Source: Glycomyces amatae (GTDB lineage: Bacteria > Actinomycetota > Actinomycetes > Mycobacteriales > Micromonosporaceae). Taken from it: DNA of 64,000 nucleotides. Below the pieces are notes generated by a model. The model was not told the DNA's origin. It did no database searches and saw nothing but the letters and a program-made list of their open reading frames with translations. Shown piece by piece: positions 1 to 64,000 of the stretch (positions are counted from its first letter, which is position 1; the number at the start of each line of letters is the position of its first letter). Location: contig NZ_JAJLQZ010000016.1 of NCBI RefSeq assembly GCF_020991375.1, positions 1 to 64,000 on the forward strand, read 5' to 3'. The position numbers were made by a program, and so were the translations under genes.

Positions 1-96
1 TGGGCCGCTGGGCCGCTGGGCCGCTGGGCCGCTGGGCCGCTGGGCCGCTGGGCCGCTGGGCCGCCGGGCCGCCGGGCCGCCGGGCCGCCGGGCCGC
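1..96. repeat. 8-bp tandem repeat array (truncated by window edge)
   Basis: Twelve contiguous 8-bp units are visible. The first eight read TGGGCCGC and the last four CGGGCCGC, so the array has two homogeneous blocks that differ by one base. It starts at the window edge and may be longer. Eight is not a multiple of three, so copy-number changes would frameshift any reading frame; I see no gene here. Confidence 0.95.
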
Positions 97-110
97 CGGC
101 GCCGAAGACG

Positions 111-145
111 GCGCTGCGGGCCCGGCCCTGCCGGGCCCGCAGCGC
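111..145. terminator. 16-bp perfect hairpin, probable bidirectional terminator
   Basis: Perfect inverted repeat with 16-bp GC-only arms and a 3-nt loop (CCT), with no T-tract on either side. It lies downstream of the minus-strand MFS gene (stop at 207) and next to the 8-bp array. GC-only hairpins without a U-run are common actinobacterial terminators. Confidence 0.6.
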
Positions 146-206
146 GGGAGTCGAGCTGATAGCTCTTGTTCGAGATATGTCGTTGTGCCAGTGGAGAAGG
201 CGGTCG

Positions 207-1397
207 CTAGGAGGCGGTGACGAGCTCGGCGGGTTCGATGGCAGGCACGGCGGACTCGGCGTGGGCGCGGGCCAGCGGGACCGACAGCGCGAGCCCGGCC
301 AGCGCCAGGCCGACGCCGACCAGGAGCGGGGCGGTCAGGCTCAACCCGGCCGACAGCGCGAGGCCGCCGAGCCAGGCGCCGTTGGCGTTGGCGAGGTTGA
401 ACGCCGCGTGGTGCAGCGAGGACGCCAGCGACGGGGCCTGGTGGGCGCCGTCGAGCAGCAGGCGCTGCATGATCGGGCCGACCAGCGAGGACGAGGTCGC
501 CATGAGGAAGACCCCGCCGATCGCCAGGACCGGGTTGCCCATGGAGAAGAACATCATGAGCAGCACGGTCGCGATCGTGGTGAACGCGGCGAACAGGCCC
601 TGGATCGGGGCGCGGTCGGCGACCTGGCCGCCGATGACGTTGCCGAGGGTCAGGCCGATGCCGAACACCGCGAGGGTGATCGCGATGGCGACCGCGTTCA
701 GGCCGGTGACCTCCTCGAGGATCGGCGTGAGGTAGGTGTAGGCGGCGAACATGCCGCCGAAGCCGACCGCGCCGGTGACCAGCGGGAGCAGGACCTTCTT
801 GGAGCGGATCGCGCGGATCTCGTCGGCGGCCCGGGTCGGGACGATCACGCCGCGGGTGTCGGGCACGGTGACCCAGACGGCGACGGCCGCCGCGAGGCCG
901 AGCGCGGCGACGGCCGCGAAGATCCAGCGCCAGGAGACCTGGCCGACGATCAGGGCGCTGACGGGGACGCCGACGATCGTGGCGACGGTGAGGCCGGACA
1001 TGATCCCCGCGATCGCGCGGGCGCGCCGCTCGTAGGAGACCAGGCTCGCGCCGACCACCGCGGCCGCGCCGAAGAACGCGCCGTGCGGCAGGCCCGCGAA
1101 GAACCGGGTGCCGAGCAGGAACCCGAAGTCGGGGGCCAGCGCGGTGGCGAGGTTCGCGGCGGCGAACCAGGCCAGCAGGCCGACCATGAGCGGCTTGCGG
1201 GGGACGCGGGTGGTGGCGACCGTCAGCAGCGGGGCGCCGAGGACGACGCCGACGGCGTAGGCCGAGACGGCCAGGCCGGCCTCGGCGAGCGAGACGCCCG
1301 AGGAGGCGGCCATCTGGGGCAGGATGCCCATGATGACGAACTCGGCGGTGCCGATGCCGAACGCGCCGATGGACATGGCGAACAGGGGCATGCGCAT
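207..1397 (-). CDS. MFS drug/sugar efflux transporter (AraJ/YdhP/Cmx-like)
   Basis: A 396-aa, 12-TM-type permease of the major facilitator superfamily, expected to export small molecules across the cytoplasmic membrane by proton antiport. The N-terminus contains GAFGIGTAEFVIMG at residues 11-24, the hallmark first helix of the DHA1 AraJ/YdhP/chloramphenicol-exporter group. Length is normal for the family (about 390-400 aa). The frame stays open about 100 codons upstream, but that extension is Arg/Pro-rich and non-membrane; I chose the ATG at 1397, preceded by GGAG about 11 nt upstream. The gene is monocistronic with 190 bp of its own upstream DNA. The substrate cannot be read from sequence. 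Confidence 0.88.
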   Translation of the reverse strand: MRMPLFAMSIGAFGIGTAEFVIMGILPQMAASSGVSLAEAGLAVSAYAVGVVLGAPLLTVATTRVPRKPLMVGLLAWFAAANLATALAPDFGFLLGTRFFAGLPHGAFFGAAAVVGASLVSYERRARAIAGIMSGLTVATIVGVPVSALIVGQVSWRWIFAAVAALGLAAAVAVWVTVPDTRGVIVPTRAADEIRAIRSKKVLLPLVTGAVGFGGMFAAYTYLTPILEEVTGLNAVAIAITLAVFGIGLTLGNVIGGQVADRAPIQGLFAAFTTIATVLLMMFFSMGNPVLAIGGVFLMATSSSLVGPIMQRLLLDGAHQAPSLASSLHHAAFNLANANGAWLGGLALSAGLSLTAPLLVGVGLALAGLALSVPLARAHAESAVPAIEPAELVTAS

Positions 1398-1587
1398 GGG
1401 AAAAGCAGCTCCGGGAAGACGTGGGAGGGTGAGAACGCTGAGGCTGTCACCGGCTGCTTCCTTGCCGAACCGGTCGCTGTTCAAGAACCGGGGGCGCGTG
1501 CGCCCCGTGAGTCCATCATAAGAACACTCGTCGGGCGAGTAAAAGTCCCGGAGGTGAAATCCCGGCGTGATGTCCGTCGCGGGCCGG

Positions 1588-2517
1588 TTACGCGCGCCGC
1601 ACCGTCCCGCGACCGGTCGCGACCGATCCGCCGCGGGAGTCGGGAGCCTCCGGCTCGGGGCGGTCGCCGCGGCCGGCGAGGTACTTGGCGTAGGCAACGT
1701 CGCGGGCGTGGGCCGGGGTCTCGGTGATCAGCGGGACCCCCGACAGGAGCGGGGTCGACATGACCGTGCGCAGCCCCTCGTCGCCCAGCCTCCCCAGGCC
1801 CAGCGACTCGTGCCGGTCCCGGCGCGAGTCGCGCGGGTCCTTGCTGTCGTTGAGGTGCACCAGGCCGATCCGGCCGGGGCCGACGGCGGCGGTCAGCGCC
1901 CGGAGCGAGGCGTCGAGGCCCTCCGGGTCGGCCAGGTCCTCGCCCGCCGCGTGCAGGTGGCAGGTGTCGAGGCAGAGGCCGACCGCGTCGGTCCCCACGG
2001 CGTCGAGGTACTCCCCCGCGCTGCGCAGCGTCGACGCCGTCCAGTTGGCCCCGCCCGCGGTGGGCTCCACCAGGAGCCGGACCGAGGGCGGCGCCCCGTC
2101 GAGGACCCGGCGGAACACCGGGCCGAGGCGGCGCAGCGCGGCCGCCCGGTCGCCGTCGATCGAGGAGCCCGCGTGCACGACGACGCCCGCGGCGCCCAGG
2201 AGCCCGGCGGCGGCCATCGCCGTCCGCAGGTTCCCGACCGAGCGCTCGACGACCTCGGCCGCGGGCGAGGCGAGGTTCACCAGGTAGGCGGCGTGGACGA
2301 AGACCGGCCAGCCCTCGGCGGCGCACTGGCGCCGGAACTGCGCGGCGACGTCCTCGTCGACGCGCGGCGGCGCCCATCCCCGCGGGGACCCGACGAAGAC
2401 CTGGAGGGTCTCGGCGCCGATCTCGGCGGCCTTGACCAGTCCCTTCCGGACCAGGCCTCCCGCCACGGGGACGTGCGCGCCGATCCGGTGCTCCACGGCG
2501 GCGGGGATCGCGTTCAC
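1588..2517 (-). CDS. nfo: Deoxyribonuclease IV (AP endonuclease, EndoIV family)
   Basis: A zinc-dependent TIM-barrel endonuclease that cleaves DNA 5' of abasic sites in base excision repair. From the GTG start at 2517 it is 309 aa. All expected trinuclear-zinc ligands are in place: H75 (FVHAAY), H115 (VVHAG), E151 (VEPTAG), D184 and H187 (LDTCHLHA), H221 (VHLNDS), D234 and H236 (DRHES), E266 (ITETP). The start was set by GGAGAGGA just upstream; an upstream GTG at 2553 has no good ribosome site and adds only a basic 12-residue tail. The C-terminal ~20 residues are a low-complexity tail. It may be followed on the same strand by the MFS gene 190 bp away. Confidence 0.93.
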   Translation of the reverse strand: MNAIPAAVEHRIGAHVPVAGGLVRKGLVKAAEIGAETLQVFVGSPRGWAPPRVDEDVAAQFRRQCAAEGWPVFVHAAYLVNLASPAAEVVERSVGNLRTAMAAAGLLGAAGVVVHAGSSIDGDRAAALRRLGPVFRRVLDGAPPSVRLLVEPTAGGANWTASTLRSAGEYLDAVGTDAVGLCLDTCHLHAAGEDLADPEGLDASLRALTAAVGPGRIGLVHLNDSKDPRDSRRDRHESLGLGRLGDEGLRTVMSTPLLSGVPLITETPAHARDVAYAKYLAGRGDRPEPEAPDSRGGSVATGRGTVRRA

Positions 2518-2648
2518 GCCCAACGGTCCTCTCCCCTTCCGGCCGGGGGCCACTCTCGCGCACGGCCCGGTCGGCGCGGCCGCGGGGCCGTCGCGGACGG
2601 CGCTCCGGGCCCGCGGCGGGGCCCGGAGTCCGGGTGGGCCTTCTTCTG

Positions 2649-2722
2649 TAGGGCAGGCAGGACTTGAACCCGCGACCCAGGGATTATGAGTCCCCTGCTC
2701 TAACCAGCTGAGCTACTGCCCC
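2649..2722 (-). tRNA. tRNA with CAU anticodon (Ile2 or elongator Met)
   Basis: A 74-nt cloverleaf on the minus strand: 7-bp acceptor stem (first pair G-U), D arm GCTC/GAGC, 5-bp anticodon stem, anticodon loop CTCATAA giving CAU, and T loop TTCAAGT. The discriminator is A and CCA is not encoded. A CAU anticodon is used by elongator tRNA-Met and by TilS-modified tRNA-Ile2. The GACTCATAATC context resembles E. coli tRNA-Ile2 more closely, but I cannot settle identity. It is not the initiator, because the anticodon stem lacks the three consecutive G-C pairs next to the loop. Confidence 0.95.
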
Positions 2723-3040
2723 GAGCGGGCAATATCCTCTCACACCGCGTGGCCGCGCGGTGGCCCCAGGGGAGCGGACGGACGAGACGGGGCACGACGC
2801 GTGCGGCGAAGTGTTGCAAGATATTCACAGGAGTCGAATCGTCCGGCAACGGGCGCGTGCGAGGCCAGGTCGGCGGCGTCCTGTCGCCGGTAACATCTGA
2901 GCCACATTCGCAACGGTTCTATAACGAGGCCTGCTCTTGTCGCCAAGGTCTCCTTAAGATGCGACTCACTCCCGCCGTTTCGTGTTTCTCGAACATCACA
3001 CGCGACGGGTTCCGACGCCCAAACCTCCCGAGGGGGCCCA
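2723..3040. other. Intergenic region upstream of the liv operon
   Basis: 318 bp without a convincing gene and somewhat richer in A/T than its surroundings. It separates the divergent tRNA and livH. A TATAAC sequence near 2921 could be a -10 element. Just before livH, GAGGGGG (about 3029-3035) serves as ribosome site for the TTG start. No riboswitch-like structure was recognised. Confidence 0.5.
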
Positions 3041-4429
3041 TTGAGACGTGCAGTGCTGTTGCTGTCGGCTGCGTTCGCCGGCCTGTTGCTGGGATTGGGG
3101 GTGAACAGCAGCGCGGTCGCGCAGTCGGCGCTCGGCGTCCACGGCACCCTGGAGAACCAGCAGGACGAGCCCGTCGCGGGGGTCTCGATCACCGTCGCCC
3201 AGGCGGACGGGACCGAGGTCGCCACGGTCGAGAGCGCCGAGGACGGCACCTGGGCCGTCCCGCTCGAGACCGGGGGGGCCTACGTGATCACCCTCGACGA
3301 GTCGACCCTGCCGGACGGGCTGCTCGTCCGCAACGGCAGGCCGCAGCTCGAGGTCGAGGTCAACTCCGACCGGACCGTCCTGTTCCCGCTCGACACGCAA
3401 CTGGCCGAGGGCGTCACGCCCGAGGACCCCGACGAGTCCTCCTCCGACGAGGACGGCGAGAGCGCCGCCCCCGGAGACGAGACCTCCGGTGACGAGGTCG
3501 ACGAGGCCGAGGACGGCGAGGCCCTCGGCGAGATCGAGGACGAGGGCGGCGCCACCCGCGCCGTCAGCCTCCTGTTCTCCGGCCTCCACTTCGGCCTCAT
3601 GATCGCCCTCGCGGCGGTCGGCCTGTCCATGGTCTTCGGCACCACCGGGCTCACCAACTTCGCCCACGGCGACCTGGTGACCTTCGGCGGCGTCGCCGCC
3701 CTGCTGTTCAACCTCACCTTCGGCCTGCCGGTGTGGCTCGCGGCCATCGCCGCGGTCGTGCTCGGCGCCGCCTTCGGCTGGGCCCAGGACTGGGGCCTGT
3801 GGAAGCCGCTGCGCAAGCGCGGGACCGGGCTGGTCACGATGATGATCATCTCGATCGGTGTGGCCATGCTCATCCGCTACGCCACGCTGTTCTTCGTCGG
3901 CGGCGAGCGCCAGCGCTACACCGAGTACGTCGGCCAGGAGCCGTGGGACTTCGGGTGGCTCGTGATCACCCCCAAGGACGTCGCCACCGGCTCCATCGCG
4001 CTCGTCGTCTGCGTCCTGGTGGGCCTCGCGCTCGTGTTCACCCGGCTCGGGAAGGCCACCCGCGCGGTGGCCGACAACCCGTCCCTGGCCGAGTCCACCG
4101 GCATCGACGTCAACCGGGTCATCCGCCTGGTGTGGACCATCGGCGGCGCGCTCGCGGCCATGTCGGGCGTGTTCCTGTCCATCAGCGACGGCGTCAAGTT
4201 CGACATGGGGCAGCACCTGCTGCTCCTGGTCTTCGCCGCGGTCGTGCTCGGCGGGCTCGGCACCGCGTTCGGCGCGTTCGTCGGCTCCATGATCATCGGG
4301 GTCTTCGTGCAGATGTCGACCCTCGTGGTCGCGCCCGAGCTGAAGTACGTCGGCGCGCTGGCCGTCCTCATCATCATCATGCTCACCCGTCCCCAGGGCA
4401 TCCTGGGCCGACGCGAGCGAATCGGTTAG
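3041..4429 (+). CDS. livH: Branched-chain amino acid ABC transporter permease with secreted-type N-terminal domain
   Basis: A 462-aa LivH-family inner-membrane permease. Residues ~172-460 are the transmembrane domain, with the typical GLSMVFGTTGLTNFAHGD opening and the LGGLGTAFGAF loop near the C-terminus. Unlike classical LivH (~300 aa), it begins with a signal-peptide-like segment (1-28), a beta-rich carboxypeptidase-regulatory/SpaA-like module (~30-118) and a highly acidic Asp/Glu linker (~121-170). These would lie outside the membrane. The TTG start at 3041 has GAGGGGG upstream and begins exactly at the signal peptide. It is first gene of livHMGF, 11 bp before livM. Substrate (branched amino acids, other amides or urea) is inferred from family only. 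Confidence 0.9.
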   Translation: MRRAVLLLSAAFAGLLLGLGVNSSAVAQSALGVHGTLENQQDEPVAGVSITVAQADGTEVATVESAEDGTWAVPLETGGAYVITLDESTLPDGLLVRNGRPQLEVEVNSDRTVLFPLDTQLAEGVTPEDPDESSSDEDGESAAPGDETSGDEVDEAEDGEALGEIEDEGGATRAVSLLFSGLHFGLMIALAAVGLSMVFGTTGLTNFAHGDLVTFGGVAALLFNLTFGLPVWLAAIAAVVLGAAFGWAQDWGLWKPLRKRGTGLVTMMIISIGVAMLIRYATLFFVGGERQRYTEYVGQEPWDFGWLVITPKDVATGSIALVVCVLVGLALVFTRLGKATRAVADNPSLAESTGIDVNRVIRLVWTIGGALAAMSGVFLSISDGVKFDMGQHLLLLVFAAVVLGGLGTAFGAFVGSMIIGVFVQMSTLVVAPELKYVGALAVLIIIMLTRPQGILGRRERIG

Positions 4430-4440
4430 GAGGCCACGCG

Positions 4441-5484
4441 ATGGATTGGCAATTCGTATTCAGCCAGGCGCTCACGCAGGCCATCGGGCCGACCATGCTC
4501 GTGTACGCCCTCGGCGCGATCGGCCTGAACCTCCAGTTCGGGTACACGGGCCTGCTCAACTTCGGCCAGGCCGCGTTCGCCGCGATGGGCGCGTACGGCC
4601 TGGCGCTCGCCGTGGCCTCCTTCGGCCTGCCGTTCTGGTGGGGCATCGCGATCGGGCTCGTCGCCGCGGTCGTGATGGCGCTGCTGCTGGGCATACCGAC
4701 GCTGCGGCTCCGCGCCGACTACCTGGCGATCGTGACGATCGCGGCGGCCGAGATCGTGCGGCGGCTCGCCCGCTCGACGGTCTGGTCGGAGACCACCGGC
4801 GGCTCGGACGGCCTGCGGGGCTTCTCCGAGGCGTTCTTCGCGATGAAGCCGTGGGGGGACGACGGCAACTGGTCGTTCCTGTTCGTCTCGATGGAGAGCG
4901 GCCGGCTCACGGTCGACCTCGGCGTCGTGAACTTCCAGTACTCCGACCGCGACCTGTGGGTCATGGTCGTGGGCTGGACGCTGGTCCTGTTCTTTCTGGC
5001 GGTGATGGGCCTGCTCGTGCACAGCCCGTGGGGCCGCGTCCTCAAGGGCATCCGGGAGGATGAGGAGGCCGTCAGGAGCCTGGGCAAGAACGTCTTCGCG
5101 TACAAGATGCAGGCGCTGGTCTTCGGCGGCATCATCGGCGCGTTCGCGGGCTTCATGTTCGCGCTCAGCCGCGCGAACGTCCAGCCCGACGCGTTCACGA
5201 CGGACTTCACGTTCTACTTCTACGTGGTCCTCATCCTCGGCGGGGCGGCGAGACTCTTCGGGCCGGTGCTCGGCGCGGCCCTGTTCTGGTTCCTGTACAA
5301 CCTGTTCGCCCAGGGGCTCAACCAGGCCATCCGGGCCGACGTGATCCCGCCGAGCGTGCTCGACTCGACGCAGGTCGGTCCGCTGGTGTTCTTCCTGCTG
5401 GGCCTGGGAATGGTCCTGCTGCTGATCTTCCGGCCGCAGGGGCTCATCGGCAACCGGAAGGAGCTGATGCTCGATGTCCGCTGA
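4441..5484 (+). CDS. livM: Branched-chain amino acid ABC transporter permease LivM
   Basis: 347-aa second permease subunit of the importer, expected to pair with LivH. It has the LivM signature GLNLQFGYTGLLNFGQAAF at residues 28-46 and about 8-10 hydrophobic segments, and ends with the FRPQGLIG motif shared by the family. ATG at 4441 follows AGGAGG at a good distance. Its last 11 bp overlap the start of livG, suggesting translational coupling. A ~60-residue polar stretch near residues 120-175 probably forms an extracytoplasmic loop. Confidence 0.94.
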   Translation: MDWQFVFSQALTQAIGPTMLVYALGAIGLNLQFGYTGLLNFGQAAFAAMGAYGLALAVASFGLPFWWGIAIGLVAAVVMALLLGIPTLRLRADYLAIVTIAAAEIVRRLARSTVWSETTGGSDGLRGFSEAFFAMKPWGDDGNWSFLFVSMESGRLTVDLGVVNFQYSDRDLWVMVVGWTLVLFFLAVMGLLVHSPWGRVLKGIREDEEAVRSLGKNVFAYKMQALVFGGIIGAFAGFMFALSRANVQPDAFTTDFTFYFYVVLILGGAARLFGPVLGAALFWFLYNLFAQGLNQAIRADVIPPSVLDSTQVGPLVFFLLGLGMVLLLIFRPQGLIGNRKELMLDVR

Positions 5485-6331
5485 CCAGCAGACCGGGATC
5501 TCGGCCGCGCGGGCGGCCCTGTCGGGGGTGGCGGCCGAACCGGGCGTCGCCAAGCCCGACCCGATCCTGACCGCCGCCGGGGTGCGGCGGGCGTTCGGCG
5601 GCCTCGTGGCCGTCGACGTCGAGCACCTGGAGGTGCAGCGGGGCTCGATCACCGCGCTCATCGGCCCCAACGGGGCCGGGAAGACCACGTTCTTCAACCT
5701 GCTCACCGGTTTCGACCGTCCGAGCAGGGGGACGTGGGACTTCAACGGGCGCAGAGCGAACCGGATGCGCTCGTACCAGGTGGCGCGGGCCGGGATGGTC
5801 CGCACGTTCCAGCTGACGAAGGCCCTCACCCGCATGAGCGTCATGGACAACATGCTCATCGGGGCGTCGTCCCAGATCGGCGAGCGCATGTGGGCCGGGC
5901 TCCTGCCGCCGCTGTGGCGGCAGCAGGAGGCGGCGAACCGCGAGAAGGCGCTGGAGCTCCTGGAGCGCTTCAAGCTCATCGACAAGCGCGAGGACTACGC
6001 GGGCGAGCTCTCGGGCGGCCAGCGCAAGCTCCTGGAGATGGCGCGGGCGCTCATGCTCGACCCGAAGATGGTCATGCTCGACGAGCCGATGGCCGGGGTG
6101 AACCCGGCGCTGAAGCAGTCGCTGCTGGAGCACATCAAGGGCCTGCGCGAGGAGGGCATGACCGTCCTGTTCGTGGAGCACGACATGGACATGGTCCACG
6201 AGATCGCCGACTGGGTCGCGGTGATGGCCGCCGGGCAGCTCATCACGGAGGGCACGCCGGACCAGATCTCGGCGGACCGGCGGGTCATCGACGCCTATCT
6301 GGGCGCGCACCACGACGCGGCCCAGCGTTAG
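5474..6331 (+). CDS. livG: ABC transporter ATP-binding protein LivG
   Basis: 285-aa cytoplasmic ATPase of the importer. Walker A GPNGAGKT is at residues 64-71; the signature LSGGQRKLLEMARAL is followed by Walker B VMLDEPMAGV, and the H-loop is in FVEHDMDMV. The VEHDM and GVNPAL sequences are characteristic of LivG rather than LivF. About 30 residues precede the first strand, longer than usual. The start overlaps livM by 11 bp. It would form a heterodimer with LivF beneath LivHM. Confidence 0.94.
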   Translation: MSADQQTGISAARAALSGVAAEPGVAKPDPILTAAGVRRAFGGLVAVDVEHLEVQRGSITALIGPNGAGKTTFFNLLTGFDRPSRGTWDFNGRRANRMRSYQVARAGMVRTFQLTKALTRMSVMDNMLIGASSQIGERMWAGLLPPLWRQQEAANREKALELLERFKLIDKREDYAGELSGGQRKLLEMARALMLDPKMVMLDEPMAGVNPALKQSLLEHIKGLREEGMTVLFVEHDMDMVHEIADWVAVMAAGQLITEGTPDQISADRRVIDAYLGAHHDAAQR

Positions 6332-6339
6332 GAGACGAC

Positions 6340-7218
6340 ATGAGCGACAACGAGAACCAGCCGCTTGAGGCTCCCGGCGAGGAGGCGGGCGAGGGGTCCG
6401 GCGAGGGCATCGCCCCGACGGGCGCCCCGATCGGCGAGACCGCCGAGTCGTCCACGGAGGTGTGCAGCCGCGAGGGCCACCTGGAGGCCTCGGGCGACGC
6501 GCTGCTGCGCGCCGACGAGGTCACGGCCGGGTACATCCCGGGCGTGTCCATCTTGAACGGCACGGACCTGTACGCGGACGAGGGCGAGCTGGTCGGCATC
6601 ATCGGCCCGAACGGGGCCGGGAAGTCGACGCTCCTGAAGGCCATGTTCGGCCTGGTGGGGATCACCTCCGGGACGGTCACGCTCCGCGGGGAGGTGATCA
6701 CGAACCGCAAGGCGCACCAGCTGGTGCCGCTGGGCGTGGGCTTCGTGCCGCAGACGAACAACGTGTTCGCGGCGCTGACCGTGGAGGAGAACCTCGAGAT
6801 GGGGGTCTTCCTGCGTCCCGGGTCCTTCAAGGAGCGGTTCGAGTTCGTGACCGACCTGTTCCCGGTGCTCGGGGACCGGCGCGCCCAGCGGGCCGGGTCG
6901 CTCTCGGGCGGCGAGCGGCAGATGGTGGCGATGGGCCGGGCGCTCATGATGGAGCCGTCGGTGCTGCTGCTGGACGAGCCGTCGGCGGGGCTGTCCCCGG
7001 CGATGCAGGACGAGGTCTTCTTCAACACGAAGCAGATCAACCAGACCGGGGTGACGGTGGTGATGGTCGAGCAGAACGCCCGGCGGTGCCTCCAGATCTG
7101 CGACCGGGGCTACGTGCTGGACCAGGGCCGCAGCGCCTACACCGGTCCGGGCGAGGGCCTCATCGACGACCCGAAGGTGGTCGAGCTGTACCTCGGCACG
7201 CTCGGCAAGGCCCGTTAG
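6340..7218 (+). CDS. livF: ABC transporter ATP-binding protein LivF with acidic N-terminal extension
   Basis: 292-aa ATPase, partner of LivG. Walker A GPNGAGKS is at 89-96, the signature is LSGGERQMVAMGRAL, Walker B is VLLLDEPSAGLSP, and VEQNA replaces VEHD, the LivF hallmark. Classical LivF is ~235 aa; the extra ~50 N-terminal residues are Glu/Gly-rich and probably disordered. ATG at 6340 follows GGAG, 8 bp after livG. Last gene of the operon, followed by two strong hairpins. Confidence 0.94.
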   Translation: MSDNENQPLEAPGEEAGEGSGEGIAPTGAPIGETAESSTEVCSREGHLEASGDALLRADEVTAGYIPGVSILNGTDLYADEGELVGIIGPNGAGKSTLLKAMFGLVGITSGTVTLRGEVITNRKAHQLVPLGVGFVPQTNNVFAALTVEENLEMGVFLRPGSFKERFEFVTDLFPVLGDRRAQRAGSLSGGERQMVAMGRALMMEPSVLLLDEPSAGLSPAMQDEVFFNTKQINQTGVTVVMVEQNARRCLQICDRGYVLDQGRSAYTGPGEGLIDDPKVVELYLGTLGKAR

Positions 7219-7250
7219 GGGTTCCTGAACGGCCCCTGCCGAAGGCGGGG

Positions 7251-7284
7251 GAAGGCCCCGGGTCCTGCGGGACCCGGGGCCTTC
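7251..7284. terminator. Hairpin terminator after livF
   Basis: Perfect 15-bp inverted repeat with a 4-nt loop (TGCG), between convergent livF and the binding-protein gene. First of two similar hairpins; both stems share the CCCGGGTCC core. Confidence 0.8.
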
Positions 7285-7323
7285 GCGTCGGCGGCGGCCC
7301 GGCCGCCTCGCGGCGGGTGCGGG

Positions 7324-7358
7324 AAGCCCCCCGGGTCCTGCGTGGACCCGGGGGGCTT
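7324..7358. terminator. Second hairpin terminator, facing the binding-protein gene
   Basis: Perfect 15-bp stem with a 5-nt loop, ending 12 bp from the stop of the minus-strand gene. With the hairpin at 7251 it makes a back-to-back terminator pair insulating two convergent transcripts of one transport system. Confidence 0.8.
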
Positions 7359-7370
7359 TCGCGGTGGGTA

Positions 7371-8627
7371 CTACTCGTTCAGGTCGCCGAAGCGGTATTC
7401 GAGGTTCGTGAACGTGTTGTCGGCCGAGTACTGGTAGACGCCGATGGTGGCGGCGGAGACGTCGCCTTCGGGGGAGAACTCGATCGGGCCGGAGTAGCCC
7501 TCGTAGTCGATGTCGGCGCTGCTGTCCTCGGCCAGCAGTTCGGCGCAGGCGGTGAAGCCCTCGCACTTGGTGCCGCCGGTCGAGACGTCGATCAGGTTGT
7601 CCTTGATGGTCTCGGAGTCGTAGCCCTCGCCGGCGATCGCCGCGAGCGCGGCCAGGGAGGTGGCGTCGTAGGACTCGGGGCCGTAGGTGTACTCCTCGAG
7701 GTCGGGGTTGATCTCCAGGAGGCGCTCCTGGATCTTGGCGGGGTCGGCGCCCGGGTAGGTGCCCTTGGCGCCATCGAGGAAGCCCTCGGGGAACTCGGCG
7801 CTGTAGTCGGCGAGGTTGCCGTCCACGAGGTACCAGCCGAGGTCCTGGGCGCTCTGGCCGGCTTCGGCGAGCGCCGGGCCGAGGTTCACGATCTCGTTGA
7901 AGGTGATGAGGACGACCGCGTCGGCGTCGGCCGCCGCGAGCTGGCCGGCCTCGGCCGAGAACTCGGTGGCGGTCGGGTCGTAGATGGTGTTCATGACCAC
8001 TTCGCCGCCGAAGGCGGTGATGTTCTCCTCGACCGCGGCGGCCAGGCCGGTGCCGTAGGCGTCCTGGAGGGCCAGGATCGCGATCTTCTCGTGGCCGTCG
8101 GCGATGATCGTGTCCGCGAGGACGCGGCCCTGGAGGACGTCCGAGGGCGCGGTGCGGAAGTAGTAGTCGCCGCGCTCGTACGTGGTGAAGTCCGGCGAGG
8201 TGTTCGCCGGGGAGATCTGGACGATCCCCTCTTCGTAGAGCTTGTCGATGAACTGGAACGAGACGCTGGAGGAGGCGGAGCCGATGACGACGTTGGCGTC
8301 CTGGGCGATGAGCGCGTCGGCGGCCTGGCTGGCGATGTCGGTCGAGGCGTCGCCCGAGTCCTCGTGGAGGACCTCGACGCAGGTGTCGAGGACGCCGCCG
8401 AACTCGTTGATCTCCTCGATGGCGAGGTCGACGCCGGCGAACTCGGGCGGGCCGAGGAAGGCGAGGGAGCCGGTCTGCGGCAGGATCGTGCCGACCGTCA
8501 TGCCGTCGCCTTCGTTGCATTCGCCGCTGGACGATCCGGAGTTCTCCTCGTCGCCGCAGGCGGCGAGGGCGAACGCGGTGACACCCGCTGTGGCGGCAGC
8601 GAGCAGCGCTCTGGGAAAGCGAGCCAT
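7371..8627 (-). CDS. Branched-chain amino acid-type ABC transporter substrate-binding lipoprotein
   Basis: 418-aa type I periplasmic-binding (Peripla_BP_6, LivK-like) lipoprotein. The signal peptide ends in the lipobox LAAC with lipidated Cys at residue 24, then an acidic Ser/Gly linker. The mature domain opens with GTILPQTGSLAFLGPP and carries the ...SPANTSPDFT... ligand-hinge segment typical of the family. ATG at 8627 follows AGGAG. It is convergent to livHMGF, so it is separately transcribed but almost certainly the matching receptor. Four Cys in the mature C-terminal half may form disulfides. Confidence 0.92.
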   Translation of the reverse strand: MARFPRALLAAATAGVTAFALAACGDEENSGSSSGECNEGDGMTVGTILPQTGSLAFLGPPEFAGVDLAIEEINEFGGVLDTCVEVLHEDSGDASTDIASQAADALIAQDANVVIGSASSSVSFQFIDKLYEEGIVQISPANTSPDFTTYERGDYYFRTAPSDVLQGRVLADTIIADGHEKIAILALQDAYGTGLAAAVEENITAFGGEVVMNTIYDPTATEFSAEAGQLAAADADAVVLITFNEIVNLGPALAEAGQSAQDLGWYLVDGNLADYSAEFPEGFLDGAKGTYPGADPAKIQERLLEINPDLEEYTYGPESYDATSLAALAAIAGEGYDSETIKDNLIDVSTGGTKCEGFTACAELLAEDSSADIDYEGYSGPIEFSPEGDVSAATIGVYQYSADNTFTNLEYRFGDLNE

Positions 8628-9006
8628 GGCTTCTCCTAGATTGTTCGAGAGGATCCGCAGATAGATGTGGAGGTTGACGTGATCCGAGTTACAGCATATG
8701 GCCGCAGTGGTATCGATGCCATACGCCGTGACCACTCCCCGTCCTGTTTGTGATGGCACCGTGACCTTTTCGAGCATGTATCGCAATCGCTTTTCGGCCT
8801 TGGGAACCGCGTGTTCGGGAACGGTTTCGGCGAGGTTTCGCGGGCGGCGGCCGGACCCGCTCGGCGGGGGCCGCGGGTCGCGAGTGGCGTGAGGGGGCGC
8901 CGAGGCGTCCCGGGCGGGGTCTCCCCCGGGGCGCTCCCCCGCGAGGGGGAGGCGGTTCGCCCGCTCGCGGGAGGGGCGGGCGCCCGCAGAACGCGAGGCT
9001 GGAGGC
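8628..9006. other. Divergent intergenic region upstream of the binding-protein gene
   Basis: 379 bp between two divergent genes. The part next to the binding-protein gene (8641-8800) is A/T-richer, as expected for a promoter. It holds an imperfect inverted repeat (8 of 9 positions; 8694-8702 with 8718-8726) that could be an operator. No coding frame here is convincing. Confidence 0.45.
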
Positions 9007-10131
9007 ATGACACAGCAAGCCGCCGCTCAAGCAGACGCGGGCCGCGCGGCCGCCCGCACCGGACGCGCCGCCACGGCCGCCTTCCTCTGGTCGCTCACGG
9101 CCGTGCCCGTCGGGCTCTGGCAGCTCCTCGACCCCGAGGGCGGCCCCTTCAGCCACCGGCTCTACGAGCCCACGTTCACGCTCCCCGGGGGCGCCCCCGG
9201 GTGGGCCGCCCCGGCCGGGCTCATCGCGGCGGGCGCCGCCGGCCTCCTCGCGGCGCGGGCGAGGCCGCGGCAGTGGCCGGTCACGGCGCTGTTCGCGGTG
9301 GTCTTCGGGATGCTCCTGAGCACCACCTCGCCGATCTCGCTGGCCGGCTACCTCTGCGCGTTCCTCATCCCGGCCGTGGTGGTCGCGGGCCCGGTCATGC
9401 TGGCGCGCGGCAGGATCGGCAGGATCGCCGCCGCCGCAGCGGTGGCGGGCCTCCTCGCCGGGCTCGGCGCCCTCGGCGTCATCGACTACGCCGCCGCGGG
9501 AGGCTTCCTCGCCATGCTCGGCGGCCAGCTCGCCGACCTCGGGTCCTACATGGCCGTCCAGGTCTGGGTCGTGGTCGGCGGCGGCATCTGGGGGTGGCTG
9601 ACGCTGCGCCTGCTCCTCCAGGGCCGCGAGGACCGGCCGACGCCGCGGTGGCTCACGCCGGAGAGCGCCGCCCGGTGGGGCCGGACCGCCAGCTGGATCG
9701 CGTTCGCCTGCGCGCTCCCCTACGGGCTCACCAGGATGACGTGGCTGACGCCGGCGGCGTGGTTCGGCGGTCCGCTCGACAGCTCGGAGATCGACCTGGC
9801 CACCCGGGTCTGGGGCCTGCTGCTGGGCTTCGCGGCCCTCGGCGGCGGCGTCCTGTGCCTCGGCATGACCCAGCGGTGGGGGGAGCGCTGGCCGTTCTGG
9901 ATGCCGGTGCTCCGGGGGCGCCCGGTGCCGCCGCTGCTCGCGATCGTGCCCGCCGCGATCGTGGCGGCCCTGTTCACCTTCGTCGCGGTCCCGTTCGTGG
10001 CCCTGGCGATCCGCCAGGACGCCCTGGAGCTGGTCTGGGCCTTCCCGTTCTACTTCTGGGGGCCCGCGCTCGGCGCGGCGACCCTGGCCTACGCGATCCG
10101 GCGGGGCGTGGTCACGCCTTCGGAGCACTGA
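9007..10131 (+). CDS. Polytopic membrane protein of unknown function
   Basis: 374-aa hydrophobic protein. A short polar N-terminus (1-18) is followed by about nine predicted transmembrane segments. The loops contain repeated Trp and Pro residues and no recognisable catalytic or transport motif. ATG at 9007 lies a few bases after GGAGG. I do not recognise the family. The 3' end overlaps the convergent tetR gene by 20 bp, so the two messages are antisense at their tails. A regulatory link with the TetR protein is possible but not shown. Confidence 0.75.
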   Translation: MTQQAAAQADAGRAAARTGRAATAAFLWSLTAVPVGLWQLLDPEGGPFSHRLYEPTFTLPGGAPGWAAPAGLIAAGAAGLLAARARPRQWPVTALFAVVFGMLLSTTSPISLAGYLCAFLIPAVVVAGPVMLARGRIGRIAAAAAVAGLLAGLGALGVIDYAAAGGFLAMLGGQLADLGSYMAVQVWVVVGGGIWGWLTLRLLLQGREDRPTPRWLTPESAARWGRTASWIAFACALPYGLTRMTWLTPAAWFGGPLDSSEIDLATRVWGLLLGFAALGGGVLCLGMTQRWGERWPFWMPVLRGRPVPPLLAIVPAAIVAALFTFVAVPFVALAIRQDALELVWAFPFYFWGPALGAATLAYAIRRGVVTPSEH

Positions 10132-10744
10132 CGTCCGGGGGATCGGCGAAGACGCCCGCGCGGGCGGCCGCCGCGGCTGCGGCGGCCGCCCGCTTCGCCG
10201 CGTCCCGGTCGAGCGGGTCGCCACTGGCGAGCAGCCGGTAGTACAGGGGCGCGGAGAGGCACCGGACCACCTCGGCGGGGTCGGTGCCCGCGGGGACCTC
10301 GCCGCGCTCGACCGCGAGGTCCACGCACGGGGCCCATTCGGCGATCCGGACCCGGTAGAAGCGGTGCAGGGCCTCGGCGGTGGGGGCGTCGCCGGTGGCG
10401 GCGGCGATGACCGCCTTGAACAGCGGGCCCTGGCGGTCGTCGGTGAGGGTGGCGAGGATGAGGGCGGCGAGCGCTTCGAGGTCGCCGTCGAGCGAGCCGG
10501 TGTCGGCCCGCGGCCGCGAGGACTCGGCCATCTCGGCGAGCATGTCGGCGACGAGCGCGGGGACGGTGCCCCAGCGGCGGTAGACGGTGGTCTTGCCGAC
10601 CTCGGCGCGGCGGGCGACCTCGGCCAGGTCGACGCCGCCGAAGCCCTGTTCCACCAGGGCGTCGCCCGCGGCGCGGAGCACGGCCTCGCGGACCCGGGCG
10701 GTGCGTCCGCCGGGCCGGACCGTGCCGGGCGTGGCCTCATTCAT
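10112..10744 (-). CDS. TetR-family transcriptional regulator
   Basis: 210-aa repressor. The N-terminal helix-turn-helix spans roughly residues 15-65, with the recognition region RRAEVGKTTVYRRWG; the C-terminal ligand domain resembles the TetR_C_11/16 group of AcrR-like regulators. It ends with an Ala-rich stretch. It starts at an ATG immediately next to the first of two repeated 24-bp sites and is divergent from the aldo/keto reductase gene. The likely role is repression of itself and of that gene; the ligand is unknown. Confidence 0.9.
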   Translation of the reverse strand: MNEATPGTVRPGGRTARVREAVLRAAGDALVEQGFGGVDLAEVARRAEVGKTTVYRRWGTVPALVADMLAEMAESSRPRADTGSLDGDLEALAALILATLTDDRQGPLFKAVIAAATGDAPTAEALHRFYRVRIAEWAPCVDLAVERGEVPAGTDPAEVVRCLSAPLYYRLLASGDPLDRDAAKRAAAAAAAAARAGVFADPPDVSAPKA

Positions 10745-10823
10745 AACGGGACTCCAGTTGCGTTAACGATCCGGTCTGCGCTAGCTTAGACCCATCATAA
10801 ACGGAACCAGAGTTCTCTTAACG
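10745..10823. promoter_or_regulatory. Two related 24-bp operator-like sites in the tetR/AKR divergent promoter
   Basis: Sites at 10745-10768 and 10800-10823 match at 17 of 24 positions in the same orientation. Both begin AACGG and end TTAACG; the first contains the palindrome CGTTAACG, the second GAAC-N4-GTTC. Their starts are 55 bp apart. The first abuts the tetR start codon. Paired copies in a divergent TetR promoter strongly suggest its binding sites. Confidence 0.65.
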
Positions 10824-10869
10824 GGCCTCGCCCCGCCGGGACCGGCGTTCCCCCTAGAAAGGCCCTCCC

Positions 10870-11913
10870 ATGGACTTCAACCGACTCGGCCGCTCCGGCC
10901 TCCACGTGCCCGCGCTCTCCTTCGGCGCCGGGACCTTCGGCGGCTCCGGCCCGCTCTTCGGCGCCTGGGGCGACACCGGCGTCGAGCAGGCCCGCCGCAT
11001 GGTCGACATGGCGCTCGACGCCGGGATGTCCATGTTCGACACCGCCGACGTCTACTCCGACGGCGCGTCAGAAGAGGTCCTCGGCGCGGCCCTCAAGGGC
11101 CGCCGCGACCGCGCCCTCATCTCGACCAAGGCCGGACTGCCGACGGGCGGGGACGCGAACGGGGCCGGGGCCTCGCGCCTCCACCTCGTGCGCGCCGTCG
11201 AGGCCGCGCTGCGCCGCCTCGGCACCGACCGCATCGACCTGTTCCAGCTCCACGCCTTCGACGCCCGCACCCCCGTCGAGGAGACCCTCGCCGCGCTCGA
11301 CGACCTCGTGCGCGCGGGCAAGGTCCGCTACGTCGGCGCCTCGAACTACGCCGGGTGGCAGCTGATGAAGACCCTCGACGCCGCCGAGCGGCACGGGCGG
11401 CCGCGCTTCGCCGCCCACCAGGTCTACTACTCGCTCGTCGGCCGCGACTACGAGTGGGACCTCATGCCGCTCGGCCTGGACCAGGGCGTCGGCGCCCTGG
11501 TGTGGAGCCCGCTCGGCTGGGGCCGGCTGACGGGCCGGATAGGGCGCGGCCGGCCCGTCCCCGAAGGCAGCCGCCTCCACCGGACCGCGCAGTTCGGGCC
11601 GCCGGTGGAGGACGAGGCGCTGTACGACGTGGTCGACGCGCTGGAGGCGGTCGGCGCCGAGACCAGCCGGACCGTCCCGCAGATCGCCATCAACTGGCTG
11701 CTGCGCCGCCCCACCGTGGCGTCGGTGATCGTCGGCGCCCGCGACGAGGAACAGCTGGCGCAGAACCTCGGGGCGGTCGGCTGGGAGCTGGAGCCCGAGC
11801 AGATCGCGCGCCTCGACGAGGCGAGCGCGCAGACCCCGCCCTACCCGCACTACCCGTACGCGCGCCAAGAGGGCTTCGCGCGGCTGAACCCGCCGGCGGT
11901 GCCGGTCGCGTAG
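10870..11913 (+). CDS. Aldo/keto reductase
   Basis: 347-aa NADPH-dependent oxidoreductase with a TIM-barrel fold, reducing aldehydes or ketones in the cytoplasm. The catalytic tetrad is visible: D57 and Y62 (FDTADVYSDG), K87 (ISTKAG) and H128 (LFQLHAFD). The C-terminal VIVGARDEEQL segment binds the cofactor phosphate. It resembles the YajO/YdhF-type and gsp69-type AKRs. ATG at 10870 follows AGAAAGG. It is divergent from tetR across the two repeated operator-like sites, so substrate-induced derepression is a reasonable inference. Confidence 0.93.
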   Translation: MDFNRLGRSGLHVPALSFGAGTFGGSGPLFGAWGDTGVEQARRMVDMALDAGMSMFDTADVYSDGASEEVLGAALKGRRDRALISTKAGLPTGGDANGAGASRLHLVRAVEAALRRLGTDRIDLFQLHAFDARTPVEETLAALDDLVRAGKVRYVGASNYAGWQLMKTLDAAERHGRPRFAAHQVYYSLVGRDYEWDLMPLGLDQGVGALVWSPLGWGRLTGRIGRGRPVPEGSRLHRTAQFGPPVEDEALYDVVDALEAVGAETSRTVPQIAINWLLRRPTVASVIVGARDEEQLAQNLGAVGWELEPEQIARLDEASAQTPPYPHYPYARQEGFARLNPPAVPVA

Positions 11914-11927
11914 GCGGGCACGCGAAA

Positions 11928-11960
11928 GGCGGGGCCGGGACGCGACGTCCCGGCCCCGCC
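11928..11960. terminator. Bidirectional hairpin terminator
   Basis: Perfect 15-bp inverted repeat with a 3-nt loop between the convergent aldo/keto reductase and wrbA genes. Confidence 0.8.
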
Positions 11961-11970
11961 TGCGGTCGGC

Positions 11971-12570
11971 TCAGCCCCCGCCCAGGCGGCGGGCGACGTC
12001 CACGACCCGCCTGGTCTGGATGCCGATCGCCGTCCGGGTCTTCTCCCCCACCGGGCCCTTGCCGCCGATATGGCTGGCGCCGTAGGGGTTGCCGATCTCC
12101 AGGTCGAACTGGAGCGGGTCGGTGTAGCCGGGGCTGACGATGATCGCGCCCCAGTGGTAGAAGGTGTTGTTCAGCGCGAGGATGGTCGACTCCTGGCCGC
12201 CGTGGCTGGTCTGCGTCGAGGTGAACGAGGACATCACCTTGTCGACGAGCTTGCCCTCCTGCCACAGCGGACCGGTGATGTCGATGAACTGCTTGAGCTG
12301 CGAGGTCGGCAGTCCGTAGCGGGTCGGCGAGCCCCACATGACCGCGTCGGCCCAGTCGAGGTCGTCGAGCGTCGCCTCCTGGACGTGGCCGGTGGACCCG
12401 TGGTGGTTCGACCAGGCCTCGTTGGAGGCGATCGCCTCGGGCGGCGCGAGCTCGGCGACCTTTCTGAAGCGGACCTCCGCGCCCGCCTCCTCGCCTTCCC
12501 GGGCGGCGGTCTTCGCCATCTCGTACACGTTCCCGGTCTGCGAGTAGTGAATGACGGCCAGCTTGACCAT
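11971..12570 (-). CDS. wrbA: NAD(P)H:quinone oxidoreductase, WrbA family
   Basis: 199-aa flavodoxin-like protein that uses FMN to reduce quinones by two electrons, protecting against redox cycling. The N-terminal phosphate loop is YSQTGNVYEMA (residues 9-19). WGSPTRYGLPTSQLKQFID, near residues 79-97, is the WrbA signature, and NNTFYHWGAIIVSPGY follows. Length is normal (about 198 aa). ATG at 12570 is preceded by GGAGG. The gene is divergent from the PfkB kinase. Confidence 0.95.
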   Translation of the reverse strand: MVKLAVIHYSQTGNVYEMAKTAAREGEEAGAEVRFRKVAELAPPEAIASNEAWSNHHGSTGHVQEATLDDLDWADAVMWGSPTRYGLPTSQLKQFIDITGPLWQEGKLVDKVMSSFTSTQTSHGGQESTILALNNTFYHWGAIIVSPGYTDPLQFDLEIGNPYGASHIGGKGPVGEKTRTAIGIQTRRVVDVARRLGGG

Positions 12571-12598
12571 GGCACCTCCGCTTGCGTGAGAATCGGTC

Positions 12599-12628
12599 TT
12601 GACCCTTGCACAGTCACCGGCTTAGGGT
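12599..12628 (+). promoter_or_regulatory. Candidate sigma-70-type promoter for the PfkB kinase
   Basis: TTGACC at 12599-12604 and TAGGGT at 12623-12628 are separated by 18 bp, close to the actinobacterial housekeeping consensus. The kinase start is 55 bp downstream. Confidence 0.45.
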
Positions 12629-12683
12629 TGCTCCCGCAACGCATTCCAAACTTCGGCAAACTTCTTCCAGGAGATGCAAAATC

Positions 12684-13616
12684 ATGCTCGACATTCTGGT
12701 CGTCGGCGGCGTCGGCGTCGACACGATCGTGCGCGTCCCCGAGATCGCGATCGGCGAGGGCGACTCGCTCGGCGTGGAGCCCATCCGCGACTACGTGGCG
12801 CACACCGGCAACGGCGTCGCGCTCGGGTGCCTCCACCTCGGGCTGGCCACCCGGTTCATCGACTACATCGGCGAGGACGAGCAGGGGGCCCTCGTCCGGC
12901 GCCACTACGAGGCCCACGGCCTCGACTTCCGGTACCTGGTCTCGGCGAACGGCACCTCGCGCTCGGTGAACCTGGTCGACGCCGAGGGCCGCCGGTTCTC
13001 GTTCTACGACTACCGGCACGACCCCGGCCTGCGGATGCCCGCCGCGTTCTTCGGACCGCACCTCGCCGAGGCGAAACACGTGCACGTGTCGATCCCGAAC
13101 CACACGCGCAGCGTGCTGACGGCGATCCCCGACGGCGTGACGGTCTCGACCGACCTGCACGGCTGGGACGGCGAGGACGAGCACCAGAAGGCGTTCGCGC
13201 TGCGGGCGGACCTGGTGACGCTGTCGACCGCGAAGCTCGGCGGCGACCCGGAGAAGGCGATGCGCTGGATCATGGACAACGGGCGGGCCTCGATCGTGAT
13301 CGCGACCGACGGCGAGCACGGCGGCTACGTGCTCGAACGCGGCGGCTCGCTGGAGCGCTACGGGGCGATCCGGCCGGTCGCCGAGCTCGGCGGCGTCTCG
13401 CCGGAGTGGGCCTCGTGGCGGCCGGTGGACTCCAACGGCGCGGGCGACGCGTTCGTCTCGGGCCTGCTGTGGGCCTTCGGCAAGGGCCGGGACCGCGCGG
13501 CGGCGCTCGACGCGGGCCGCGTCGCGGGCGCCTACGCGTGCCGCACCGAGGGCACGAGCACGGCGCTGATCTCGGAGGAGCTGATGACCGCGAGCCTCGC
13601 GGCGCTGGGACGGTAG
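12684..13616 (+). CDS. PfkB-family carbohydrate kinase
   Basis: 310-aa ribokinase-fold kinase that phosphorylates a sugar or nucleoside using ATP. The start GGVGVDTIVRVPEI fits the first PfkB beta strand. The second PfkB signature, DSNGAGDAFVSGLLW, lies near the C-terminus and contains the catalytic Asp (GAGD). HTGNG, at about residues 37-41, is the substrate-binding Gly-Asn region. ATG at 12684 was chosen because it follows AGGAG; the 26 codons upstream are not conserved-looking. Possible substrates include ribose, fructose or adenosine; the sequence does not decide. Confidence 0.9.
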   Translation: MLDILVVGGVGVDTIVRVPEIAIGEGDSLGVEPIRDYVAHTGNGVALGCLHLGLATRFIDYIGEDEQGALVRRHYEAHGLDFRYLVSANGTSRSVNLVDAEGRRFSFYDYRHDPGLRMPAAFFGPHLAEAKHVHVSIPNHTRSVLTAIPDGVTVSTDLHGWDGEDEHQKAFALRADLVTLSTAKLGGDPEKAMRWIMDNGRASIVIATDGEHGGYVLERGGSLERYGAIRPVAELGGVSPEWASWRPVDSNGAGDAFVSGLLWAFGKGRDRAAALDAGRVAGAYACRTEGTSTALISEELMTASLAALGR

Positions 13617-13622
13617 CGCGGC

Positions 13623-13647
13623 AGGCCGGCCCCGGCGGGGCCGGCCT
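13623..13647. terminator. Hairpin terminator
   Basis: Perfect 11-bp stem with a 3-nt loop between the convergent kinase and membrane-protein genes, directly after the kinase stop. Confidence 0.75.
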
Positions 13648-13651
13648 CCCG

Positions 13652-14821
13652 TCACTGCTGGTCCGCGTGCTTGTTGGCGGTCATGGCCTTCGCGCGGGCG
13701 ATCACGTCGTCGAAGGGCGAGGGCTCCTCGGGGACGGTGCGGATCTCCTCGCGCCGCTCGGGCTGGACCACCAGCATGAACAGGGCGCCGACCGCTGCGG
13801 CGACGACGGGCGCGCCGAGGCCGATCTCGGTCTTGGGCCAGTGGCCGGTCGCCGAGCCGGTGGCGATGAGGAAGGCCGCCCACACCGGCACCGCCCAGGC
13901 CGCGGCGAGCACGACGAGGTCGCGGCGGCGGCGCAGCTCGGGGCGGATGAGCCAGACCAGGAAGTCGAGCCAGGCGCCCGAGAGCAGGAACACCCACACG
14001 TAGCCGCCGTAGTCGAAGCCCGCGTACGCGCCGGCCATGACGGACGGGTAGAGGAACGCGACGGTGAAGAAGCCCAGCGGCAGCCGGAACCGGCCGGTCG
14101 CCAGGACCGCGAGCGCGAGCACGAGGACCGTGGTGAACGCGATGCCCGCCACGGGGAAGCCCTCGAAGTGATGCGGCCCCTCGAGCGCGGCGGCGACGCT
14201 GCCGGGCGTGTTCGTGTACGGCACGAGGTAGGCCAGGAACAGCACGAGGGTCGCGACGACGTACCCGAGCGAGAGGGCGGGCGCGGCCATGCGGGCCTCG
14301 AGCGGGACGGGCTCGGGCTCGGCCTTGAGGGCCTCGCGCCGCCAGGCCGAGAGCCACGGGGCGGCGGCGATGAGGACGCCGCCCGCGGCCAGGCCGAGGT
14401 GGGAGGGGCTGAAGAGGACCGCCAGATGGGTCTCGACACCGAACACCTCGTGCCAGATGAGGTCGGCGACGCCGGAGACGAGGAACAGCGGGACGCCGAT
14501 GACCGCGGGGCCGTAGCCGTGGGGGACGGCGGACATGCCGGTGCGCCCGTCCGCGCGGTGGGCGCGGACGAGCATCCAGGCGATCCACGCCGCGGTGGCG
14601 GCGAACCCGGTGTAGAAGACCAGGTGCCACCAGGTGAAGAACCCTTCGACCCAGCCGCGGGCGTGGGCGTTGACGTCGAGGATGAGGCCGCCGAAGAACC
14701 AAGCGGAGAAGGCGGCCGTGGTCAGGTCCTGCCACCAGGTGGCGAACGCGCGGGGCTGCCGGGAGTCGTTCAAGAGGTGCATCTTGTACTCCAGCAATCG
14801 GTCCAAGGGGGTGATGGCCAT
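13652..14821 (-). CDS. Polytopic membrane protein of unknown function
   Basis: 389-aa integral membrane protein with about ten hydrophobic segments. Its distinctive central motif is GVADLIWHEVFGVE followed by LFSPSHLGL; the conserved His and Glu residues within membrane segments suggest metal or heme binding, but I know no defined function. The last ~40 residues form a charged cytoplasmic tail. ATG at 14821 is chosen; 40 upstream codons overlap non-coding repeat DNA. The 6 x 15-bp repeat lies just upstream of its start. Confidence 0.78.
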   Translation of the reverse strand: MAITPLDRLLEYKMHLLNDSRQPRAFATWWQDLTTAAFSAWFFGGLILDVNAHARGWVEGFFTWWHLVFYTGFAATAAWIAWMLVRAHRADGRTGMSAVPHGYGPAVIGVPLFLVSGVADLIWHEVFGVETHLAVLFSPSHLGLAAGGVLIAAAPWLSAWRREALKAEPEPVPLEARMAAPALSLGYVVATLVLFLAYLVPYTNTPGSVAAALEGPHHFEGFPVAGIAFTTVLVLALAVLATGRFRLPLGFFTVAFLYPSVMAGAYAGFDYGGYVWVFLLSGAWLDFLVWLIRPELRRRRDLVVLAAAWAVPVWAAFLIATGSATGHWPKTEIGLGAPVVAAAVGALFMLVVQPERREEIRTVPEEPSPFDDVIARAKAMTANKHADQQ

Positions 14822-14918
14822 GACCTCATCATGGCGTACGCGAACCCCTCGCGCAATTCCCGCAGGGTCACCGGCCGCGCACTGCGCTCGCCTTTCCGGC
14901 AGCGCCTTCATCGCGGGC

Positions 14919-15008
14919 GAATGCGCGGTCGGCTCATGCACGGTCGGTGAATGCGCGGTCTAGGAATGCACAGTCGACGAAAACGTGGTCTACGAATGCA
15001 CGGTCGAG
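14919..15008. repeat. Six tandem 15-bp imperfect repeats
   Basis: Exactly six contiguous 15-bp units in 90 bp, consensus GAATGCRCGGTCNNN, with the last three bases variable. Five of six keep ATGC near the start; one is degenerate (GAAAACGTGGTC). They sit between the minus-strand glutaminyl cyclase gene (stop 15023) and the next minus-strand gene (start 14821), so they are in a transcribed spacer or promoter. Confidence 0.9.
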
Positions 15009-15022
15009 TCAGGAGGGGGTGG

Positions 15023-15880
15023 TCAGGCGAACCGCACGAGGAACAGCTTCGGCCACTGCTTCCCGGTGATGTAGAACGTGCCCTCCTCCTCGGCGGCGGC
15101 GATGCCGTTGAGCACGTCGGCGCCCGCGGCCTCCTCGTCGGTGAGCAGTCCGGCCGCGTCGACCACGGCGCCGACCTCGCCGGTCGCGGGGTCGATGCGC
15201 ACGATCTGGTCGGTCTGCCACAGGTTCGCCCAGACCTGGCCGCCGACGCATTCGAGCTCGTTGATCTGGAAGACCGGCTCGCCGTCGAGGGTGACCTCCA
15301 CGGTTCCGGTCTCGGCGAAGGTGACCGGGTCGCGGAAGGTCAATGTAGAGGATCCGTCGCTCATGACGAGCCGTTCGCCGTCATGGCAGATGCCCCAGCC
15401 CTCGCCCTCGTACTCGACGGTGTCGACGACGTCGAGCGTGACGGGGTCGCGCTGGTAGGCGACGTGCTCCTGCCAGGTGATCTGCCAGACCGCGTCGTCG
15501 GTGAGGGTGAGGCCCTCGGCGAACTCGTCCGCCGGGAGGTCCTGGGAGGCGAGCACGTCGCCGGTGGCGGGGTCGGTGATCCGCGCGTCGGACTCGCCGT
15601 AGAGGCCGGCGCTCTCGTAGAGGACGGTGCCGAACTCGGGGTGCTCGGCCAGTTCGAGGCCCTGCGTGAAGGAGCCCGCGTCGTGGTCGAACGTGTCGAG
15701 GACCTCGACGGCGAGTGCTTCGACTGCGCCTCCTTCAACAGCGGCGTCTTCGGGGACGGTCACCGACTCGTCGGCGGCGGCGTCCCCCGCACCGCAGCCG
15801 GTCAGCGCGAGCGTCCCCGCGGCCACGAAAGCGAGGCCGTGCCGGGCCGCCGCGCGTTTCTCATAGAACACTGATCTCAT
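15023..15880 (-). CDS. Glutaminyl-peptide cyclotransferase lipoprotein (beta-propeller type)
   Basis: 285-aa enzyme of the plant-type glutaminyl cyclase family (Glu_cyclase_2), converting N-terminal Gln to pyroglutamate. The signal peptide ends in the lipobox LTGC, then a Glu/Ala-rich linker. The catalytic propeller follows, with FTQGLEL, YGESDAR, WQEHVAY and QINELECVGGQVWANLW motifs typical of the family. It acts outside the cell. The ATG at 15880 abuts its GGAG; a GTG two codons downstream has better spacing (9 nt) and may be the true start. I see a single-copy gene with no obvious partner. Confidence 0.88.
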   Translation of the reverse strand: MRSVFYEKRAAARHGLAFVAAGTLALTGCGAGDAAADESVTVPEDAAVEGGAVEALAVEVLDTFDHDAGSFTQGLELAEHPEFGTVLYESAGLYGESDARITDPATGDVLASQDLPADEFAEGLTLTDDAVWQITWQEHVAYQRDPVTLDVVDTVEYEGEGWGICHDGERLVMSDGSSTLTFRDPVTFAETGTVEVTLDGEPVFQINELECVGGQVWANLWQTDQIVRIDPATGEVGAVVDAAGLLTDEEAAGADVLNGIAAAEEEGTFYITGKQWPKLFLVRFA

Positions 15881-16027
15881 CTCCAGCCGGTTCAGGGGCG
15901 GGCCCCCGTACCGTACCGGTCGTGAGGGAATCTCGGCCGGTGCGAGGGCGGTCACTCGTACCGTACTGGTCGCGACAATTGAGGACAAGTGCTCGAAGGG
16001 GAACATCCGCCGCGGCGGGTGACGCGT

Positions 16028-16909
16028 TCAGCCCCGGGGGCGCCAGCGGGCCACGGTCGCCGAGACCGTCACGTCGACGGTCTCGGGCAGCGCCGCCACG
16101 GCCTCGGCCAGCGCGCCGGGGGCGAGGTGGCGGGCGCTCGGGCCCATCCCCACGAGGCGCATGACCTCAGGGTGCCCCAGGCCAATCGAATATCGAAGCT
16201 CGTCGGTCCGCTCGGCCTCGAACACCGAGCCGAGCTGGTCGGCGGTCCGCTGCGGTTTGGCGGGGTCGACGCTCAGCAGGTCCAAGGCGTCGACGAGCTC
16301 GCGCAAGTGGTCCTCCCGGGGGGTGAGGACCACGAGCATGCCTCTCGGGTGGAGGATTCGCGAGATCTCGTCGGCGTTTCGGGGAGCGAAGACGTTGAGG
16401 ACCGCGGCGGCGGCGCCGTCGCGGACCGGCATCCGGTTCCACGCGTCGGCGAGCACCGCGGCGAGCCCGCCCCGAGTTCCGGCGGCTTGCCGCGGTCCGC
16501 TGTCCGGGACCTCCCGCTTGGCGCAGCGGCGCAGCGCGTACTTCGAGGTGTCGAGGCCGACGCCCTCCCGCACGGGGTCGGCCGCGACGGCGGCGGCCAG
16601 GTAGTGGCCGGTGCCGCAGCCGGGTTCGACGACCACGCCGGGGGCGTCGGTGAGCGAGGCCTTCGCGACGGCGTCCAGCAGCGGGTCGTAGGCGCCGGAG
16701 CCGAGGAACTCCTCGCGGGCGGCCACCTGGTCGGCGGTGTCGCCGGTGGTGGCGTTCGAGCCGGGCGCGAGCAGGGGCGCGTACCCCTGCTTGGCGAGGT
16801 CGAAGGAGTGCCCGGCCTCGCAGGAGAGGCGCCGTTCGCGCTGGTCGAGGGGGCGGGCGCAGTTGGGGCAGGCCAACGCGTGCAGCGCGGGCAGGGTCGA
16901 TGGGCTCAA
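16028..16909 (-). CDS. rlmA: RlmA-like 23S rRNA (guanine-N1) methyltransferase
   Basis: 293-aa SAM-dependent methyltransferase. The N-terminal zinc-binding domain has CPNC and CEAGH (Cys-X2-Cys...Cys-X3-His), followed by FDLAKQGYAPLL, the RlmA/TlrB fingerprint. The Rossmann motif I is VVEPGCGTGHYL. Such enzymes methylate G745 or G748 in 23S rRNA helix 35 and can confer tylosin-class resistance. The TTG start at 16909 overlaps the upstream TetR stop as TTGA, suggesting translational coupling; longer versions run into the TetR gene. Which guanine is modified cannot be told. Confidence 0.88.
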   Translation of the reverse strand: MSPSTLPALHALACPNCARPLDQRERRLSCEAGHSFDLAKQGYAPLLAPGSNATTGDTADQVAAREEFLGSGAYDPLLDAVAKASLTDAPGVVVEPGCGTGHYLAAAVAADPVREGVGLDTSKYALRRCAKREVPDSGPRQAAGTRGGLAAVLADAWNRMPVRDGAAAAVLNVFAPRNADEISRILHPRGMLVVLTPREDHLRELVDALDLLSVDPAKPQRTADQLGSVFEAERTDELRYSIGLGHPEVMRLVGMGPSARHLAPGALAEAVAALPETVDVTVSATVARWRPRG

Positions 16910-17490
16910 GATGCCGCTTTCGGGTCGAGGAGGCGCATGAACGCGCGGAAGGCCGCGGGCATGTCGAACGTCTCGGGCTCGTGGAGCCACTGGTACTGGA
17001 GGCCGTCCATGATCGCGATGACGAGCGGCGCGGCCTCCTCCGGGGTGAGGCCGGAGGGGAGCCGGTCACCCCACTCCTGGCGCAGGGTGGCGGTGAAGGC
17101 CTCGCGGATGCGGCGGTAGCGGCGGCGGAAGTAGTCGGCGGCGGGGTGGTCCTCGGTGACGGACTCGCCGAGCAGGGCCGAGAAGGTGCGGACGATCGCG
17201 ATCCGGTTCGCGTTCGCCTCCACGACGGCCTCGTTGGCGGCCATGGTCATCGGCTCGGCGATGGTGTCGCGGCCGCCGGTGTCGGTCTGCTCGCGGAACC
17301 GGAGGACGCCGATGAGCAGGTCCTCCTTGCTCGGGAAGTAGTGGAGGAGCCCCTGCTGGGTGAGGCCGACCTTCTCGGCGACGGCGGCGAGGCTCGCGCC
17401 GCGGTAGCCGCGTTCGGCGATGACCTCGATCGCGGCCCGGACGATCTCCTCGCGGCGGGCCTGGCCGCGCGCGCCGTGCTGCGTGGGCAT
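16906..17490 (-). CDS. TetR-family transcriptional regulator (BetI/YcdC-like C-terminus)
   Basis: 194-aa repressor. The DNA-binding domain covers ~residues 10-60 with AEKVGLTQQGLLHYFPSKEDLL; the C-terminal domain matches the TetR_C_6/BetI group (GLTPEEAAPLVIAIMDGLQYQW). ATG at 17490 follows GAGAGGC. It is divergent from a GH3 beta-glucosidase with a palindromic operator between them, and its end overlaps rlmA. It likely represses the glucosidase and itself, with a sugar-related ligand as inducer. Confidence 0.9.
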   Translation of the reverse strand: MPTQHGARGQARREEIVRAAIEVIAERGYRGASLAAVAEKVGLTQQGLLHYFPSKEDLLIGVLRFREQTDTGGRDTIAEPMTMAANEAVVEANANRIAIVRTFSALLGESVTEDHPAADYFRRRYRRIREAFTATLRQEWGDRLPSGLTPEEAAPLVIAIMDGLQYQWLHEPETFDMPAAFRAFMRLLDPKAAS

Positions 17491-17556
17491 GGGTGCCTCT
17501 CGTGGCCGGGACTTCCTGGGGGACCAGCATAGATTATCAAGATTCGGCAACGAAAC

Positions 17557-17574
17557 CTACCGATCACTCGGTAG
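17557..17574. promoter_or_regulatory. Palindromic TetR-type operator
   Basis: Perfect inverted repeat CTACCGA-TCAC-TCGGTAG. The ACCGA...TCGGT layout is a frequent TetR-family operator. It lies between the divergent tetR (start 17490) and GH3 gene (start 17643). Confidence 0.75.
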
Positions 17575-17642
17575 AGCAGTCATACTTCCAGCGAACCACT
17601 CGAGCCCCGGTGCCGATCGAACGCAACAGAGAGGAAGGCGAC

Positions 17643-20120
17643 GTGAGCGACTGGACCGTCCCGGCCGACCGACCCGAATACGACGCGGCCGTGGAGGCCG
17701 CCCTGGCGAAGCTGGACCTGGCGACCAAGGCCGACCTGCTCGCCGGCATGGACATGTGGCGGACGATCGCCGCGCCCGAGGCGGGGCTGCGGTCGATGAC
17801 CGTCTCCGACGGGCCGATCGGGGTGCGCGGCCGGTTCTGGACCGCCGCCGACCCGTCGCTCGCGCTGCCGAGCCCCACCGCGCAGGCCGCGTCCTGGGAC
17901 CCCGCGCTGGTGCGGCGCATCGGGCACCTGCTCGCGGCCGAGGCCCGCCGCAAGGACGTCGACGTGCTGCTCGCGCCGACGATCAACCTGCACCGCTCCC
18001 CCCTGGGCGGGCGCCACTTCGAGGCCTTCAGCGAGGACCCGTACCTGACCGGGCGCATCGCGCAGGCGTACGTCGCCGGCGTCCAGGAGCGCGGCGTGGG
18101 CACCACCATGAAGCACTACGTGGCGAACGACGCCGAGACCGACCGGTTCACCGTCGACAACGTCATCGACGAGCGGACGCTGCGCGAGCTCTACCTGCGG
18201 CCGTTCGAGATGGTCGCCGCCGCCGTGAACCCGTGGGGCGTCATGACCGCCTACAACTCCGTCAACGGCACCACCATGACCGCGCACAAGGAGCTCATGG
18301 CGGTCCTGCGCGACGAGTTCGGCTTCGACGGGTTCAACGTCTCCGACTGGGGCGCCGCCCGCCACACCGTCGAGGACGTCGAGGCCGGGCTCGACCTGGC
18401 GATGCCCGGCCCGTTCACGCCGTACGGCGCGAACCTCGTCGCGGCCGTCCGCGAGGGCCGCACCGGCGAGGAGCACGTCGACGCCGCGGTGCGCCGGATG
18501 CTCAAGCTCGCCGCCCGCGTCGGCGCGCTCGACGGGGTCGAAGCGGCCGTGGCGGAGCGGAACGAGGCGGACGAGGACGCCGCGGCGCTCCTGCGCGAGA
18601 TCGCGCGCCGCTCCTTCGTGCTCGCCAAGAACGCGATCCCCGAAGGCGACGAGGCGGCGGTCCTGCCGCTGTCGCGCGACGCGGTCCACCGGCTGGCGCT
18701 CATCGGCCCGGCCGCGGCCGAGGCCCGCGTGCTCGGCGGCGGCTCGGCCACCGTGTTCCCGCCGCACGTCGTCTCGCCGCTCGAGGGCCTGCGCGGCGCG
18801 CTCGGCGACCGGGTGCACTACGCGCAGGGCGTGGACCTGTTCGAGCAGATCACGGCCGCGGGCCGCGGCTTCGAGCTCACGGTGCGGCCCGTCAAGGGCG
18901 ACGGCACCGAGGGCGCGGCCGAGCCGCTCGCGAACGGCGACGTCAAGTGGATGGGGTACGTGCCGGGCGACATGGACCCGGACGAGTTCCACCACGCGGT
19001 CGTGGAGGGCGTCTACACCGTCCAGGCCACGGGCGAGCACGTCTTCGGCACCCGGGGCGCGGGCCACCACCGGCTGGAGGTCGGCGGCGAGGTGCTCTTC
19101 GAGGGCGACCAGACCTTCTCGGGGGACGACCCGTTCGAGGCGTTCTTCGGGCCCGGCGTCGAGCGGGCGGCGGTGCACCTCGAAGCGGGGCAGGAGGTCC
19201 CGGTGCGGCTGGTGTACACGCCGTTCGAGTTCCCTCCCGGGTTCCCGCCGTCGGTCCTGGGCGGCCTCATGCACGCCGAGCCGCGCCCCGACGAGGACCG
19301 GCTCCTCGCCGAGGCCGTCGAGGCGGCCCGGAACGCCGAGATCGCCGTCGTGGTGGTCTCCACCACCGCGCTGACCGAGTCGGAGGGCTTCGACCGCCGC
19401 GACCTGCGGCTGCCGGGGCGCCAGGACGAGCTGGTCGCGGCCGTCGCGGCGGCCAACCCGAACACGATCGTGGTCGTCAACACCGGCTCGCCGGTGGAGA
19501 TGCCGTGGGCCGACGACGTGGCCGCGATCCTCCTCACCTGGTTCCCGGGGCAGGAGGGCGGCGGCGCGCTGGCGGAGGTGCTGCTGGGCGCCGAGCCGGG
19601 CGGGCGGCTCACCACGACGTGGCCGAAGCGGCTCGAGGACGCGCCGGTCGTCCAGGTCGTGCCGACCGACGAGGGCGAGCTCCACCACGACGAGGGCGTC
19701 TTCATCGGCTACCGGGCGTGGGAGCGGCGCGGGGGCGCGGCGCCCGCGTTCTGGTTCGGGCACGGGCTGTCGTACACCGACTGGGCGTACGAGGACCTCC
19801 GCGTCGAGGGCGACACCGTGACGGTGCGGGTGCGCAACACCGGGACCCGCGCGGGCCGCGAAGTGGTCCAGGTGTACCTGGCGCCCGGCGAGGGTGTCGA
19901 GGTCGCGGGCGGGATCGAGCGGCACCGCCTGGCGGGCTTCGCGGCGGTCGAGGCCGGGCCGGGCGAGGCGGTCGAGGTGGCCGTGACGCTCGAGGAGCGG
20001 TCGTTCCAGGTCTGGGACGAGACGCTGCACGGCTGGCGCGAGGCGGGCGGGGCGTGGACCGTGGAGGCGGGTCGGAACGTCGCCGACCTGCGTCTGAGCG
20101 CGCCCTTGAAGCGGGCGTAG
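17643..20120 (+). CDS. Glycoside hydrolase family 3 beta-glucosidase with PA14 insert
   Basis: 825-aa cytoplasmic GH3 enzyme hydrolysing beta-glucosides. The N-terminal TIM barrel contains MTVSDGPIGVRG, the substrate-binding KH at 157-158, and the nucleophile D235 in NVSDWGAA. The alpha/beta sandwich is interrupted by a PA14-like module at about residues 390-545 (ATGEHVFGTRGAG), as in Kluyveromyces-type BglI. A fibronectin III-like domain ends the protein. No signal peptide, so it probably acts on imported oligosaccharides or glycosides. GTG at 17643 follows GAGAGGAAGG; the 50 codons upstream overlap the operator. Confidence 0.94.
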   Translation: MSDWTVPADRPEYDAAVEAALAKLDLATKADLLAGMDMWRTIAAPEAGLRSMTVSDGPIGVRGRFWTAADPSLALPSPTAQAASWDPALVRRIGHLLAAEARRKDVDVLLAPTINLHRSPLGGRHFEAFSEDPYLTGRIAQAYVAGVQERGVGTTMKHYVANDAETDRFTVDNVIDERTLRELYLRPFEMVAAAVNPWGVMTAYNSVNGTTMTAHKELMAVLRDEFGFDGFNVSDWGAARHTVEDVEAGLDLAMPGPFTPYGANLVAAVREGRTGEEHVDAAVRRMLKLAARVGALDGVEAAVAERNEADEDAAALLREIARRSFVLAKNAIPEGDEAAVLPLSRDAVHRLALIGPAAAEARVLGGGSATVFPPHVVSPLEGLRGALGDRVHYAQGVDLFEQITAAGRGFELTVRPVKGDGTEGAAEPLANGDVKWMGYVPGDMDPDEFHHAVVEGVYTVQATGEHVFGTRGAGHHRLEVGGEVLFEGDQTFSGDDPFEAFFGPGVERAAVHLEAGQEVPVRLVYTPFEFPPGFPPSVLGGLMHAEPRPDEDRLLAEAVEAARNAEIAVVVVSTTALTESEGFDRRDLRLPGRQDELVAAVAAANPNTIVVVNTGSPVEMPWADDVAAILLTWFPGQEGGGALAEVLLGAEPGGRLTTTWPKRLEDAPVVQVVPTDEGELHHDEGVFIGYRAWERRGGAAPAFWFGHGLSYTDWAYEDLRVEGDTVTVRVRNTGTRAGREVVQVYLAPGEGVEVAGGIERHRLAGFAAVEAGPGEAVEVAVTLEERSFQVWDETLHGWREAGGAWTVEAGRNVADLRLSAPLKRA

Positions 20121-20125
20121 CGAAA

Positions 20126-20155
20126 GGCGGGCGGGACCTCGCGGTCCCGCCCGCC
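20126..20155. terminator. Hairpin terminator
   Basis: Perfect 13-bp stem with a 4-nt loop (TCGC) between the convergent GH3 and small membrane-protein genes, 5 bp after the GH3 stop. Confidence 0.78.
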
Positions 20156-20166
20156 GAACCGCCGGA

Positions 20167-20499
20167 TCAGAAGCCGGCGGAATCCTCGCGGAGCGCGCGG
20201 TCGTTGCGCGCGGGGGTGGTGACCCCGGCGGAGTCCCAGGGCTCCTTCTTGGGGGGCTCGTCGGCACTGGTGGTGAAGTTCTCGATGATGTCGCCGAACT
20301 TCGTGCCCTTGACCTTGTCCTGCGCGACGTCCATGGCCTTGTTGGCCTGCGTGCGCATCGACGAGGCGACGTGCTGGACCTTGTCGTTGCCGGTGATCCG
20401 CCTCGTGTAGTCCACGATCTGGTCGTAACGCTCCCGGCCGGCCTTCGCCCCCAGGACGTAGCCGACCGCGAACCCGGCTACGACATACCACTTCCGCAT
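20167..20499 (-). CDS. Small YtxH-like membrane-anchored protein
   Basis: 110-aa protein. The N-terminal MRKWYVVAGFAVGYVLGAKA forms a membrane segment with the glycine-rich GYVLGAKAGRERY motif common in actinobacterial YtxH-like proteins. The remainder is helical and charged, ending in a Pro/Asp-rich tail. ATG at 20499 follows GGGGGAGG. Function unknown; homologues are often described as general-stress or envelope-associated proteins. Confidence 0.82.
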   Translation of the reverse strand: MRKWYVVAGFAVGYVLGAKAGRERYDQIVDYTRRITGNDKVQHVASSMRTQANKAMDVAQDKVKGTKFGDIIENFTTSADEPPKKEPWDSAGVTTPARNDRALREDSAGF

Positions 20500-20768
20500 A
20501 TTTGCCTCCCCCGGCCGGCCCGAAGAACCATGCCTCGGTCTCGTGTGCATTGGAGTTACTCTGCGTCGCCGCACTTAGCGGCCATTCTGCCGTACTCCCG
20601 GGTGCCCCGGCGGTCCATGGCGGAAACACACCGGGCGAAACCGCCCGGAAATCCCCCGCCGGGGGCGCCCGGTCGGACCTGCGCCACACCCACCCCGGTG
20701 GCACCGGCCCGCGCCGGTCCTGTACTGTCGTATCCGGTTCGCAAGGCGAAAGCCGAGCTGGAACCCCT

Positions 20769-20841
20769 TCCCCAATAGCTCAATTGGCAGAGCAGCCGAC
20801 TGTTAATCGGCAGGTTCTTGGTTCGAGTCCAAGTTGGGGAG
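20769..20841 (+). tRNA. tRNA-Asn (GUU)
   Basis: 73-nt cloverleaf: acceptor TCCCCAA/TTGGGGA, D arm GCTC/GAGC, anticodon stem CCGAC... with loop TGTTAA giving GTT, T arm TTGGT-TCGAGTC-CAAG, discriminator G and no encoded CCA. It is followed 10 bp later by a UUCG-type hairpin. Confidence 0.97.
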
Positions 20842-20851
20842 CAGACACAGA

Positions 20852-20875
20852 AAGGCCGGTCTTCGGACCGGCCTT
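20852..20875 (+). terminator. Terminator of tRNA-Asn
   Basis: 10-bp perfect stem AAGGCCGGTC with a TTCG tetraloop, followed by CTTGC. It has a near-identical twin at 21491-21518. Confidence 0.88.
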
Positions 20876-20951
20876 CTTGCTCGCCCCGATCGGCGGCCGT
20901 CGGCACGGAGCGGCACGAAGGCCCTCCGGGCTCATTCGTCCAACGCAGGCG

Positions 20952-21212
20952 TCAATCCCATGCGGCAAGGATGTCTTCTGGGCCCCACACCAGATCAGCG
21001 GGCACATCGTCGACCACACCGGAACGACTGACCACGACCGTGCCGCATTCGTCCTCGGAAGCCCCGGGGACCGCTCCGGCGGACTTCCTCAAATCGTGCA
21101 GATCATGGCGGTCGAAGGGTGTGCCGAGTCATTTGACCGAGCCCGTGTAGAAGACCCTCCTCGCCACCGGCCCGCGGTCCGCTCCCACGAGATCCAGTTC
21201 GGGGTCGAAGCT
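20952..21212 (-). pseudogene. Remnant of an AAA-type ATP-binding protein (DUF234-like C-terminus)
   Basis: Translating the minus strand from 21212 to the TGA at 20952 gives one continuous frame resembling the C-terminal part of DUF234-domain ATPases: PELDLVGADRGPVARR, YTGSVK, FDRHDLHDLRKSAGAVPGA, VVVSRSGVVDD and a GPEDILAAWD end. The frame is broken by TGA at 21129-21131, exactly where the family usually has Trp (GSVKW), and again at 21213-21215. The N-terminal ATPase part is not seen. I recognise the family from its motif order; a database search was not possible. It is a decayed gene end, not a functional protein. Confidence 0.7.
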
Positions 21213-21384
21213 TCACGGCGTCCGCAGGATGCAGCGGCTTGACCACCATCGCGTCGGCCCGACCCTAGAACGGGCGGTCGTAGCCGACGAACGCCTCCAG
21301 CCATGTTCGCGGCGCTGCGCTCAGAGGCTCGAAGAGCGGTCATGAACATCGCATGCCGCCATCTCCAAACTCATGGTGATCCTT

Positions 21385-21420
21385 ACTTAGATCATATCTA
21401 AGTTAGCTCGGATCTAAGTT
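21385..21420. promoter_or_regulatory. AT-rich palindrome ACTTAGAT-CAT-ATCTAAGT with an extra half site
   Basis: Perfect 8-bp inverted repeat with a 3-bp spacer (21385-21403), plus a repeated ATCTAAGTT at 21412-21420. The segment is strikingly A/T-rich for this genome. It lies upstream of the DUF234 remnant and looks like an operator left behind by a lost gene. Confidence 0.55.
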
Positions 21421-21490
21421 GACCGATCCGGTAGCAAGGCTCCTCCACCTGCGGGAACAAGGCCTGGGAGCATTGATCGGAGCCACATAG

Positions 21491-21518
21491 GAAAGGCCGG
21501 TCCTCGGACCGGCCTTTC
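21491..21518. terminator. Twin of the tRNA-Asn terminator
   Basis: Perfect 12-bp stem with a CTCG loop, differing from the hairpin at 20852 by one loop base. It precedes the minus-strand gene at 21556, whose stop is 38 bp away, so it could also end that message. Confidence 0.8.
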
Positions 21519-21555
21519 TCGTCTTTGCAGGGGCCGATCCGCAGCCCCTCCCCTG

Positions 21556-21828
21556 TCAGCGGTCTTCAGCAGTGGTGGCCGTGTCCAGCAGTTGGCGACA
21601 GATCACGGCCGCGGTCCACCCGAGGGCGAGGAGTATGAGGCCGAAGCCGGCGGCCAGGGCGCCGATGAACTGGCCGACAGGGTTGGATTCACTCGCTCCG
21701 CCGTAGAGGGCGCTCGAATCGAAATCAGTGGCGGTGAGCCAGATGATCGCACCCAGGACGAGCGAAGCGGCGCCGGTGAAGAACATTCCGTTGAGCAGAG
21801 GGTTGTCGAGGGGTCGTCTGTTGTCCAT
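21556..21828 (-). CDS. Small two-helix membrane protein
   Basis: 90-aa protein with two hydrophobic helices (about residues 12-32 and 52-75) separated by a polar Ser/Asn loop. The N-terminus MDNRRPLDNPLLNGMFFTG is typical of small actinobacterial membrane proteins. No family recognised. Start is the ATG at 21828. It is not obviously linked to its neighbours; the decayed segment starts downstream. Confidence 0.6.
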   Translation of the reverse strand: MDNRRPLDNPLLNGMFFTGAASLVLGAIIWLTATDFDSSALYGGASESNPVGQFIGALAAGFGLILLALGWTAAVICRQLLDTATTAEDR

Positions 21829-21944
21829 GTACCGACGATAAGCGGAGCTTCTGCTTCACGGAAGCGCACGAACGGTTGAAGCGGGCCGGTCGCGTGCGGG
21901 TTCGCGGGACCCCGTATCCGCGTGGAACTCCATATCCTGGGTCG

Positions 21945-22199
21945 ATGAAGGACTTCGACAATGAGATCGAGAAGGCGGTCAACCGAGCGGGGAAGGCCGC
22001 CGGCTGGATGTTCGCACTCGGCGTGGTGACACTGATCCTGGGGCTCTTCGCGAGCTTCGGGACCTACGGCATCGGCTTCCTGGTCGCCCTCCCCGGCGCC
22101 GGCCTCATGTTCGCACTGGGTGTGATCATCAACCTCCAGGGGATGAGCCTGCTGGAGACCTGGCGCCAGGGCCGCGGCCGGGAGGCCTCCGGAAGCTGA
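21945..22199 (+). CDS. Small membrane protein
   Basis: 84-aa protein: an amphipathic charged N-terminus (DFDNEIEKAVNRAGKAAG), two hydrophobic helices (about residues 20-42 and 44-66) and a basic C-terminal tail. Start ATG at 21945 was chosen because the upstream 23 codons are Arg/Pro-rich and unlike a protein. No clear ribosome site is visible, so the transcript may be leaderless or weakly translated. Function unknown. Confidence 0.55.
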   Translation: MKDFDNEIEKAVNRAGKAAGWMFALGVVTLILGLFASFGTYGIGFLVALPGAGLMFALGVIINLQGMSLLETWRQGRGREASGS

Positions 22200-22236
22200 G
22201 CGCCGCTTCGGCCGCGATCGGGATTCGGCGGTAAAG

Positions 22237-22256
22237 TTGAGGCCGGTGTCAAGATA
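22237..22256. promoter_or_regulatory. Candidate operator upstream of tetR (copy 1)
   Basis: A 20-bp site, TTGA-N8-TCAAGATA with inverted TTGA/TCAA ends, 10 bp before the TetR start. A second site at 23726-23745 matches it at 14 of 20 positions. Confidence 0.5.
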
Positions 22257-22266
22257 GGGGGTCGCC

Positions 22267-22914
22267 ATGAGCGGGCGGGCGGTCCGGGCCGATGCCCGGC
22301 GCAACATCGAGAAGCTGGTCGAGTCCGCCGCCGACGTCTTCCGGGAGCGCGGCCTGCACGCGCCGCTCGAGGCGGTCGCGCAGCGGGCCGGGGTGAGCAC
22401 CGGGACCATCTACCACCGCTTCGGCAGCCGCGAGGCGCTCATCGACGCGGTGGTCCCCGCTTACGCGGAGGAGCAGCTCGACAGGGCGGCGGCGGACGCG
22501 ATGGCGTGCGCCGACCCCTGGGAGGGGTTCGTGCGGTATGTGGAGCGGGTCTGCGAGCTGCAGGCCTCGAACCTGGCGCTCAACGACGTCATCTCGCGGA
22601 ACCACCCGGGGACGGCGAAGCTCGCGGAGGTGTGCCACCGGTCCCAGGAGCAGGCGCGGCGGATCGCCGAGCGGGCCCAGGCGGACGGGGCGCTGCGGGC
22701 GGACTTCGCCGTGGAGGACCTGCTGTTCGTGTTCTGGTCCAACGCGATGCTCATCCGGTTCACCGCCGGGACCGCGCCCGACGCGTGGCGCCGGAGCCTG
22801 GGGTTCACACTCGACGGCCTCCGCGCGGGGGCCGCGCACGCGCTGCCGACCGCGGCCCTGACGCCCGAGCAGGTCGAGCGGGTCATGGCGGGCCGCGGCC
22901 GCGCGCCGGCCTAG
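22267..22914 (+). CDS. TetR-family transcriptional regulator
   Basis: 215-aa repressor with an N-terminal helix-turn-helix (residues ~12-58, VAQRAGVSTGTIYHRFGSREAL). The C-terminal ligand domain is of the SACE_7040-like/TetR_C group. ATG at 22267 follows GGGGG. The stop overlaps the convergent FrnE gene through a shared CTAG, and one candidate operator precedes each of the two outer promoters. It likely controls itself and the divergent smORF-frnE / DUF885 promoter region. Confidence 0.9.
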   Translation: MSGRAVRADARRNIEKLVESAADVFRERGLHAPLEAVAQRAGVSTGTIYHRFGSREALIDAVVPAYAEEQLDRAAADAMACADPWEGFVRYVERVCELQASNLALNDVISRNHPGTAKLAEVCHRSQEQARRIAERAQADGALRADFAVEDLLFVFWSNAMLIRFTAGTAPDAWRRSLGFTLDGLRAGAAHALPTAALTPEQVERVMAGRGRAPA

Positions 22915-23576
22915 TCGGTCTTCCAGGCCGTGTTGAGCGCCTTGAGGAAGGCGTCGACGGACTGGGCGCCGGAGACGGCGTACTTGTCGTTCAGGACGAA
23001 GAAGGGGACGCCGCTGATGCCCAGTTCGCGGGCCTGGCGCAGGTCGGCCTCGACCGCGTCGTCGAACGCCCCGGACTTCAGGGCCTCCATGGCCCCGTCG
23101 CGGTCGAGTCCGACCTCGGCGGCCATGTCGGCGAGCGAGGCGTGGTCGGCGATGTTCAGCCCGTCGGTGAAGTAGGCCCGGAAGAGCCGGTGGACCATCT
23201 CGTTCTGGCGGCCGCCGGCCGCGGCGAAGTGCGAGAGCCGGTGCGCGTCGCGGGAGTTGACGGTGACGGCCCGGTCGAGCCGGTAGTCGAGGCCGAGGGC
23301 CGCGGCGCGCTCGGTGACGTTCGCGTGCATCCCCGCGACCTGGTCGCGCGGGAAGCCGCGCTTCTCGACGAGCAGGTCGACCAGGTCGACCGGCTCCTTG
23401 GAGAGCTCGGGCATGAGCTGGAAGCTGTGGTACCGCACGGTGACGGCGTCGCCGTGCGGGAACCGCTCGACCGCCTGGGCGAGGAGCGTGTCGCCCATGT
23501 AGCAGAAGGGGCACATGACGTCGCTCCAGACGTCCACGGTGATCGCGCCGCCGCGGCCGAAGACCTCGCCTCCCAT
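22911..23576 (-). CDS. FrnE-like DsbA-family thiol-disulfide oxidoreductase
   Basis: 221-aa cytoplasmic thioredoxin-fold protein. The active-site CPFC motif is in DVMCPFCYMG close to the N-terminus, and the cis-Pro loop is GISGVPFFVLNDKYAVSGAQ. There is no signal peptide. Family members include FrnE of polyketide pathways and a cadmium-responsive disulfide isomerase in Deinococcus. ATG at 23576 shares its A with the stop of the 42-aa ORF upstream (TGATG), indicating translational coupling. It ends tail-to-tail with tetR. Confidence 0.88.
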   Translation of the reverse strand: MGGEVFGRGGAITVDVWSDVMCPFCYMGDTLLAQAVERFPHGDAVTVRYHSFQLMPELSKEPVDLVDLLVEKRGFPRDQVAGMHANVTERAAALGLDYRLDRAVTVNSRDAHRLSHFAAAGGRQNEMVHRLFRAYFTDGLNIADHASLADMAAEVGLDRDGAMEALKSGAFDDAVEADLRQARELGISGVPFFVLNDKYAVSGAQSVDAFLKALNTAWKTD

Positions 23577-23704
23577 CAGCGGCACTCCCCGTCCAGGTCG
23601 CACACGCCGGCGGCCTCGCCGGCGTCGAGGATGAGCAGCGGGGCGGGCTCGGGTTCCGGTGCCTCGGGAGCCTGGGGCTCCTCGGTCTCATAAGTTGACG
23701 CCAT
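23576..23704 (-). CDS. 42-aa Cys-tailed small ORF coupled to frnE
   Basis: A short ORF starting at ATG 23704. The first ~25 residues are Glu/Pro/Ala-rich, like a leader, and the end reads ILDAGEAAGVCDLDGECR with two Cys five residues apart. Its TGA shares a base with the frnE ATG, so both would be translated from one message. I do not recognise a named family. A conserved small partner of FrnE and a ribosomal-peptide-like precursor are both possible; no maturation enzyme is seen nearby. Confidence 0.6.
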   Translation of the reverse strand: MASTYETEEPQAPEAPEPEPAPLLILDAGEAAGVCDLDGECR

Positions 23705-23705
23705 A

Positions 23706-23745
23706 GTCAAGAACGATACCCTAACTTGACGGTGCCGCCAAGATA
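23706..23745. promoter_or_regulatory. Candidate operator in the smORF-frnE / DUF885 divergent promoter (copy 2)
   Basis: TTGACGGTGCCGCCAAGATA at 23726-23745 resembles the site before tetR (14 of 20 identical). An overlapping inverted repeat GTCAAG (23706-23711) / CTTGAC (23725-23730) also lies here, immediately upstream of the small ORF. Confidence 0.5.
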
Positions 23746-23830
23746 CGGGCGGTGAGGGCGGGCCGGATCTTGCTTGCCGCTCGGCTAACCGGGGGTCTAA
23801 GGTCAGGGCACCTCGTATGGAAGGGCACTC

Positions 23831-25507
23831 ATGGGCGATCCTCAGCTCGCCGCGCTGGCGCAGCGGCACTTCGACCACCACCTGGCCGACAACCCCCTCT
23901 CGGCCAGCTTCTACGGCATCCCCGGCTACGACGACCGGCTCCCCGACCCGACCCGGGAGGGCGACCAGGCGCGGATCGGCCACCACGCGGAGATCCGCGA
24001 CGGCCTCGCCGCCATCGACCCCGACACCCTCGAAGGCCAGGACCGCATCACCTACTCGGTGCTGGCGCGCCTGGTCTCGGACCAGGCCGCGTACCTCGGG
24101 GCGGCCCTGAGCGAGGTCGCCCTCAGCAACACCATCTCCGGCCCGGTCTCCTCGATGCTGTCCTCCCTGCCGCGCCTGTCCCTCGACTCGGCGCAGCGCA
24201 GCCGCGACTACCTGGTGCGCCTGGGCGCGCTCGGCGAGTACTTCGACCGGCTGCTGTGGCGGTACCGGCAGGCGCGGACCGTGGGGCGCCACCAGACCCG
24301 GCACGGCGTGCTGGCCGTCATCGACCAGATCGAGGACTACCTGGCGACCGACCTGGAGACGGACCCGCTCGCCTCGCTGGAGCCGACCGGCGTGGACGCG
24401 GAGGCCTGGCGGGCCGAGGCCCGCGCGCTGGTCCGCGAAGGCGTGCGGCCCGCCCTGCGGCGGTTGGCCACGGCCCTGGACATCGAGTTCCTGCCGGACG
24501 CGCGCGACGACGACCACGTGGGGGTCTGCCACGTGCCCGGCGGCGAGGCCGGGTACCGCGCCGCCTCGCGGTACTTCACCACCACCGACCTCAGCCCCGA
24601 GGAGGTCCATCAGATCGGGCTCGACGAGGTCGCGCGGCTGCGCGCCGAGTTCGCCGAGATCGGCGAGCGGGCGCTGGGGACCGGGGACGCCGCCGAGGTG
24701 ATCGACCGGCTCCGAGGCGACCGCTCGCTGCGGTACGGGAGCGCCGAGGAGATCCTCGCCGACGTCACCGGGGCGCTGCGGCGGGCCGAGGAGGCGCTGC
24801 CGTCGGCGTTCCTGGACTACGACATCGCGCCGTGCAGCGTGGAGGTCATCCCCGAGGCGGCCGCGAAGGGCTCGACCCTCGCGTACTACACCGTGCCCGC
24901 CTCGGACGGCTCGCGACCGGGCACCCACTGGGTCAACACCTACGACCCGCCCAGCCGCGCCCGGTACGAGTACGAGGCCCTCGCGTTCCACGAGAGCGTC
25001 CCCGGCCACCACCTCCAGTTCGCGCTCGGGCAGACCCTCGACGACCTGCCGCGGTTCCGGCAGTTCGGGTACGTCACCGCGTTCGGCGAGGGCTGGGGCC
25101 TGTACACCGAGCGGCTGTGCGACGAGATCGGGCTCTACAGCGGCGACCTCGCCCGGCTCGGCATGGTCTCGTTCGACGCGTGGCGGGCCTGCCGGCTCGT
25201 CGTCGACACCGGGATGCACGCCTTCGGGTGGTCGCGCGAGCGGGCGATCCGGTACATGCGCGAGAACACCGCGCTGTCCGAAGTGAACATCGCGAACGAG
25301 GTCGACCGGTACATCGCCTGGCCGGGCCAGGCGCTGGCGTACATGATCGGCCGCAAGCACATCGAGACGCTGCGGGCGCGGGCCGAGAAGGCGCTCGGGA
25401 GCAGGTTCGACCTGCGGCACTTCCACGACCGCATCCTCTCCAGCGGCTCGATCCCGCTGGAGACCATGACCTGGGTCGTGGAGGCGTGGATCGCGGAGCC
25501 GCGGTAG
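23831..25507 (+). CDS. DUF885-family putative metallopeptidase
   Basis: 558-aa cytoplasmic protein of the DUF885 family, related to M32/M3-like zinc peptidases. The metal-site motif is FHESVPGHH, followed by a downstream Glu in AFGEGWGLYTERL, matching the HExxxxHH...E arrangement of the family. The rest is helical. Start ATG at 23831 is preceded by GGAAGGG. Substrate is unknown; members are described as dipeptidyl or oligopeptidase-like. It is divergent from the smORF-frnE pair and ends with a classic terminator. Confidence 0.88.
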   Translation: MGDPQLAALAQRHFDHHLADNPLSASFYGIPGYDDRLPDPTREGDQARIGHHAEIRDGLAAIDPDTLEGQDRITYSVLARLVSDQAAYLGAALSEVALSNTISGPVSSMLSSLPRLSLDSAQRSRDYLVRLGALGEYFDRLLWRYRQARTVGRHQTRHGVLAVIDQIEDYLATDLETDPLASLEPTGVDAEAWRAEARALVREGVRPALRRLATALDIEFLPDARDDDHVGVCHVPGGEAGYRAASRYFTTTDLSPEEVHQIGLDEVARLRAEFAEIGERALGTGDAAEVIDRLRGDRSLRYGSAEEILADVTGALRRAEEALPSAFLDYDIAPCSVEVIPEAAAKGSTLAYYTVPASDGSRPGTHWVNTYDPPSRARYEYEALAFHESVPGHHLQFALGQTLDDLPRFRQFGYVTAFGEGWGLYTERLCDEIGLYSGDLARLGMVSFDAWRACRLVVDTGMHAFGWSRERAIRYMRENTALSEVNIANEVDRYIAWPGQALAYMIGRKHIETLRARAEKALGSRFDLRHFHDRILSSGSIPLETMTWVVEAWIAEPR

Positions 25508-25527
25508 CCCGTTCGGGGGAACGCGCC

Positions 25528-25563
25528 GACCGGCGGAGGCCTCGGGCCTTCGCCGGTCTTTTT
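25528..25563 (+). terminator. Rho-independent terminator of the DUF885 gene
   Basis: 14-bp stem with one G-U wobble and a 3-nt loop, followed by TTTTT at 25559-25563. One of few terminators here with a true U-tract. Confidence 0.92.
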
Positions 25564-25894
25564 GCGCCGCAACACCAATGGGGCCGGTGGGGCGTATGCG
25601 ACGGGAGTCGGGCACCGGGTGTTGTCGGATTGGCGACAGACAGTGCCGCCCGGGTCCTGCACGATGTGGGGGCGGCGGCGACTCCCCCCGGGCGCCGCCG
25701 CAACAGTCTTCCGGGCACCCGGCCCGATGCGCCGCGGCGACGCGAGCGGCCTGCGCCGCAGCCCCTCTCGACATTCCTCAAGGGACGGCGAAGCCCTGCC
25801 GACATTTCCGTTCAAATGCCCGAACGGGTCGGCCATCGCAAGCATTCGTGGAGAACATCACCATTCGGGATGAGCCCTTCCGCCGATCGTGCAC
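25564..25894. other. Intergenic region upstream of the siderophore operon
   Basis: About 330 bp in which I see no convincing gene; short open frames exist but are Arg/Pro-rich with no ribosome site. The right end becomes A/T-richer towards the iron box. Confidence 0.45.
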
Positions 25895-25913
25895 TTAGGT
25901 TAGCCTAACCTAC
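25895..25913. promoter_or_regulatory. Iron box (IdeR/DmdR1 operator)
   Basis: TTAGGTTAGCCTAACCTAC matches the IdeR/DmdR consensus TTAGGTTAGGCTAACCTAA at 17 of 19 positions and is a near-perfect palindrome. It lies 48 bp before the desA start. Iron-loaded repressor would shut off the operon. Confidence 0.93.
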
Positions 25914-25960
25914 ACGTTCCCCGGCCATCTCGAGACCGTCCCTCCGCGAAAGGACCTTCT

Positions 25961-27502
25961 GTGCTGACAAGCGCCGACCCGCGTCCGGCTCCCGCGCCGC
26001 CCACCCGGACACCCCCGGCCCTCCTGGGCCGCGAATCGGCCGCCGCCTACCGCGGCCTCATCGCCGAAGTCGCAGGGCGCCTTGCCGAGCGCTTCGCCGC
26101 CGCCGACCGGCCCTGGACCGGCGCCGCCCCGGCCGACCTGGCACCGGCCGTCGCCGCGGTCGACCTCGACCGACCCCTGGCGTCCTTCGAGGACGCGTTC
26201 GCGGAGGTCGGCGAGCTCTACCTCGACGACGCGGTCTGGTTCCACCACCCGGCCTACCTCGCGCACCTCAACTGCCCCGTCGCGCTCCCGGCCGTGGCCG
26301 CCGAGACCGTGCTCGCCGCCGTGAACACCTCGGTCGACACCTGGGACCAGAGCGCCGGGGGCACCCTCATCGAGCAGCGCCTCATCGAGTGGACCGCCGC
26401 CCGGATCGGGCTCGGACCGGACGCCGACGGCGTCTTCACCTCCGGTGGGACGCAGTCGAACCTGCACGCCCTGCTGCTGGCCAGGGACGAGGCGGTCGAA
26501 CGCGTCCTGCGCGGGCACCGCCCCGAGGACGGCCCGCGGCCGCGCGGCGTCGAGGTCCTGCCCCGCCTGCGGCTCTTCGCCTCCCCGCACAGCCACTTCA
26601 GCGTCGTCAAGGCCGCCAGGCTGCTCGGGCTCGGCGAGGACGCGGTCGTCACCGTCCCGGCCGACGACTGGTTCCGCATGCACCCGGCCGCGCTGGACGC
26701 GGCCCTGGAGACCTGCCGCGAGCGGGGCCTGGTGCCCGCCGCCGTGGTCGCCACCGCCGGGACCACCGACTTCGGGTCGGTCGACCCGCTCGGCCCGATC
26801 GCCGAGGTCGCCGCCGCGCACGGGGCCTGGCTCCACGTCGACGCCGCCTACGGCTGCGGCCTGCTCGTCTCCCTGGAGCACCGGGGCCTGCTCGACGGGA
26901 TCGAGCAGGCCGACTCGGTCACCGTGGACTACCACAAGTCGTTCTTCCAGCCCGTCAGCTCCTCGGCGCTCCTCGTGCGCGACCGCGCCTCGCTGCGCCA
27001 CGTCACCCACCACGCCGACTACCTCAACCCCGCCGAGGGCGCGGTCCCCAACCAGGTCGACAAGAGCCTCCAGACCACGCGGCGCTTCGACGCCCTGAAG
27101 CTGTGGATGACGCTGCGCACCTTGGGGCCCGACGCGGTCGGCGCCATGTTCGACCGGGTCTGCGCCCTCGCGGACCAGACCTGGGACTGGCTCGCCACCG
27201 ACCCGCGCTTCGAGGTCGCCGCCCCGCCCTCGCAGCTGTCGACGGTGCTGTTCCGGCTCGCGGGCGCCGGAGGCGAGGAGGACGCGGACGAGGTGCACCG
27301 CCGGGCCCGCGAGGCGCTCGCGGCCTCCGGGGCGGGCATGGTCGCGGCCACCAGGGTCGAGGGCCGCATCGCCCTGAAGCTCACGCTGCTCAACCCCGGG
27401 ACGGGCCTGTCGGACATCGTGCCCGTGCTGGAGGCGCTCGCGCGCCACGGCAAGCGGGCCATGGAGGCCGACCGCCGCACCGCCGCGGAGGCCGCCGCGT
27501 GA
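25961..27502 (+). CDS. desA: PLP-dependent lysine decarboxylase, siderophore biosynthesis
   Basis: 513-aa pyridoxal-phosphate decarboxylase of group II. In desferrioxamine synthesis DesA converts lysine to cadaverine. The PLP lysine is K326 in VDYHKSFFQP; H212 in SPHSHFS stacks on the cofactor, and D294 in LHVDAAYG pairs with its nitrogen. ATAGTTDFGSVDP is also typical. GTG at 25961 follows GAAAGGA, 48 bp after the iron box. Its stop overlaps the desB start as GTGA. A diaminobutyrate decarboxylase is the main alternative, but the four-gene order fits des. Confidence 0.93.
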   Translation: MLTSADPRPAPAPPTRTPPALLGRESAAAYRGLIAEVAGRLAERFAAADRPWTGAAPADLAPAVAAVDLDRPLASFEDAFAEVGELYLDDAVWFHHPAYLAHLNCPVALPAVAAETVLAAVNTSVDTWDQSAGGTLIEQRLIEWTAARIGLGPDADGVFTSGGTQSNLHALLLARDEAVERVLRGHRPEDGPRPRGVEVLPRLRLFASPHSHFSVVKAARLLGLGEDAVVTVPADDWFRMHPAALDAALETCRERGLVPAAVVATAGTTDFGSVDPLGPIAEVAAAHGAWLHVDAAYGCGLLVSLEHRGLLDGIEQADSVTVDYHKSFFQPVSSSALLVRDRASLRHVTHHADYLNPAEGAVPNQVDKSLQTTRRFDALKLWMTLRTLGPDAVGAMFDRVCALADQTWDWLATDPRFEVAAPPSQLSTVLFRLAGAGGEEDADEVHRRAREALAASGAGMVAATRVEGRIALKLTLLNPGTGLSDIVPVLEALARHGKRAMEADRRTAAEAAA

Positions 27503-28776
27503 AGGTCCACGACTTCATCGGGATCGGCCTGGGGCCGTTCAACCTCGGGCTCGCGGCGCTGACCGCCCCCATCGCGGACCTCGACGGGGTCTTCCTGGAG
27601 CGCAAGACGAACGTCGACTGGCACCCGGGGATGCTCATCGAGGGCACCACCATGCAGGTGCCGTTCATGGCCGACCTCGCGACGCTGGCCGACCCGACGT
27701 CCGAGTTCTCGTTCCTCAACTACCTCAAGGAGAACGGGCGGATCTACCCGTTCTACATCCGCGAGTCGTTCTTCCAGCTGCGCACCGAGTTCCAGGACTA
27801 CCTGCGCTGGGCCGCCGCGAGACTGGACAACCTGCGGTTCGGGCGGACCGTGACGGGCGTGGCGTGGGCCGACGGGGTGTACGCGGTGCGTTCGGAAGGC
27901 CCCGGCGGCGACGAGGTCCACCACGGACGCAAGCTCGTGCTGGGGACCGGGACGCCGCCGTGGATCCCGCCCGCGTGCCGCGGCCTCGAAGGCGACACCG
28001 TGTGCCACGCGTCCGCGTACCTGGAGCACCGGGACCGGCTCAAGGCGTGCGGCTCGGTCACCGTGGTCGGCAGCGGCCAGAGCGCCGCCGAGGTCTACCG
28101 GGACCTCTTGGAGGACGTCGGGACCGGCGGGTACGAACTGAACTGGGTGACCCGCTCCCCCAGGTTCTTCCCGCTGGAGTACACCAAGCTGACGCTGGAG
28201 ATGACCAGCCCGGAGTACGTGGACTACTTCCACGGCCTGCCGCCCGCCAAGCGCGACGAGCTGAACGCGGCCCAGAAGGGCCTGTACAAGGGCATCAACG
28301 CCGAGCTGATCAACGAGATCTACGACCTGCTGTACCGCAAGCGCTTCGAGCAGGGGTCCGTGGCGACGCGGCTGCTCACCAACTGCACCCTCGAGAGGGC
28401 CGCGGTCGACGAGAAGGGCCTGCGGCTCGGCGTCAGGCAGCACGAGCAGGACCGCGCCTTCGAGCTGCGCACCGAGGGCCTGGTGCTGGCGACCGGCTAC
28501 AGCCGCCGCCTCCCCGGTTTCATGGACCCCGTCCGCGACCGGCTCCGGTTCGACGCGACCGGGCGCCTCGACGCCCGCCGCGACTACAGCGTCGACGCCG
28601 CCGGGGAGGGCGAGGTCTTCGTCCAGAACGCCGAACTCGCCACCCACGGCTTCACCGCCCCCGACCTCGGCATGGCCGCCCACCGCAACTCCTGGATCAT
28701 CCGGTCCCTGACCGGCCGGGAGGTCTACCCGATCGAGCGCCGCATCGGCTTCCAGGAGTTCGGGGCGCCGTCGTGA
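27499..28776 (+). CDS. desB: Siderophore amine N-hydroxylase (cadaverine/lysine N6-monooxygenase)
   Basis: 425-aa flavin-dependent N-monooxygenase of the IucD/SidA family. DesB hydroxylates cadaverine to N-hydroxycadaverine using FAD, NADPH and O2. The FAD-binding start is GIGLGPFNLGLAAL; the NADPH site is VVGSGQSAAEVY; the C-terminal LATGY(S)RR motif marks substrate-specific N-hydroxylases. GTG at 27499 overlaps the desA stop by GTGA. The end also overlaps a possible start of the next gene in the same way. Confidence 0.95.
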   Translation: MKVHDFIGIGLGPFNLGLAALTAPIADLDGVFLERKTNVDWHPGMLIEGTTMQVPFMADLATLADPTSEFSFLNYLKENGRIYPFYIRESFFQLRTEFQDYLRWAAARLDNLRFGRTVTGVAWADGVYAVRSEGPGGDEVHHGRKLVLGTGTPPWIPPACRGLEGDTVCHASAYLEHRDRLKACGSVTVVGSGQSAAEVYRDLLEDVGTGGYELNWVTRSPRFFPLEYTKLTLEMTSPEYVDYFHGLPPAKRDELNAAQKGLYKGINAELINEIYDLLYRKRFEQGSVATRLLTNCTLERAAVDEKGLRLGVRQHEQDRAFELRTEGLVLATGYSRRLPGFMDPVRDRLRFDATGRLDARRDYSVDAAGEGEVFVQNAELATHGFTAPDLGMAAHRNSWIIRSLTGREVYPIERRIGFQEFGAPS

Positions 28777-28820
28777 CGAACGCCCCCGCAAACGACCGCC
28801 GACGTGAGAGAGGCACCGCC

Positions 28821-29411
28821 GTGAACGCGACCCTGAAGGCGCCCGGCACCTTCTACCACCTGCACGAGGGCCTCGGGGACTTCGGCCTGCGCCTGGTCGA
28901 CCCGCCCACCGACGCGCCGCTGCTGCACGAGTGGGTGACCCACCCGAAGGCGAAGTACTGGATGATGCAGGACGCCTCCGTGGCCGACGTGCTCGCCGAG
29001 CACGAGGGCATCGAGATGAGCGCCCACCACTTCGCCTACATGGGCCTGTACCACTACCGGGCCCGGTTCCTCGTGGAGGTCTACGACCCGGCCCGCTCCG
29101 AGCTCGCGGGCGTGTACGACCCGGCCCCGGGCGACGTGGGCATGCACGTGCTCACCGCCCCGAGCGACCGGCCGATCCCCGGGTTCACCAAGGGCGTCAT
29201 GACCACCGTGATGCGCCTGCTGTTCGAGGGCTTCGGCGCGCAGCGCGCCGTGGTCGAGCCCGACGTGGGGAACGAGGCCATCCACCGGCTCAACGAGTTC
29301 GCGGGCTTCCGGCCCGAGCGGACCGTGGACCTCAAGGACAAGCGGGGGCTCCTGAGCTTCTGCACCCGAATCGACTTCGAGCGGTCCGCCGCCAGAGGAG
29401 TGCACACGTGA
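28821..29411 (+). CDS. desC: Siderophore acyltransferase (IucB/AlcB-like GNAT)
   Basis: 196-aa acetyltransferase-fold enzyme that would acylate N-hydroxycadaverine with succinyl-, acetyl- or similar CoA. The family motif HEWVTHPKAKYWMMQDA is near the N-terminus, and VVEPDVGNEAIHRLNEFAGF near the C-terminus binds CoA. The GTG at 28821 is chosen because it follows GAGAGAGG by 8 nt. A GTG at 28773 overlapping the desB stop (GTGA) is an alternative giving 212 aa, and would fit the coupling seen at the other joints of this operon. Confidence 0.92.
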   Translation: MNATLKAPGTFYHLHEGLGDFGLRLVDPPTDAPLLHEWVTHPKAKYWMMQDASVADVLAEHEGIEMSAHHFAYMGLYHYRARFLVEVYDPARSELAGVYDPAPGDVGMHVLTAPSDRPIPGFTKGVMTTVMRLLFEGFGAQRAVVEPDVGNEAIHRLNEFAGFRPERTVDLKDKRGLLSFCTRIDFERSAARGVHT

Positions 29412-31186
29412 GCGCCATCGACCATCTGACCCCCGGGCCGTGGCTGCGGGCCACGAGGCTCCTGCTGGCCAAGGCGATCGGCGAGTTCGCGCACGAGCGG
29501 CTGCTGGTCCCGGTGAAGGACGGCGACGGGTACGCCGTCGCGGCGGGCAGCGCAGCCGAAGGCACCGCCGAGCGGTACACGTTCGCCGCCAGGCGGTTCA
29601 AGCTCGACCACTGGGCCGTGGACGCCGACTCGATCGTCCGCCGGGACGCCGGCGGGGCCGAACTGGACCTCGACGCGGCCGCGTTCTTCCTGGCGTTCCG
29701 GGGCGAGCTGGGGCTGAGCGACGCGGTGCTGCCGGTGTACCTCGAGGAGGTCGCCGCGACCGTGAACCGCGGGGCGTACCAGCTCGGCGAGGAGCAGCCG
29801 GGGGCGGAAGCGCTCGTGGACGCGGACTTCCAGAGGATCGAGGCGGCCATGACCGGCGGGCACCCGTGCTTCGTGGCCGGGTCGGGGCGCCTGGGCTTCA
29901 CCTCGGAGGACTACCGGGCGTACGCGCCCGAGACCGGGGCGGGCGTGCGCCTGATGTGGCTGGCGGCGCGGCGCGAGCACGCGATGTTCGCCGCCGCACC
30001 GGAACTGGACTTCGACTGGCTGGTGGCGACGCAGCTCGACGCCGACTCGCGGGAGTACTTCGCCTCGCTCCTCACCGACCGGGGCCTGTCCTACGAGGAC
30101 GTCTACCTGATCCCGGTGCACCCGTGGCAGTGGCGCAACAAGATCTCGGTGACCTTCGCGCCCGAGATCGCCGCCGGGCGGCTCGTCCCGCTCGGCGAGG
30201 GCCACGACGACCACCAGGCGCAGCAGTCGATCCGGACGTTCTTCAACCGCTCGCGGCCCGAGGCGGACTACGTCAAGACCGCCCTGTCGGTGCTGAACAT
30301 GGGCTTCATGCGGGGCCTGTCCACCGAGTACATGGAGGTCACGCCCGCGATCAGCGACTTCGTGGCCGACATGGTGCACGGGGACGCGACCATGAAGCGC
30401 CACGGCGTCACGGTCCTGCGCGAGCGGGCCTCGGTGGGCTACCGGCACCCGGCCTACACGGCGGGCGCGCCGAAGGGCTCCCCGTACCGGAAGATGCTCG
30501 CGGCCCTGTGGCGCGAGAGCCCGGTCCCGAAGCTGGCCGAGGGCGAGCGCGTCGCCACGATGGCCTCGCTGCTGCACGTGGACTCGGGCGGCGGGTCGTT
30601 CGCGTCGGCGCTGATCCGCCGCTCGGGGCTGCGCCCGCAGGAGTGGCTTCGCGGCTACCTCGACGCCTACCTCGTGCCCGTGGCGCACTGCATGTACAAG
30701 TACGGGCTGGTGTTCATGCCCCACGGCGAGAACGTGATCCTGGCGCTGAGGGACGGCGCCGTGGAGCGGGTCTTCCTCAAGGACATCGGCGAGGAGTGCG
30801 GGATCCTGGAGCCCTCGACGGCGGTGCCCGAGGCGATCGCGCGCATCAAGGGCGAGGTGCCGGACGAGTCGCGCGCGATGTGCGTGCTCACCGACGTCGT
30901 GGACTGCTTCCTGCGGTTCCTCGCGGCCCAGCTGGACCTGGACGGGGTGCTCGGCGAGGACGAGTTCTGGCGGGTGGCCGCCGAGGCCCTGAAGGACTAC
31001 CAGGCCGCGCACCCCGAGCTCGCGGAGGCGTTCGAGCGGTTCTCGCTGTTCGCGGGCAGTTTCACGCTCTCGTGCCTGAACCGGTTGCAGCTGAAGAACA
31101 ACCAGCAGATGGTGGACCTGGAGAACCAGGAGGAGAGCCTGATCTACATCGGCAGGCTCGACAACCCCCTCGCCGCCTGGCGCTAG
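29408..31186 (+). CDS. desD: NRPS-independent siderophore synthetase
   Basis: 592-aa IucA/IucC-family synthetase. DesD uses ATP to join and cyclise succinyl-hydroxycadaverine units into desferrioxamine. Family motifs present include HPxHPxxK-like VHPWQWRNKIS, QAQQSIRTFFN, STEYMEVTPAISDF, and HGENVILALRDG in the C-terminal half. FhuF-like residues at the C-terminus are absent, as usual for DesD. GTG at 29408 overlaps the desC stop (GTGA). Last gene of the operon; no siderophore transporter is adjacent. Confidence 0.95.
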   Translation: MSAIDHLTPGPWLRATRLLLAKAIGEFAHERLLVPVKDGDGYAVAAGSAAEGTAERYTFAARRFKLDHWAVDADSIVRRDAGGAELDLDAAAFFLAFRGELGLSDAVLPVYLEEVAATVNRGAYQLGEEQPGAEALVDADFQRIEAAMTGGHPCFVAGSGRLGFTSEDYRAYAPETGAGVRLMWLAARREHAMFAAAPELDFDWLVATQLDADSREYFASLLTDRGLSYEDVYLIPVHPWQWRNKISVTFAPEIAAGRLVPLGEGHDDHQAQQSIRTFFNRSRPEADYVKTALSVLNMGFMRGLSTEYMEVTPAISDFVADMVHGDATMKRHGVTVLRERASVGYRHPAYTAGAPKGSPYRKMLAALWRESPVPKLAEGERVATMASLLHVDSGGGSFASALIRRSGLRPQEWLRGYLDAYLVPVAHCMYKYGLVFMPHGENVILALRDGAVERVFLKDIGEECGILEPSTAVPEAIARIKGEVPDESRAMCVLTDVVDCFLRFLAAQLDLDGVLGEDEFWRVAAEALKDYQAAHPELAEAFERFSLFAGSFTLSCLNRLQLKNNQQMVDLENQEESLIYIGRLDNPLAAWR

Positions 31187-31328
31187 CCGTGCCCGGGCGG
31201 GGCGAAGCGCCGCGCCCGGTCGCCGCCCGGCTCCGGCCGCACCGGGGCGGCGCGGACGCGCGGGGCGGGCACGGGCCGCCCCGCGTTCGGCTCCGCCTGG
31301 CGGACCGGGCGTGACACGACGGGTCATT

Positions 31329-32105
31329 ATGAACGGCATGCATCTGAACAGCCCTGTCCTCATCACCGGTGCCAGCCACGGCCTGGGCATGGTCACCGCC
31401 CAGCTGCTGGCCTCGCAAGGCGCCCCGCTGGCCCTGTGCGCCCGGGGCGCCGCCCCGCTCAACGAGTTCGCCGAGAAGCTGCGCGCCGAGCACGACGTCA
31501 AGGTGGTGACGCGGGCCCTGGACGTCAACGACCCCGAGCTGCTGGCCGAGTTCGTGCACGAGGCGGGGCGCCGCCTGGGCGACCTCGCGGGCGTGGTCGC
31601 GAACGTCGGCGGCGCCCGCGGCCGCGGGCTGCTCGACACGGGGCCCGAGGACTGGGCGTACACGCTGAGCGTCAACGTGACCAACGCGATGACGGCGCTG
31701 AAGGCCGCCCTGCCGCAGCTGCGGCGCACCCGCGGCGCGGCGGTCCTGGTCTCCTCGATCTCGGGTTCGAAGCCCTCCCCCGGGCTGGCGTACGGGTCGA
31801 CGAAGGCCGCGCTGAACCACGCCGCGACGGTCCTGGGGCGCGAGCTGGGACCCGGCGGCGTCCGGGTCAACGCGGTCGCGCCCGGGTCGATGCTGGTGCC
31901 CGACCGGAACTGGGACCGGCTGCGCGTGGCCGACCCGGGGCGCTACGAGGCGTTCCTGGACGAGTTCCCGACCCGCGAGCTGCTGGACCCCGAGGACGTG
32001 GCCGAGGTGATCGCCTTCCTCCTGTCGGACAAGGCGAAGGCGATCAACGGCGCGGTGATCCCGGTCGACGGCGGCCAGAACGCGCCGAGCGCCTACGGCT
32101 ACTGA
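31329..32105 (+). CDS. Short-chain dehydrogenase/reductase (FabG-like)
   Basis: 258-aa NAD(P)-dependent SDR. The cofactor motif TGASHGLG is at residues 13-20; NNAG is replaced by NVGG; the catalytic triad is S143, Y155 and K159 (AYGSTKAAL). The C-terminus (NGAVIPVDGGQNA) is typical of 3-oxoacyl reductase-like members. Start is uncertain: the ATG at 31329 has no strong ribosome site, and an ATG at 31338 and a GTG at 31311 are alternatives. It lies 143 bp after desD and is probably unrelated to it. Confidence 0.85.
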   Translation: MNGMHLNSPVLITGASHGLGMVTAQLLASQGAPLALCARGAAPLNEFAEKLRAEHDVKVVTRALDVNDPELLAEFVHEAGRRLGDLAGVVANVGGARGRGLLDTGPEDWAYTLSVNVTNAMTALKAALPQLRRTRGAAVLVSSISGSKPSPGLAYGSTKAALNHAATVLGRELGPGGVRVNAVAPGSMLVPDRNWDRLRVADPGRYEAFLDEFPTRELLDPEDVAEVIAFLLSDKAKAINGAVIPVDGGQNAPSAYGY

Positions 32106-32117
32106 CCGGGGCACCGG

Positions 32118-33386
32118 TCAGACGGCCCCCTCGGCCGGCGCGGCGGTGAGCCTGCCCATGAGGAACGGGAAGACCGCCAGGGCCACGACCGCGCAGCAGA
32201 CGCAGAGCACGCCGTAGCCGGCGTACTCGACGATCGGGCCCGAGGCGATCCCGGCGCCCATGGCGGCCAGGCCCATCACGAGGTCGGAGAAGCCCTGCGT
32301 GGACGGGCGCCGGGCCGGGCTGACCGCCCCGGTGACCAGGGCGGCCGAGCCGACGGTCATGGCCGACCAGCCGAGGCCGAGCAGGACCAGGCCGATCGAG
32401 ACGCGCACGTGGTCGCTCGCGGGGGCCGATCCGGCGACGGCGCACGCGGCGACGAGGAGCGCGGTGCCCGCGATCAGGACCGGCCGGGCGCCGCGCCGGT
32501 CGACGAGGCGGCCGATCACCGGCGCGAAGGCGTACATCGCGCCGATGTGCAGGCCGAGGATGAGGCCGACGACGCTGAGGGCGTCCTCGGGGTCGGCCAT
32601 GCCGTGCCTGATGTGCAGGGCGGTCATGGCCATGACGCCGACCATGACGAAGTGGCCGAGGGCCGCGGCGACGACGCCGGTGCGCACCGCCGGGTTGGTC
32701 TTCGCGGTGCGGTAGCCGTCGGCGATGGAGCGCTTCGGGGCGTCGGTCTCGCCGCTGAGCTCGCGGGCCTTCAGGAGCGGGTCGGGGCGCAGCATGACGT
32801 TGACGATCGCGGCCGTCACGAGGCACAGGGCGCCGATGGCGGCCATGGAGCCGACGTAGGCGGGGCCGCCGAACCAGGAGGTCCACACGTCCTCGGCGAC
32901 GGCGGCCAGGGACGGGCCGGCGACCGAGCCGATGGTGGTGGCCCACACGACGAGCGCCAGGTGCGAGCCGCGCTTGGCGGCGGGGGCGAGGTCGGCGGCG
33001 GCGTAGCGGGACTGGAGTCCGGCGAAGGAGGCCGAGCCGAGGAGGAAGTACCCGGTGACCGCGACGACGGGGTTGTCGAGGTGGACGGCGGCGATGACGG
33101 TGAGGGTGCCGAGGACGGCGCACGCGTAGCCGAAGGCGAGGCCGCCGCGGCGCCCGTAGCGCTCGGTGATGCGCACGGCGGGGACCACGACGAGGGCCGA
33201 GCCGCCGACGAAGAGGCTCTGCGCGAGTCCGGCGTAGGTCGAGGAGCCGGTCATGTCCTCGATGAGGAGGGCGCCGACGGCGATGCCGATGCCCACGGCG
33301 AGGCCGCCGAGGATCTGGGTGCAGAAGAGGGTGCGCAGGATGCGCCGTTGCAGGGCGGTGGTGTCGGGTGTCGCGGTGGCGGTCAC
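32118..33386 (-). CDS. MFS transporter
   Basis: 422-aa major facilitator permease with 12 predicted membrane helices. The loop 2-3 motif is RITERYGRRGGLAFGYA, and the second half has VIGRLVDRRGARPVLIAG, the mirrored motif of the family. It most resembles drug-efflux-type DHA1/YfcJ-like transporters. GTG at 33386 follows AGAAAGGA. It is encoded downstream of, and in the same direction as, the MocR-type regulator (59 bp apart), so the two may be cotranscribed. Substrate unknown. Confidence 0.88.
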   Translation of the reverse strand: MTATATPDTTALQRRILRTLFCTQILGGLAVGIGIAVGALLIEDMTGSSTYAGLAQSLFVGGSALVVVPAVRITERYGRRGGLAFGYACAVLGTLTVIAAVHLDNPVVAVTGYFLLGSASFAGLQSRYAAADLAPAAKRGSHLALVVWATTIGSVAGPSLAAVAEDVWTSWFGGPAYVGSMAAIGALCLVTAAIVNVMLRPDPLLKARELSGETDAPKRSIADGYRTAKTNPAVRTGVVAAALGHFVMVGVMAMTALHIRHGMADPEDALSVVGLILGLHIGAMYAFAPVIGRLVDRRGARPVLIAGTALLVAACAVAGSAPASDHVRVSIGLVLLGLGWSAMTVGSAALVTGAVSPARRPSTQGFSDLVMGLAAMGAGIASGPIVEYAGYGVLCVCCAVVALAVFPFLMGRLTAAPAEGAV

Positions 33387-33445
33387 GGGGGTCCTTTCTG
33401 GAGTTGTCGGCCGGTCCCGGCGGGGCCCGGCAGTGCCGGGGCGGG

Positions 33446-34756
33446 TCAGACCGGCGGGGCCGCCGGTCCCGACGCGGCGGCGACGGCGTCGGCCACCGCG
33501 GGGGCGAGTCCGGGGGCGAGCCGGGCGGTGCTGATGCGGATGCCCTGGTCGCCGTGGAAGGAGAAGGCCCGGCCCGGGGAGACGGCGTACCCGGCGTCGC
33601 GGAGGGCGACGACGGCCGCGGTCTCGTCGGCGACGGGGATCCACACGTTGAGTCCCGAGCGGCCCCACACCTCGATGCCGCGTGCGGCGAGCGCGTCGCG
33701 AAGGGCCGCTTGGCGTTCGGCGTAGACCCGGCCGGCGTGCGCGACGCGGGCGCCGGCGTCGGGATCGGTCCAGGCGGCGATCACGAAGTGCTGGAGGATG
33801 CACGAGACCCAGCCGTGGCCGATGGCCATGCGGCCCTGGACGCGCGCCTTCGTGTCGGGGTCGGCGGCGACGACGGCGCAGCGCAGGTTGGGCCCGTAGG
33901 GCTTGGAGGCGGAGCGGACGAACATCCAGTGCTCGGCGGCGTCGGCGACGAAGTGCAGCGGGGTCTGCGACAGCTCGGCCCAGTGGTCGTCCTCGATGAC
34001 GAACACGCCGGGGCGGGCGGCGAGGACGGCGCGGAGGTCGGCGGCGCGCTCGGCGGAGACCGCGGCGCCGGTGGGGTTCTGGCCCCGCGAGGTGAGGACG
34101 AAGGCGCGGGCCCCGGCGGCGAGGGCGGCGCGGAGCTCCGCGGGGAGGGGCCCCTCGCCGTCGATGGCGACCGGCACGACCTGGTATCCGGCCGAGAGCA
34201 GCAGGTCGCGCCCGTTGGACCAGGTGGGCTCCTCGACGGCGACGGTGTCGCCGGGCTCGAGGCGGGCGGCCAGGCCGCGCTCGAAGGCGTCGAGCGCCCC
34301 GGAGGTGACCGTGAGCTCGCCGCGGACGCCGTCGGCGGCGAGCCGGTCGCGGGCGAGGTCGAGCAGGTCGGGGCAGGGGCCGCCGTCGCGGTAGTTGCCG
34401 TGGGTGACCTCGACGCGCGGTTTGAGGGCGTCGAGGTCGGGGAGCAGGTCGGGGTCGGGCTCGCCGGAGACGAGGTCGAGCACTCCCGAAGGGACGGTGA
34501 GCGTGCCGGCGGGGGTGAAGGCGGAGCGCTCGCGGACGAAGGTGCCCGCGCGGCCGCCGGTCTCGACCACGCCGCGTTCGCGCAGGCGGCGGTAGGCGGC
34601 GGCGACGGTGCCGGGGGCGACGCCGAGGTCGGCGGCGAGCTTGCGGACGGGCGGCAGGGTGCGGCCGGGGGCGAGGTGGCCCGAGCGCACGCCGGACTCC
34701 ACGCTGGACGCGATCTCGCTTGCCGCGGTCCCGGTGATCTGATACTGTACCGACAT
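33446..34756 (-). CDS. MocR/PdxR-type regulator (GntR HTH fused to aminotransferase domain)
   Basis: 436-aa fusion. Residues ~10-75 form a GntR winged helix (LPPVRKLAADLGVAPGTVAAAYRRL). The rest is a class I aminotransferase-like domain that senses PLP; the lysine equivalent is in RSASKPYGPNLR, and TSRGQNPTGAAVS contacts the cofactor. Such proteins control vitamin B6 synthesis or amine metabolism. ATG at 34756 is used because it lies inside the operator region. It is divergent from a PNPOx-like flavoprotein gene, a probable target. Confidence 0.92.
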   Translation of the reverse strand: MSVQYQITGTAASEIASSVESGVRSGHLAPGRTLPPVRKLAADLGVAPGTVAAAYRRLRERGVVETGGRAGTFVRERSAFTPAGTLTVPSGVLDLVSGEPDPDLLPDLDALKPRVEVTHGNYRDGGPCPDLLDLARDRLAADGVRGELTVTSGALDAFERGLAARLEPGDTVAVEEPTWSNGRDLLLSAGYQVVPVAIDGEGPLPAELRAALAAGARAFVLTSRGQNPTGAAVSAERAADLRAVLAARPGVFVIEDDHWAELSQTPLHFVADAAEHWMFVRSASKPYGPNLRCAVVAADPDTKARVQGRMAIGHGWVSCILQHFVIAAWTDPDAGARVAHAGRVYAERQAALRDALAARGIEVWGRSGLNVWIPVADETAAVVALRDAGYAVSPGRAFSFHGDQGIRISTARLAPGLAPAVADAVAAASGPAAPPV

Positions 34757-34780
34757 AACTCGATCATTGTACCAGTACAA
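34746..34780. promoter_or_regulatory. MocR-type operator: TGTACC direct repeats and palindrome
   Basis: TTGTAC-CA-GTACAA is a perfect palindrome at 34767-34780. A second TGTACC at 34746-34751 repeats its half site (34768-34773) 22 bp away, two helical turns. Direct half sites on one helix face are typical of MocR regulators. The site lies between the two divergent starts. Confidence 0.75.
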
Positions 34781-34804
34781 AAATCACCGATGGGAGCCCC
34801 CTCG

Positions 34805-35422
34805 ATGTCCACCCCCGAACGCCCCTCCGGCGGCCGGTTCGCCCGGACCGAGCGCACCACCCCGCACCGCTCCCGCGAGAAGATCACCTACGAGAGGGCG
34901 GCCGCGTACGACGTGCTCGACGAGGCGCTGTTCTGCGACGTGGCCTTCACGGGCCCCGACGGCGCGCCGCGGGTCCTGCCGACGTTCCATGTGCGCGTGG
35001 GCGACACGCTGTTCGTCCACGGCTCGACCGGGTCGAGCATGGGCCTGGGCGGGCGCGAGGGGTTCCCCGTGAGCGTCACCGCCACGGTCGTGGACGGGCT
35101 CGTCTACGCGAAGTCCTGGTTCCACCACTCGATGAACTACCGCAGCGTCGTGGTCCACGCGAACGCCCGCCCGGTCGACGACCCCGACGAGCGCTGGGCG
35201 GTGTTCAAGGCCCTCATCGACCGCATGGGCGAGGGCCGGTCGGAGCGCTCGCGCGAGGCGAGCCCGAAGGAGAACGCCATGTCGGCACTCCTGGCGATCC
35301 CGCTCGAGGAGGTCTCGGTCAAGCGGCGCCAGGGGCCGCCGGTGGAGGAGCCCGGGGACGAGGACCTGCCGTACGAGAACGGCGTCGCCGAGGTGGCCAC
35401 GGTCGTCACCGGGCGGCTCTGA
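34805..35422 (+). CDS. Pyridoxamine 5'-phosphate oxidase-like flavin protein
   Basis: 205-aa split-barrel protein of the PNPOx-like (Pyridox_ox_2) group. Conserved features are LPTFHVRVGDTLFVHGSTGS, SVTATVVDGLVYAKSWFHHSMNYRSV and the late NAMSALLAIPLEEVSVK, all typical of the subfamily often linked to PdxR-like regulators. It would bind FMN, F420 or heme; activity is unknown. ATG at 34805 follows GGGAG with good spacing. It is divergent from the MocR-type gene. Confidence 0.88.
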   Translation: MSTPERPSGGRFARTERTTPHRSREKITYERAAAYDVLDEALFCDVAFTGPDGAPRVLPTFHVRVGDTLFVHGSTGSSMGLGGREGFPVSVTATVVDGLVYAKSWFHHSMNYRSVVVHANARPVDDPDERWAVFKALIDRMGEGRSERSREASPKENAMSALLAIPLEEVSVKRRQGPPVEEPGDEDLPYENGVAEVATVVTGRL

Positions 35423-35511
35423 GCCGCAGTCCGCGGGGAGTGAGCGGGTCGTGGGAACCCCTTCTCGACTGCCCGGACGGCACCGGCGACGGTGCCCGGC
35501 GGACCGCGCAG

Positions 35512-35544
35512 GACCGGGCGGGAGGCATGGCCTCCCGCCCGGTC
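35512..35544. terminator. Hairpin terminator
   Basis: Perfect 15-bp stem with a 3-nt loop between the convergent PNPOx-like and ThuA-like genes. Confidence 0.82.
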
Positions 35545-35557
35545 GCCGTCTCGGCGC

Positions 35558-36427
35558 CTACACGCCGGCGGCGACCGGCGGCCCGGCCTCGGCCTCCTTC
35601 GCGGACTCGGCCTTGTCCAAGCGCCACACCGCGATCGAGCCGCCCCCGGCGACGGCCACCACGAACAGGACGAACGTCCACGTGTAGGGCCACGGCGGGG
35701 CCGCGTCCTCGGAGTTCTGGACCAGCACGCCCTCCTCGCCGGCGGCCCACCAGATGCCCTGGCGGATCAGCTGGAGGAAGTCGCGGTCGCCCCAGGTGCC
35801 GCCGTCGCCGCCCGGGGAGGCGTAGAAGGCGCGGTAGACCTCGCTGTTCCACGCGACCGGGTCGCCGGAGCCCAGCTGCGCCAGGACGGTCGAGTCCGAC
35901 GCGTCCGGCTCGGGGTCGAAGTGGTACCAGCGCTCGGTGACCTCGAGGTCCTCGTCGAGTCCTTCGGTGATCCGCGAGCCCGCGTTGAAGCTCACGGCCT
36001 CCTTGGCGGCGGGGTCGGTCGGCGGGAGCACCACGGTGGCGCCCAGCATCTCCTGGTAGAACGCCCACTCGGATTCGCTCGCGGCCGCCGAGTGCGTCGC
36101 GACGAAGCCGCCGCCGCCCTCCACGAAGGACTGGAGCGAGGCCTGCTGGGTCTCGTCGAGCAGGTCCGGTCCGGTGTTGAGGAACATGACCACGTCGATC
36201 GCGCCGAGGTCGGCCACGTCCTCGGGGGTGCCCTCGATGAGGGTGAAGTTCCAGCGCCGCGCCTCCATATGGAGGCGCTCCACCGCGTAGTCGGCCACGT
36301 CCTGGGCCTCGTTCCCGGTGGTGACGACCAGGACCTGGGGGCCTCCGGCGGCGTGGGCCGCCGAGGGGGCGAAGGCGGGCGCGCAGGCCAGCGCGACGAT
36401 GGTGCACAGTCGCAGCAGGGTTCTCAC
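35558..36427 (-). CDS. ThuA-like domain protein, secreted and membrane anchored
   Basis: 289-aa protein. Residues 1-27 form a signal peptide ending AHA. The central domain is ThuA-like (glutamine amidotransferase-like fold): FLNTGPDLLDETQQASLQSF, GGGGFVATHSAA, and a late ERWYHFDP and WNSEVYRAFYAS. A C-terminal hydrophobic helix (~250-270) then a short cytoplasmic tail would anchor it on the outside of the membrane. ThuA domains occur in trehalose or glycan catabolism; the substrate is unknown. Directly downstream of the M23 gene on the same strand (34 bp). Confidence 0.85.
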   Translation of the reverse strand: MRTLLRLCTIVALACAPAFAPSAAHAAGGPQVLVVTTGNEAQDVADYAVERLHMEARRWNFTLIEGTPEDVADLGAIDVVMFLNTGPDLLDETQQASLQSFVEGGGGFVATHSAAASESEWAFYQEMLGATVVLPPTDPAAKEAVSFNAGSRITEGLDEDLEVTERWYHFDPEPDASDSTVLAQLGSGDPVAWNSEVYRAFYASPGGDGGTWGDRDFLQLIRQGIWWAAGEEGVLVQNSEDAAPPWPYTWTFVLFVVAVAGGGSIAVWRLDKAESAKEAEAGPPVAAGV

Positions 36428-36461
36428 GCGCCCACCTTAGCGAAAGGGGCCGGTGCGGGCG

Positions 36462-37394
36462 TCAGCCGCAGTGGCTCCAGCCGCTCGTCCAGGTCGTGGA
36501 GCCGACCGAGCCGCCCCATTTGACGCAGGTGCTCGCCGCCGACTTTTTCACCGGCCCGGCGTAGTAGGAGAAGTTGCCGGAGTCCTTCGCGACGGTGCCG
36601 CCCTCCACCTGGAGGGTGGCCGAGACCGCGCTGGGGCTGCCCACGCTCGTGTACTTCAGCGTCACGACGCAGTTGTAGCCGTTGGAGCTGTTGTACAGCA
36701 GGAAGACCTTGCCGACCGAGCCGAGGGCGTGCTGGTTGATCTGGGTGTAGCCCGAGCCGCAGACCTCGCCCGCGCTGTACGGGTTGCCGCCGCCGGAGCA
36801 GCCGTTGGAGGAGGTGATGGCCTTCTTGGTGCCCAAGGGGACCGAGATGCCCTCGACCCTGGGGGTCACGACGGTGCCGGAGGCGTTGCGCTGCTCGTAG
36901 TGCAGGTGCGGCGCGGTCGAGCCGCCGGTGGAGCCGACGGTGCCGATGACGGTGCCCTGCGAGACGGACTTGGAGGTGCCGACGGCGCCGATCATGGACG
37001 ACAGGTGCGCGTAGCGGGTGCGGGTGCCGTCGGAGTGGACGATCTGGACCCACTTGCCGTAGCTGGTGCTGCCCTCGTTGTAGAAGTAGGCGGTGCCGCC
37101 GGCGGTGGCGCGCACGTTCTCGCCGTTGATGGCGTCGGAGCCGTAGTTCTGCCAGTCGATGCTGTTGCTCGGGTTGTGGCCGCCGGTCCAGTTGTTGGCG
37201 TTGAAGGTCTTGTTGCAGTTGAACGGGCTCTTGTGGGTGACGGCCTGGACGGAGACGTCCTCGGCGTTCGCGACGACGGTGGGGATCGCCGCACCGGCCG
37301 CCGCGAGCGCCAGGGCGCTGATGAGGATGACGAGTCGGCGCGCGCGCCGGGTGCCGGGGGCGCGGAGCCACCGGGGTCGTCCTGGAGTCCGCAT
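36462..37394 (-). CDS. Secreted M23-family metallopeptidase
   Basis: 310-aa exported peptidoglycan or protein hydrolase. A basic, long signal peptide (1-44, cleaved near ANA) precedes the LytM-type domain. Zinc ligands: H and D in GGHNPSNSIDW, and the second His in HLHYE. The C-terminal ~100 residues form a Cys-containing beta domain (CVVTLKYTS, CVKWGGS) possibly binding the wall. ATG at 37394 follows AGGAGG. It may be cotranscribed with the ThuA-like gene. Confidence 0.92.
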   Translation of the reverse strand: MRTPGRPRWLRAPGTRRARRLVILISALALAAAGAAIPTVVANAEDVSVQAVTHKSPFNCNKTFNANNWTGGHNPSNSIDWQNYGSDAINGENVRATAGGTAYFYNEGSTSYGKWVQIVHSDGTRTRYAHLSSMIGAVGTSKSVSQGTVIGTVGSTGGSTAPHLHYEQRNASGTVVTPRVEGISVPLGTKKAITSSNGCSGGGNPYSAGEVCGSGYTQINQHALGSVGKVFLLYNSSNGYNCVVTLKYTSVGSPSAVSATLQVEGGTVAKDSGNFSYYAGPVKKSAASTCVKWGGSVGSTTWTSGWSHCG

Positions 37395-37692
37395 GAGGAA
37401 CCTCCTTATAGCGAGTCGGGGTCGCGCTGGGGTGCGGAGCGCTGGCCTTCATGCGTGAATAGGACGATATCGGAGTTTTTCTTCGTGGGGAAGGTCACTT
37501 TTGAAGAATTTCTTCTTACCGGGAGGCGTCGGCGCCGCCGGGCCGGTGACGGTGTTCCCCCTGGGGCGCAATGGGGTTCGCGGAGCCGGTGGGAACGCCG
37601 GAAAAGGCCGGCCGCGCCGCCGGTTCCCCGTCGGCGCGGCCTGCTGCTTGACCGTCTCCCACTTATACAGGGCGGATGCAAGCCCCCGGCGC
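37395..37692. other. Intergenic region upstream of the M23 gene
   Basis: 298 bp with an A/T-rich core. It contains a perfect palindrome GAAGAA-T-TTCTTC at 37503-37515 and a nearby TTTTTCTTC. No gene is seen on either strand; it holds the M23 promoter and the 3' end of the ABC exporter operon. Confidence 0.5.
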
Positions 37693-38490
37693 CTACTTGT
37701 AGAGCGCCTTCGAGAGCCGCCGCTGCGCGACCCACATCCCGCCCAGGCACAGCGCCGTGAGGTAGGCGATGTGCAGGAGCATCCAGGGACTGGGCTGCCC
37801 GAGGCTGAGGCCGCGGACGAGCTCGATGCCGTGGTACAGCGGCATGGCGTACACGACCGGCTGCGCGAACGAGGGGTAGGCCTCCACCGGCGTGAAGGTC
37901 CCGCCGAACAGGAACATCGCGAAGACGACCGCGTTCATCCAGTCGAAGTCGGTCCACTCGCGGAAGAACGTGGCGAGGGTGAGGCCAATCCCGGCGAACG
38001 CGAGCGCGATGAACACGCAGGCGGGCACGGCCAGCAGCGACCACCACGAGTCGAGGAGGCCGAAGCAGGCCATGACGACGACGAACGCGGCGATGTAGGT
38101 GCCCCCGCGGATGAGCGCCCACCAGACCTCGCCGAGGGCCACGTCCCAGGGCCGCAGCGGGGTGTTGAGGATGCCGTCGTAGACCTTCATCCACTTGAAC
38201 TTGGCGAAGACGTTGATGGCGGTCTCGGCGAGCACGCCCATCATGGCGGCGTTGGCGAGGATCGCGGGCGCCACGTACGCGGTGTAGGAGACGGTGGTGC
38301 CGTCGGCGAGCGTGAGGTCGCCGACGAGGGCGCCCACGCCGAAGCCGAAGGCGAACAGGAACAGCAGCGACTCGACGACGCCGGAGAGGACGAGGATCCA
38401 GGCCCGCCGCATGGCGATCCAGTTGCGGTTGAGCATGGACCCCGAGGAGCGGAGGGTGGCGCGCGCGGCGCTGTAGGCGATGACGGACAC
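37693..38490 (-). CDS. ABC-2 type transporter permease (second subunit)
   Basis: 265-aa integral membrane protein with six helices and the ABC-2 pattern FGGTFTPVEAYPSFAQPVVYAMPLYHG, matching DrrB/NodJ-type exporters. GTG at 38490 follows AGGAG, 9 bp after the first permease. It is the last gene of a three-gene operon (ATPase, permease, permease), so the exporter is probably a permease heterodimer with two copies of one ATPase. Confidence 0.88.
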   Translation of the reverse strand: MSVIAYSAARATLRSSGSMLNRNWIAMRRAWILVLSGVVESLLFLFAFGFGVGALVGDLTLADGTTVSYTAYVAPAILANAAMMGVLAETAINVFAKFKWMKVYDGILNTPLRPWDVALGEVWWALIRGGTYIAAFVVVMACFGLLDSWWSLLAVPACVFIALAFAGIGLTLATFFREWTDFDWMNAVVFAMFLFGGTFTPVEAYPSFAQPVVYAMPLYHGIELVRGLSLGQPSPWMLLHIAYLTALCLGGMWVAQRRLSKALYK

Positions 38491-38499
38491 GCGGGGCTC

Positions 38500-39333
38500 C
38501 TAGAAGTTCAGGCGGCGCTGGATGACGCGGCGGGCGGCGAACCATCCCGCCACGGCGAGCAGCGCCAGGTAGGCGATGTGGGCGGCCGGCGGCAGCGCGG
38601 GCGCGACGTCCGCGGTGGCGGCGCGGGCGAGCTCGGTGCCGTGCCACAGCGGCGAGGCCCACACCAGCGGCTGGAGGAAGACGGGCATCTCGCTCGCGGG
38701 GAAGAACACCCCGGAGAACAGCGAGATCGGCATGACGGCGAACCGGAAGATCATGTTCAGGTTCGAGTCGTTCTTGATGCTGGAGGCCCAGCAGTGCAGC
38801 CAGGGCGCGAGCGAGGCCGCGACGAGCGCGGCGGCGACCACGGCCAGGGCGGCCCACCAGGAGGCGTAGACGCCGAAGAACGCCATGACGGCGGTGACGA
38901 TGGCGCAGTTGGTGAAGGGCCGGAAGACCACCGCGTAGGCGAGGTGGCCGTTGAGGATGTCGACCGGTTTCAGCGGGGTGGCCCGCTGGGCGAGGTAGTG
39001 GCCGCCCCAGTCCTGGTAGCCGCCGTGCACGGGGTAGACCATGTCGTTGCCGAGCATCATGACGGCGACCGAGCAGATGAGGCCGGGGGCGATGAACTCG
39101 GCGTACTCGATGCCGCCGAGGGAGGCCGGGTCGATGTAGGCGCCGACGCCGATGCCGATCGAGACCATGTAGAGGATCGGCAGGAGCACGGAGGTGAAGA
39201 CGGTGCCGTGCCAGACGTGCCGGTAGAGGGCGAGCTGGAGGTTGAAGGCCCGCCAGGCGCCGACGGCGACGCCCGGCGCGGTGCGGTCGACCGGGGCGCG
39301 GGTGCCTACGCGCGCGTCGAGGGCGGTGCTCAC
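38500..39333 (-). CDS. ABC-2 type transporter permease (first subunit)
   Basis: 277-aa permease with six predicted helices. The conserved segment SLFSGVFFPASEMPVFLQPLVWASPLWHGTELA marks it as a DrrB-like ABC-2 membrane protein, and it is clearly related to the next permease. GTG at 39333 overlaps the ATPase stop as GTGA, so the two are coupled. Its last 60 residues end in a basic tail. Confidence 0.9.
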   Translation of the reverse strand: MSTALDARVGTRAPVDRTAPGVAVGAWRAFNLQLALYRHVWHGTVFTSVLLPILYMVSIGIGVGAYIDPASLGGIEYAEFIAPGLICSVAVMMLGNDMVYPVHGGYQDWGGHYLAQRATPLKPVDILNGHLAYAVVFRPFTNCAIVTAVMAFFGVYASWWAALAVVAAALVAASLAPWLHCWASSIKNDSNLNMIFRFAVMPISLFSGVFFPASEMPVFLQPLVWASPLWHGTELARAATADVAPALPPAAHIAYLALLAVAGWFAARRVIQRRLNF

Positions 39334-40283
39334 GCTTCGTCCTCCACCAGGGCGCGGCCGGTCAGGCGCAGGAAGACGTCCTCGAGGGTGGCGCGGCGGG
39401 CCAGCGTCGAGGTCGGCTGGACGCCGCGGGCCTCGAGCGCGGCGCTCGTGTCGTCGGCGTCGTCGGTGTAGACGAGGATCTTGTCGGGCAGGGGCTCGAT
39501 CTGGGCGCCGACGCCGGCGAGGGCCGGGGCCAGCTCGGCGAGCTCGGTGGTGTGGGCGGCGCCGAAGCGCAGCTCGACGACCTCCTTGGTGACGTGCGTG
39601 TCGATGAGCTCGCGCGGAGAGCCCGCGGCGATGATGCGGCCCTCGTCCATCACGACGAGGCGGTCGCACAGCTGTTCGGCCTCGTCCATGTAGTGGGTGG
39701 TGAGCAGGATCGAGACGCCGCGCTGCTTGAGCTGGAACAGCCGCTCCCACACGAGGTGGCGGGCCTGCGGGTCGAGGCCGGTGGTGGGCTCGTCGAGGAT
39801 CACCAGGTCGGGGTCGTTGATGAGGGAGCGGGCGATGGCGAGGCGGCGCTGCATCCCGCCGGACAGCTCGGAGACCTGGTCCTTGGAGCGGGGGGTGAGC
39901 TGCACGAAGTCGAGCAGTTCGGCGGCCTTCTCGCGGGCGGCCTTCTTCCTGATGCCGAAGTAGCCGGCGTACACGACGAGGTTCTCGAAGACGGTGAGCA
40001 TCCCGTCGAGGGTGTTGTCCTGGGGGACGACGCCGAGGCGGGCCCGGATGGAGGCGCCCTCGGTGCGGGGGTCGCGGTCGAAGACCTCGAGGGTGCCGCC
40101 GGTGGGCTGGGAGACGCAGCCGATCATCCGCATGGTGGTGGACTTCCCGGCGCCGTTCGCGCCCAGGAAGCCGAAGGCCTCGCCGCGGAGGATCTCGAAG
40201 TCGACACCCCGGACGGCCTCGTGCTCGCCGTAGCTCTTGCGCAGGTCCACGGCGCGCACGAGGACCTCGTTCTGAATAGGCAT
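39330..40283 (-). CDS. ABC transporter ATP-binding protein (DrrA-like)
   Basis: 317-aa ATPase. Walker A GANGAGKSTT (~residues 42-51), signature LSGGMQRRLAIARSL, Walker B LVILDEPTTGLDP, and H-loop TTHYMDEAEQL. The ~90-residue C-terminal extension after the NBD is the DrrA-type domain seen in drug and lipid exporters. First gene of the operon; ATG at 40283. Substrate cannot be read. Nod-factor (NodI) and antibiotic exporters share this architecture. Confidence 0.93.
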   Translation of the reverse strand: MPIQNEVLVRAVDLRKSYGEHEAVRGVDFEILRGEAFGFLGANGAGKSTTMRMIGCVSQPTGGTLEVFDRDPRTEGASIRARLGVVPQDNTLDGMLTVFENLVVYAGYFGIRKKAAREKAAELLDFVQLTPRSKDQVSELSGGMQRRLAIARSLINDPDLVILDEPTTGLDPQARHLVWERLFQLKQRGVSILLTTHYMDEAEQLCDRLVVMDEGRIIAAGSPRELIDTHVTKEVVELRFGAAHTTELAELAPALAGVGAQIEPLPDKILVYTDDADDTSAALEARGVQPTSTLARRATLEDVFLRLTGRALVEDEA

Positions 40284-40407
40284 GGGGCCACCCTAAGCGC
40301 CGGCGCCGACAACCGTCCAACCGTTTGAAGGGGGTCTTTCACACCTCGGCGGCGGGCCGGGACCGCGGGGCGGGCGCCGCCCCTCCATGGAACAGGAGGA
40401 CGAAAAA

Positions 40408-40478
40408 GGTAGGGCAAGCACTACCCCAAGAGACGGGTCAGCAGTAGCGACAAGCCCCGCGCGAGACGGGAGGCTTGT
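40408..40478 (+). promoter_or_regulatory. Structured leader upstream of the desaturase
   Basis: Two small stem-loops: GGTAG/CTACC at 40408-40425, and ACAAGCC/GGCTTGT at 40450-40478 with an inner CCG/CGG pairing and a bulge. They lie in the 100 bp before the desaturase ATG. Could be an operator or an RNA element; no known riboswitch was recognised. Confidence 0.35.
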
Positions 40479-40513
40479 GAGGTCGACAAGTTCCCGACAG
40501 ATCGGACGTTTTC

Positions 40514-41569
40514 ATGACGCTCATCGCCGAGAAGACCCCTCCCGCTCCGGAGCGCCCGCGCACCGGCAGCGACTTCGCCGAGCTCGGCCGCCGCATCAAC
40601 GAGGCGGGGCTCATGCGGCGCCGCCCGGTGTACTACGTGGTCCGCTTCTCCCTCATGGCCGCGGTCTTCATCGGCTCCTGGGTGGCCTTCGCCCTGATCG
40701 GGAACTCCTGGCTCCAGATGTTCACGGCGATCTTCATGGCGCTGATGAGCGCCCAGGTGGCGCTCCTGGGCCACGACCTCGCGCACCGCCAGGTCATCCG
40801 CAGCCGCGCCACCTCCGAGCGCCTCGGCTGGTTCACCGGGAACCTCGCCAACGGCATGGGCTACGGCTGGTGGAACGACAAGCACAACCGCCACCACGCC
40901 AACCCCAACCACGAGGAGCTCGACCCCGACGTCTCGCCGGGCCTGTTCGTGTGGTCCAAGCGCCAGGCGGGCTTCGCGCAGGGCATCGCCACCTGGTTCG
41001 GCAAGTACCAGGCGCAGCTGTTCTTCCCGATCCTCACCCTCGAGGGCCTCAACCTCAACTGGTCGGGCATCAAGTCGGTCCTGAAGCCGGGCCTGAAGAA
41101 CCGCGGCTGGGAGGCCCTGTTCCTGGCCGTCCACTGGGCCGCCTACCTCAGCGCGCTGTTCATCGTCCTCTCCCCCGGCAAGGCGATCGTGTTCATCCTG
41201 GTGCACAAGGCCGTGTGGGGCGTGTACATGGGCTCGATCTTCGCCCCCAACCACAAGGGCATGCCGACCTTCGTGGGCGAGACCGAGCTGGACTTCCTGC
41301 GCAAGCAGGTCCTGACCTCCCGCAACGTCAAGGGCGGCGCGGTGATCGACTTCGCGCTCGGCGGCCTGAACTACCAGATCGAGCACCACCTCTTCCCGGC
41401 CATGCCCTCGGTGCACCTGAAGAAGGCCCAGCCGATCGTGGAGCAGTTCTGCAAGGAGAAGGGCATCCCCTACCACGCGACGGGTCTGATCCAGTCCTGG
41501 AGGGAAGCCCTCACCGAGCTGCACGCCCACGGCGAGCCGCTCCGCAACCCCACTCCCGCCAAGGTCTGA
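40514..41569 (+). CDS. Membrane fatty acid desaturase
   Basis: 351-aa di-iron desaturase. Three His boxes are present: HDLAH (87-91), HNRHH (124-128) and QIEHH in the C-terminal third. The QIEHH form marks front-end/acyl-lipid (linoleoyl-CoA-type) desaturases. About four membrane helices separate the boxes. It would introduce a double bond into membrane lipid acyl chains, often in response to cold. ATG at 40514; the ribosome site is weak. A terminator follows 22 bp after the stop. Confidence 0.93.
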   Translation: MTLIAEKTPPAPERPRTGSDFAELGRRINEAGLMRRRPVYYVVRFSLMAAVFIGSWVAFALIGNSWLQMFTAIFMALMSAQVALLGHDLAHRQVIRSRATSERLGWFTGNLANGMGYGWWNDKHNRHHANPNHEELDPDVSPGLFVWSKRQAGFAQGIATWFGKYQAQLFFPILTLEGLNLNWSGIKSVLKPGLKNRGWEALFLAVHWAAYLSALFIVLSPGKAIVFILVHKAVWGVYMGSIFAPNHKGMPTFVGETELDFLRKQVLTSRNVKGGAVIDFALGGLNYQIEHHLFPAMPSVHLKKAQPIVEQFCKEKGIPYHATGLIQSWREALTELHAHGEPLRNPTPAKV

Positions 41570-41591
41570 CGACCTCCCGGAAGCACGCGCC

Positions 41592-41615
41592 AAGGCCGCC
41601 CCGAGGGGCGGCCTT
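41592..41615 (+). terminator. Hairpin terminator of the desaturase
   Basis: 10-bp perfect stem with a 4-nt loop (CGAG) and weak T-rich tail, between convergent desaturase and dnaG. Confidence 0.78.
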
Positions 41616-41648
41616 CGTCGTCTCCGCCGGGACGCGCTCCGCGGCGCC

Positions 41649-43511
41649 TTACTCGACCGCGTTCGCGGCCTGGTCGCGCAGGGACCTGACGTGCTGCTCG
41701 AAGCCCATGAGCCGGCCGAACAGGCTCATGTACTCGTCCTTGTCGGTGCTGGGGTTGATCCGCTGGAGGCGCCGCTTGATGTCGGCCAGCTCGGCCTCGA
41801 CCACCGGGATCTGGATGCGCGCCAGGATGGTCCGCACGTAGACCGCGTCCGGCTCGCCCGCCAGGCGCAGCTCCTCCACGGCCAGTTCGGAGACCAGCGC
41901 GCCCGCGGCGATCTCGGTGCACGCGGCCTGCACCGCGGCGACCCAGTTCGGGCCCGCGGCGGCCTTCGCCGCGCCCCCGGCCGCGTCCACGGCCTCGCGC
42001 ACGGCCCGGTAGTTCGCGTCGGTGTACGGCGTCGCGTCCACCGCGTCGAAGTAGGGACCCGCGATCTGCGGCTGCTGGAGGGCCACCTTCAACAGCTCGC
42101 GCTGGGCCCGCAGCTGGGTCGAGTCGGCCCGCTGCTCGCGCCGGGGCCCCGCGGGGGCCTCCACCTGCTGGCCCGCGGCGGCGCCCTGCACCGCGCGGCG
42201 CAGCTCGGCCTTGTCCTTGCCGAGCCGACCGGCGTACACGCCGAGGTACTCCTCGACCAGGCCGCGGTCCTTGACGCGGGCCAGCAGCGGCGCGATCGCG
42301 CGCGTGGCGTGCAGGCGGCCCTCGGCGGTGTCCAGGTCGTGCTTGGCGATCGCGCGTTCGAGCGCGAACTGCACGAGCGGGGTGTGCCGCTCGATGAGCT
42401 CGCGCACCGCCGCATCGCCCTCGTGCTGCCGCAGCTCGCACGGGTCCTGGCCGCCGGGGGTGACCGCGATGTAGGTCTGGGAGACGAACCGCTGCTCCTC
42501 GTCGAAGGCCTTGAGCGCGGCCCGCTGGCCGGCCTCGTCGCCGTCGAAGGTGAAGATGATGCGCCCGTCGGCGGACTCGGAGTCGAACAGGAAGCGCCGC
42601 AGGATGCGGATGTGCTCGGGGCCGAACGCGGTGCCGCAGGTCGCGACGGCGACCGGGACGCCCGCCAGGTGGCAGGCCATCACGTCCGTGTAGCCCTCGA
42701 CGATCACGACGCGGCCGGTCTTGGCGATGTCCTTGCGAGCCAGGTCGATCCCGTAGAGCACCTGCGACTTCTTGTACAGGGGCGTCTCGGGCGTGTTGAG
42801 GTACTTGGGGCCCTGGTCGTCGTCGAAGAGCTTGCGGGCGCCGAAGCCGATCACCGCGCCCGACGAGTCGCGGATCGGCCACACCAGGCGGCGGCGGAAC
42901 CGGTCGATGAGGTTCCCGGTGCGCGAGGGCTTCGCGAGCCCGGCCTGGGTCAGCTCCTCGGCGGTGAAGCCCTTGGCGCGCAGGTGCTTCGCGAGCGCGT
43001 CCCACGAGTCGGGGGCGTAGCCGCAGCCGAAGGTCGCCGCCGCGTCCCGGTCGAAGCCGCGGGCGGTCAGGAACTGACGGGCCGTGAGCGCCTCGGGCGA
43101 GTGCAGCTTCCCGGTGTAGAACTCGGCGGCCGCGGCGTGGGCGTCGAGCAGGCGCTGCTTGAGGCCCGGCTGGCCCGAGGGGCCGCGCTGCACGCGCCCG
43201 TCGACGTCCTCATAGGTGAGTTTGAGCCCGGCGCGGGCGGCCAGGCGCTCGACCGCCTCCACGAAGGTGAGCCCGTCGAGCTCGGTGAGGAAGGTGATGG
43301 CGTCGCCGCCGACGCCGCAGCCGAAGCAGTGGTAGACGCCACGCGCGGGGGTGACGTTGAAGCTCGGCGACCGCTCGTCGTGGAAGGGGCAGAGGCCCTT
43401 GAGATTGCCGCCGCCGGCGTTGCGCAGGGTGACGCGCTCGCCGATGACGTCGGCGATGTCCACGCGCTCGCGGACCAGCTGGATGTCGGCGTCCCGGATT
43501 CGCCCCGCCAC
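41649..43511 (-). CDS. dnaG: DNA primase
   Basis: 620-aa primase that makes RNA primers for replication. The N-terminal zinc finger is C41-H44...C62-C65 (CPFH...CFGC). The TOPRIM core includes VIVEGYTDVMA and FTFDGDEAGQ, with the acidic metal ligands. A C-terminal DnaB-binding domain follows the glycine/Ala-rich linker near residue 430. Start ATG at 43511 with GAAGAGGT upstream. Conserved neighbour of dgt/glyS in actinobacteria. The dgt gene is not seen here. Confidence 0.97.
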   Translation of the reverse strand: MAGRIRDADIQLVRERVDIADVIGERVTLRNAGGGNLKGLCPFHDERSPSFNVTPARGVYHCFGCGVGGDAITFLTELDGLTFVEAVERLAARAGLKLTYEDVDGRVQRGPSGQPGLKQRLLDAHAAAAEFYTGKLHSPEALTARQFLTARGFDRDAAATFGCGYAPDSWDALAKHLRAKGFTAEELTQAGLAKPSRTGNLIDRFRRRLVWPIRDSSGAVIGFGARKLFDDDQGPKYLNTPETPLYKKSQVLYGIDLARKDIAKTGRVVIVEGYTDVMACHLAGVPVAVATCGTAFGPEHIRILRRFLFDSESADGRIIFTFDGDEAGQRAALKAFDEEQRFVSQTYIAVTPGGQDPCELRQHEGDAAVRELIERHTPLVQFALERAIAKHDLDTAEGRLHATRAIAPLLARVKDRGLVEEYLGVYAGRLGKDKAELRRAVQGAAAGQQVEAPAGPRREQRADSTQLRAQRELLKVALQQPQIAGPYFDAVDATPYTDANYRAVREAVDAAGGAAKAAAGPNWVAAVQAACTEIAAGALVSELAVEELRLAGEPDAVYVRTILARIQIPVVEAELADIKRRLQRINPSTDKDEYMSLFGRLMGFEQHVRSLRDQAANAVE

Positions 43512-43746
43512 TGTTCACCTCTTCTCGCTGCCATGACCATTCTGCCCGGTCCCTGCGACAGGCCGCCCGCAGACGCCGCCGGTGTGATCGGGCGGAGTCG
43601 CGGGCGTCACCCCCCGGCTACGGCGGGCCGGATCGCTTGGCGCCGAGCCGAACCGCGCGGCCCTCCTGCTCTACCACGGTTCCCACCCGCACCTTTCCCG
43701 ACCACGCCTCACGGTTGCGCGGCCCGATCCGCTAGAGTCGCCTATC

Positions 43747-46413
43747 ATGCCGGACCCATCGCCCGAGCAGCCGCCCTCCTGGCCTCCGACCAGTGAGCCT
43801 GCGGCCAGACCCACGAATCCGCCCCGAATCACCGCGCGCGGGGTGGGTCACTTGCCTTCCGCCGTGCCGGAAGACGAGCAGGCGTCCGATCTGTTCCGTC
43901 CCGCGGCCCCCGGCCCGGGCGTCTACGGCGAGCCGCCGCAGGCCGCCGACCCGTACGACCTCGACCCCGAGGCCCGCCGGAACGAGTGGGCCGCCGACCT
44001 CGGCGGCGCCCCGGAGGTGCCGCAGCAGCCCGGACCGCAGTACCCGTCGCCGCAGGCGCCCGACCCGCAGGCCCCGGGCCCGCAGGGCGGCGCGCCGCAG
44101 CAGGGCGGCGAGTGGGGCGAGTCCGGCGACTGGCCGCCGAAGTCGAGCCAGGACTGGATGGCCCAGCAGTCGCAGACCCCCTGGGGGCTGTCGTCGTCCG
44201 GGGGCCCCTGGCCCGGCCCGGACGCCGCACCGCAGGACGCCGGAGCCGCCCCAGGGGCGCCCGACCAGGGCGCGGTGTACGGCGCGCCGGCCTCGGGGCC
44301 CGCGTTCAACGCGCCGCCCCAGCAGGACCAGCAGGGCGGGAGCCTCGAATTCCCCGAGCTGCGCGCCGACCCGTACGAGGCCGACGTCTACGGTCACGCC
44401 CAGTACCGCGGCGACGCCGGCGGGCAGGACCTCTACCAGTCCGACCCCTACCAGGCCGACCGCCTCCAGGCGGAGGCCCGGCAGGCCCGCGAGGACTACC
44501 AGGCCGCGCAGCAGCCGCCCGCCCCGTTCGGCCCCCCGCAGCAGCCCGGCGGGGCCCCGTTCGGCGAGCAGCCGTTCGGCGAGCAGCCCAGCGGCGGCCC
44601 GTTCGGCGAGCAGCAGTACCAGGCCGAGGTGCCGCCGGCCCCGCAGTCGAACTACTCGGACCAGCCGTTCGGCGAGCAGCCCCCCTACCCCGAGCAGGCC
44701 CGCCAGGAGCCGGCCCCTGCGCCCGCCGAGAGCGTCCCCGCGCAGCGCGGCGTCGAGGCCCCTGAGGCCCCGGCCGAGCCCGACCCGGCGCCGGTGCGCA
44801 CCGCGCCGCCGACGCACCGCGGCGTGCGCTACGCCATCTACGGCGTCGGCGGCCTCATCACGCTGGGCCTGATCATCGGCATCGTCATCATGCTCGGCGC
44901 CGCTCCCCCGAGCGAGCCGACCCAGGAGGGCGACGGCTCCGACGAGGGCGCGGGCGAGGACTCCGGCGCCGACACCGCGCTGGACGCCGAGCGCTACGGC
45001 GAGCTCGCCGCGGCCGCGGGCACCGCCGAGTGGTTCTCGTGGCGCTACGGCGACGCGGGCGGCGGCAGCGGCGCCGAGGAGGTCGCGGCCGTCGGCGGCG
45101 ACGTCCTCGCGACCGAGCCGCTCCTTGGCGACGCCGACCAGAGCGTCCAAGGCCAGCTCGGGTACCTCACCGACGACGCGGGCCTGACCGGCATCGACCA
45201 CATCACCGCGGTGGAGAGCACCGACGACCTGATCGGCCTCACGCCGCGCGCGGGCGGCCGGTTCTCCGAGGACGGGCCCGAACCCGAGCTCAAGGAGGGC
45301 GCGACCGCCGACTGCCTGAGCGGGCTCGGCGACCTCGGCAGGCCGGTGGCGCTGGCGCGCCCCGAGCAGAGCGGCGAGGTCGGCGCCCACTCGGTGATCG
45401 TGTTCTCGTCGGGGATCGTGGCGACCACCGGCATCAGCGGCGCCCAGGGCGGCACCTGCCTCCAGCTGCCGGACGGGCAGGTCCCCACGGACGTGGCGCT
45501 CACCGACGGCAACGAGCTGGCGCTGGTGACCACGTGGAACCCGGCGTCGCAGACCGGCGCGCTGGTGGTGCTCGCGATGGGCGACAAGAGCGGCTCGTAC
45601 CAGTCGAGCTGGTCGGAGTCCTATCCCGGGCTGCCGAACCCCGGGCACTTCGAATCCGCCGCGATCGTGGGCACGGTCGATCTGCCGTTCACGGCGCCGA
45701 CCTCGGTCGACGCGTGGTCGAACTCGGGCGGGTCGCTCTCGCTGGAGCGCGGCACGGTCGAGGACGGCGCGCACCGGGACACGGTGGCGAGCGCCGGCTA
45801 CGCGATCGTGGGCGACCTGAGCGCGAGCCAGGTCGCGGTCGTGGACCTCGCCTCGACGCTGGAGGGCCTGGCGGCCCAGTACTACGACGGCGCCGAGTTC
45901 GCGTTCGACGCGGCGGCGGGCGAGGCGGTCGGCTTCGACGGCGGCGTCGCGGACGTGGCCGCGACCGAGGGCGCCTCGGCCGTGGCGACGAGCGACGGCG
46001 TGGTGCACGAGCTGGACGGCGAGCTGAAGGAGACGGCGGCGACCGAGGTGGGCGCGAACCCGACCTGCCTGGTCGTGGGCGCGCAGAGCGGCGCGTTCAT
46101 CGCGACGAGCCGCGGCGACGCGACCGTGAGCTGGGTCTCCGGCGGCGAGGTGTCGAAGGAGCTGGCGGACTCGCGGCTGACCGACCCGGTGTGCGCCTCG
46201 GAGACGCCGGCGATGGACGTGAAGGGCTACGCGGGGAACGCGGTGGTGGTGCTGGTCTCGGACTTCGAGGGCGGCAGGCTGCATGCGTACCTGGACGGCG
46301 AGGCGACGATCCCGGGCGGGGCGACCGTGGGGGGCGAGGGCTTCTCGTACGGCGGCGCCTACGAGGTCGCGGGCAAGCCGTGGGGCGCCTCGGTGACCGT
46401 GGACGTGGACTAG
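43747..46413 (+). CDS. Large proline/glutamine-rich single-pass membrane protein with beta-rich extracytoplasmic domain
   Basis: 888-aa protein of unknown function. Residues 1-355 are low-complexity Pro/Gln/Gly-rich, with repeated PFGEQ units near 270-320 and many tyrosines. A single membrane helix (about 362-388, IYGVGGLITLGLIIGIVIML) follows a basic RGVRY. The C-terminal ~490 residues are outside the membrane, acidic at first, then a repetitive Val/Ala/Gly-rich beta structure that may be a propeller. ATG at 43747 is the first start after dnaG. A cytoplasmic disordered tail plus outside sensor-like domain suggests an envelope scaffold; no enzyme motif is visible. Confidence 0.85.
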   Translation: MPDPSPEQPPSWPPTSEPAARPTNPPRITARGVGHLPSAVPEDEQASDLFRPAAPGPGVYGEPPQAADPYDLDPEARRNEWAADLGGAPEVPQQPGPQYPSPQAPDPQAPGPQGGAPQQGGEWGESGDWPPKSSQDWMAQQSQTPWGLSSSGGPWPGPDAAPQDAGAAPGAPDQGAVYGAPASGPAFNAPPQQDQQGGSLEFPELRADPYEADVYGHAQYRGDAGGQDLYQSDPYQADRLQAEARQAREDYQAAQQPPAPFGPPQQPGGAPFGEQPFGEQPSGGPFGEQQYQAEVPPAPQSNYSDQPFGEQPPYPEQARQEPAPAPAESVPAQRGVEAPEAPAEPDPAPVRTAPPTHRGVRYAIYGVGGLITLGLIIGIVIMLGAAPPSEPTQEGDGSDEGAGEDSGADTALDAERYGELAAAAGTAEWFSWRYGDAGGGSGAEEVAAVGGDVLATEPLLGDADQSVQGQLGYLTDDAGLTGIDHITAVESTDDLIGLTPRAGGRFSEDGPEPELKEGATADCLSGLGDLGRPVALARPEQSGEVGAHSVIVFSSGIVATTGISGAQGGTCLQLPDGQVPTDVALTDGNELALVTTWNPASQTGALVVLAMGDKSGSYQSSWSESYPGLPNPGHFESAAIVGTVDLPFTAPTSVDAWSNSGGSLSLERGTVEDGAHRDTVASAGYAIVGDLSASQVAVVDLASTLEGLAAQYYDGAEFAFDAAAGEAVGFDGGVADVAATEGASAVATSDGVVHELDGELKETAATEVGANPTCLVVGAQSGAFIATSRGDATVSWVSGGEVSKELADSRLTDPVCASETPAMDVKGYAGNAVVVLVSDFEGGRLHAYLDGEATIPGGATVGGEGFSYGGAYEVAGKPWGASVTVDVD

Positions 46414-46429
46414 ACGAGACGAGACGAGT

Positions 46430-46462
46430 GAGGGGCCGCCCGGCGATGCCGGACGGCCCCTC
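46430..46462 (+). terminator. Hairpin terminator
   Basis: 15-bp stem with one mismatch and a 3-nt loop, 17 bp after the 888-aa gene. It is preceded by three copies of ACGAG. Confidence 0.78.
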
Positions 46463-46492
46463 GCCGTTCGTGGTGGAGGGGGCTCGAGGCCG

Positions 46493-46592
46493 TCCACCGT
46501 CCCCAACTCCCGCCCTCCCGGGGGAAAGGCAGCCCCACCTTCCCGCTCGGGTCCGACAAGAACCGGGCCCAGCGGCGCCCGTGTCACCCGGA
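46493..46592. repeat. Left arm of a ~95-bp inverted repeat flanking dus
   Basis: The reverse complement of this segment matches 47968-48065 at about nine positions in ten, including long perfect blocks such as GGTGACACGGGCGCCG and GTCGGACCCGAGCGGGAAGG. It lies between the previous gene's terminator and the dus promoter. Confidence 0.9.
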
Positions 46593-46746
46593 CGGGCCGC
46601 GGAGCGGGCGGCGCGGCCGTCCGGGCCTGCGGCGCGGACGAGCGGCGGGTCGGCCCCGCGGCGGCGGGGGTCGCGCTCGTTGCAGGCGCGGTCGAAGGCG
46701 GCGGCGACATCAGACCCGCGGGCGGCGGGGGTCACGGCATCGCGCT

Positions 46747-46775
46747 TTGGCGGGCCGGACGGCTGCTGGGATAAT
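46747..46775 (+). promoter_or_regulatory. dus promoter, probably leaderless
   Basis: TTGGCG (46747-46752), 17 bp, then GATAAT (46770-46775). Only 6 bp separate GATAAT from the GTG start codon, so transcription should start at or next to the first codon. No ribosome site is present, consistent with a leaderless mRNA. Confidence 0.7.
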
Positions 46776-46781
46776 CGACCG

Positions 46782-47939
46782 GTGACCGCATCGCTCTCGC
46801 TCGCGGGGAGACCCGTCTCGCCGCCCGTCGTCCTGGCGCCCATGGCCGGGATCACGAACCTGCCCTTCCGCAAGCTCTGCCGCGAGCAGGGCGCGGGCAT
46901 CTACGTGTGCGAGATGATCACCACCGTCGCCCTCACCGAGCGCAACCCCAAGACCATGCGGCTCATCGAGTTCGACCCCGACGAGGAGACCCGCAGCCTC
47001 CAGCTCTACGGCGTCGACCCGGCCGGGATGCGCAAGGCCGTCCAGATGGTCGTCGACGAGGACCTCGCCGACCACGTCGACCTCAACTTCGGCTGCCCCG
47101 TCCCCAAGGTCACCCGCCGCGGCGGCGGCTCCGCGCTCCCCTGGAAGCGCCGCCTGTTCCGCGAGATCGTCACCGCGGCCGTCGACGCCGCCGGGGACCT
47201 CCCCGTCACCGTCAAGATGCGCAAGGGCATCGACGACGACCACCTCACCTACCTCGAGGCCGGCGAGATCGCCCAGGACGCCGGGGTCGCGTGGGTCGCC
47301 CTCCACGGCCGCACCGCCGCCGAGCGCTACTCGGGCACCGCCGACTGGGAGGCGATCGCGAACCTCAAGGACCGCCTGGACGTGCCGGTGCTCGGCAACG
47401 GCGACGTCTGGGAGGCCGACGACGCCCTGCGCATGGTCGACGAGACCGGCTGCGACGGCGTCGTGGTCGGCCGGGGCTGCCTGGGCCGCCCCTGGCTCTT
47501 CGGCGACCTCGAGGCGGGCTTCGACGGGCGCGCCGAGCGGCGCATGCCGACCCTCGGCGAGGTCGCGCGGGTCATGTACCGCCACGCCGCCCTCCTGGTG
47601 GAGTGGATCGCCGGGGCCGAGTCGTACGAGACGCGCCGCAACATCGCCGCCGAGGAGCACGGCTGCCGCGAGTTCCGCAAGCACGTCGCCTGGTACCTCA
47701 AGGGCTTCCCGGTGGGCGGCGAGCTGCGCCGCTCGCTCGCCATGGTCGCGTCCCTGAACGAGCTGGAGGACCTCCTCGGCAAGCTCGACGCCGACGCGCC
47801 GTTCCCGGAGTCGACTCTCGGCAAGCCGCGCGGGCGCACCAACAGCCCCGGGAAGGTGACGCTCCCGGACGGCTGGCTGGACGACCGCGACGACCGCACG
47901 GTGCCCGAGGGCGCGGAGGTCGACTCCTCGGGCGGCTGA
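46782..47939 (+). CDS. dusB: tRNA-dihydrouridine synthase (DusB type)
   Basis: 385-aa FMN enzyme that reduces uridine to dihydrouridine in tRNA D loops. The FMN-binding start is VVLAPMAGITNLPFRKLCRE; the catalytic Cys is C105 in NFGCPVPKV; KMRKGIDDDHLTY and GNGDVWEADDALR follow. The C-terminal ~70 residues form the helical tRNA-binding domain plus a Gly/Asp-rich tail. GTG at 46782 is supported by the promoter placed 6 bp upstream. The gene sits between the two arms of the inverted repeat. Other Dus subtypes are possible, but length fits DusB. Confidence 0.95.
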   Translation: MTASLSLAGRPVSPPVVLAPMAGITNLPFRKLCREQGAGIYVCEMITTVALTERNPKTMRLIEFDPDEETRSLQLYGVDPAGMRKAVQMVVDEDLADHVDLNFGCPVPKVTRRGGGSALPWKRRLFREIVTAAVDAAGDLPVTVKMRKGIDDDHLTYLEAGEIAQDAGVAWVALHGRTAAERYSGTADWEAIANLKDRLDVPVLGNGDVWEADDALRMVDETGCDGVVVGRGCLGRPWLFGDLEAGFDGRAERRMPTLGEVARVMYRHAALLVEWIAGAESYETRRNIAAEEHGCREFRKHVAWYLKGFPVGGELRRSLAMVASLNELEDLLGKLDADAPFPESTLGKPRGRTNSPGKVTLPDGWLDDRDDRTVPEGAEVDSSGG

Positions 47940-47967
47940 GCCGCGTCCGAGCGGGGCGGTGCACTCG

Positions 47968-48065
47968 TTCGGGTGACACGGGCGCCGCCGGGCCCGGTTC
48001 CTGTCGGACCCGAGCGGGAAGGTGGGGCTACCTTTCCCCCGGGTGTGGGGGTTGGGGACGGTAGA
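47968..48065. repeat. Right arm of the inverted repeat flanking dus
   Basis: Near-identical inverse copy of 46493-46592. It starts 29 bp after the dus stop and ends before the hairpin at 48084. The arms are about 1.37 kb apart. Confidence 0.9.
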
Positions 48066-48083
48066 GACACGGTAGACGCGGAA

Positions 48084-48114
48084 AAGGGGGCCTCCGGTGC
48101 CGGGAGGCCCCCTT
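48084..48114. terminator. Hairpin terminator between dus and rpmE
   Basis: Perfect 12-bp stem with a 7-nt loop between two convergent genes. Confidence 0.82.
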
Positions 48115-48126
48115 GTTCCGTGTCGG

Positions 48127-48384
48127 CTAGCCCTGCTTGGGCTCCTTGCCGTACTTCTTGTAGAACTTGGCGACGCGGCCCTCGTCGTCCAGGACGCGGC
48201 TCTTGCCGGTCCAGAACGGGTGCGAGGCCGAGGAGATCTGGACGTCGATCACCGGGTAGGTCCGGCCGTCCTCCCACTCCACGGTCTCGGCCGAGGTGGC
48301 CGTGGACCGGGTGAGGAAGGCGAAGTCGGCGCCGCGGTCGCGGAAGACCACCGGGTGATAGTCCGGGTGTATGCCTTGCTTCAT
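48127..48384 (-). CDS. rpmE2: 50S ribosomal protein L31, type B (zinc-independent)
   Basis: 85-aa bL31[17 protein letters not shown] and [11 protein letters not shown] are diagnostic. There is no cysteine at all, so it is the C-minus form that replaces zinc-binding L31 when zinc is scarce. ATG at 48384 follows AGGAACCAGGA and overlaps the end of the upstream COG0523 gene by 4 bp (ATGA). Same strand as that gene, read from the Zur-box promoter. Confidence 0.95.
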
Positions 48385-49655
48385 TCCTGGTTCCTCTCGT
48401 TGCTCTCGAAACAACCCTCGAAGGGGTCGCGGTATTCCCGCCACGCGTCCCGGCCCTCGGCGAGTTCGGCGTCGGTGAGCAGGCAGGCGTCGAGGACGGC
48501 GGCGAGCTCGTCGGCCGCGAAGTGGAGGCCGACGAACACCAGCTGGGTCTCGCGGTCGCCGAACTCGGGGTCCCAGTGCAGGTCGGCGTTGACGCGCCGC
48601 TCGGGGCTCGCCTCCTCCCACTCCTCGTCGGGGACGGCGGCGAGCCAGCGGCCCATGTCGCCCATCGAGACGCCGCCGCCGCTGGACTCCCAGGCCACGA
48701 TGTGTTCGGGCTGGGAGGCGAGCCACAGGTGGCCGCGGCCGCGCAGGGTGCGGCCCGAGACGGCGGGGAGGGCCCGGTGGAAGCGCTCGGGATGGAAGGG
48801 CCGGCGGGCGCGGTAGAGGGCGGCGACGACGCCGCAGTCGGGTTCGGGCTCGTGGCAGCCGACGGCGTAGCCCTCCAGGCCGCGCCCGTACGGCTCGGGC
48901 CCGTCGGGGTCGAAGCCGCCGCTGCGGCGCAGCTTCGCGGAGAGCCACCGCGCCCGGTCCTCCGGGGTCCGCGCTTCGGCGTGGACGGCGAGGTGGCGGG
49001 CCCAGGGGTTGAGGCGCTGGAGCAGCACGGCGAGGCGCGCGTGCTCGTACTCGGGTTCGGCGCGCGGGGCCCAGAGGAGGACGGTGTCGGCGTACTCGAT
49101 CTGGCGGGCGGCGACGTCGGCGACCGAGCGGGTGTCGTCGTCGGCGGCCTGGAGGCGGCGGTCGGCGAGGTCCTGGTCGGAGTCGAGTGTCGCGAGGAGG
49201 CTCGCGGGGTCGCAGACGGCCACGACGGAGTCGATCCGGATCGCGTCGGTGACGGGCGCGCCGTCGACGTGGTGCCAGGAGCAGGCCGAGGCGACGGTCT
49301 CGGGCTCCATCGAGGGCGGCAGGACCAGGGCGATGTCGCTCTCGGGGCGGGCGCGGGCGAGGCGCACGAGGGCCGGGAGGAGGTCTTCGCGGACGGTGCA
49401 GGCGATGCAGCCGTGCTCGAGGGTCAGCGAGACGTCCTCGACGAGGCCGCCGCCGTCGTGGACGGTGCGGCGGACGGTGCCGTCGACCAGGAGGTCGGTG
49501 AGGTCGTGGGCGACGACGAGGAGGCCCGGGTCGGCGAGGGTGAGCTGCTCGGCGGCCTCGCGGACGGCCGCGGGCGCGAAGCCGGTCAGGATCGTCACCG
49601 CGGGCCTGAGTTCGGGCCGGGACCGGGTCGCGTCGGGTTTGGCGAGTCGGGACAT
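48381..49655 (-). CDS. COG0523-family protein with degenerate P-loop (Mrf-like)
   Basis: 424-aa member of the CobW/YciC/YjiA superfamily. The N-terminal strand is normal (TILTGF, 21-26), but where GTPases have GxxGKT it reads APAAVREA, so the P-loop lysine is missing. The metal motif CxCC is also changed to CIAC (C83, C86). The C-terminal CobW_C domain is present ([14 protein letters not shown]). Mycobacterial Mrf, encoded with C-minus ribosomal proteins and acting with hibernation factor MPY, is the closest analogue by context. The start at 49655 is close to the Zur box and drives rpmE2. Function as a metallochaperone or hibernation factor is inference. Confidence 0.9.
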
Positions 49656-49671
49656 GAGACCTCCGATCTAA

Positions 49672-49693
49672 TCGAAAACGATTGTCATTATAC
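49672..49693. promoter_or_regulatory. Zur box in the divergent ribosomal promoter
   Basis: GAAAACGATTGTCATTATAC at 49674-49693 (with flanking TC at 49672-49673) fits the actinobacterial Zur consensus (GAAAA-like arms around ATnnTCATT) and lies between the divergent COG0523 gene (start 49655) and rpmB (start 49719). Zinc-loaded Zur would silence both operons. Confidence 0.85.
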
Positions 49694-49718
49694 TTGTGAT
49701 CGTGAGAGGAGGACGACC

Positions 49719-49955
49719 GTGTCCAGAACATGCGAGGTGACCGGCGCCGGGCCGGGTTTCGGCAACAACGTCCCGTGGTCGAAGAAGAAGACCCGGCGGC
49801 GGTGGAACGTGAACCTGCAGAGCAAGCGGTACTACCTGCCCAGCGAGGGCCGGCACGTGCGGCTGCGGGTGTCGACCAAGGGGATCAAGATCATCGACCG
49901 CGACGGCGTCGAGGCCGTCGTGCAGCGGATGCGAGCAGAGGGAAGGCGGATCTGA
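49719..49955 (+). CDS. rpmB: 50S ribosomal protein L28, zinc-independent paralogue
   Basis: 78-aa bL28. [24 protein letters not shown] is the family core. Zinc-binding L28 begins with CxxC; here it is CEVT, with one Cys lost, so this is the C-minus form. GTG at 49719 follows GAGGACGACC, 26 bp after the Zur box. Next gene begins 2 bp after its stop. Confidence 0.95.
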
Positions 49956-49956
49956 G

Positions 49957-50127
49957 ATGGCGGGCAAGAGCACCGACGTCCGGCCGGTGGTGAAGCTGCG
50001 GTCGACCGCGGGCACCGGCTACACGTACGTGACCAGGAAGAATCGGCGCAACGACCCGGACCGGATGGTCCTGCGCAAGTACGACCCGATCGTGCGCCGG
50101 CATGTCGACTTCAGGGAGGAGCGCTAG
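49957..50127 (+). CDS. rpmG: 50S ribosomal protein L33, zinc-independent paralogue
   Basis: 56-aa bL33 without any Cys; [22 protein letters not shown] is normal and the C-terminal part lacks the usual CxxC pair. ATG at 49957 almost touches the rpmB stop. Its TAG overlaps the GTG of the first mini-ORF (TAGTG). Its last residues, FREER, reappear at the ends of the mini-ORFs, showing that the repeats came from this 3' end. Confidence 0.95.
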
Positions 50128-50168
50128 TGACGATCCTGAAGCTTGAGCGCAGTAGGGAGGAGCGCTAG
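50127..50168 (+). CDS. Mini-ORF 1 of the rpmG-rpsN array (13 aa)
   Basis: Reads [13 protein letters not shown] from the GTG overlapping the rpmG stop. GGGAGGAG precedes it by 5 nt. Its TAG overlaps the next GTG. Its last four residues, REER, match the end of L33, so it looks like a duplicated gene junction. No function is known beyond possibly keeping ribosomes moving toward rpsN. Confidence 0.5.
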   Translation: MTILKLERSREER

Positions 50169-50209
50169 TGACGATCCTGAAGCTTGAGCGCAGTAGGGAG
50201 GAGCGCTAG
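50168..50209 (+). CDS. Mini-ORF 2 of the rpmG-rpsN array (13 aa)
   Basis: Identical to mini-ORF 1 in DNA and peptide ([13 protein letters not shown]), with the same ribosome site and TAGTG overlaps at both ends. Confidence 0.5.
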   Translation: MTILKLERSREER

Positions 50210-50322
50210 TGACGATCCTGAAGCAGGGGGCACAGCAGGGAGGAACGCCAGTGACGACCCCGAAGCAAGAAGTACAGGGAGGCGGCGCCCTGAACCGCGA
50301 GCACAGCCGAGAGGACCGGTAG
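50209..50322 (+). CDS. Mini-ORF 3, fused units 3 and 4 (37 aa)
   Basis: Begins VTILKQGAQQGGTPVTTPKQ and ends HSREDR. The unit-3 stop is lost because TAG became CAG, so units 3 and 4 read through. The in-frame GTG at 50251 is the relic fourth start. Stop TAG at 50320 is immediately followed by the rpsN ATG. Confidence 0.5.
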   Translation: MTILKQGAQQGGTPVTTPKQEVQGGGALNREHSREDR

Positions 50323-50628
50323 ATGGCCAAGAAGAGCGCGATCGCCAAGCAGGCCCGCCGCGAGGTCCTCGTGGACCGGCACCGTGAGCGGCGCGCCGAG
50401 CTCAAGCGCCTCGCCGCGCACCCGGACACCGATCCGCAGGCCCGGGCGGAGGCGGTGCGGCGGCTCCAGAAGCTGCCGCGCGACTCCTCCCCCGTGCGGC
50501 TGCGCAATCGGGACGCCGTGGACGGCCGCCCGCGCGGCTTCAACCGGAAGTTCGGACTGTCGCGTAACCGACTCAGGGAGATGGCGCACCGGGGCGAATT
50601 GCCCGGAGTGCGTAAAGCGTCCTGGTAG
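50323..50628 (+). CDS. rpsN: 30S ribosomal protein S14, zinc-independent (long) form
   Basis: 101-aa uS14. [17 protein letters not shown] and [22 protein letters not shown] and [16 protein letters not shown] are diagnostic. The zinc-ribbon cysteines of the short form are absent, so it is the C-minus type. ATG at 50323 with GAGAGGA upstream, directly after mini-ORF 3. Last gene of the Zur-boxed operon. An S18 paralogue (rpsR), common in this operon elsewhere, is missing. Confidence 0.96.
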
Positions 50629-50669
50629 GAGTATCGCCCGAACCGGGCAAAGACCCCGCCTGACCTGCG

Positions 50670-50718
50670 CCCCCTGCGATCCTTTGGCATGAAACCGTCA
50701 TGCGGGCGTCGCAGGGGG
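50670..50718 (+). terminator. Nested hairpin after rpsN
   Basis: Outer 10-bp arms CCCCCTGCGA / TCGCAGGGGG enclose an inner GCATGA-AACCG-TCATGC hairpin. It could end the ribosomal operon or act as a leader structure of the following 64-aa ORF. Confidence 0.6.
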
Positions 50719-50817
50719 ACGCTAACCTGAGGCTTGCGAGTGCGCTGTGAGACTGCTCTCAGGCCCGGAACCATGTGAGGGGCTCCTGCGTTTCACTCTG
50801 TGGACGAAGAAGGAGTT

Positions 50818-51012
50818 ATGACAGTGATGGTCCAGCAATTGGAGACCGCCCCGTCCGAGGCGGGCGAACCCGCCGAGGTCGAGGCCGACGTGCCCGCCAG
50901 CCCCGCGTCCCTGTGGACGTCGGAGAGCCGGGCCCACTACTCCATCACGCACGTCGAGCAGGGCGACGCCCGCGCCTGGATCGACTGCGACTGCGTCATC
51001 CACGGCGACTAG
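50818..51012 (+). CDS. 64-aa Cys-tailed small protein
   Basis: Starts at ATG 50818 with GAAGGAG 7 nt upstream, a strong ribosome site. The first ~35 residues are acidic and leader-like (LETAPSEAGEPAEVEADVPA). The C-terminus reads ITHVEQGDARAWIDCDCVIHGD, with a Cys-Asp-Cys pair. No family recognised. It has leader-plus-core layout like a ribosomally made peptide, but no modification enzyme is adjacent; a small metal-binding or regulatory protein is equally possible. It has its own spacing from the zinc operon (190 bp, with hairpin). Confidence 0.65.
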   Translation: MTVMVQQLETAPSEAGEPAEVEADVPASPASLWTSESRAHYSITHVEQGDARAWIDCDCVIHGD

Positions 51013-51102
51013 CGGTCCACCGCCGTAGCTCCCCGGGGCCCAGGCCCCGGCGACGCCCTGCGGCCTCGGCAGGACCGGCTCGCGGCGCGGCCGCACCGGG
51101 AC

Positions 51103-52269
51103 TCAGCCGATCTCGACCAGGGAGTGGCACTGGTCGTTCGCCCCCTCCGGGGCCTCGGCGACCACGGCGCCGCCTTCGAAGTCGAGTTCCGCGCGCAGCC
51201 CGTCGATCCAGATGGGACAGCTCACCGTGGCCGTGCGCTCCTGCCCGCCCTCGGTGACCACCACTTCCGTCCGGGCCTCGCCAGGCGCGGTCGTCACCAG
51301 GGCGAAGCCGTGGCCCGTCTCGTACCACCACCACTCGGTCTGCCACTGCGGGTAGGCCGTGATCTCCCAGGCCGCTCCGGGCGCGAAGGACACCTCGCGG
51401 TCCGGGTCCTCGGGGAACCCGAACGCGCAGGCGTCGAGCGCGGGGTCGGCCGCGCAGGCGTCGAGGCGTCCGCGCAGTGCCGCGTCGACGGCCTCGATGC
51501 CCTCCCCGCTCAGCAGGATCGCGGGGAGGAACAGCCAGGTGTCCGAGTAGTCCTCGCCGAGGGGCGTGAACTCGGTCCCGAGCGCCAGCACCCGGGGCTC
51601 GCTCTCGAACTCCATGGTGGACGGCAGCTCGGGGTAGAACCGGTACACGCCGGGCAGCAGCATGACCTCCACGGCCCCCATGTCGTCCTCGACCGGGACG
51701 CTGACGCCGTTGAGGTCGAAATGGTCGAAGGGGGCGAGGAGGTCGGCCGGCGTGAGGGCGTTCTCGATCTCGGCCTGCCCGTGCCCGATCCCCACGCGGT
51801 AGCGAAAGCCCGCCCGGGTGCCGTCGTCGGCCTCGATCTCGGCGTAGACCTGCGCGAGGGCGTCGCTGGGCCGCTCGGTGTAGTCGACCTGGGCGACGGT
51901 GACGACGCGCCAGGAGTCGTCCAGGGCCTCGGGTTCGACGAACCCGCCGACGGGCTCGTCGACGGTCGTGTAGGACAGCGCCTCGTCGACGTCGCCCTCG
52001 CGGACGGCCTCGAGGTACGCGCGCACGGTGTCCTCGGCGAGCGGCCGGTTGAGCGGCGACAGCTTCACGGCGGCCACGACCGCGGCGACCAGCACGATCA
52101 CTATGGCGGCGTAGGCGAGCAGGAGGTTCTCCCGGCCGAGCGGGAGGCCGGGCCACGGGCGGCGGGACCGCGGAGGCGGCGGTTCGGGGGGCGGGGCGAT
52201 CGCGTCGGCGGCGCCGAGGTCGATCGAGATCTCGACGTCGCGCCGATCCGGTGAGGGGGATCCGGACAC
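51103..52269 (-). CDS. Single-pass membrane protein with large extracytoplasmic domain
   Basis: 388-aa protein. Pro-rich cytoplasmic N-terminus (1-50), one membrane helix (LLAYAAIVIVLVAAVVAAV, about 49-67), then ~320 residues outside the membrane, acidic and Trp-rich, with four or more Cys. The early part (EDTVRAYLEAVREGDVDEALSYTT) resembles DUF4878/lumazine-binding-like domains. GTG at 52269 with GGAG is preferred; a TTG at 52308 has no ribosome site. Function unknown. Divergent from another membrane-anchored protein. Confidence 0.82.
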   Translation of the reverse strand: MSGSPSPDRRDVEISIDLGAADAIAPPPEPPPPRSRRPWPGLPLGRENLLLAYAAIVIVLVAAVVAAVKLSPLNRPLAEDTVRAYLEAVREGDVDEALSYTTVDEPVGGFVEPEALDDSWRVVTVAQVDYTERPSDALAQVYAEIEADDGTRAGFRYRVGIGHGQAEIENALTPADLLAPFDHFDLNGVSVPVEDDMGAVEVMLLPGVYRFYPELPSTMEFESEPRVLALGTEFTPLGEDYSDTWLFLPAILLSGEGIEAVDAALRGRLDACAADPALDACAFGFPEDPDREVSFAPGAAWEITAYPQWQTEWWWYETGHGFALVTTAPGEARTEVVVTEGGQERTATVSCPIWIDGLRAELDFEGGAVVAEAPEGANDQCHSLVEIG

Positions 52270-52335
52270 CGTGGCTCCAGTTGCTCGACTGCTACCGTTG
52301 TCGTGCAAAGTGTAGCGTTCTCAGGTAGGCCCCTC

Positions 52336-53220
52336 ATGCCCTCGACCACGTGGTTCAGGAACGGCGCGCGATCCCTGCGGCGCGCGGCGGGCCGCACTCA
52401 CCGGCGCGCCGAATCGCTGCCGCGGCTGCCGTTCGCCGTCGCGTTCGCCATGGCGCTGGTGGCGCTCGTCGTCGCCGTCGAGTTCCGCCCGCCGTCCGAA
52501 GAGGTCGCGGTCGAGGTCGATGAGCACCCTTCCGATGCTGAGGAGATGTGGTACGGCGGCGGGTTCCCCACCGAAGAGGTCGAGCTGGAGATCGTCGAGT
52601 ACGGCGTCAGCAGGGTCGTGGTCCAGGAGCTGCCCCGGCTCGTCATCGGGCTCGTGGTGCGCAACCCCTACGACAGGGACATGAGCACGGGGGCGGTGTC
52701 GCTCACCTCCGTGACGCAGGACGGGAACCCGGTCCGCATCGAGGACTTCTACATCGGCACGATCCCGCCCGAGACGACCGTGAGCGTCGGCTACGTCGCC
52801 TCGGGAGGCGGCGACCTCCCGGTGGAGGCGATGCGGCTGGAGGCCTCCGAGCCGGCGTTCCTCTACGACGATCCCGAGGCCGAGGGGGCCGACGTCTTCA
52901 GTCCGGCGCCGGTGCTGCCGGAGGCGACGCTCGTGGAGACCGAGCCGCTGCTCAGCCCCGACGGCTACCGGCTGCGGTACCGGCTGGACGCGCCGGAGGC
53001 GGCCGAGGTCCAGGTCACGATCCTGTTCCGCGACGGCGAGGGGCGGCTCCTCGGCGGCATACCCGCGGGCGGCGAGCCGTTCAGCATGTTCCACGACGGG
53101 TGGACCACGCACCGGTTCCCCGTGGAGGAGGGCGAGACGCTCCACCACGTCGACGTCCCCGAGGCGTGGATGCCCGAAGGGACCGACCCCGATCGGTTCG
53201 AGGTCGGCCCCAGCGTCTGA
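52336..53220 (+). CDS. Membrane-anchored extracytoplasmic protein of unknown function
   Basis: 294-aa protein. A basic N-terminus (1-35) then one membrane helix (about 36-55, PFAVAFAMALVALVVAVEF), leaving a soluble domain rich in beta strands and acidic residues. Pattern YGVSRVVVQELPRLVIGLVVRNPYDR and a repeat-like organisation suggest Ig-like or similar folds. ATG at 52336 follows AGGTAGG. Its stop is 6 bp from convergent glyS. Divergent from the 388-aa membrane protein, but the two are not obviously related. Confidence 0.78.
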   Translation: MPSTTWFRNGARSLRRAAGRTHRRAESLPRLPFAVAFAMALVALVVAVEFRPPSEEVAVEVDEHPSDAEEMWYGGGFPTEEVELEIVEYGVSRVVVQELPRLVIGLVVRNPYDRDMSTGAVSLTSVTQDGNPVRIEDFYIGTIPPETTVSVGYVASGGGDLPVEAMRLEASEPAFLYDDPEAEGADVFSPAPVLPEATLVETEPLLSPDGYRLRYRLDAPEAAEVQVTILFRDGEGRLLGGIPAGGEPFSMFHDGWTTHRFPVEEGETLHHVDVPEAWMPEGTDPDRFEVGPSV

Positions 53221-53226
53221 TCTGCT

Positions 53227-54600
53227 CTAGAGCCGTTCGAGGAGGAACCGCTCGACCTGGTCGATCGCGACGCGGTCCTGCTGCATCGTGTCGCGGTCGC
53301 GGATCGTCACCGCCTGGTCCTCGAGGGTGTCGAAGTCGACGGTGATGCAGTACGGCGTGCCGATCTCGTCGGCGCGGCGGTAGCGGCGCCCGATCGCGCC
53401 CGCGTCGTCGAAGTCGACGTTCCAGCGCTTGCGCAGGCGGGCGGCCAGGTCCTTCGCCTTCGGCGACAGGTCCTCGTTGCGGCTCAGCGGCAGCACCGCG
53501 GCCTTGACGGGCGCCAGGCGCGGGTCGAAGCGGAGCACGGTGCGCTTGTCCACGCCGCCCTTGGTGTTCGGGGCCTCGTCGACGTCGTAGGCCTCCAGGA
53601 GGAAGGCCAGCACCGAGCGGGTCAGGCCCGCCGCGGGCTCGATGACGTACGGGGTCCAGCGCTCGCCCTTGGCCTGGTCGAAGTAGGACAGGTCCGCGCC
53701 CGAGTGCTTCGAGTGGGTCGACAGGTCGAAGTCGGTGCGGTTGGCGACGCCCTCGAGCTCGCCGAACTCGCTGCCGGCGAAGTTGAAGCGGTACTCGATG
53801 TCGACGGTGCGCTTGGAGTAGTGGGAGAGCTTCTCCTTCGGGTGCTCGTACCGGCGCAGGTTGTCCTGGCTCAGGCCGAGGTCGACGTACCAGTCCCAGC
53901 GCTGCTGGAGCCAGTACTCGTGCCACTCCTCGTCCGTGCCCGGCTCGACGAAGAACTCCATCTCCATCTGCTCGAACTCGCGGGTGCGGAAGATGAAGTT
54001 GCCCGGCGTGATCTCGTTGCGGAACGACTTGCCGGTCTGGGCGATGCCGAACGGGGGCTTGCGCCGCGAGGAGGTCATGACGTTCGTGAAGTTCACGAAG
54101 ATGCCCTGCGCGGTCTCGGGGCGCAGGTAGTGCACGTTCTCGGAGTCCTCGGTGGCGCCGAGGAAGGTCTTCATGAGGCCGTTGAACATGCGCGGCTCGG
54201 TGAAGGAGCCGCGGGCGCCGCAGTGGGGGCACGCGAGGTCGGCGAGGCCGTTCTCGGGTTCGGCGCCGTGCTTCTCCTCGTACGCCTCGACGAGGTGGTC
54301 GGCGCGGAAGCGCTTGTGGCACGACTGGCACTCGGTGAGCGGGTCGGTGAACTCCTCGATGTGGCCGCTGGCGACCCACACCTGGGGGTTGAGGACGACG
54401 GCCGAGTCGATGCCGACCACGTCGTCGCGCTCGCGGACCATCGCGTTCCACCACTCGCGGCGGATGTTCTCCTTCAGCTCGACACCGAGCGGGCCGTAGT
54501 CCCAAGCAGAGCGGGTGCCTCCGTAGATCTCCGAACTGGGGAAGACGAAGCCGCGGCGTTTGGACAGGCTGATGAGCGCTTCGGTGCGATCTTGGGACAC
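53227..54600 (-). CDS. glyS: Glycyl-tRNA synthetase (alpha2 type)
   Basis: 457-aa class II synthetase that charges tRNA-Gly. The N-terminal motif is [23 protein letters not shown]; motif 2 is [25 protein letters not shown]; the zinc-binding insertion has CQSC and CPHCG; the C-terminal anticodon-binding domain ends the protein. Length is normal for the bacterial/eukaryotic homodimeric form. GTG at 54600 follows GAGAGGA. Part of the conserved actinobacterial neighbourhood with smtB-zur, though here separated from it by other genes. Confidence 0.97.
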
Positions 54601-54830
54601 GATGATTCCTCTCGATCCGGCTGGCGGTCGGTGAGACTGCGGATAAGTGCTCGAACAGACTGCTCGAGCGGCGGTGCGTGGTCAATCCAGTTTCGGGGCT
54701 GGACGTCGAACCCTGGCGCACGGGAAGTGCGCCTCCGCCAGTGAGCAAGCGTACCTCGCAGTAGGGGCCCCGCCGCTGCCGCCCCGCGGCGCGAGTCGCG
54801 CGCCGCGGGCCCGCCCGGGCGGGCCCGCGG
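54601..54830. other. Leader/spacer upstream of glyS
   Basis: 230 bp between glyS and the TPR gene, both minus strand. It contains a GGCGCAC-GGGAA-GTGCGCC hairpin at 54715-54733 that may end the TPR message, then the glyS promoter. No T-box features (specifier loop, AGGGTGG-like T-box sequence) were found. Confidence 0.45.
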
Positions 54831-57764
54831 TCAGCTCCCCGGCTGCTTGCGCAGATCCGCCAGGTGCTGCTCGAACCCCTCCCTGGCCTCGGTGAAGACG
54901 GGGGCCGCGAGCCAGCCGAGGGCCTCCTCCCCCACCTCGATCGCGCCCTGCGCGTCGCCGAGCTCGGACAGGAGCCACATCGTCTGGTGGGCCGTGAGGC
55001 TCGCCCGCTCCAGCAGCAGCGGGCCCTCCCGGAACACCGCCAGGGCCCGGCGCTGGAGGTCGAGCACCGGTTCGGCCTCGTCGCGGCGCAGGCCCGGCTC
55101 CCCGGCCTGGGACTCCAGGAACTGGAACGTCAGCTGGGCGTGCTGGCGGTAGGTCTCGCCGAGCTCGAACCGGGCCGACTCGCGCACGGCCTCCGGCTGC
55201 GAGGCGTCGGCGCGGACCGTGTGGAGGCGGGCCGCGATCTGCGCCATCGTCTGGAGGCCCTCGCCGAACGCGGCGTCGCCCATGATGGTGCGCAGCAGCC
55301 AGGCGCGGGCGCGGCTCACCCGCGTCCAGGACGCGAAGTCGCCGAGCTCGTCGGTGGTCTCCACCGCGCGGGTGTAGACCTCCAGGGCGTGGTCGTGCTC
55401 GCCGAGCTTCTCCAGCAGCTCCCCGGTGAGGAACAGCGTGTCGGCGTACAGGTGCACCAGGTGGTTCTCGTCGGCGGCCTCCAGCAGGGCCAGGGCCGCG
55501 AGGCCGTGCTCGACGCCCTGGCGGGTGTCGCCCTGCTTGTCGTAGGACTCGGCGAGGTTGAACCGCACGTTGCACACCCGCCACAGCTCGTGGTCGGGCA
55601 GGTCGGCGAGCGCGGCCTCCAGGAGCGGGAGGGCCTCGGCGCGGCGCTCCTGCTCGATGAGGGCCGCGCCCATGAGGTGGCGGGCGACGGCGGCGGGCAC
55701 GGTCATGCCGGCGGCGTCGCAGTGGACGGAGGCCTCCAGGGCGTGCGCGTAGGTGCCCTGGTGGTCGCCCGAGCGCATCGAGAACTCGGCGGCCTGGAGG
55801 CGCAGCTTCGCGGCGATGGTGTGGCTCGGTTCGTCGCCGAGGGCCTCGATGCCGTCGGCGGTGACGGCGAAGGCCCGCTCCAGGTCGCCGGTGAGGCCGA
55901 TCTGGTCGGCGAGGTCGGCGCAGGCGCGGGCGACGGCCCAGCCGGCGTCGGCGGCGCGGGCGGTCTCCAGGCCGGCGGTGAGCAGGGCGGTCTTGGCCTG
56001 CGGGTCGTCCTCGAGGCGGGCGCGCAGGTCGATGAGGTCGCAGCGGCGGATGAGCGCGTAGCGCTGCCCGGTGCAGGCGGCGAGGGCCTCGTCGAGGGCG
56101 CGGGCGCGCTCGTCGAGGTCGGGGGCGAGCGCGGCGAGGCCGCCGGAGGCGGTGCTGCCCGAAGACGTGGCGGCGAGGTACTCGGCGCGCATGGCCAGGA
56201 CCTGGGCGGTGTGGAAGCTGCGGTCGTCGATGCGCCGCTCGGCGCGGAGCTCGTGGGCGGCGGCGGTGACGCGCTCGGCCCCGGCGCGGATGTCGCCGGG
56301 CTCGGTGTCGGCGCGGTGGATGAGCAGGAACGCCTCGGCGACGAGGGCGCGGCCGGGCTGCCCGGCGAGGCCGAACAGCTCGACGGCGCGGCGCAGCCCG
56401 TCGAGGACGGCCTCGGGGTCGTCGGACTGGGCGGACTCGGCGTGGGCGATCTCGGCGCGGTGCTCGGGGATGAGCTCGATGCCGAGGGCGCCGGCGAGCG
56501 CGCCCACCTTCAGCCAGGCCTTCCACGTGTCCGGGGAGCAGTCGTCGTAGGCGGCGTAGGCGGCGTCGATGGCGGCGTCCAGGTCGGGGCCCTCGACCGG
56601 CCCGGACGCGAGGTCGGCGGTGAGCACGTCCACGGCGGGCTTGGCGGGGGCCTCCTTGAGGCCCAGGTGGACCTTCTGCTCGTACGGGGTGGAGTCGACA
56701 ACGCACGCGGACATGTGGGAGTGGTGGTCGTTGCCGTTGCGGGCGTCGAAGCGGGCGCAGACGGCGGCGCGCTCGGCCTCGGCCCAGTCGTGGAGGGAGT
56801 CGGCGGTCCACTCGCCGCCGCCGGGGCCGGGCACCGAGGCGTCGGCGAAGCCGAGGGCCCTGAGGCGGCGGCAGGTGAGGACGGCGACCTCGAGGAGGCG
56901 CTGGCGGTCGCGCACGCCGAGGTCGAGGTCGAAGAAGCGGGCGTGCTCGGCGAGGATCTCGACGGCGCGGTGCTCGTTGCCGGTGAGGGCGCAGAACTCG
57001 ATGTGGAGGGCGATCATGGCGACCATGTCCTCCTTGCCCTTGCACATCTGGTAGCCGCGCAGGTGGTTGGCGCGGGCCTCGTCGATGCGGTCGAGCTCGA
57101 CCAGGGGCAGGAGGGAGAGCGCGAGCCCGTAGTGGGGCTCGTGGGCGCAGGTGTGCTCGCCGGCGAGGACCGGTTCGAGCATCTCCATGGCGGCGTCGGC
57201 CGAGTCCTCCTCGGCGTAGAACACGATGGTGGCCAGCGAGGTGTACTGGCAGGCGGTGCAGTCGGACATGTCGTCCTCCTCGGCCGCCCCGAGGGCCTCG
57301 ATCGCGCGGGCGACCCGGTCGTAGTCGCCGACGTGGTAGGCCAGCTGCATCTCGTAGGCGGCGGGGGCGTGCATGGAGTAGCCGGCCTCGGCGTAGCGGC
57401 GGCGCATCTCCTCGAGCCAGTGCTCGATGGACTCCAGGGGCACGTCGGGCTGCTCGATCATCTTGTCGACGATCCACTTGAACGTCCAGTACAGGGACCG
57501 GGTCAGGTAGGCGTCGAAGTGCTCGGGCTGGGAGTCGAAGGCGCGCAGGAGCCGGGCGAAGGGGACGAGGATGCGGGTGGAGTCGCGGGAGAACTCGTAG
57601 GCGTCGACCAGCCCGCTGAGCGCGTAGTTGACGAGCTCGGGGTCGCCGACGGCGTCGGCGGCCTCGACCGCCCGCTCCAGGGCCGCGACCTTCGCCTCGC
57701 CGGCCTCTTCGAAGCGGGCCTCGTTGAGCAGTCGCCAGATCTCGTCGGGGTCGGGAGTGGCCAT
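54831..57764 (-). CDS. Large TPR-repeat protein, partner of the HSP90 gene
   Basis: 977-aa soluble, almost wholly helical protein with many degenerate tetratricopeptide repeats, e.g. LPLLEAALADLPDHELWRVCNVRFNLAESYDKQGD and the following 34-residue blocks near 690-800. No membrane segment, DNA-binding or enzymatic motif is visible. ATG at 57764, with a GAAGGA site, is 71 bp downstream of the HSP90-like gene on the same strand, so both are likely one transcript. In eukaryotes TPR proteins dock to HSP90 tails. That link here is inference. Confidence 0.85.
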   Translation of the reverse strand: MATPDPDEIWRLLNEARFEEAGEAKVAALERAVEAADAVGDPELVNYALSGLVDAYEFSRDSTRILVPFARLLRAFDSQPEHFDAYLTRSLYWTFKWIVDKMIEQPDVPLESIEHWLEEMRRRYAEAGYSMHAPAAYEMQLAYHVGDYDRVARAIEALGAAEEDDMSDCTACQYTSLATIVFYAEEDSADAAMEMLEPVLAGEHTCAHEPHYGLALSLLPLVELDRIDEARANHLRGYQMCKGKEDMVAMIALHIEFCALTGNEHRAVEILAEHARFFDLDLGVRDRQRLLEVAVLTCRRLRALGFADASVPGPGGGEWTADSLHDWAEAERAAVCARFDARNGNDHHSHMSACVVDSTPYEQKVHLGLKEAPAKPAVDVLTADLASGPVEGPDLDAAIDAAYAAYDDCSPDTWKAWLKVGALAGALGIELIPEHRAEIAHAESAQSDDPEAVLDGLRRAVELFGLAGQPGRALVAEAFLLIHRADTEPGDIRAGAERVTAAAHELRAERRIDDRSFHTAQVLAMRAEYLAATSSGSTASGGLAALAPDLDERARALDEALAACTGQRYALIRRCDLIDLRARLEDDPQAKTALLTAGLETARAADAGWAVARACADLADQIGLTGDLERAFAVTADGIEALGDEPSHTIAAKLRLQAAEFSMRSGDHQGTYAHALEASVHCDAAGMTVPAAVARHLMGAALIEQERRAEALPLLEAALADLPDHELWRVCNVRFNLAESYDKQGDTRQGVEHGLAALALLEAADENHLVHLYADTLFLTGELLEKLGEHDHALEVYTRAVETTDELGDFASWTRVSRARAWLLRTIMGDAAFGEGLQTMAQIAARLHTVRADASQPEAVRESARFELGETYRQHAQLTFQFLESQAGEPGLRRDEAEPVLDLQRRALAVFREGPLLLERASLTAHQTMWLLSELGDAQGAIEVGEEALGWLAAPVFTEAREGFEQHLADLRKQPGS

Positions 57765-57835
57765 CTGTCACTAGTCCTTCGTGATGGGTTCAGTTCGGTG
57801 GAGGGCCGCTCGGTCGGGGCGGCCCCCGCGGTCCG

Positions 57836-59650
57836 TCAGTCGGCTCCGGTGAGGTGCTCCAGCAGGTTCATGAAGGAGCGGTTGAGCAGTGCGGTGTCGG
57901 CGCTGCGCAGCGGGCGGCGGCTCATGAGCAGGGCCTGTCCGTAGAGCGACTCGACGGCGGTGCCGGCGAGGTCGGAGTCGCCGATGGCGCTGACGCGGCG
58001 GACGGTGGGGTTGCGGTGGTTGAGGACGAGCTGGGCGCGGGGCGCGTGCCGCTTGATGGAGGCGAGGATGCCGCCCCACAGGTCGTCGGCCTGGGCCTCG
58101 GCCTCGGCCCGCTGGCGCTCGCGGCGGGCCTCGCGGTCGTCGAGGAGCAGCGCGGGTACCGAGACGGGGTTGAACTCGCGCACGACCACGTCCACGTCGA
58201 CCGCGTCGAGGCGGGCGCGGGCGGCGTTCAGGAAGGACTGGATGCCCAGTTCGGTGCGGGTGTCGAGGGGGTCGAGGCTGGCCGAGATGACCCCGGGCTG
58301 GAGCGCCTCGACCTTGATCTGCGGGTCGAGGCGCGGCAGGGCCTGGACGAGCTCGGCGTCGTAGGTGTAGCCGCCGTTGACCACGCCGATGCCCTGGGCG
58401 GCGGCGATCTGGGCGACCTGCCGGTACTCGTCGACCGTGGAGGCCAGGTAGACCGGCTGGTGGGCGCGGGCGAACTCGGGGAGGCTGGCGTGCCCGGCGG
58501 TGGTCTCGAACCGCAGCCACGGCAGCATCGCCGCGAACAGCTCCGCGTCGTGGCGGGCGAGGGCCTTGACGCCGAGCTCGTGGACGGCGAGGAACGCCTC
58601 CAGGCGGGAGGGGTCCTCGGCGGCGAGGCGGGAGATCCACTCGCGGATCTGCGCGCCGATCGCGTCGCGGGCGACGGCGAGGGCCTCGTCGTCGTAGAGG
58701 GACTCGCGGGAGGCGGTGGGGCGCAGCGAGTCGGTGTCGACCACGCAGCGCACGAAGAAGGCCCACTCGGGGACCAGGTTGTCGGCGGTGTCGGTCAGGA
58801 GCATCCGCTTGAGGTGGACGCGGTGGGCCGGGCGGGCCGAGGGGGAGGTCGCGTGCGGGAGGACGAACGCGACGCCCTTGATGCCGGACAGGGGCACGTC
58901 GAGGTCGATGACGTCGAGCGGCGGGAAGCCCAGGACCTCCTCGCAGTAGCCGTTGAGCGCGACGCGGCGCGCCGTGGGCGTGGGGTGGCGCCGCTCCCAC
59001 ACCGGCGGCGTGTCGGTGATGCCCACCGGCGCGTCGCCGCCCTCGACGGTGACCGCCACCGGCAGCAGGGAACCGTACTCGCGGGCGAGCTCGGCGGCCT
59101 TCTCGGGCTTGAGCCAGTCCTCGCCGGGGCGGGCGACCAGCTCGACCGTGGTGCCCGGCTCGGGGTGCTCCTCGGGCGGCACCTCGACGACCGTGTAGGA
59201 GCCGTCGTCGCACGCGGTCCAGCGCACCGCCCCCGCGTCGGGGTGCTTGGCGGAGCGGGAGGTCACGGTGATGACCGAGGCGACGGTGAAGCAGGCGAGC
59301 AGGCCGATGCCGAACTGGCCCAGGAAGTCGCGCCGGGCGCCCTCGATCTCCTCGTCGCGCTTGGAGGAGCCGCCGATGGTCGCCAGGAGCTGGTGGACCT
59401 CGGCGACCGTGAGGCCCACGCCGGGGTCGGTGATGCGCAGGCGCCTGCCGTCGGCGACGATGCGGACCTCGGGGGCGGCGTCCGCGAAGCCGGGGTCGAC
59501 GGCGCGGCGGGCCGTGACGGCGTCCACCGCGTTCTGGAGCAGCTCCCGCACGTAGACCTTGGGCGACGAGTACAGGTGGTGGGACAAGAGGTCCACCAGG
59601 CCGCGCAAGTCCACTTGGAAGGTATGGGAAGTGGGCGTTGTCTCAGACAC
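57836..59650 (-). CDS. HSP90-family chaperone (HtpG-like)
   Basis: 604-aa GHKL ATPase chaperone, slightly shorter than HtpG (~625-640). ATP-site motifs: catalytic E36 in RELLQNAVDA, DPGVG (75-79) and GQFGIG (111-116). The middle domain is recognisable (PTASRESLYDDEAL, ...RMLL), but the C-terminal dimer region is diverged and lacks MEEVD. GTG at 59650 follows GCAGGA. This matches the distinct actinobacterial 'HSP90 family protein' often found beside TPR proteins. Function: client folding, with the TPR neighbour as candidate co-factor. Confidence 0.9.
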   Translation of the reverse strand: MSETTPTSHTFQVDLRGLVDLLSHHLYSSPKVYVRELLQNAVDAVTARRAVDPGFADAAPEVRIVADGRRLRITDPGVGLTVAEVHQLLATIGGSSKRDEEIEGARRDFLGQFGIGLLACFTVASVITVTSRSAKHPDAGAVRWTACDDGSYTVVEVPPEEHPEPGTTVELVARPGEDWLKPEKAAELAREYGSLLPVAVTVEGGDAPVGITDTPPVWERRHPTPTARRVALNGYCEEVLGFPPLDVIDLDVPLSGIKGVAFVLPHATSPSARPAHRVHLKRMLLTDTADNLVPEWAFFVRCVVDTDSLRPTASRESLYDDEALAVARDAIGAQIREWISRLAAEDPSRLEAFLAVHELGVKALARHDAELFAAMLPWLRFETTAGHASLPEFARAHQPVYLASTVDEYRQVAQIAAAQGIGVVNGGYTYDAELVQALPRLDPQIKVEALQPGVISASLDPLDTRTELGIQSFLNAARARLDAVDVDVVVREFNPVSVPALLLDDREARRERQRAEAEAQADDLWGGILASIKRHAPRAQLVLNHRNPTVRRVSAIGDSDLAGTAVESLYGQALLMSRRPLRSADTALLNRSFMNLLEHLTGAD

Positions 59651-59891
59651 GGCGCGTCCTGCTTCGTTCGGAGGTCTTTCAGCGTCAGTCAGACTAGCAA
59701 ACGGCCGCATCCGCGGATCGCGTGAAAAGGCGCAGTGGAGCGTGTCCGCGGCTGGAGCCTTTGCGGCCCTTGGGGCTTCGCGGCGGCGCGGATCCGGCGC
59801 GCGGGCGGGCCGCCGGAGCGGGGCGGTGGAGTGGGGCAGGTCCGGTAAGGTGACCGCTACCGATCTTCCCCACGTGCGAGGCAGGCACCCG

Positions 59892-61142
59892 ATGACCTTT
59901 CCGCCCCCGCCCCCGGACCGGGTGCACCTCCAGTACCAGCCCTCTCCGGTGCCGCAGCAGCCGCAGCAGATGGGGCCGGGCGGCGCGTACGGGCCGGTGC
60001 AGCACTCCCCCGGCCAGCCGGTCCCCGGGCAGCTGCCGCCGGCCTCGATGACGATGGGCAAGCCGGGCACCATCACGGGCATCCAGGCGATCCTGTGGAT
60101 CCTCCTGGCGCTCAGCGGGATCGGGAACCTGTTCTCGATCATCGGCATGGTCAACTTCTTCAACCCGCTCCAGCTGCTGGTCCTGGCCTACACGGTGTAC
60201 TCGACGGCGCAGGCGCTGATCAGCCCCGTGCAGATCGCGCGCGGCAAGCGCTGGGCGTGGATCTGGTCGCTGGTGAGCGCGATCATCGGCCTGGTCATGA
60301 GCGCCGTCGCGATCGTCTTCGGCGTCATCATGATCGACTTCGCGGTCTACACGCTGCTCATCGGCATCGCGCTCGCCGGGCTCTACGGGACGTTCCTGGG
60401 GCTCCTGTGCTCCAAGTCGGCGCGGCAGTGGATCCTCATGCACCGCATCCAGCGTGGCGAGGTGCAGCTGCCGGGCATGGCGGGGCCGGTCGGCATGGCC
60501 GGGGCGGGGCAGGCCGCGCCGCAGCGGCCCGAGGCCAAGCCGGGCGCGGTCACCTTCGCGGTCGTGCTGATGGTCCTGCTCATGGCGCTGGCCGCGTGGG
60601 CCGTGTACAGCGCGGCCATGGCCGTGTACTGGATGACCTACGGGACGATGCCCATGGACGCCGCCGCCGCGTGGTACGGCGTGCGGTTCCCGCTCATGGC
60701 GGGCACGGCCGCGTTCCTGGTGCTCGTGTGCGCGCTGATCTCGGTGATCGGCCTGCACCGCGGCAGCTTCGGCGCCCGCGTGTTCACCCTCGTGTGGACC
60801 TCGGTGCTGGTGCTGGCCTGCGGATTCGTGGCCGCTCCGCAGCTGCTGGACTTCCTGCGGTTCGGCGACATCGCGCCGCCCCCGGTGCGGACCTCGTGGC
60901 TGGCGGCGGTGGCGCGCGACGTCGCGATCACCGTGCTCGTCATCGCCGTGTTCATCGCGGCGCTGCTGCCGGGCGTGCGCGCCTGGACGCCGGGCAGGGG
61001 GACGGCGGCGCTGGTCGTCATGGTCCCCATGGGGCAGCCCCAGGCCGCCCAGCCGGGCCCGTACGGGCCGCCGCAGCCGGGCGGGTACGCGCCCCAGCCG
61101 CCGGGGCAGCAGCCGCCGCAGCCGCCTTACGGCGGCTACTGA
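59892..61142 (+). CDS. Membrane protein with proline-rich cytoplasmic ends
   Basis: 416-aa protein. N-terminus is Pro/Gln-rich (PPPPPDRVHLQYQPSPVPQQ), then about eight membrane helices in two blocks (60-180 and 215-385) separated by a polar Gly/Pro linker, and a C-terminal QPPGQQPPQPPYGGY tail. No known transporter motif. ATG at 59892 follows GGCAGG. It is divergent from the HSP90 gene and convergent with the next membrane protein. Function unknown; such tails are common on actinobacterial membrane proteins. Confidence 0.75.
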   Translation: MTFPPPPPDRVHLQYQPSPVPQQPQQMGPGGAYGPVQHSPGQPVPGQLPPASMTMGKPGTITGIQAILWILLALSGIGNLFSIIGMVNFFNPLQLLVLAYTVYSTAQALISPVQIARGKRWAWIWSLVSAIIGLVMSAVAIVFGVIMIDFAVYTLLIGIALAGLYGTFLGLLCSKSARQWILMHRIQRGEVQLPGMAGPVGMAGAGQAAPQRPEAKPGAVTFAVVLMVLLMALAAWAVYSAAMAVYWMTYGTMPMDAAAAWYGVRFPLMAGTAAFLVLVCALISVIGLHRGSFGARVFTLVWTSVLVLACGFVAAPQLLDFLRFGDIAPPPVRTSWLAAVARDVAITVLVIAVFIAALLPGVRAWTPGRGTAALVVMVPMGQPQAAQPGPYGPPQPGGYAPQPPGQQPPQPPYGGY

Positions 61143-61203
61143 CCGGGGTTCGGGAGACGGCACCGGTTCAGCAGAAGCCGCCGGTTCAAGGGCCGGTGCC
61201 GGT

Positions 61204-62154
61204 TCAGGAGAGGGTGCGCCAGCCGCAGACGTTCGTCTCGAGCGCCTCGGACGACTGGTCGACGCCGATCTCGAGCGCGATCCTCGACCCGTCGGCGAGT
61301 TCGACCTCGACCTCGACGGCCTCCATGGACATCGGCTGGACCTCGGCGCCGGAGGCGTCCCAGGACTCCCACTCGCCGACGTAGTCCTCGGCGGGGCGGT
61401 CCCGGAGGTCCTCGCAGAGCATCGCGTAGGCCGCGTCCCAGTCCTCCTCGGCGACCTCGCCGATGAACGCCTCCGCGGTGTCCTCCATCTTGTCGACCAC
61501 CGAGTTCGCGAAGGTCGTGAACGCGACGACCACCGCGATGACCACGGCGGCGACCAGGACGAGGCCGCCGCCGATGCCGAACACGAGCTTCAGGGCGAGG
61601 CGGCCGCCGTCGACGTCGGTGGGCGGGGCCGCGAACGGCACCGGGACGCCCGAGGGCGGCGGTGGCGGCGGCGGGGTGGAGGGCGCCGGCTCGACCTCCT
61701 TGGTCGTGGGCGGCAGCGCGAGGGTCTGATCGGTCGAGGGCTCCAGGGCGACCGGCGGGCTGGAGGCGGCGTCGGTCGTCTCGGGCACGGACGGCTCGGG
61801 TTCGAACGGGATCGGCGCCGAGCCGGGCTCGGGGGCGATCTGCGCGGGGGCGGCGGGCTCGGGGACCGGCTCGGCCCGCGGCTCGGAGGGGACCGGGACG
61901 GGCGCGGCCTGGTCCGCGTTGCCGGGTTCGGGGATCGGCTCGGCGTACGACCGCTCCAGGGGCTCGGGCCGCAGCGGTTCGGGAGCGGGCGCGGGATGCG
62001 GCGGCTCGGGAGCGGTGTCGGGCTCGGGAGAGGGGGCCGGATCGGGCCGCAGCGGCTCAGGAGAGGGGTCGGGCCGCGGCGGTTCGGAGGCGGTGTCGGG
62101 CTCGGGGCGCGAGGGCTCCGGCGATGCGGCGTCGGGGGCGGGCCGGTCGGTCAT
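61204..62154 (-). CDS. Membrane protein with Glu/Pro-rich tail and DUF4878-like outer domain
   Basis: 316-aa protein. The first ~165 residues are a long low-complexity stretch of Pro, Glu, Asp and Arg (PEPLRPDPAPSPEPDTAPEP). One membrane helix near 185-210 (FGIGGGLVLVAAVVIAVVV). The remaining ~100 residues resemble the DUF4878/lumazine-like fold (VAEEDWDAAYAMLCEDLRDR). ATG at 62154 overlaps the upstream stop as ATGA, so it is coupled to the ABM-domain gene. Function unknown. Confidence 0.78.
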   Translation of the reverse strand: MTDRPAPDAASPEPSRPEPDTASEPPRPDPSPEPLRPDPAPSPEPDTAPEPPHPAPAPEPLRPEPLERSYAEPIPEPGNADQAAPVPVPSEPRAEPVPEPAAPAQIAPEPGSAPIPFEPEPSVPETTDAASSPPVALEPSTDQTLALPPTTKEVEPAPSTPPPPPPPSGVPVPFAAPPTDVDGGRLALKLVFGIGGGLVLVAAVVIAVVVAFTTFANSVVDKMEDTAEAFIGEVAEEDWDAAYAMLCEDLRDRPAEDYVGEWESWDASGAEVQPMSMEAVEVEVELADGSRIALEIGVDQSSEALETNVCGWRTLS

Positions 62155-62531
62155 CGGGCGGCCTCCCGGCGGGCCCGGTCGGGGTCGGCGGCGCGGTCGG
62201 AGCCGGTGCGCTCGGGCGCGGCGCCCGGCGCGCACTCGGCGAGGACCTCGAACCCGGAGGCCTCGGGGAGCGCGCGGGACAGCAGCGGGGTCGCCATCTT
62301 GACCGCGAAGTTCCCGAGGGCCCGGCGGTAGGAGCCGACGCCGTCCCACTCGGTCCAGAGCAGCCAGACGGCGTCGTCGTCGCCGAAGTCGTCGACGGCG
62401 CGGCCCAGGCCGCCGCGCAGGTAGCCGTCGCAGGAGGCGAGCGCGCCGAGGGCGCCCTCGGCGTCGCGCGAGAAGGTCTCCGCCTCGCCTTCGGTTACGG
62501 CGAAACGATATACAACCAGCACGGTCCTCAC
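62151..62531 (-). CDS. Antibiotic biosynthesis monooxygenase (ABM)-like protein
   Basis: 126-aa protein with a ferredoxin-like ABM fold: YRFAVTEGEAETFSRDAEGALGALASCDGYLRGGLGRAVDD is the start of the domain, followed by WLLWTEWDGVGSYRRAL. The last ~25 residues are a charged tail. ABM proteins act as small monooxygenases or heme-degrading enzymes, but many are uncharacterised. ATG at 62531. Coupled to the next gene (ATGA) and 16 bp downstream of zur. Confidence 0.8.
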   Translation of the reverse strand: MRTVLVVYRFAVTEGEAETFSRDAEGALGALASCDGYLRGGLGRAVDDFGDDDAVWLLWTEWDGVGSYRRALGNFAVKMATPLLSRALPEASGFEVLAECAPGAAPERTGSDRAADPDRARREAAR

Positions 62532-62547
62532 CCTACTTGCCGTCGCG

Positions 62548-62958
62548 CTAGGGCGCGCAGTCGGCGCACAGGCCGTGGAGTTCGAGCGTGTGCCCCACCT
62601 CGGTGAAGCCGTGCTCGGCGGCGACCTTGCTCGTCCAGCGCTCCACGGTCGGCCCGGCCACCTCCACGGTCTTGCCGCAGGAGCGGCACACCAGGTGGTG
62701 GTGGTGCTCCTCGGCGGAGCAGAGCCGGTACAGGTGGTCGCCCCCCGGCAGGCGCATGACGTCCACGATGTCGGCCTCGGCGAACGCCTGGAGGGTGCGG
62801 TACACCGTGGTCAGGCCGATCTTGGACCCGGCGTCGCGCAGGATCGCGTGCAGGTCCTGTGCCGAGCGGAACGCGTCGTCGTGCTCGAGCAGTTCGAGGA
62901 TCGCGGTCCGCTGCTTCGTGGACCGGGCCATGTTCTCGGCCGGAGGCTTGGTGGCCAC
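62548..62958 (-). CDS. zur: Zinc uptake regulator (Fur family)
   Basis: 136-aa Fur-family repressor. The DNA-binding helix is GLTTVYRTLQAF (residues ~49-60). Metal-site residues are H85-H88, structural zinc CxxC at C91/C94, and C131/C134 with H128. Context (smtB and znuB in the same cluster) supports Zur over Fur or PerR. GTG at 62958 overlaps the smtB stop as TAGTG. It would repress the Zur-box operons at 49.7 kb and probably znu genes. Confidence 0.93.
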   Translation of the reverse strand: MATKPPAENMARSTKQRTAILELLEHDDAFRSAQDLHAILRDAGSKIGLTTVYRTLQAFAEADIVDVMRLPGGDHLYRLCSAEEHHHHLVCRSCGKTVEVAGPTVERWTSKVAAEHGFTEVGHTLELHGLCADCAP

Positions 62959-63326
62959 TAGCGCTCCTCTCGGGCGTGGTGGACGGCGTCGGTGACGATG
63001 TGCGCGATGTGGTCGTCAATGAGCGAGTAGGAGATCTCCCGCCCCGACCTGGTGCCGCGCACGATACCCGCTCCGCGCAGGACCCGCAAATGCTGCGAGA
63101 CCAGGGGCTGGGTGACGCCGAGGGTCTCCACGATCTGGTGCACGTACTTCGGTCCGGCGGCCAGTTCCATCACGATGGCGATCCGCAGCGGCGCGGCGAG
63201 CGCGCGCAGCAGCTCCCCGGCCGCCTCGTAGTCGGCTGGGGCTTCGGTCGGTTCGATCTCGGTCCGCACTTCGCAAAAGTATCGCGTCGCCGGGCCGCCG
63301 GGGGTTCCAGGTGTCGCCGAGCTCAT
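62958..63326 (-). CDS. smtB: ArsR/SmtB-family zinc-responsive repressor
   Basis: 122-aa winged-helix repressor. DNA recognition helix: TQPLVSQHLRVLRGAG. The C-terminal helix carries D-x-H-x10-H-x2-E (IDDHIAHIVTDAVHHAREE), the alpha-5 zinc site of SmtB. In M. tuberculosis the homologue Rv2358 represses zur (furB) until zinc is bound. The ATG at 63326 overlaps the znuB stop (ATGA), and the gene's own stop overlaps the zur start, so all three are coupled. That same circuit is inferred here. Confidence 0.93.
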   Translation of the reverse strand: MSSATPGTPGGPATRYFCEVRTEIEPTEAPADYEAAGELLRALAAPLRIAIVMELAAGPKYVHQIVETLGVTQPLVSQHLRVLRGAGIVRGTRSGREISYSLIDDHIAHIVTDAVHHAREER

Positions 63327-64000
63327 GCTTTCGCGGGGAGCTCGACCTCGAGCGGCTCCCCCTCGGGCGGCAGGTGGCCGCGCCGGGTGCGGCGCAGGCG
63401 CCCGACGACCGCGGCCAGGAGCGCGGTGGCGACGAACACGGCGACGCCGATGAGCACGATCGTGGACCCCGGCGGGACGTCCTTGGCGGCCGAGGCCAGG
63501 ACCCCCGTCCCGGCGATGAGGAGGCCCGCGCCCATCGCGGCGAACATGGTGGCCTTGAACGAGCGCGTGAACTGCTGGACCGTGACGACCGGGATCACCA
63601 GGAGGGCGCTCACCAGGAGCAGGCCGACCGCGCGCATGGACACCGAGACGGTGACGGCGGTCGTGACGAGCAGCAGCAGGTTCAGGGCGCCGACGGGCAG
63701 GCCGGAGACGCGCGCGTACTGCTCGTCTGCGCAGATCGCGGTGAGCCAGGGGCGCAGCACCAGCATGAGGGCCGCGACGACCGCGCCGCCGACCACGATG
63801 GTCCACACCTCGGACCAGCCCGCGGTCAGGAGCGAGCCGAACAGGTACTGCTGGAGGTTCGCCACGCCCTTGTCGGAGGCGATGCCGGTGAGGTAGACGC
63901 CGCCGGCGATGCCGCCGTAGAACATCATGGCGAGCGCGACGTCACCGGAGGTCTTGGAGTGGCTGCGCAGCAGCTCCATGACGACCGAGGCGGCCACGGT
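63323..64000 (-). CDS. znuB: Zinc ABC transporter permease ZnuB (5' end beyond window)
   Basis: The visible C-terminal ~225 residues are a ZnuB/MntB-type permease (ABC-3 family), with several membrane helices, e.g. TAVTVSVSMRAVGLLLVSALLVIP, a signature of the family. Normal length is ~280-300 aa, so about 60 N-terminal residues lie past 64000. First visible gene of a run continuing into smtB and zur. The partner ATPase and binding protein are presumably upstream, outside the window. Confidence 0.9.
   Translation of the reverse strand, partial: TVAASVVMELLRSHSKTSGDVALAMMFYGGIAGGVYLTGIASDKGVANLQQYLFGSLLTAGWSEVWTIVVGGAVVAALMLVLRPWLTAICADEQYARVSGLPVGALNLLLLVTTAVTVSVSMRAVGLLLVSALLVIPVVTVQQFTRSFKATMFAAMGAGLLIAGTGVLASAAKDVPPGSTIVLIGVAVFVATALLAAVVGRLRRTRRGHLPPEGEPLEVELPAKA

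Follow-up and report, generated by a model that had tools for sequence, protein, structure and literature searches.

The stretch of DNA analysed here, 64,000 nt long and referred to as the window, carries a short ribosomal protein operon, rpmB-rpmG-rpsN, in which an array of tandem units separates the second gene from the third. The genes and their surroundings are:

48381-49655, minus strand: CobW-family GTPase, upstream of rpmB and divergent from it
49673..49687, plus strand: weak Zur-box-like palindrome CGAAAACGATTGTCA in the divergent promoter region
49719..49955, plus strand: rpmB, ribosomal protein L28 (PF00830, E=4.6e-26; TIGR00009)
49957..50127, plus strand: rpmG, ribosomal protein L33, without cysteine in its translation (PF00471, E=1.5e-15)
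50323..50628, plus strand: rpsN, ribosomal protein S14, 101 aa, without cysteine (PF00253, E=1.2e-25; NF006477)

The product of rpsN scores 134.3 bits against NF006477 (cut-off 77) and, judging from the gene content, the absent cysteines and established knowledge, the three genes probably encode a set of zinc-starvation ribosomal proteins. The palindrome has a single mismatch to what we take to be the Zur motif, for which 0.5 matches with up to two mismatches are expected in the window by chance, and it is not significant on its own. On the 3' side of rpsN lies a 70-aa ORF (MVQQLETA...WIDCDCVIHGD, 50800-51012) without Pfam or NCBIfam match, relatives of which were seen by a motif scan at 11 of 19 Glycomyces rpsN loci; its MVQQLETA is shared with a mini-cistron peptide of Nocardia shimofusensis. 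At the other end of the window, positions 1-96 hold a nearly exact 8-bp tandem array of TGGGCCGC (12 copies, 98% matches).

The space between rpmG and rpsN is organized as follows (SD, Shine-Dalgarno motif):

50113..50127, plus strand: last 15 nt of rpmG, AGGGAGGAGCGCTAG, with SD, REER codons and TAG (read from the sequence)
50127-50167, plus strand: unit 1, 41 nt, identical to unit 2
50168-50208, plus strand: unit 2, 41 nt, identical to unit 1
50209-50250, plus strand: unit 3, 42 nt
50251-50322, plus strand: unit 4, 72 nt
50127..50168, plus strand: mini-cistron 1, MTILKLERSREER and stop, 13 codons, GTG start, 1-nt overlap with the rpmG stop
50168..50209, plus strand: mini-cistron 2, MTILKLERSREER and stop, 13 codons, 1-nt overlap (TAGTG) with mini-cistron 1
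50209..50322, plus strand: mini-cistron 3, 37 codons, units 3 and 4 in one frame; its TAG abuts the rpsN ATG (50323)
50154..50161, plus strand: SD AGGGAGGA of mini-cistron 2; other copies at 50113, 50195 and 50237
50309..50315, plus strand: SD-like GAGAGGA ahead of rpsN (read from the sequence)

TRF places the repeat at 50113-50266 (period 41, 3.7 copies, 91% matches) with a score of 236, the highest of the 50 TRF rows for the window. When 50127-50322 is cut at each GTG, units of 41, 41, 42 and 72 nt result, so that the four 41/42-bp units of the original prediction are found for units 1-3 and not for unit 4. The identity of units 1 and 2 and the short GTG frames linked by TAGTG overlaps, both claimed at the outset, are borne out, the ORFs 50127-50168 and 50168-50209 sharing one base; likewise, the peptide ends do repeat the end of L33, as the rpmG tail AGGGAGGAGCGCTAG recurs exactly at the close of units 1 and 2. 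It had further been proposed that unit 3 lost its stop through a change from TAG to CAG and thereby fused with unit 4. The fusion is real and its proposed cause is not: the 42-nt length of unit 3 sets any TAG out of frame (ACG CCA GTG), which rules out the stop loss as its cause, and in another genome, G010, three units are fused into a 41-codon frame although the first unit (42 nt) retains its TAG, from which it follows as well that the TAG-to-CAG change is not responsible. Readthrough of the rpmG stop is unlikely to contribute, since in the window it would meet TGA at the very next codon of the frame. As a control, ORFs of 8-40 codons with a required SD motif were counted by start over the 64-kb window; among the 94 such ORFs (66 on the plus and 28 on the minus strand), a chain of at least two coupled ones is found at 50127-50322 only.

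Our sample of the genus comprised 22 Glycomyces genomes, in 19 of which the operon (strong S14 match with rpmG upstream) was identified; G003, G017 and G021 gave only the weak paralogue match, with G017 being a fragmented assembly. Seven operons have no unit, with rpmG-rpsN spacers of -1 to +2 nt, nine have one unit (40-45 nt), and two, three and four units occur once each, in G011 (81 nt), G010 (124 nt) and the window (195 nt). Unit number, which had been expected to vary among relatives, thus runs from 0 to 4 and differs between species, and the relatives do not share one identical array. An rpoB tree was built from 3441 nucleotide columns of 21 Glycomyces and four outgroups (G017 being omitted for its partial rpoB), and six of its internal branches have support of only 34-59. 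Neighbours on it differ in unit number without apparent pattern; the tree requires 10 copy-number changes, and the 7 presence/absence changes compare with a mean of 5.9 for shuffled labels, so that unit presence carries no phylogenetic signal. The RpoB sequences themselves read FMDQVN in all 21 Glycomyces (L133-L153) and FMDQ[NT]N in the four outgroups, at a position that presumably belongs to the rifampicin-binding region.

Such lability would suit a neutral minisatellite, that is, slippage products of a short spacer that relay nothing while rpsN uses its own SD, a reading to which we return below. Variation of unit number between species, together with the SD, start and overlapping stop carried by each full unit, would also be compatible with a translational rheostat in which the S14:L33 ratio falls (or rises) with every added unit and copy number is selected, for example under zinc starvation. 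However, neighbours on the tree differ with no evident pattern, and the fused frames of G010 and the window decouple the number of cistrons from that of units, so that cistron number does not track unit number; we consider the rheostat highly unlikely.

What does persist is the continuity of reading frames. A relay chain was defined such that each ORF starts within 4 nt of the preceding stop and the last one ends within 4 nt of rpsN, and an unbroken chain of this kind leads from rpmG to rpsN in 11 of the 12 Glycomyces spacers of at least 15 nt, the 124- and 195-nt arrays included. The exception is G011, in which the second unit is without its stop and the last ORF extends 19 nt into rpsN. The spacing from rpmG to the first unit is -1 nt in 12 of 12 spacers, and that from the last unit to rpsN is -1 to +4 nt in 11 of 12. 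When letters were shuffled and the frame randomised, chains arose by chance with frequencies of 0.27-0.34 (single-unit spacers), 0.18 (G010) and 0.09 (array of the window); when letters were shuffled and length was kept, these values were 0.72-1.00, 0.40 and 0.06, respectively. Since fixed-length shuffles preserve the single-unit chains, the latter testify to retained length alone; for the long arrays, the evidence for a kept relay exceeds retained length. As the genomes are related and the trials thus not independent, no joint probability is given for the chains, and kinship may be a partial cause of their persistence.

The nine single-unit ORFs align without gaps at 50-88% pairwise identity, with an invariant GTG, an in-frame stop at nt 40-42 in 9 of 9 and no change in the length from GTG to stop. 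We read this alignment as favouring one origin followed by repeated loss, with repeated gain as the alternative; if one unit were ancestral, seven losses would be required on the rpoB tree. A function of the encoded peptide was considered and rejected: the 37-codon ORF has no Pfam or NCBIfam match (E<=0.001), and third positions show no excess of change (-0.194, permutation p 0.955; codons 3-10 of the nine single units), positions 1-2 varying more. The mini-cistron peptide thus appears unconserved and without visible selection, and it is the GTG, the SD-bearing tail and the length that emerge as the constant features. A scattered distribution and peptides that are not conserved agree equally well with a spacer that is tolerated and with a rheostat.

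Relays built in the same way also occur outside the genus. A survey of the rpmG/rpsN junction, comprising 100 loci among the matches listed, yielded 96 rows, with four loci remaining without a row; rpsN was not found in four rows, two were mis-parsed, and four loci are Glycomyces records. The gap between the two genes is -1 to +4 nt in 84 of the 96 rows (among the matches listed). Long spacers from outside Glycomyces were chosen by length among the matches listed, and hence non-randomly; those bearing whole genes (L125; L204 of G263) were excluded from the spacer count. In Nocardia shimofusensis, the junction carries a relay of two 41-nt, 13-codon units (MVQQLETAFREER and MVQQSETAFREEH, each followed by a stop), and a search of its own genome gave no strong second copy of the unit (next E 0.007). 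In genus g29 (family f15), G048 and G201 each have a 25-codon ORF with coupling at either end, G067 carries two fused units at this junction, and G259 has none. The random-frame probability of a chain is 0.21-0.33 for the Nocardia shimofusensis and g29 relays. Five long spacers, one from N. caishijiensis (75 nt) and four from g67 genomes (68, 97, 136 and 204 nt), are without a relay, and coupling is therefore dispensable in some lineages. At a further g29 locus (L184 of G058), two relay units follow rpmG, the first without overlap with the rpmG stop (TGACGAGTG), and are themselves followed by only a short 3' remnant of rpsN.

The neutral minisatellite can now be weighed. Besides the labile copy number (7 presence changes versus 5.9), it would account for the unconserved peptide, for the five spacers without relay and for the survival of single-unit chains under fixed-length shuffling (0.72-1.00). 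It is less easily reconciled with chains in 11 of 12 Glycomyces spacers, including both long arrays, with relays of the same build at rpmG/rpsN in other genera, and with the constant GTG-to-stop length of nine diverged single-unit ORFs, and we regard it as doubtful, if with an appreciable chance of being right.

Instead, we propose, with a probability of about 0.58, that the array consists of relay mini-cistrons which would keep the translation of S14 coupled to that of L33 across an insert. Ribosomes would stop at the rpmG TAG and restart at the overlapping GTG, aided by the SD within the last 15 nt; mini-cistron 1 would be read for 13 codons to its TAG, with a restart at the next overlapping GTG, and the same would be repeated for mini-cistron 2; finally, the fused 37-codon frame would be translated up to its TAG immediately before the rpsN start. 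The peptides would be by-products. Relaying of ribosomes, which the original prediction had envisaged, indeed appears to be the most natural reading of the anatomy, given the chain in 11 of 12 Glycomyces spacers. Every start is preceded by an SD, however, so that ribosomes may also initiate de novo at rpsN. According to the accessible text of PMC10666635, coupling in E. coli and Haloferax requires overlaps or very short distances and is nearly abolished at a distance of ∼20 nt, with gene-specific exceptions, and for two E. coli pairs coupling needs no more of the upstream gene than its last 15 nt; the tail repeated in the array has the same length of 15 nt.

The Glycomyces ancestor probably had one unit, and recombination between the repeated tails may have deleted it (0 units) or multiplied it (2, 3 or 4 units). 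A unit length of 41 nt (3n+2) would then keep the cistrons separate and overlapping, one of 42 nt (3n) would fuse them, and the relay would be kept either way. Two observations fit deletion by recombination between repeated tails: (i) an L33 ending in EDR is found in 5 of 7 genomes without a unit versus 1 of 12 with units (Fisher test without correction for kinship, p=0.0095), and (ii) the junction of G015 carries the tail GGGAGGACCGGTAATGG, identical to that of the unit in G008, where L33 has the tail GGGAGGAACGCTAG, both genomes belonging to one five-member clade (support 97 on the rpoB tree). The idea that a coupling junction was duplicated is in line with the repeated tail and the differing copy numbers. 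A fresh rpmG/rpsN duplication as sole origin, in contrast, is not supported, because a single unit occurs widely across Glycomyces and the clear repeat of rpmG is limited to the unit tail of ∼15 nt. Derivation of the unit head from the 3' end of rpmG is unsupported (p<0.05 in 2 of 12 genomes), and the middle of rpmG outscored the 3' end in 9 of 12.

In g29 and g69, operon junctions carry dispersed elements of ∼70-85 nt with the core CGACCGGGTGCGGGTGTCCCGCA or one near to it (L240, L242, L244, L246, L247, L248, L249, L250, L253, L293, L295, L298), which contain a short ORF coupled at both ends and often have the tail of the preceding gene repeated at their own end; at zwf/opcA in G048, the element is present three times in tandem. 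The g29 element has further sites in 5 of 5 g29 genomes searched and, in a further search, matched 4 of 16 genomes, with eight matches in G255 (g69); 11 g13 genomes gave one weak match, without relay. Fifteen g29 loci beyond rpmG/rpsN were fetched, two of which overlapped others and were dropped, and in 9 of the remaining 13 two long ORFs are separated by a short, coupled one (assigned by script, downstream frames partly verified), as they are in 3 of 10 additional loci, which all belong to G255. At L240 the frame of the downstream ORF probably differs from that of the real gene, while at two junctions which, from the starts of the proteins, we take to be nuoE/nuoF and zwf/opcA, the frames seem correct and the ORF ends in a repeat of the upstream protein's tail. 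These dispersed elements look like counterparts, outside mycobacteria, of mycobacterial interspersed repetitive units (MIRUs), for which Supply et al. in 1997 are said to be the source.

The available part of PMC12548453 describes MIRUs as short, mobile repeats that insert at gene junctions with a spacing of -4 nt and contain an ORF coupled to the gene that follows. In senX3-regX3, as far as the available text of PMC4213456 goes, three 77-bp MIRUs, or two of 77 bp and one of 53 bp, are present depending on the strain, and these MIRUs are confined to M. leprae and the M. tuberculosis complex; copy-number alleles of the 77-bp unit are shown in the accessible portion of PMC2413405. Compared by build and description, not by sequence, the Glycomyces array would work like a MIRU: its unit is a small ORF coupled to the flanking genes (by its anatomy and the chain in 11 of 12 spacers), and its units are in tandem and vary in number, between species (0-4 in 19 operons) where MIRUs vary between strains. 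The Glycomyces unit differs, however, in its spacing (-1 to +4 nt, with -19 nt in G011, versus -4 nt) and in being found, within the sensitivity of our search, at one locus only, whereas MIRUs are mobile. In 22 Glycomyces genomes, all 10 matches with E<0.01 lie at rpmG/rpsN, as do all pattern matches with 0-1 mismatch; since the search ranked the known unit of G012 low (E 0.019) and missed that of G001, diverged copies elsewhere could escape it. As the unit is not seen to be dispersed in Glycomyces, we do not class the array as a MIRU.

One may nevertheless imagine that the unit arrived as a mobile, MIRU-like element, duplicated its target on insertion and later became bound to one locus, and this would be compatible with a relay. 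The dispersed elements of g29 and g69 lend such an origin some credit, with their ORF coupled at both ends, repeated upstream tail and tandem copies, and the confinement of all 10 Glycomyces matches to one junction speaks against it; on balance, we think it rather unlikely. Similarly, a MIRU-bearing intergenic region, that of senX3-regX3, is reported to drive expression of regX3 (accessible text of PMC4213456), so that the spacer might contain an internal promoter or else a regulatory RNA structure. Yet the RNA has no folding advantage over shuffled sequences (z -0.67; equalled by 42 of 200 shuffles), Rfam gave no match near its gathering score in the spacer, and a scan restricted to the sigma-70 type detected no sigma-70-like promoter in 49650-50860, which leaves this reading extremely improbable.

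A relay of mini-cistrons would also be akin to two other known arrangements. Bicistronic designs and uORFs, in the accessible parts of PMC12548453 and PMC10367133, likewise have a short leader cistron with close stop and start that delivers ribosomes onward; they are engineered or single, while the Glycomyces units occur naturally, in tandem, and separate two genes of one operon. Termination-reinitiation pairs (PMC10666635, PMC6728339) share with the array the 1-nt overlaps TAGTG, TGATG or TAATG and an SD that falls in the final 15 nt of the first ORF, and throughout the array stop and start overlap or lie very close, with an SD. The Glycomyces arrays differ from such pairs by up to three putative serial reinitiations via ORFs of 13 to 41 codons. 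A literature search in a limited collection found no paper joining Glycomyces, ribosomal proteins and zinc, nor, among the matches listed, a title concerned with the array itself.

In its boldest form, the proposal would hold that the relay array is bound to one locus and driven by recombination, that its number of units can evolve and thereby sets S14 relative to L33 in zinc-starvation ribosomes, and that relays of the same build arose repeatedly at this junction in actinobacteria, all of which we consider quite unlikely. Independently thereof, Glycomyces offers a natural series of 0, 1, 2, 3 and 4 units between the same two ribosomal genes, with both separate and fused frames, by which the loss per reinitiation step becomes measurable. 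The series suggests a rule according to which a tightly coupled junction tolerates inserts that bear an open frame with overlapping ends. Finally, it suggests that MIRU-type anatomy extends beyond mycobacteria, in dispersed form in g29 and g69 and in locus-bound form in Glycomyces and Nocardia shimofusensis.
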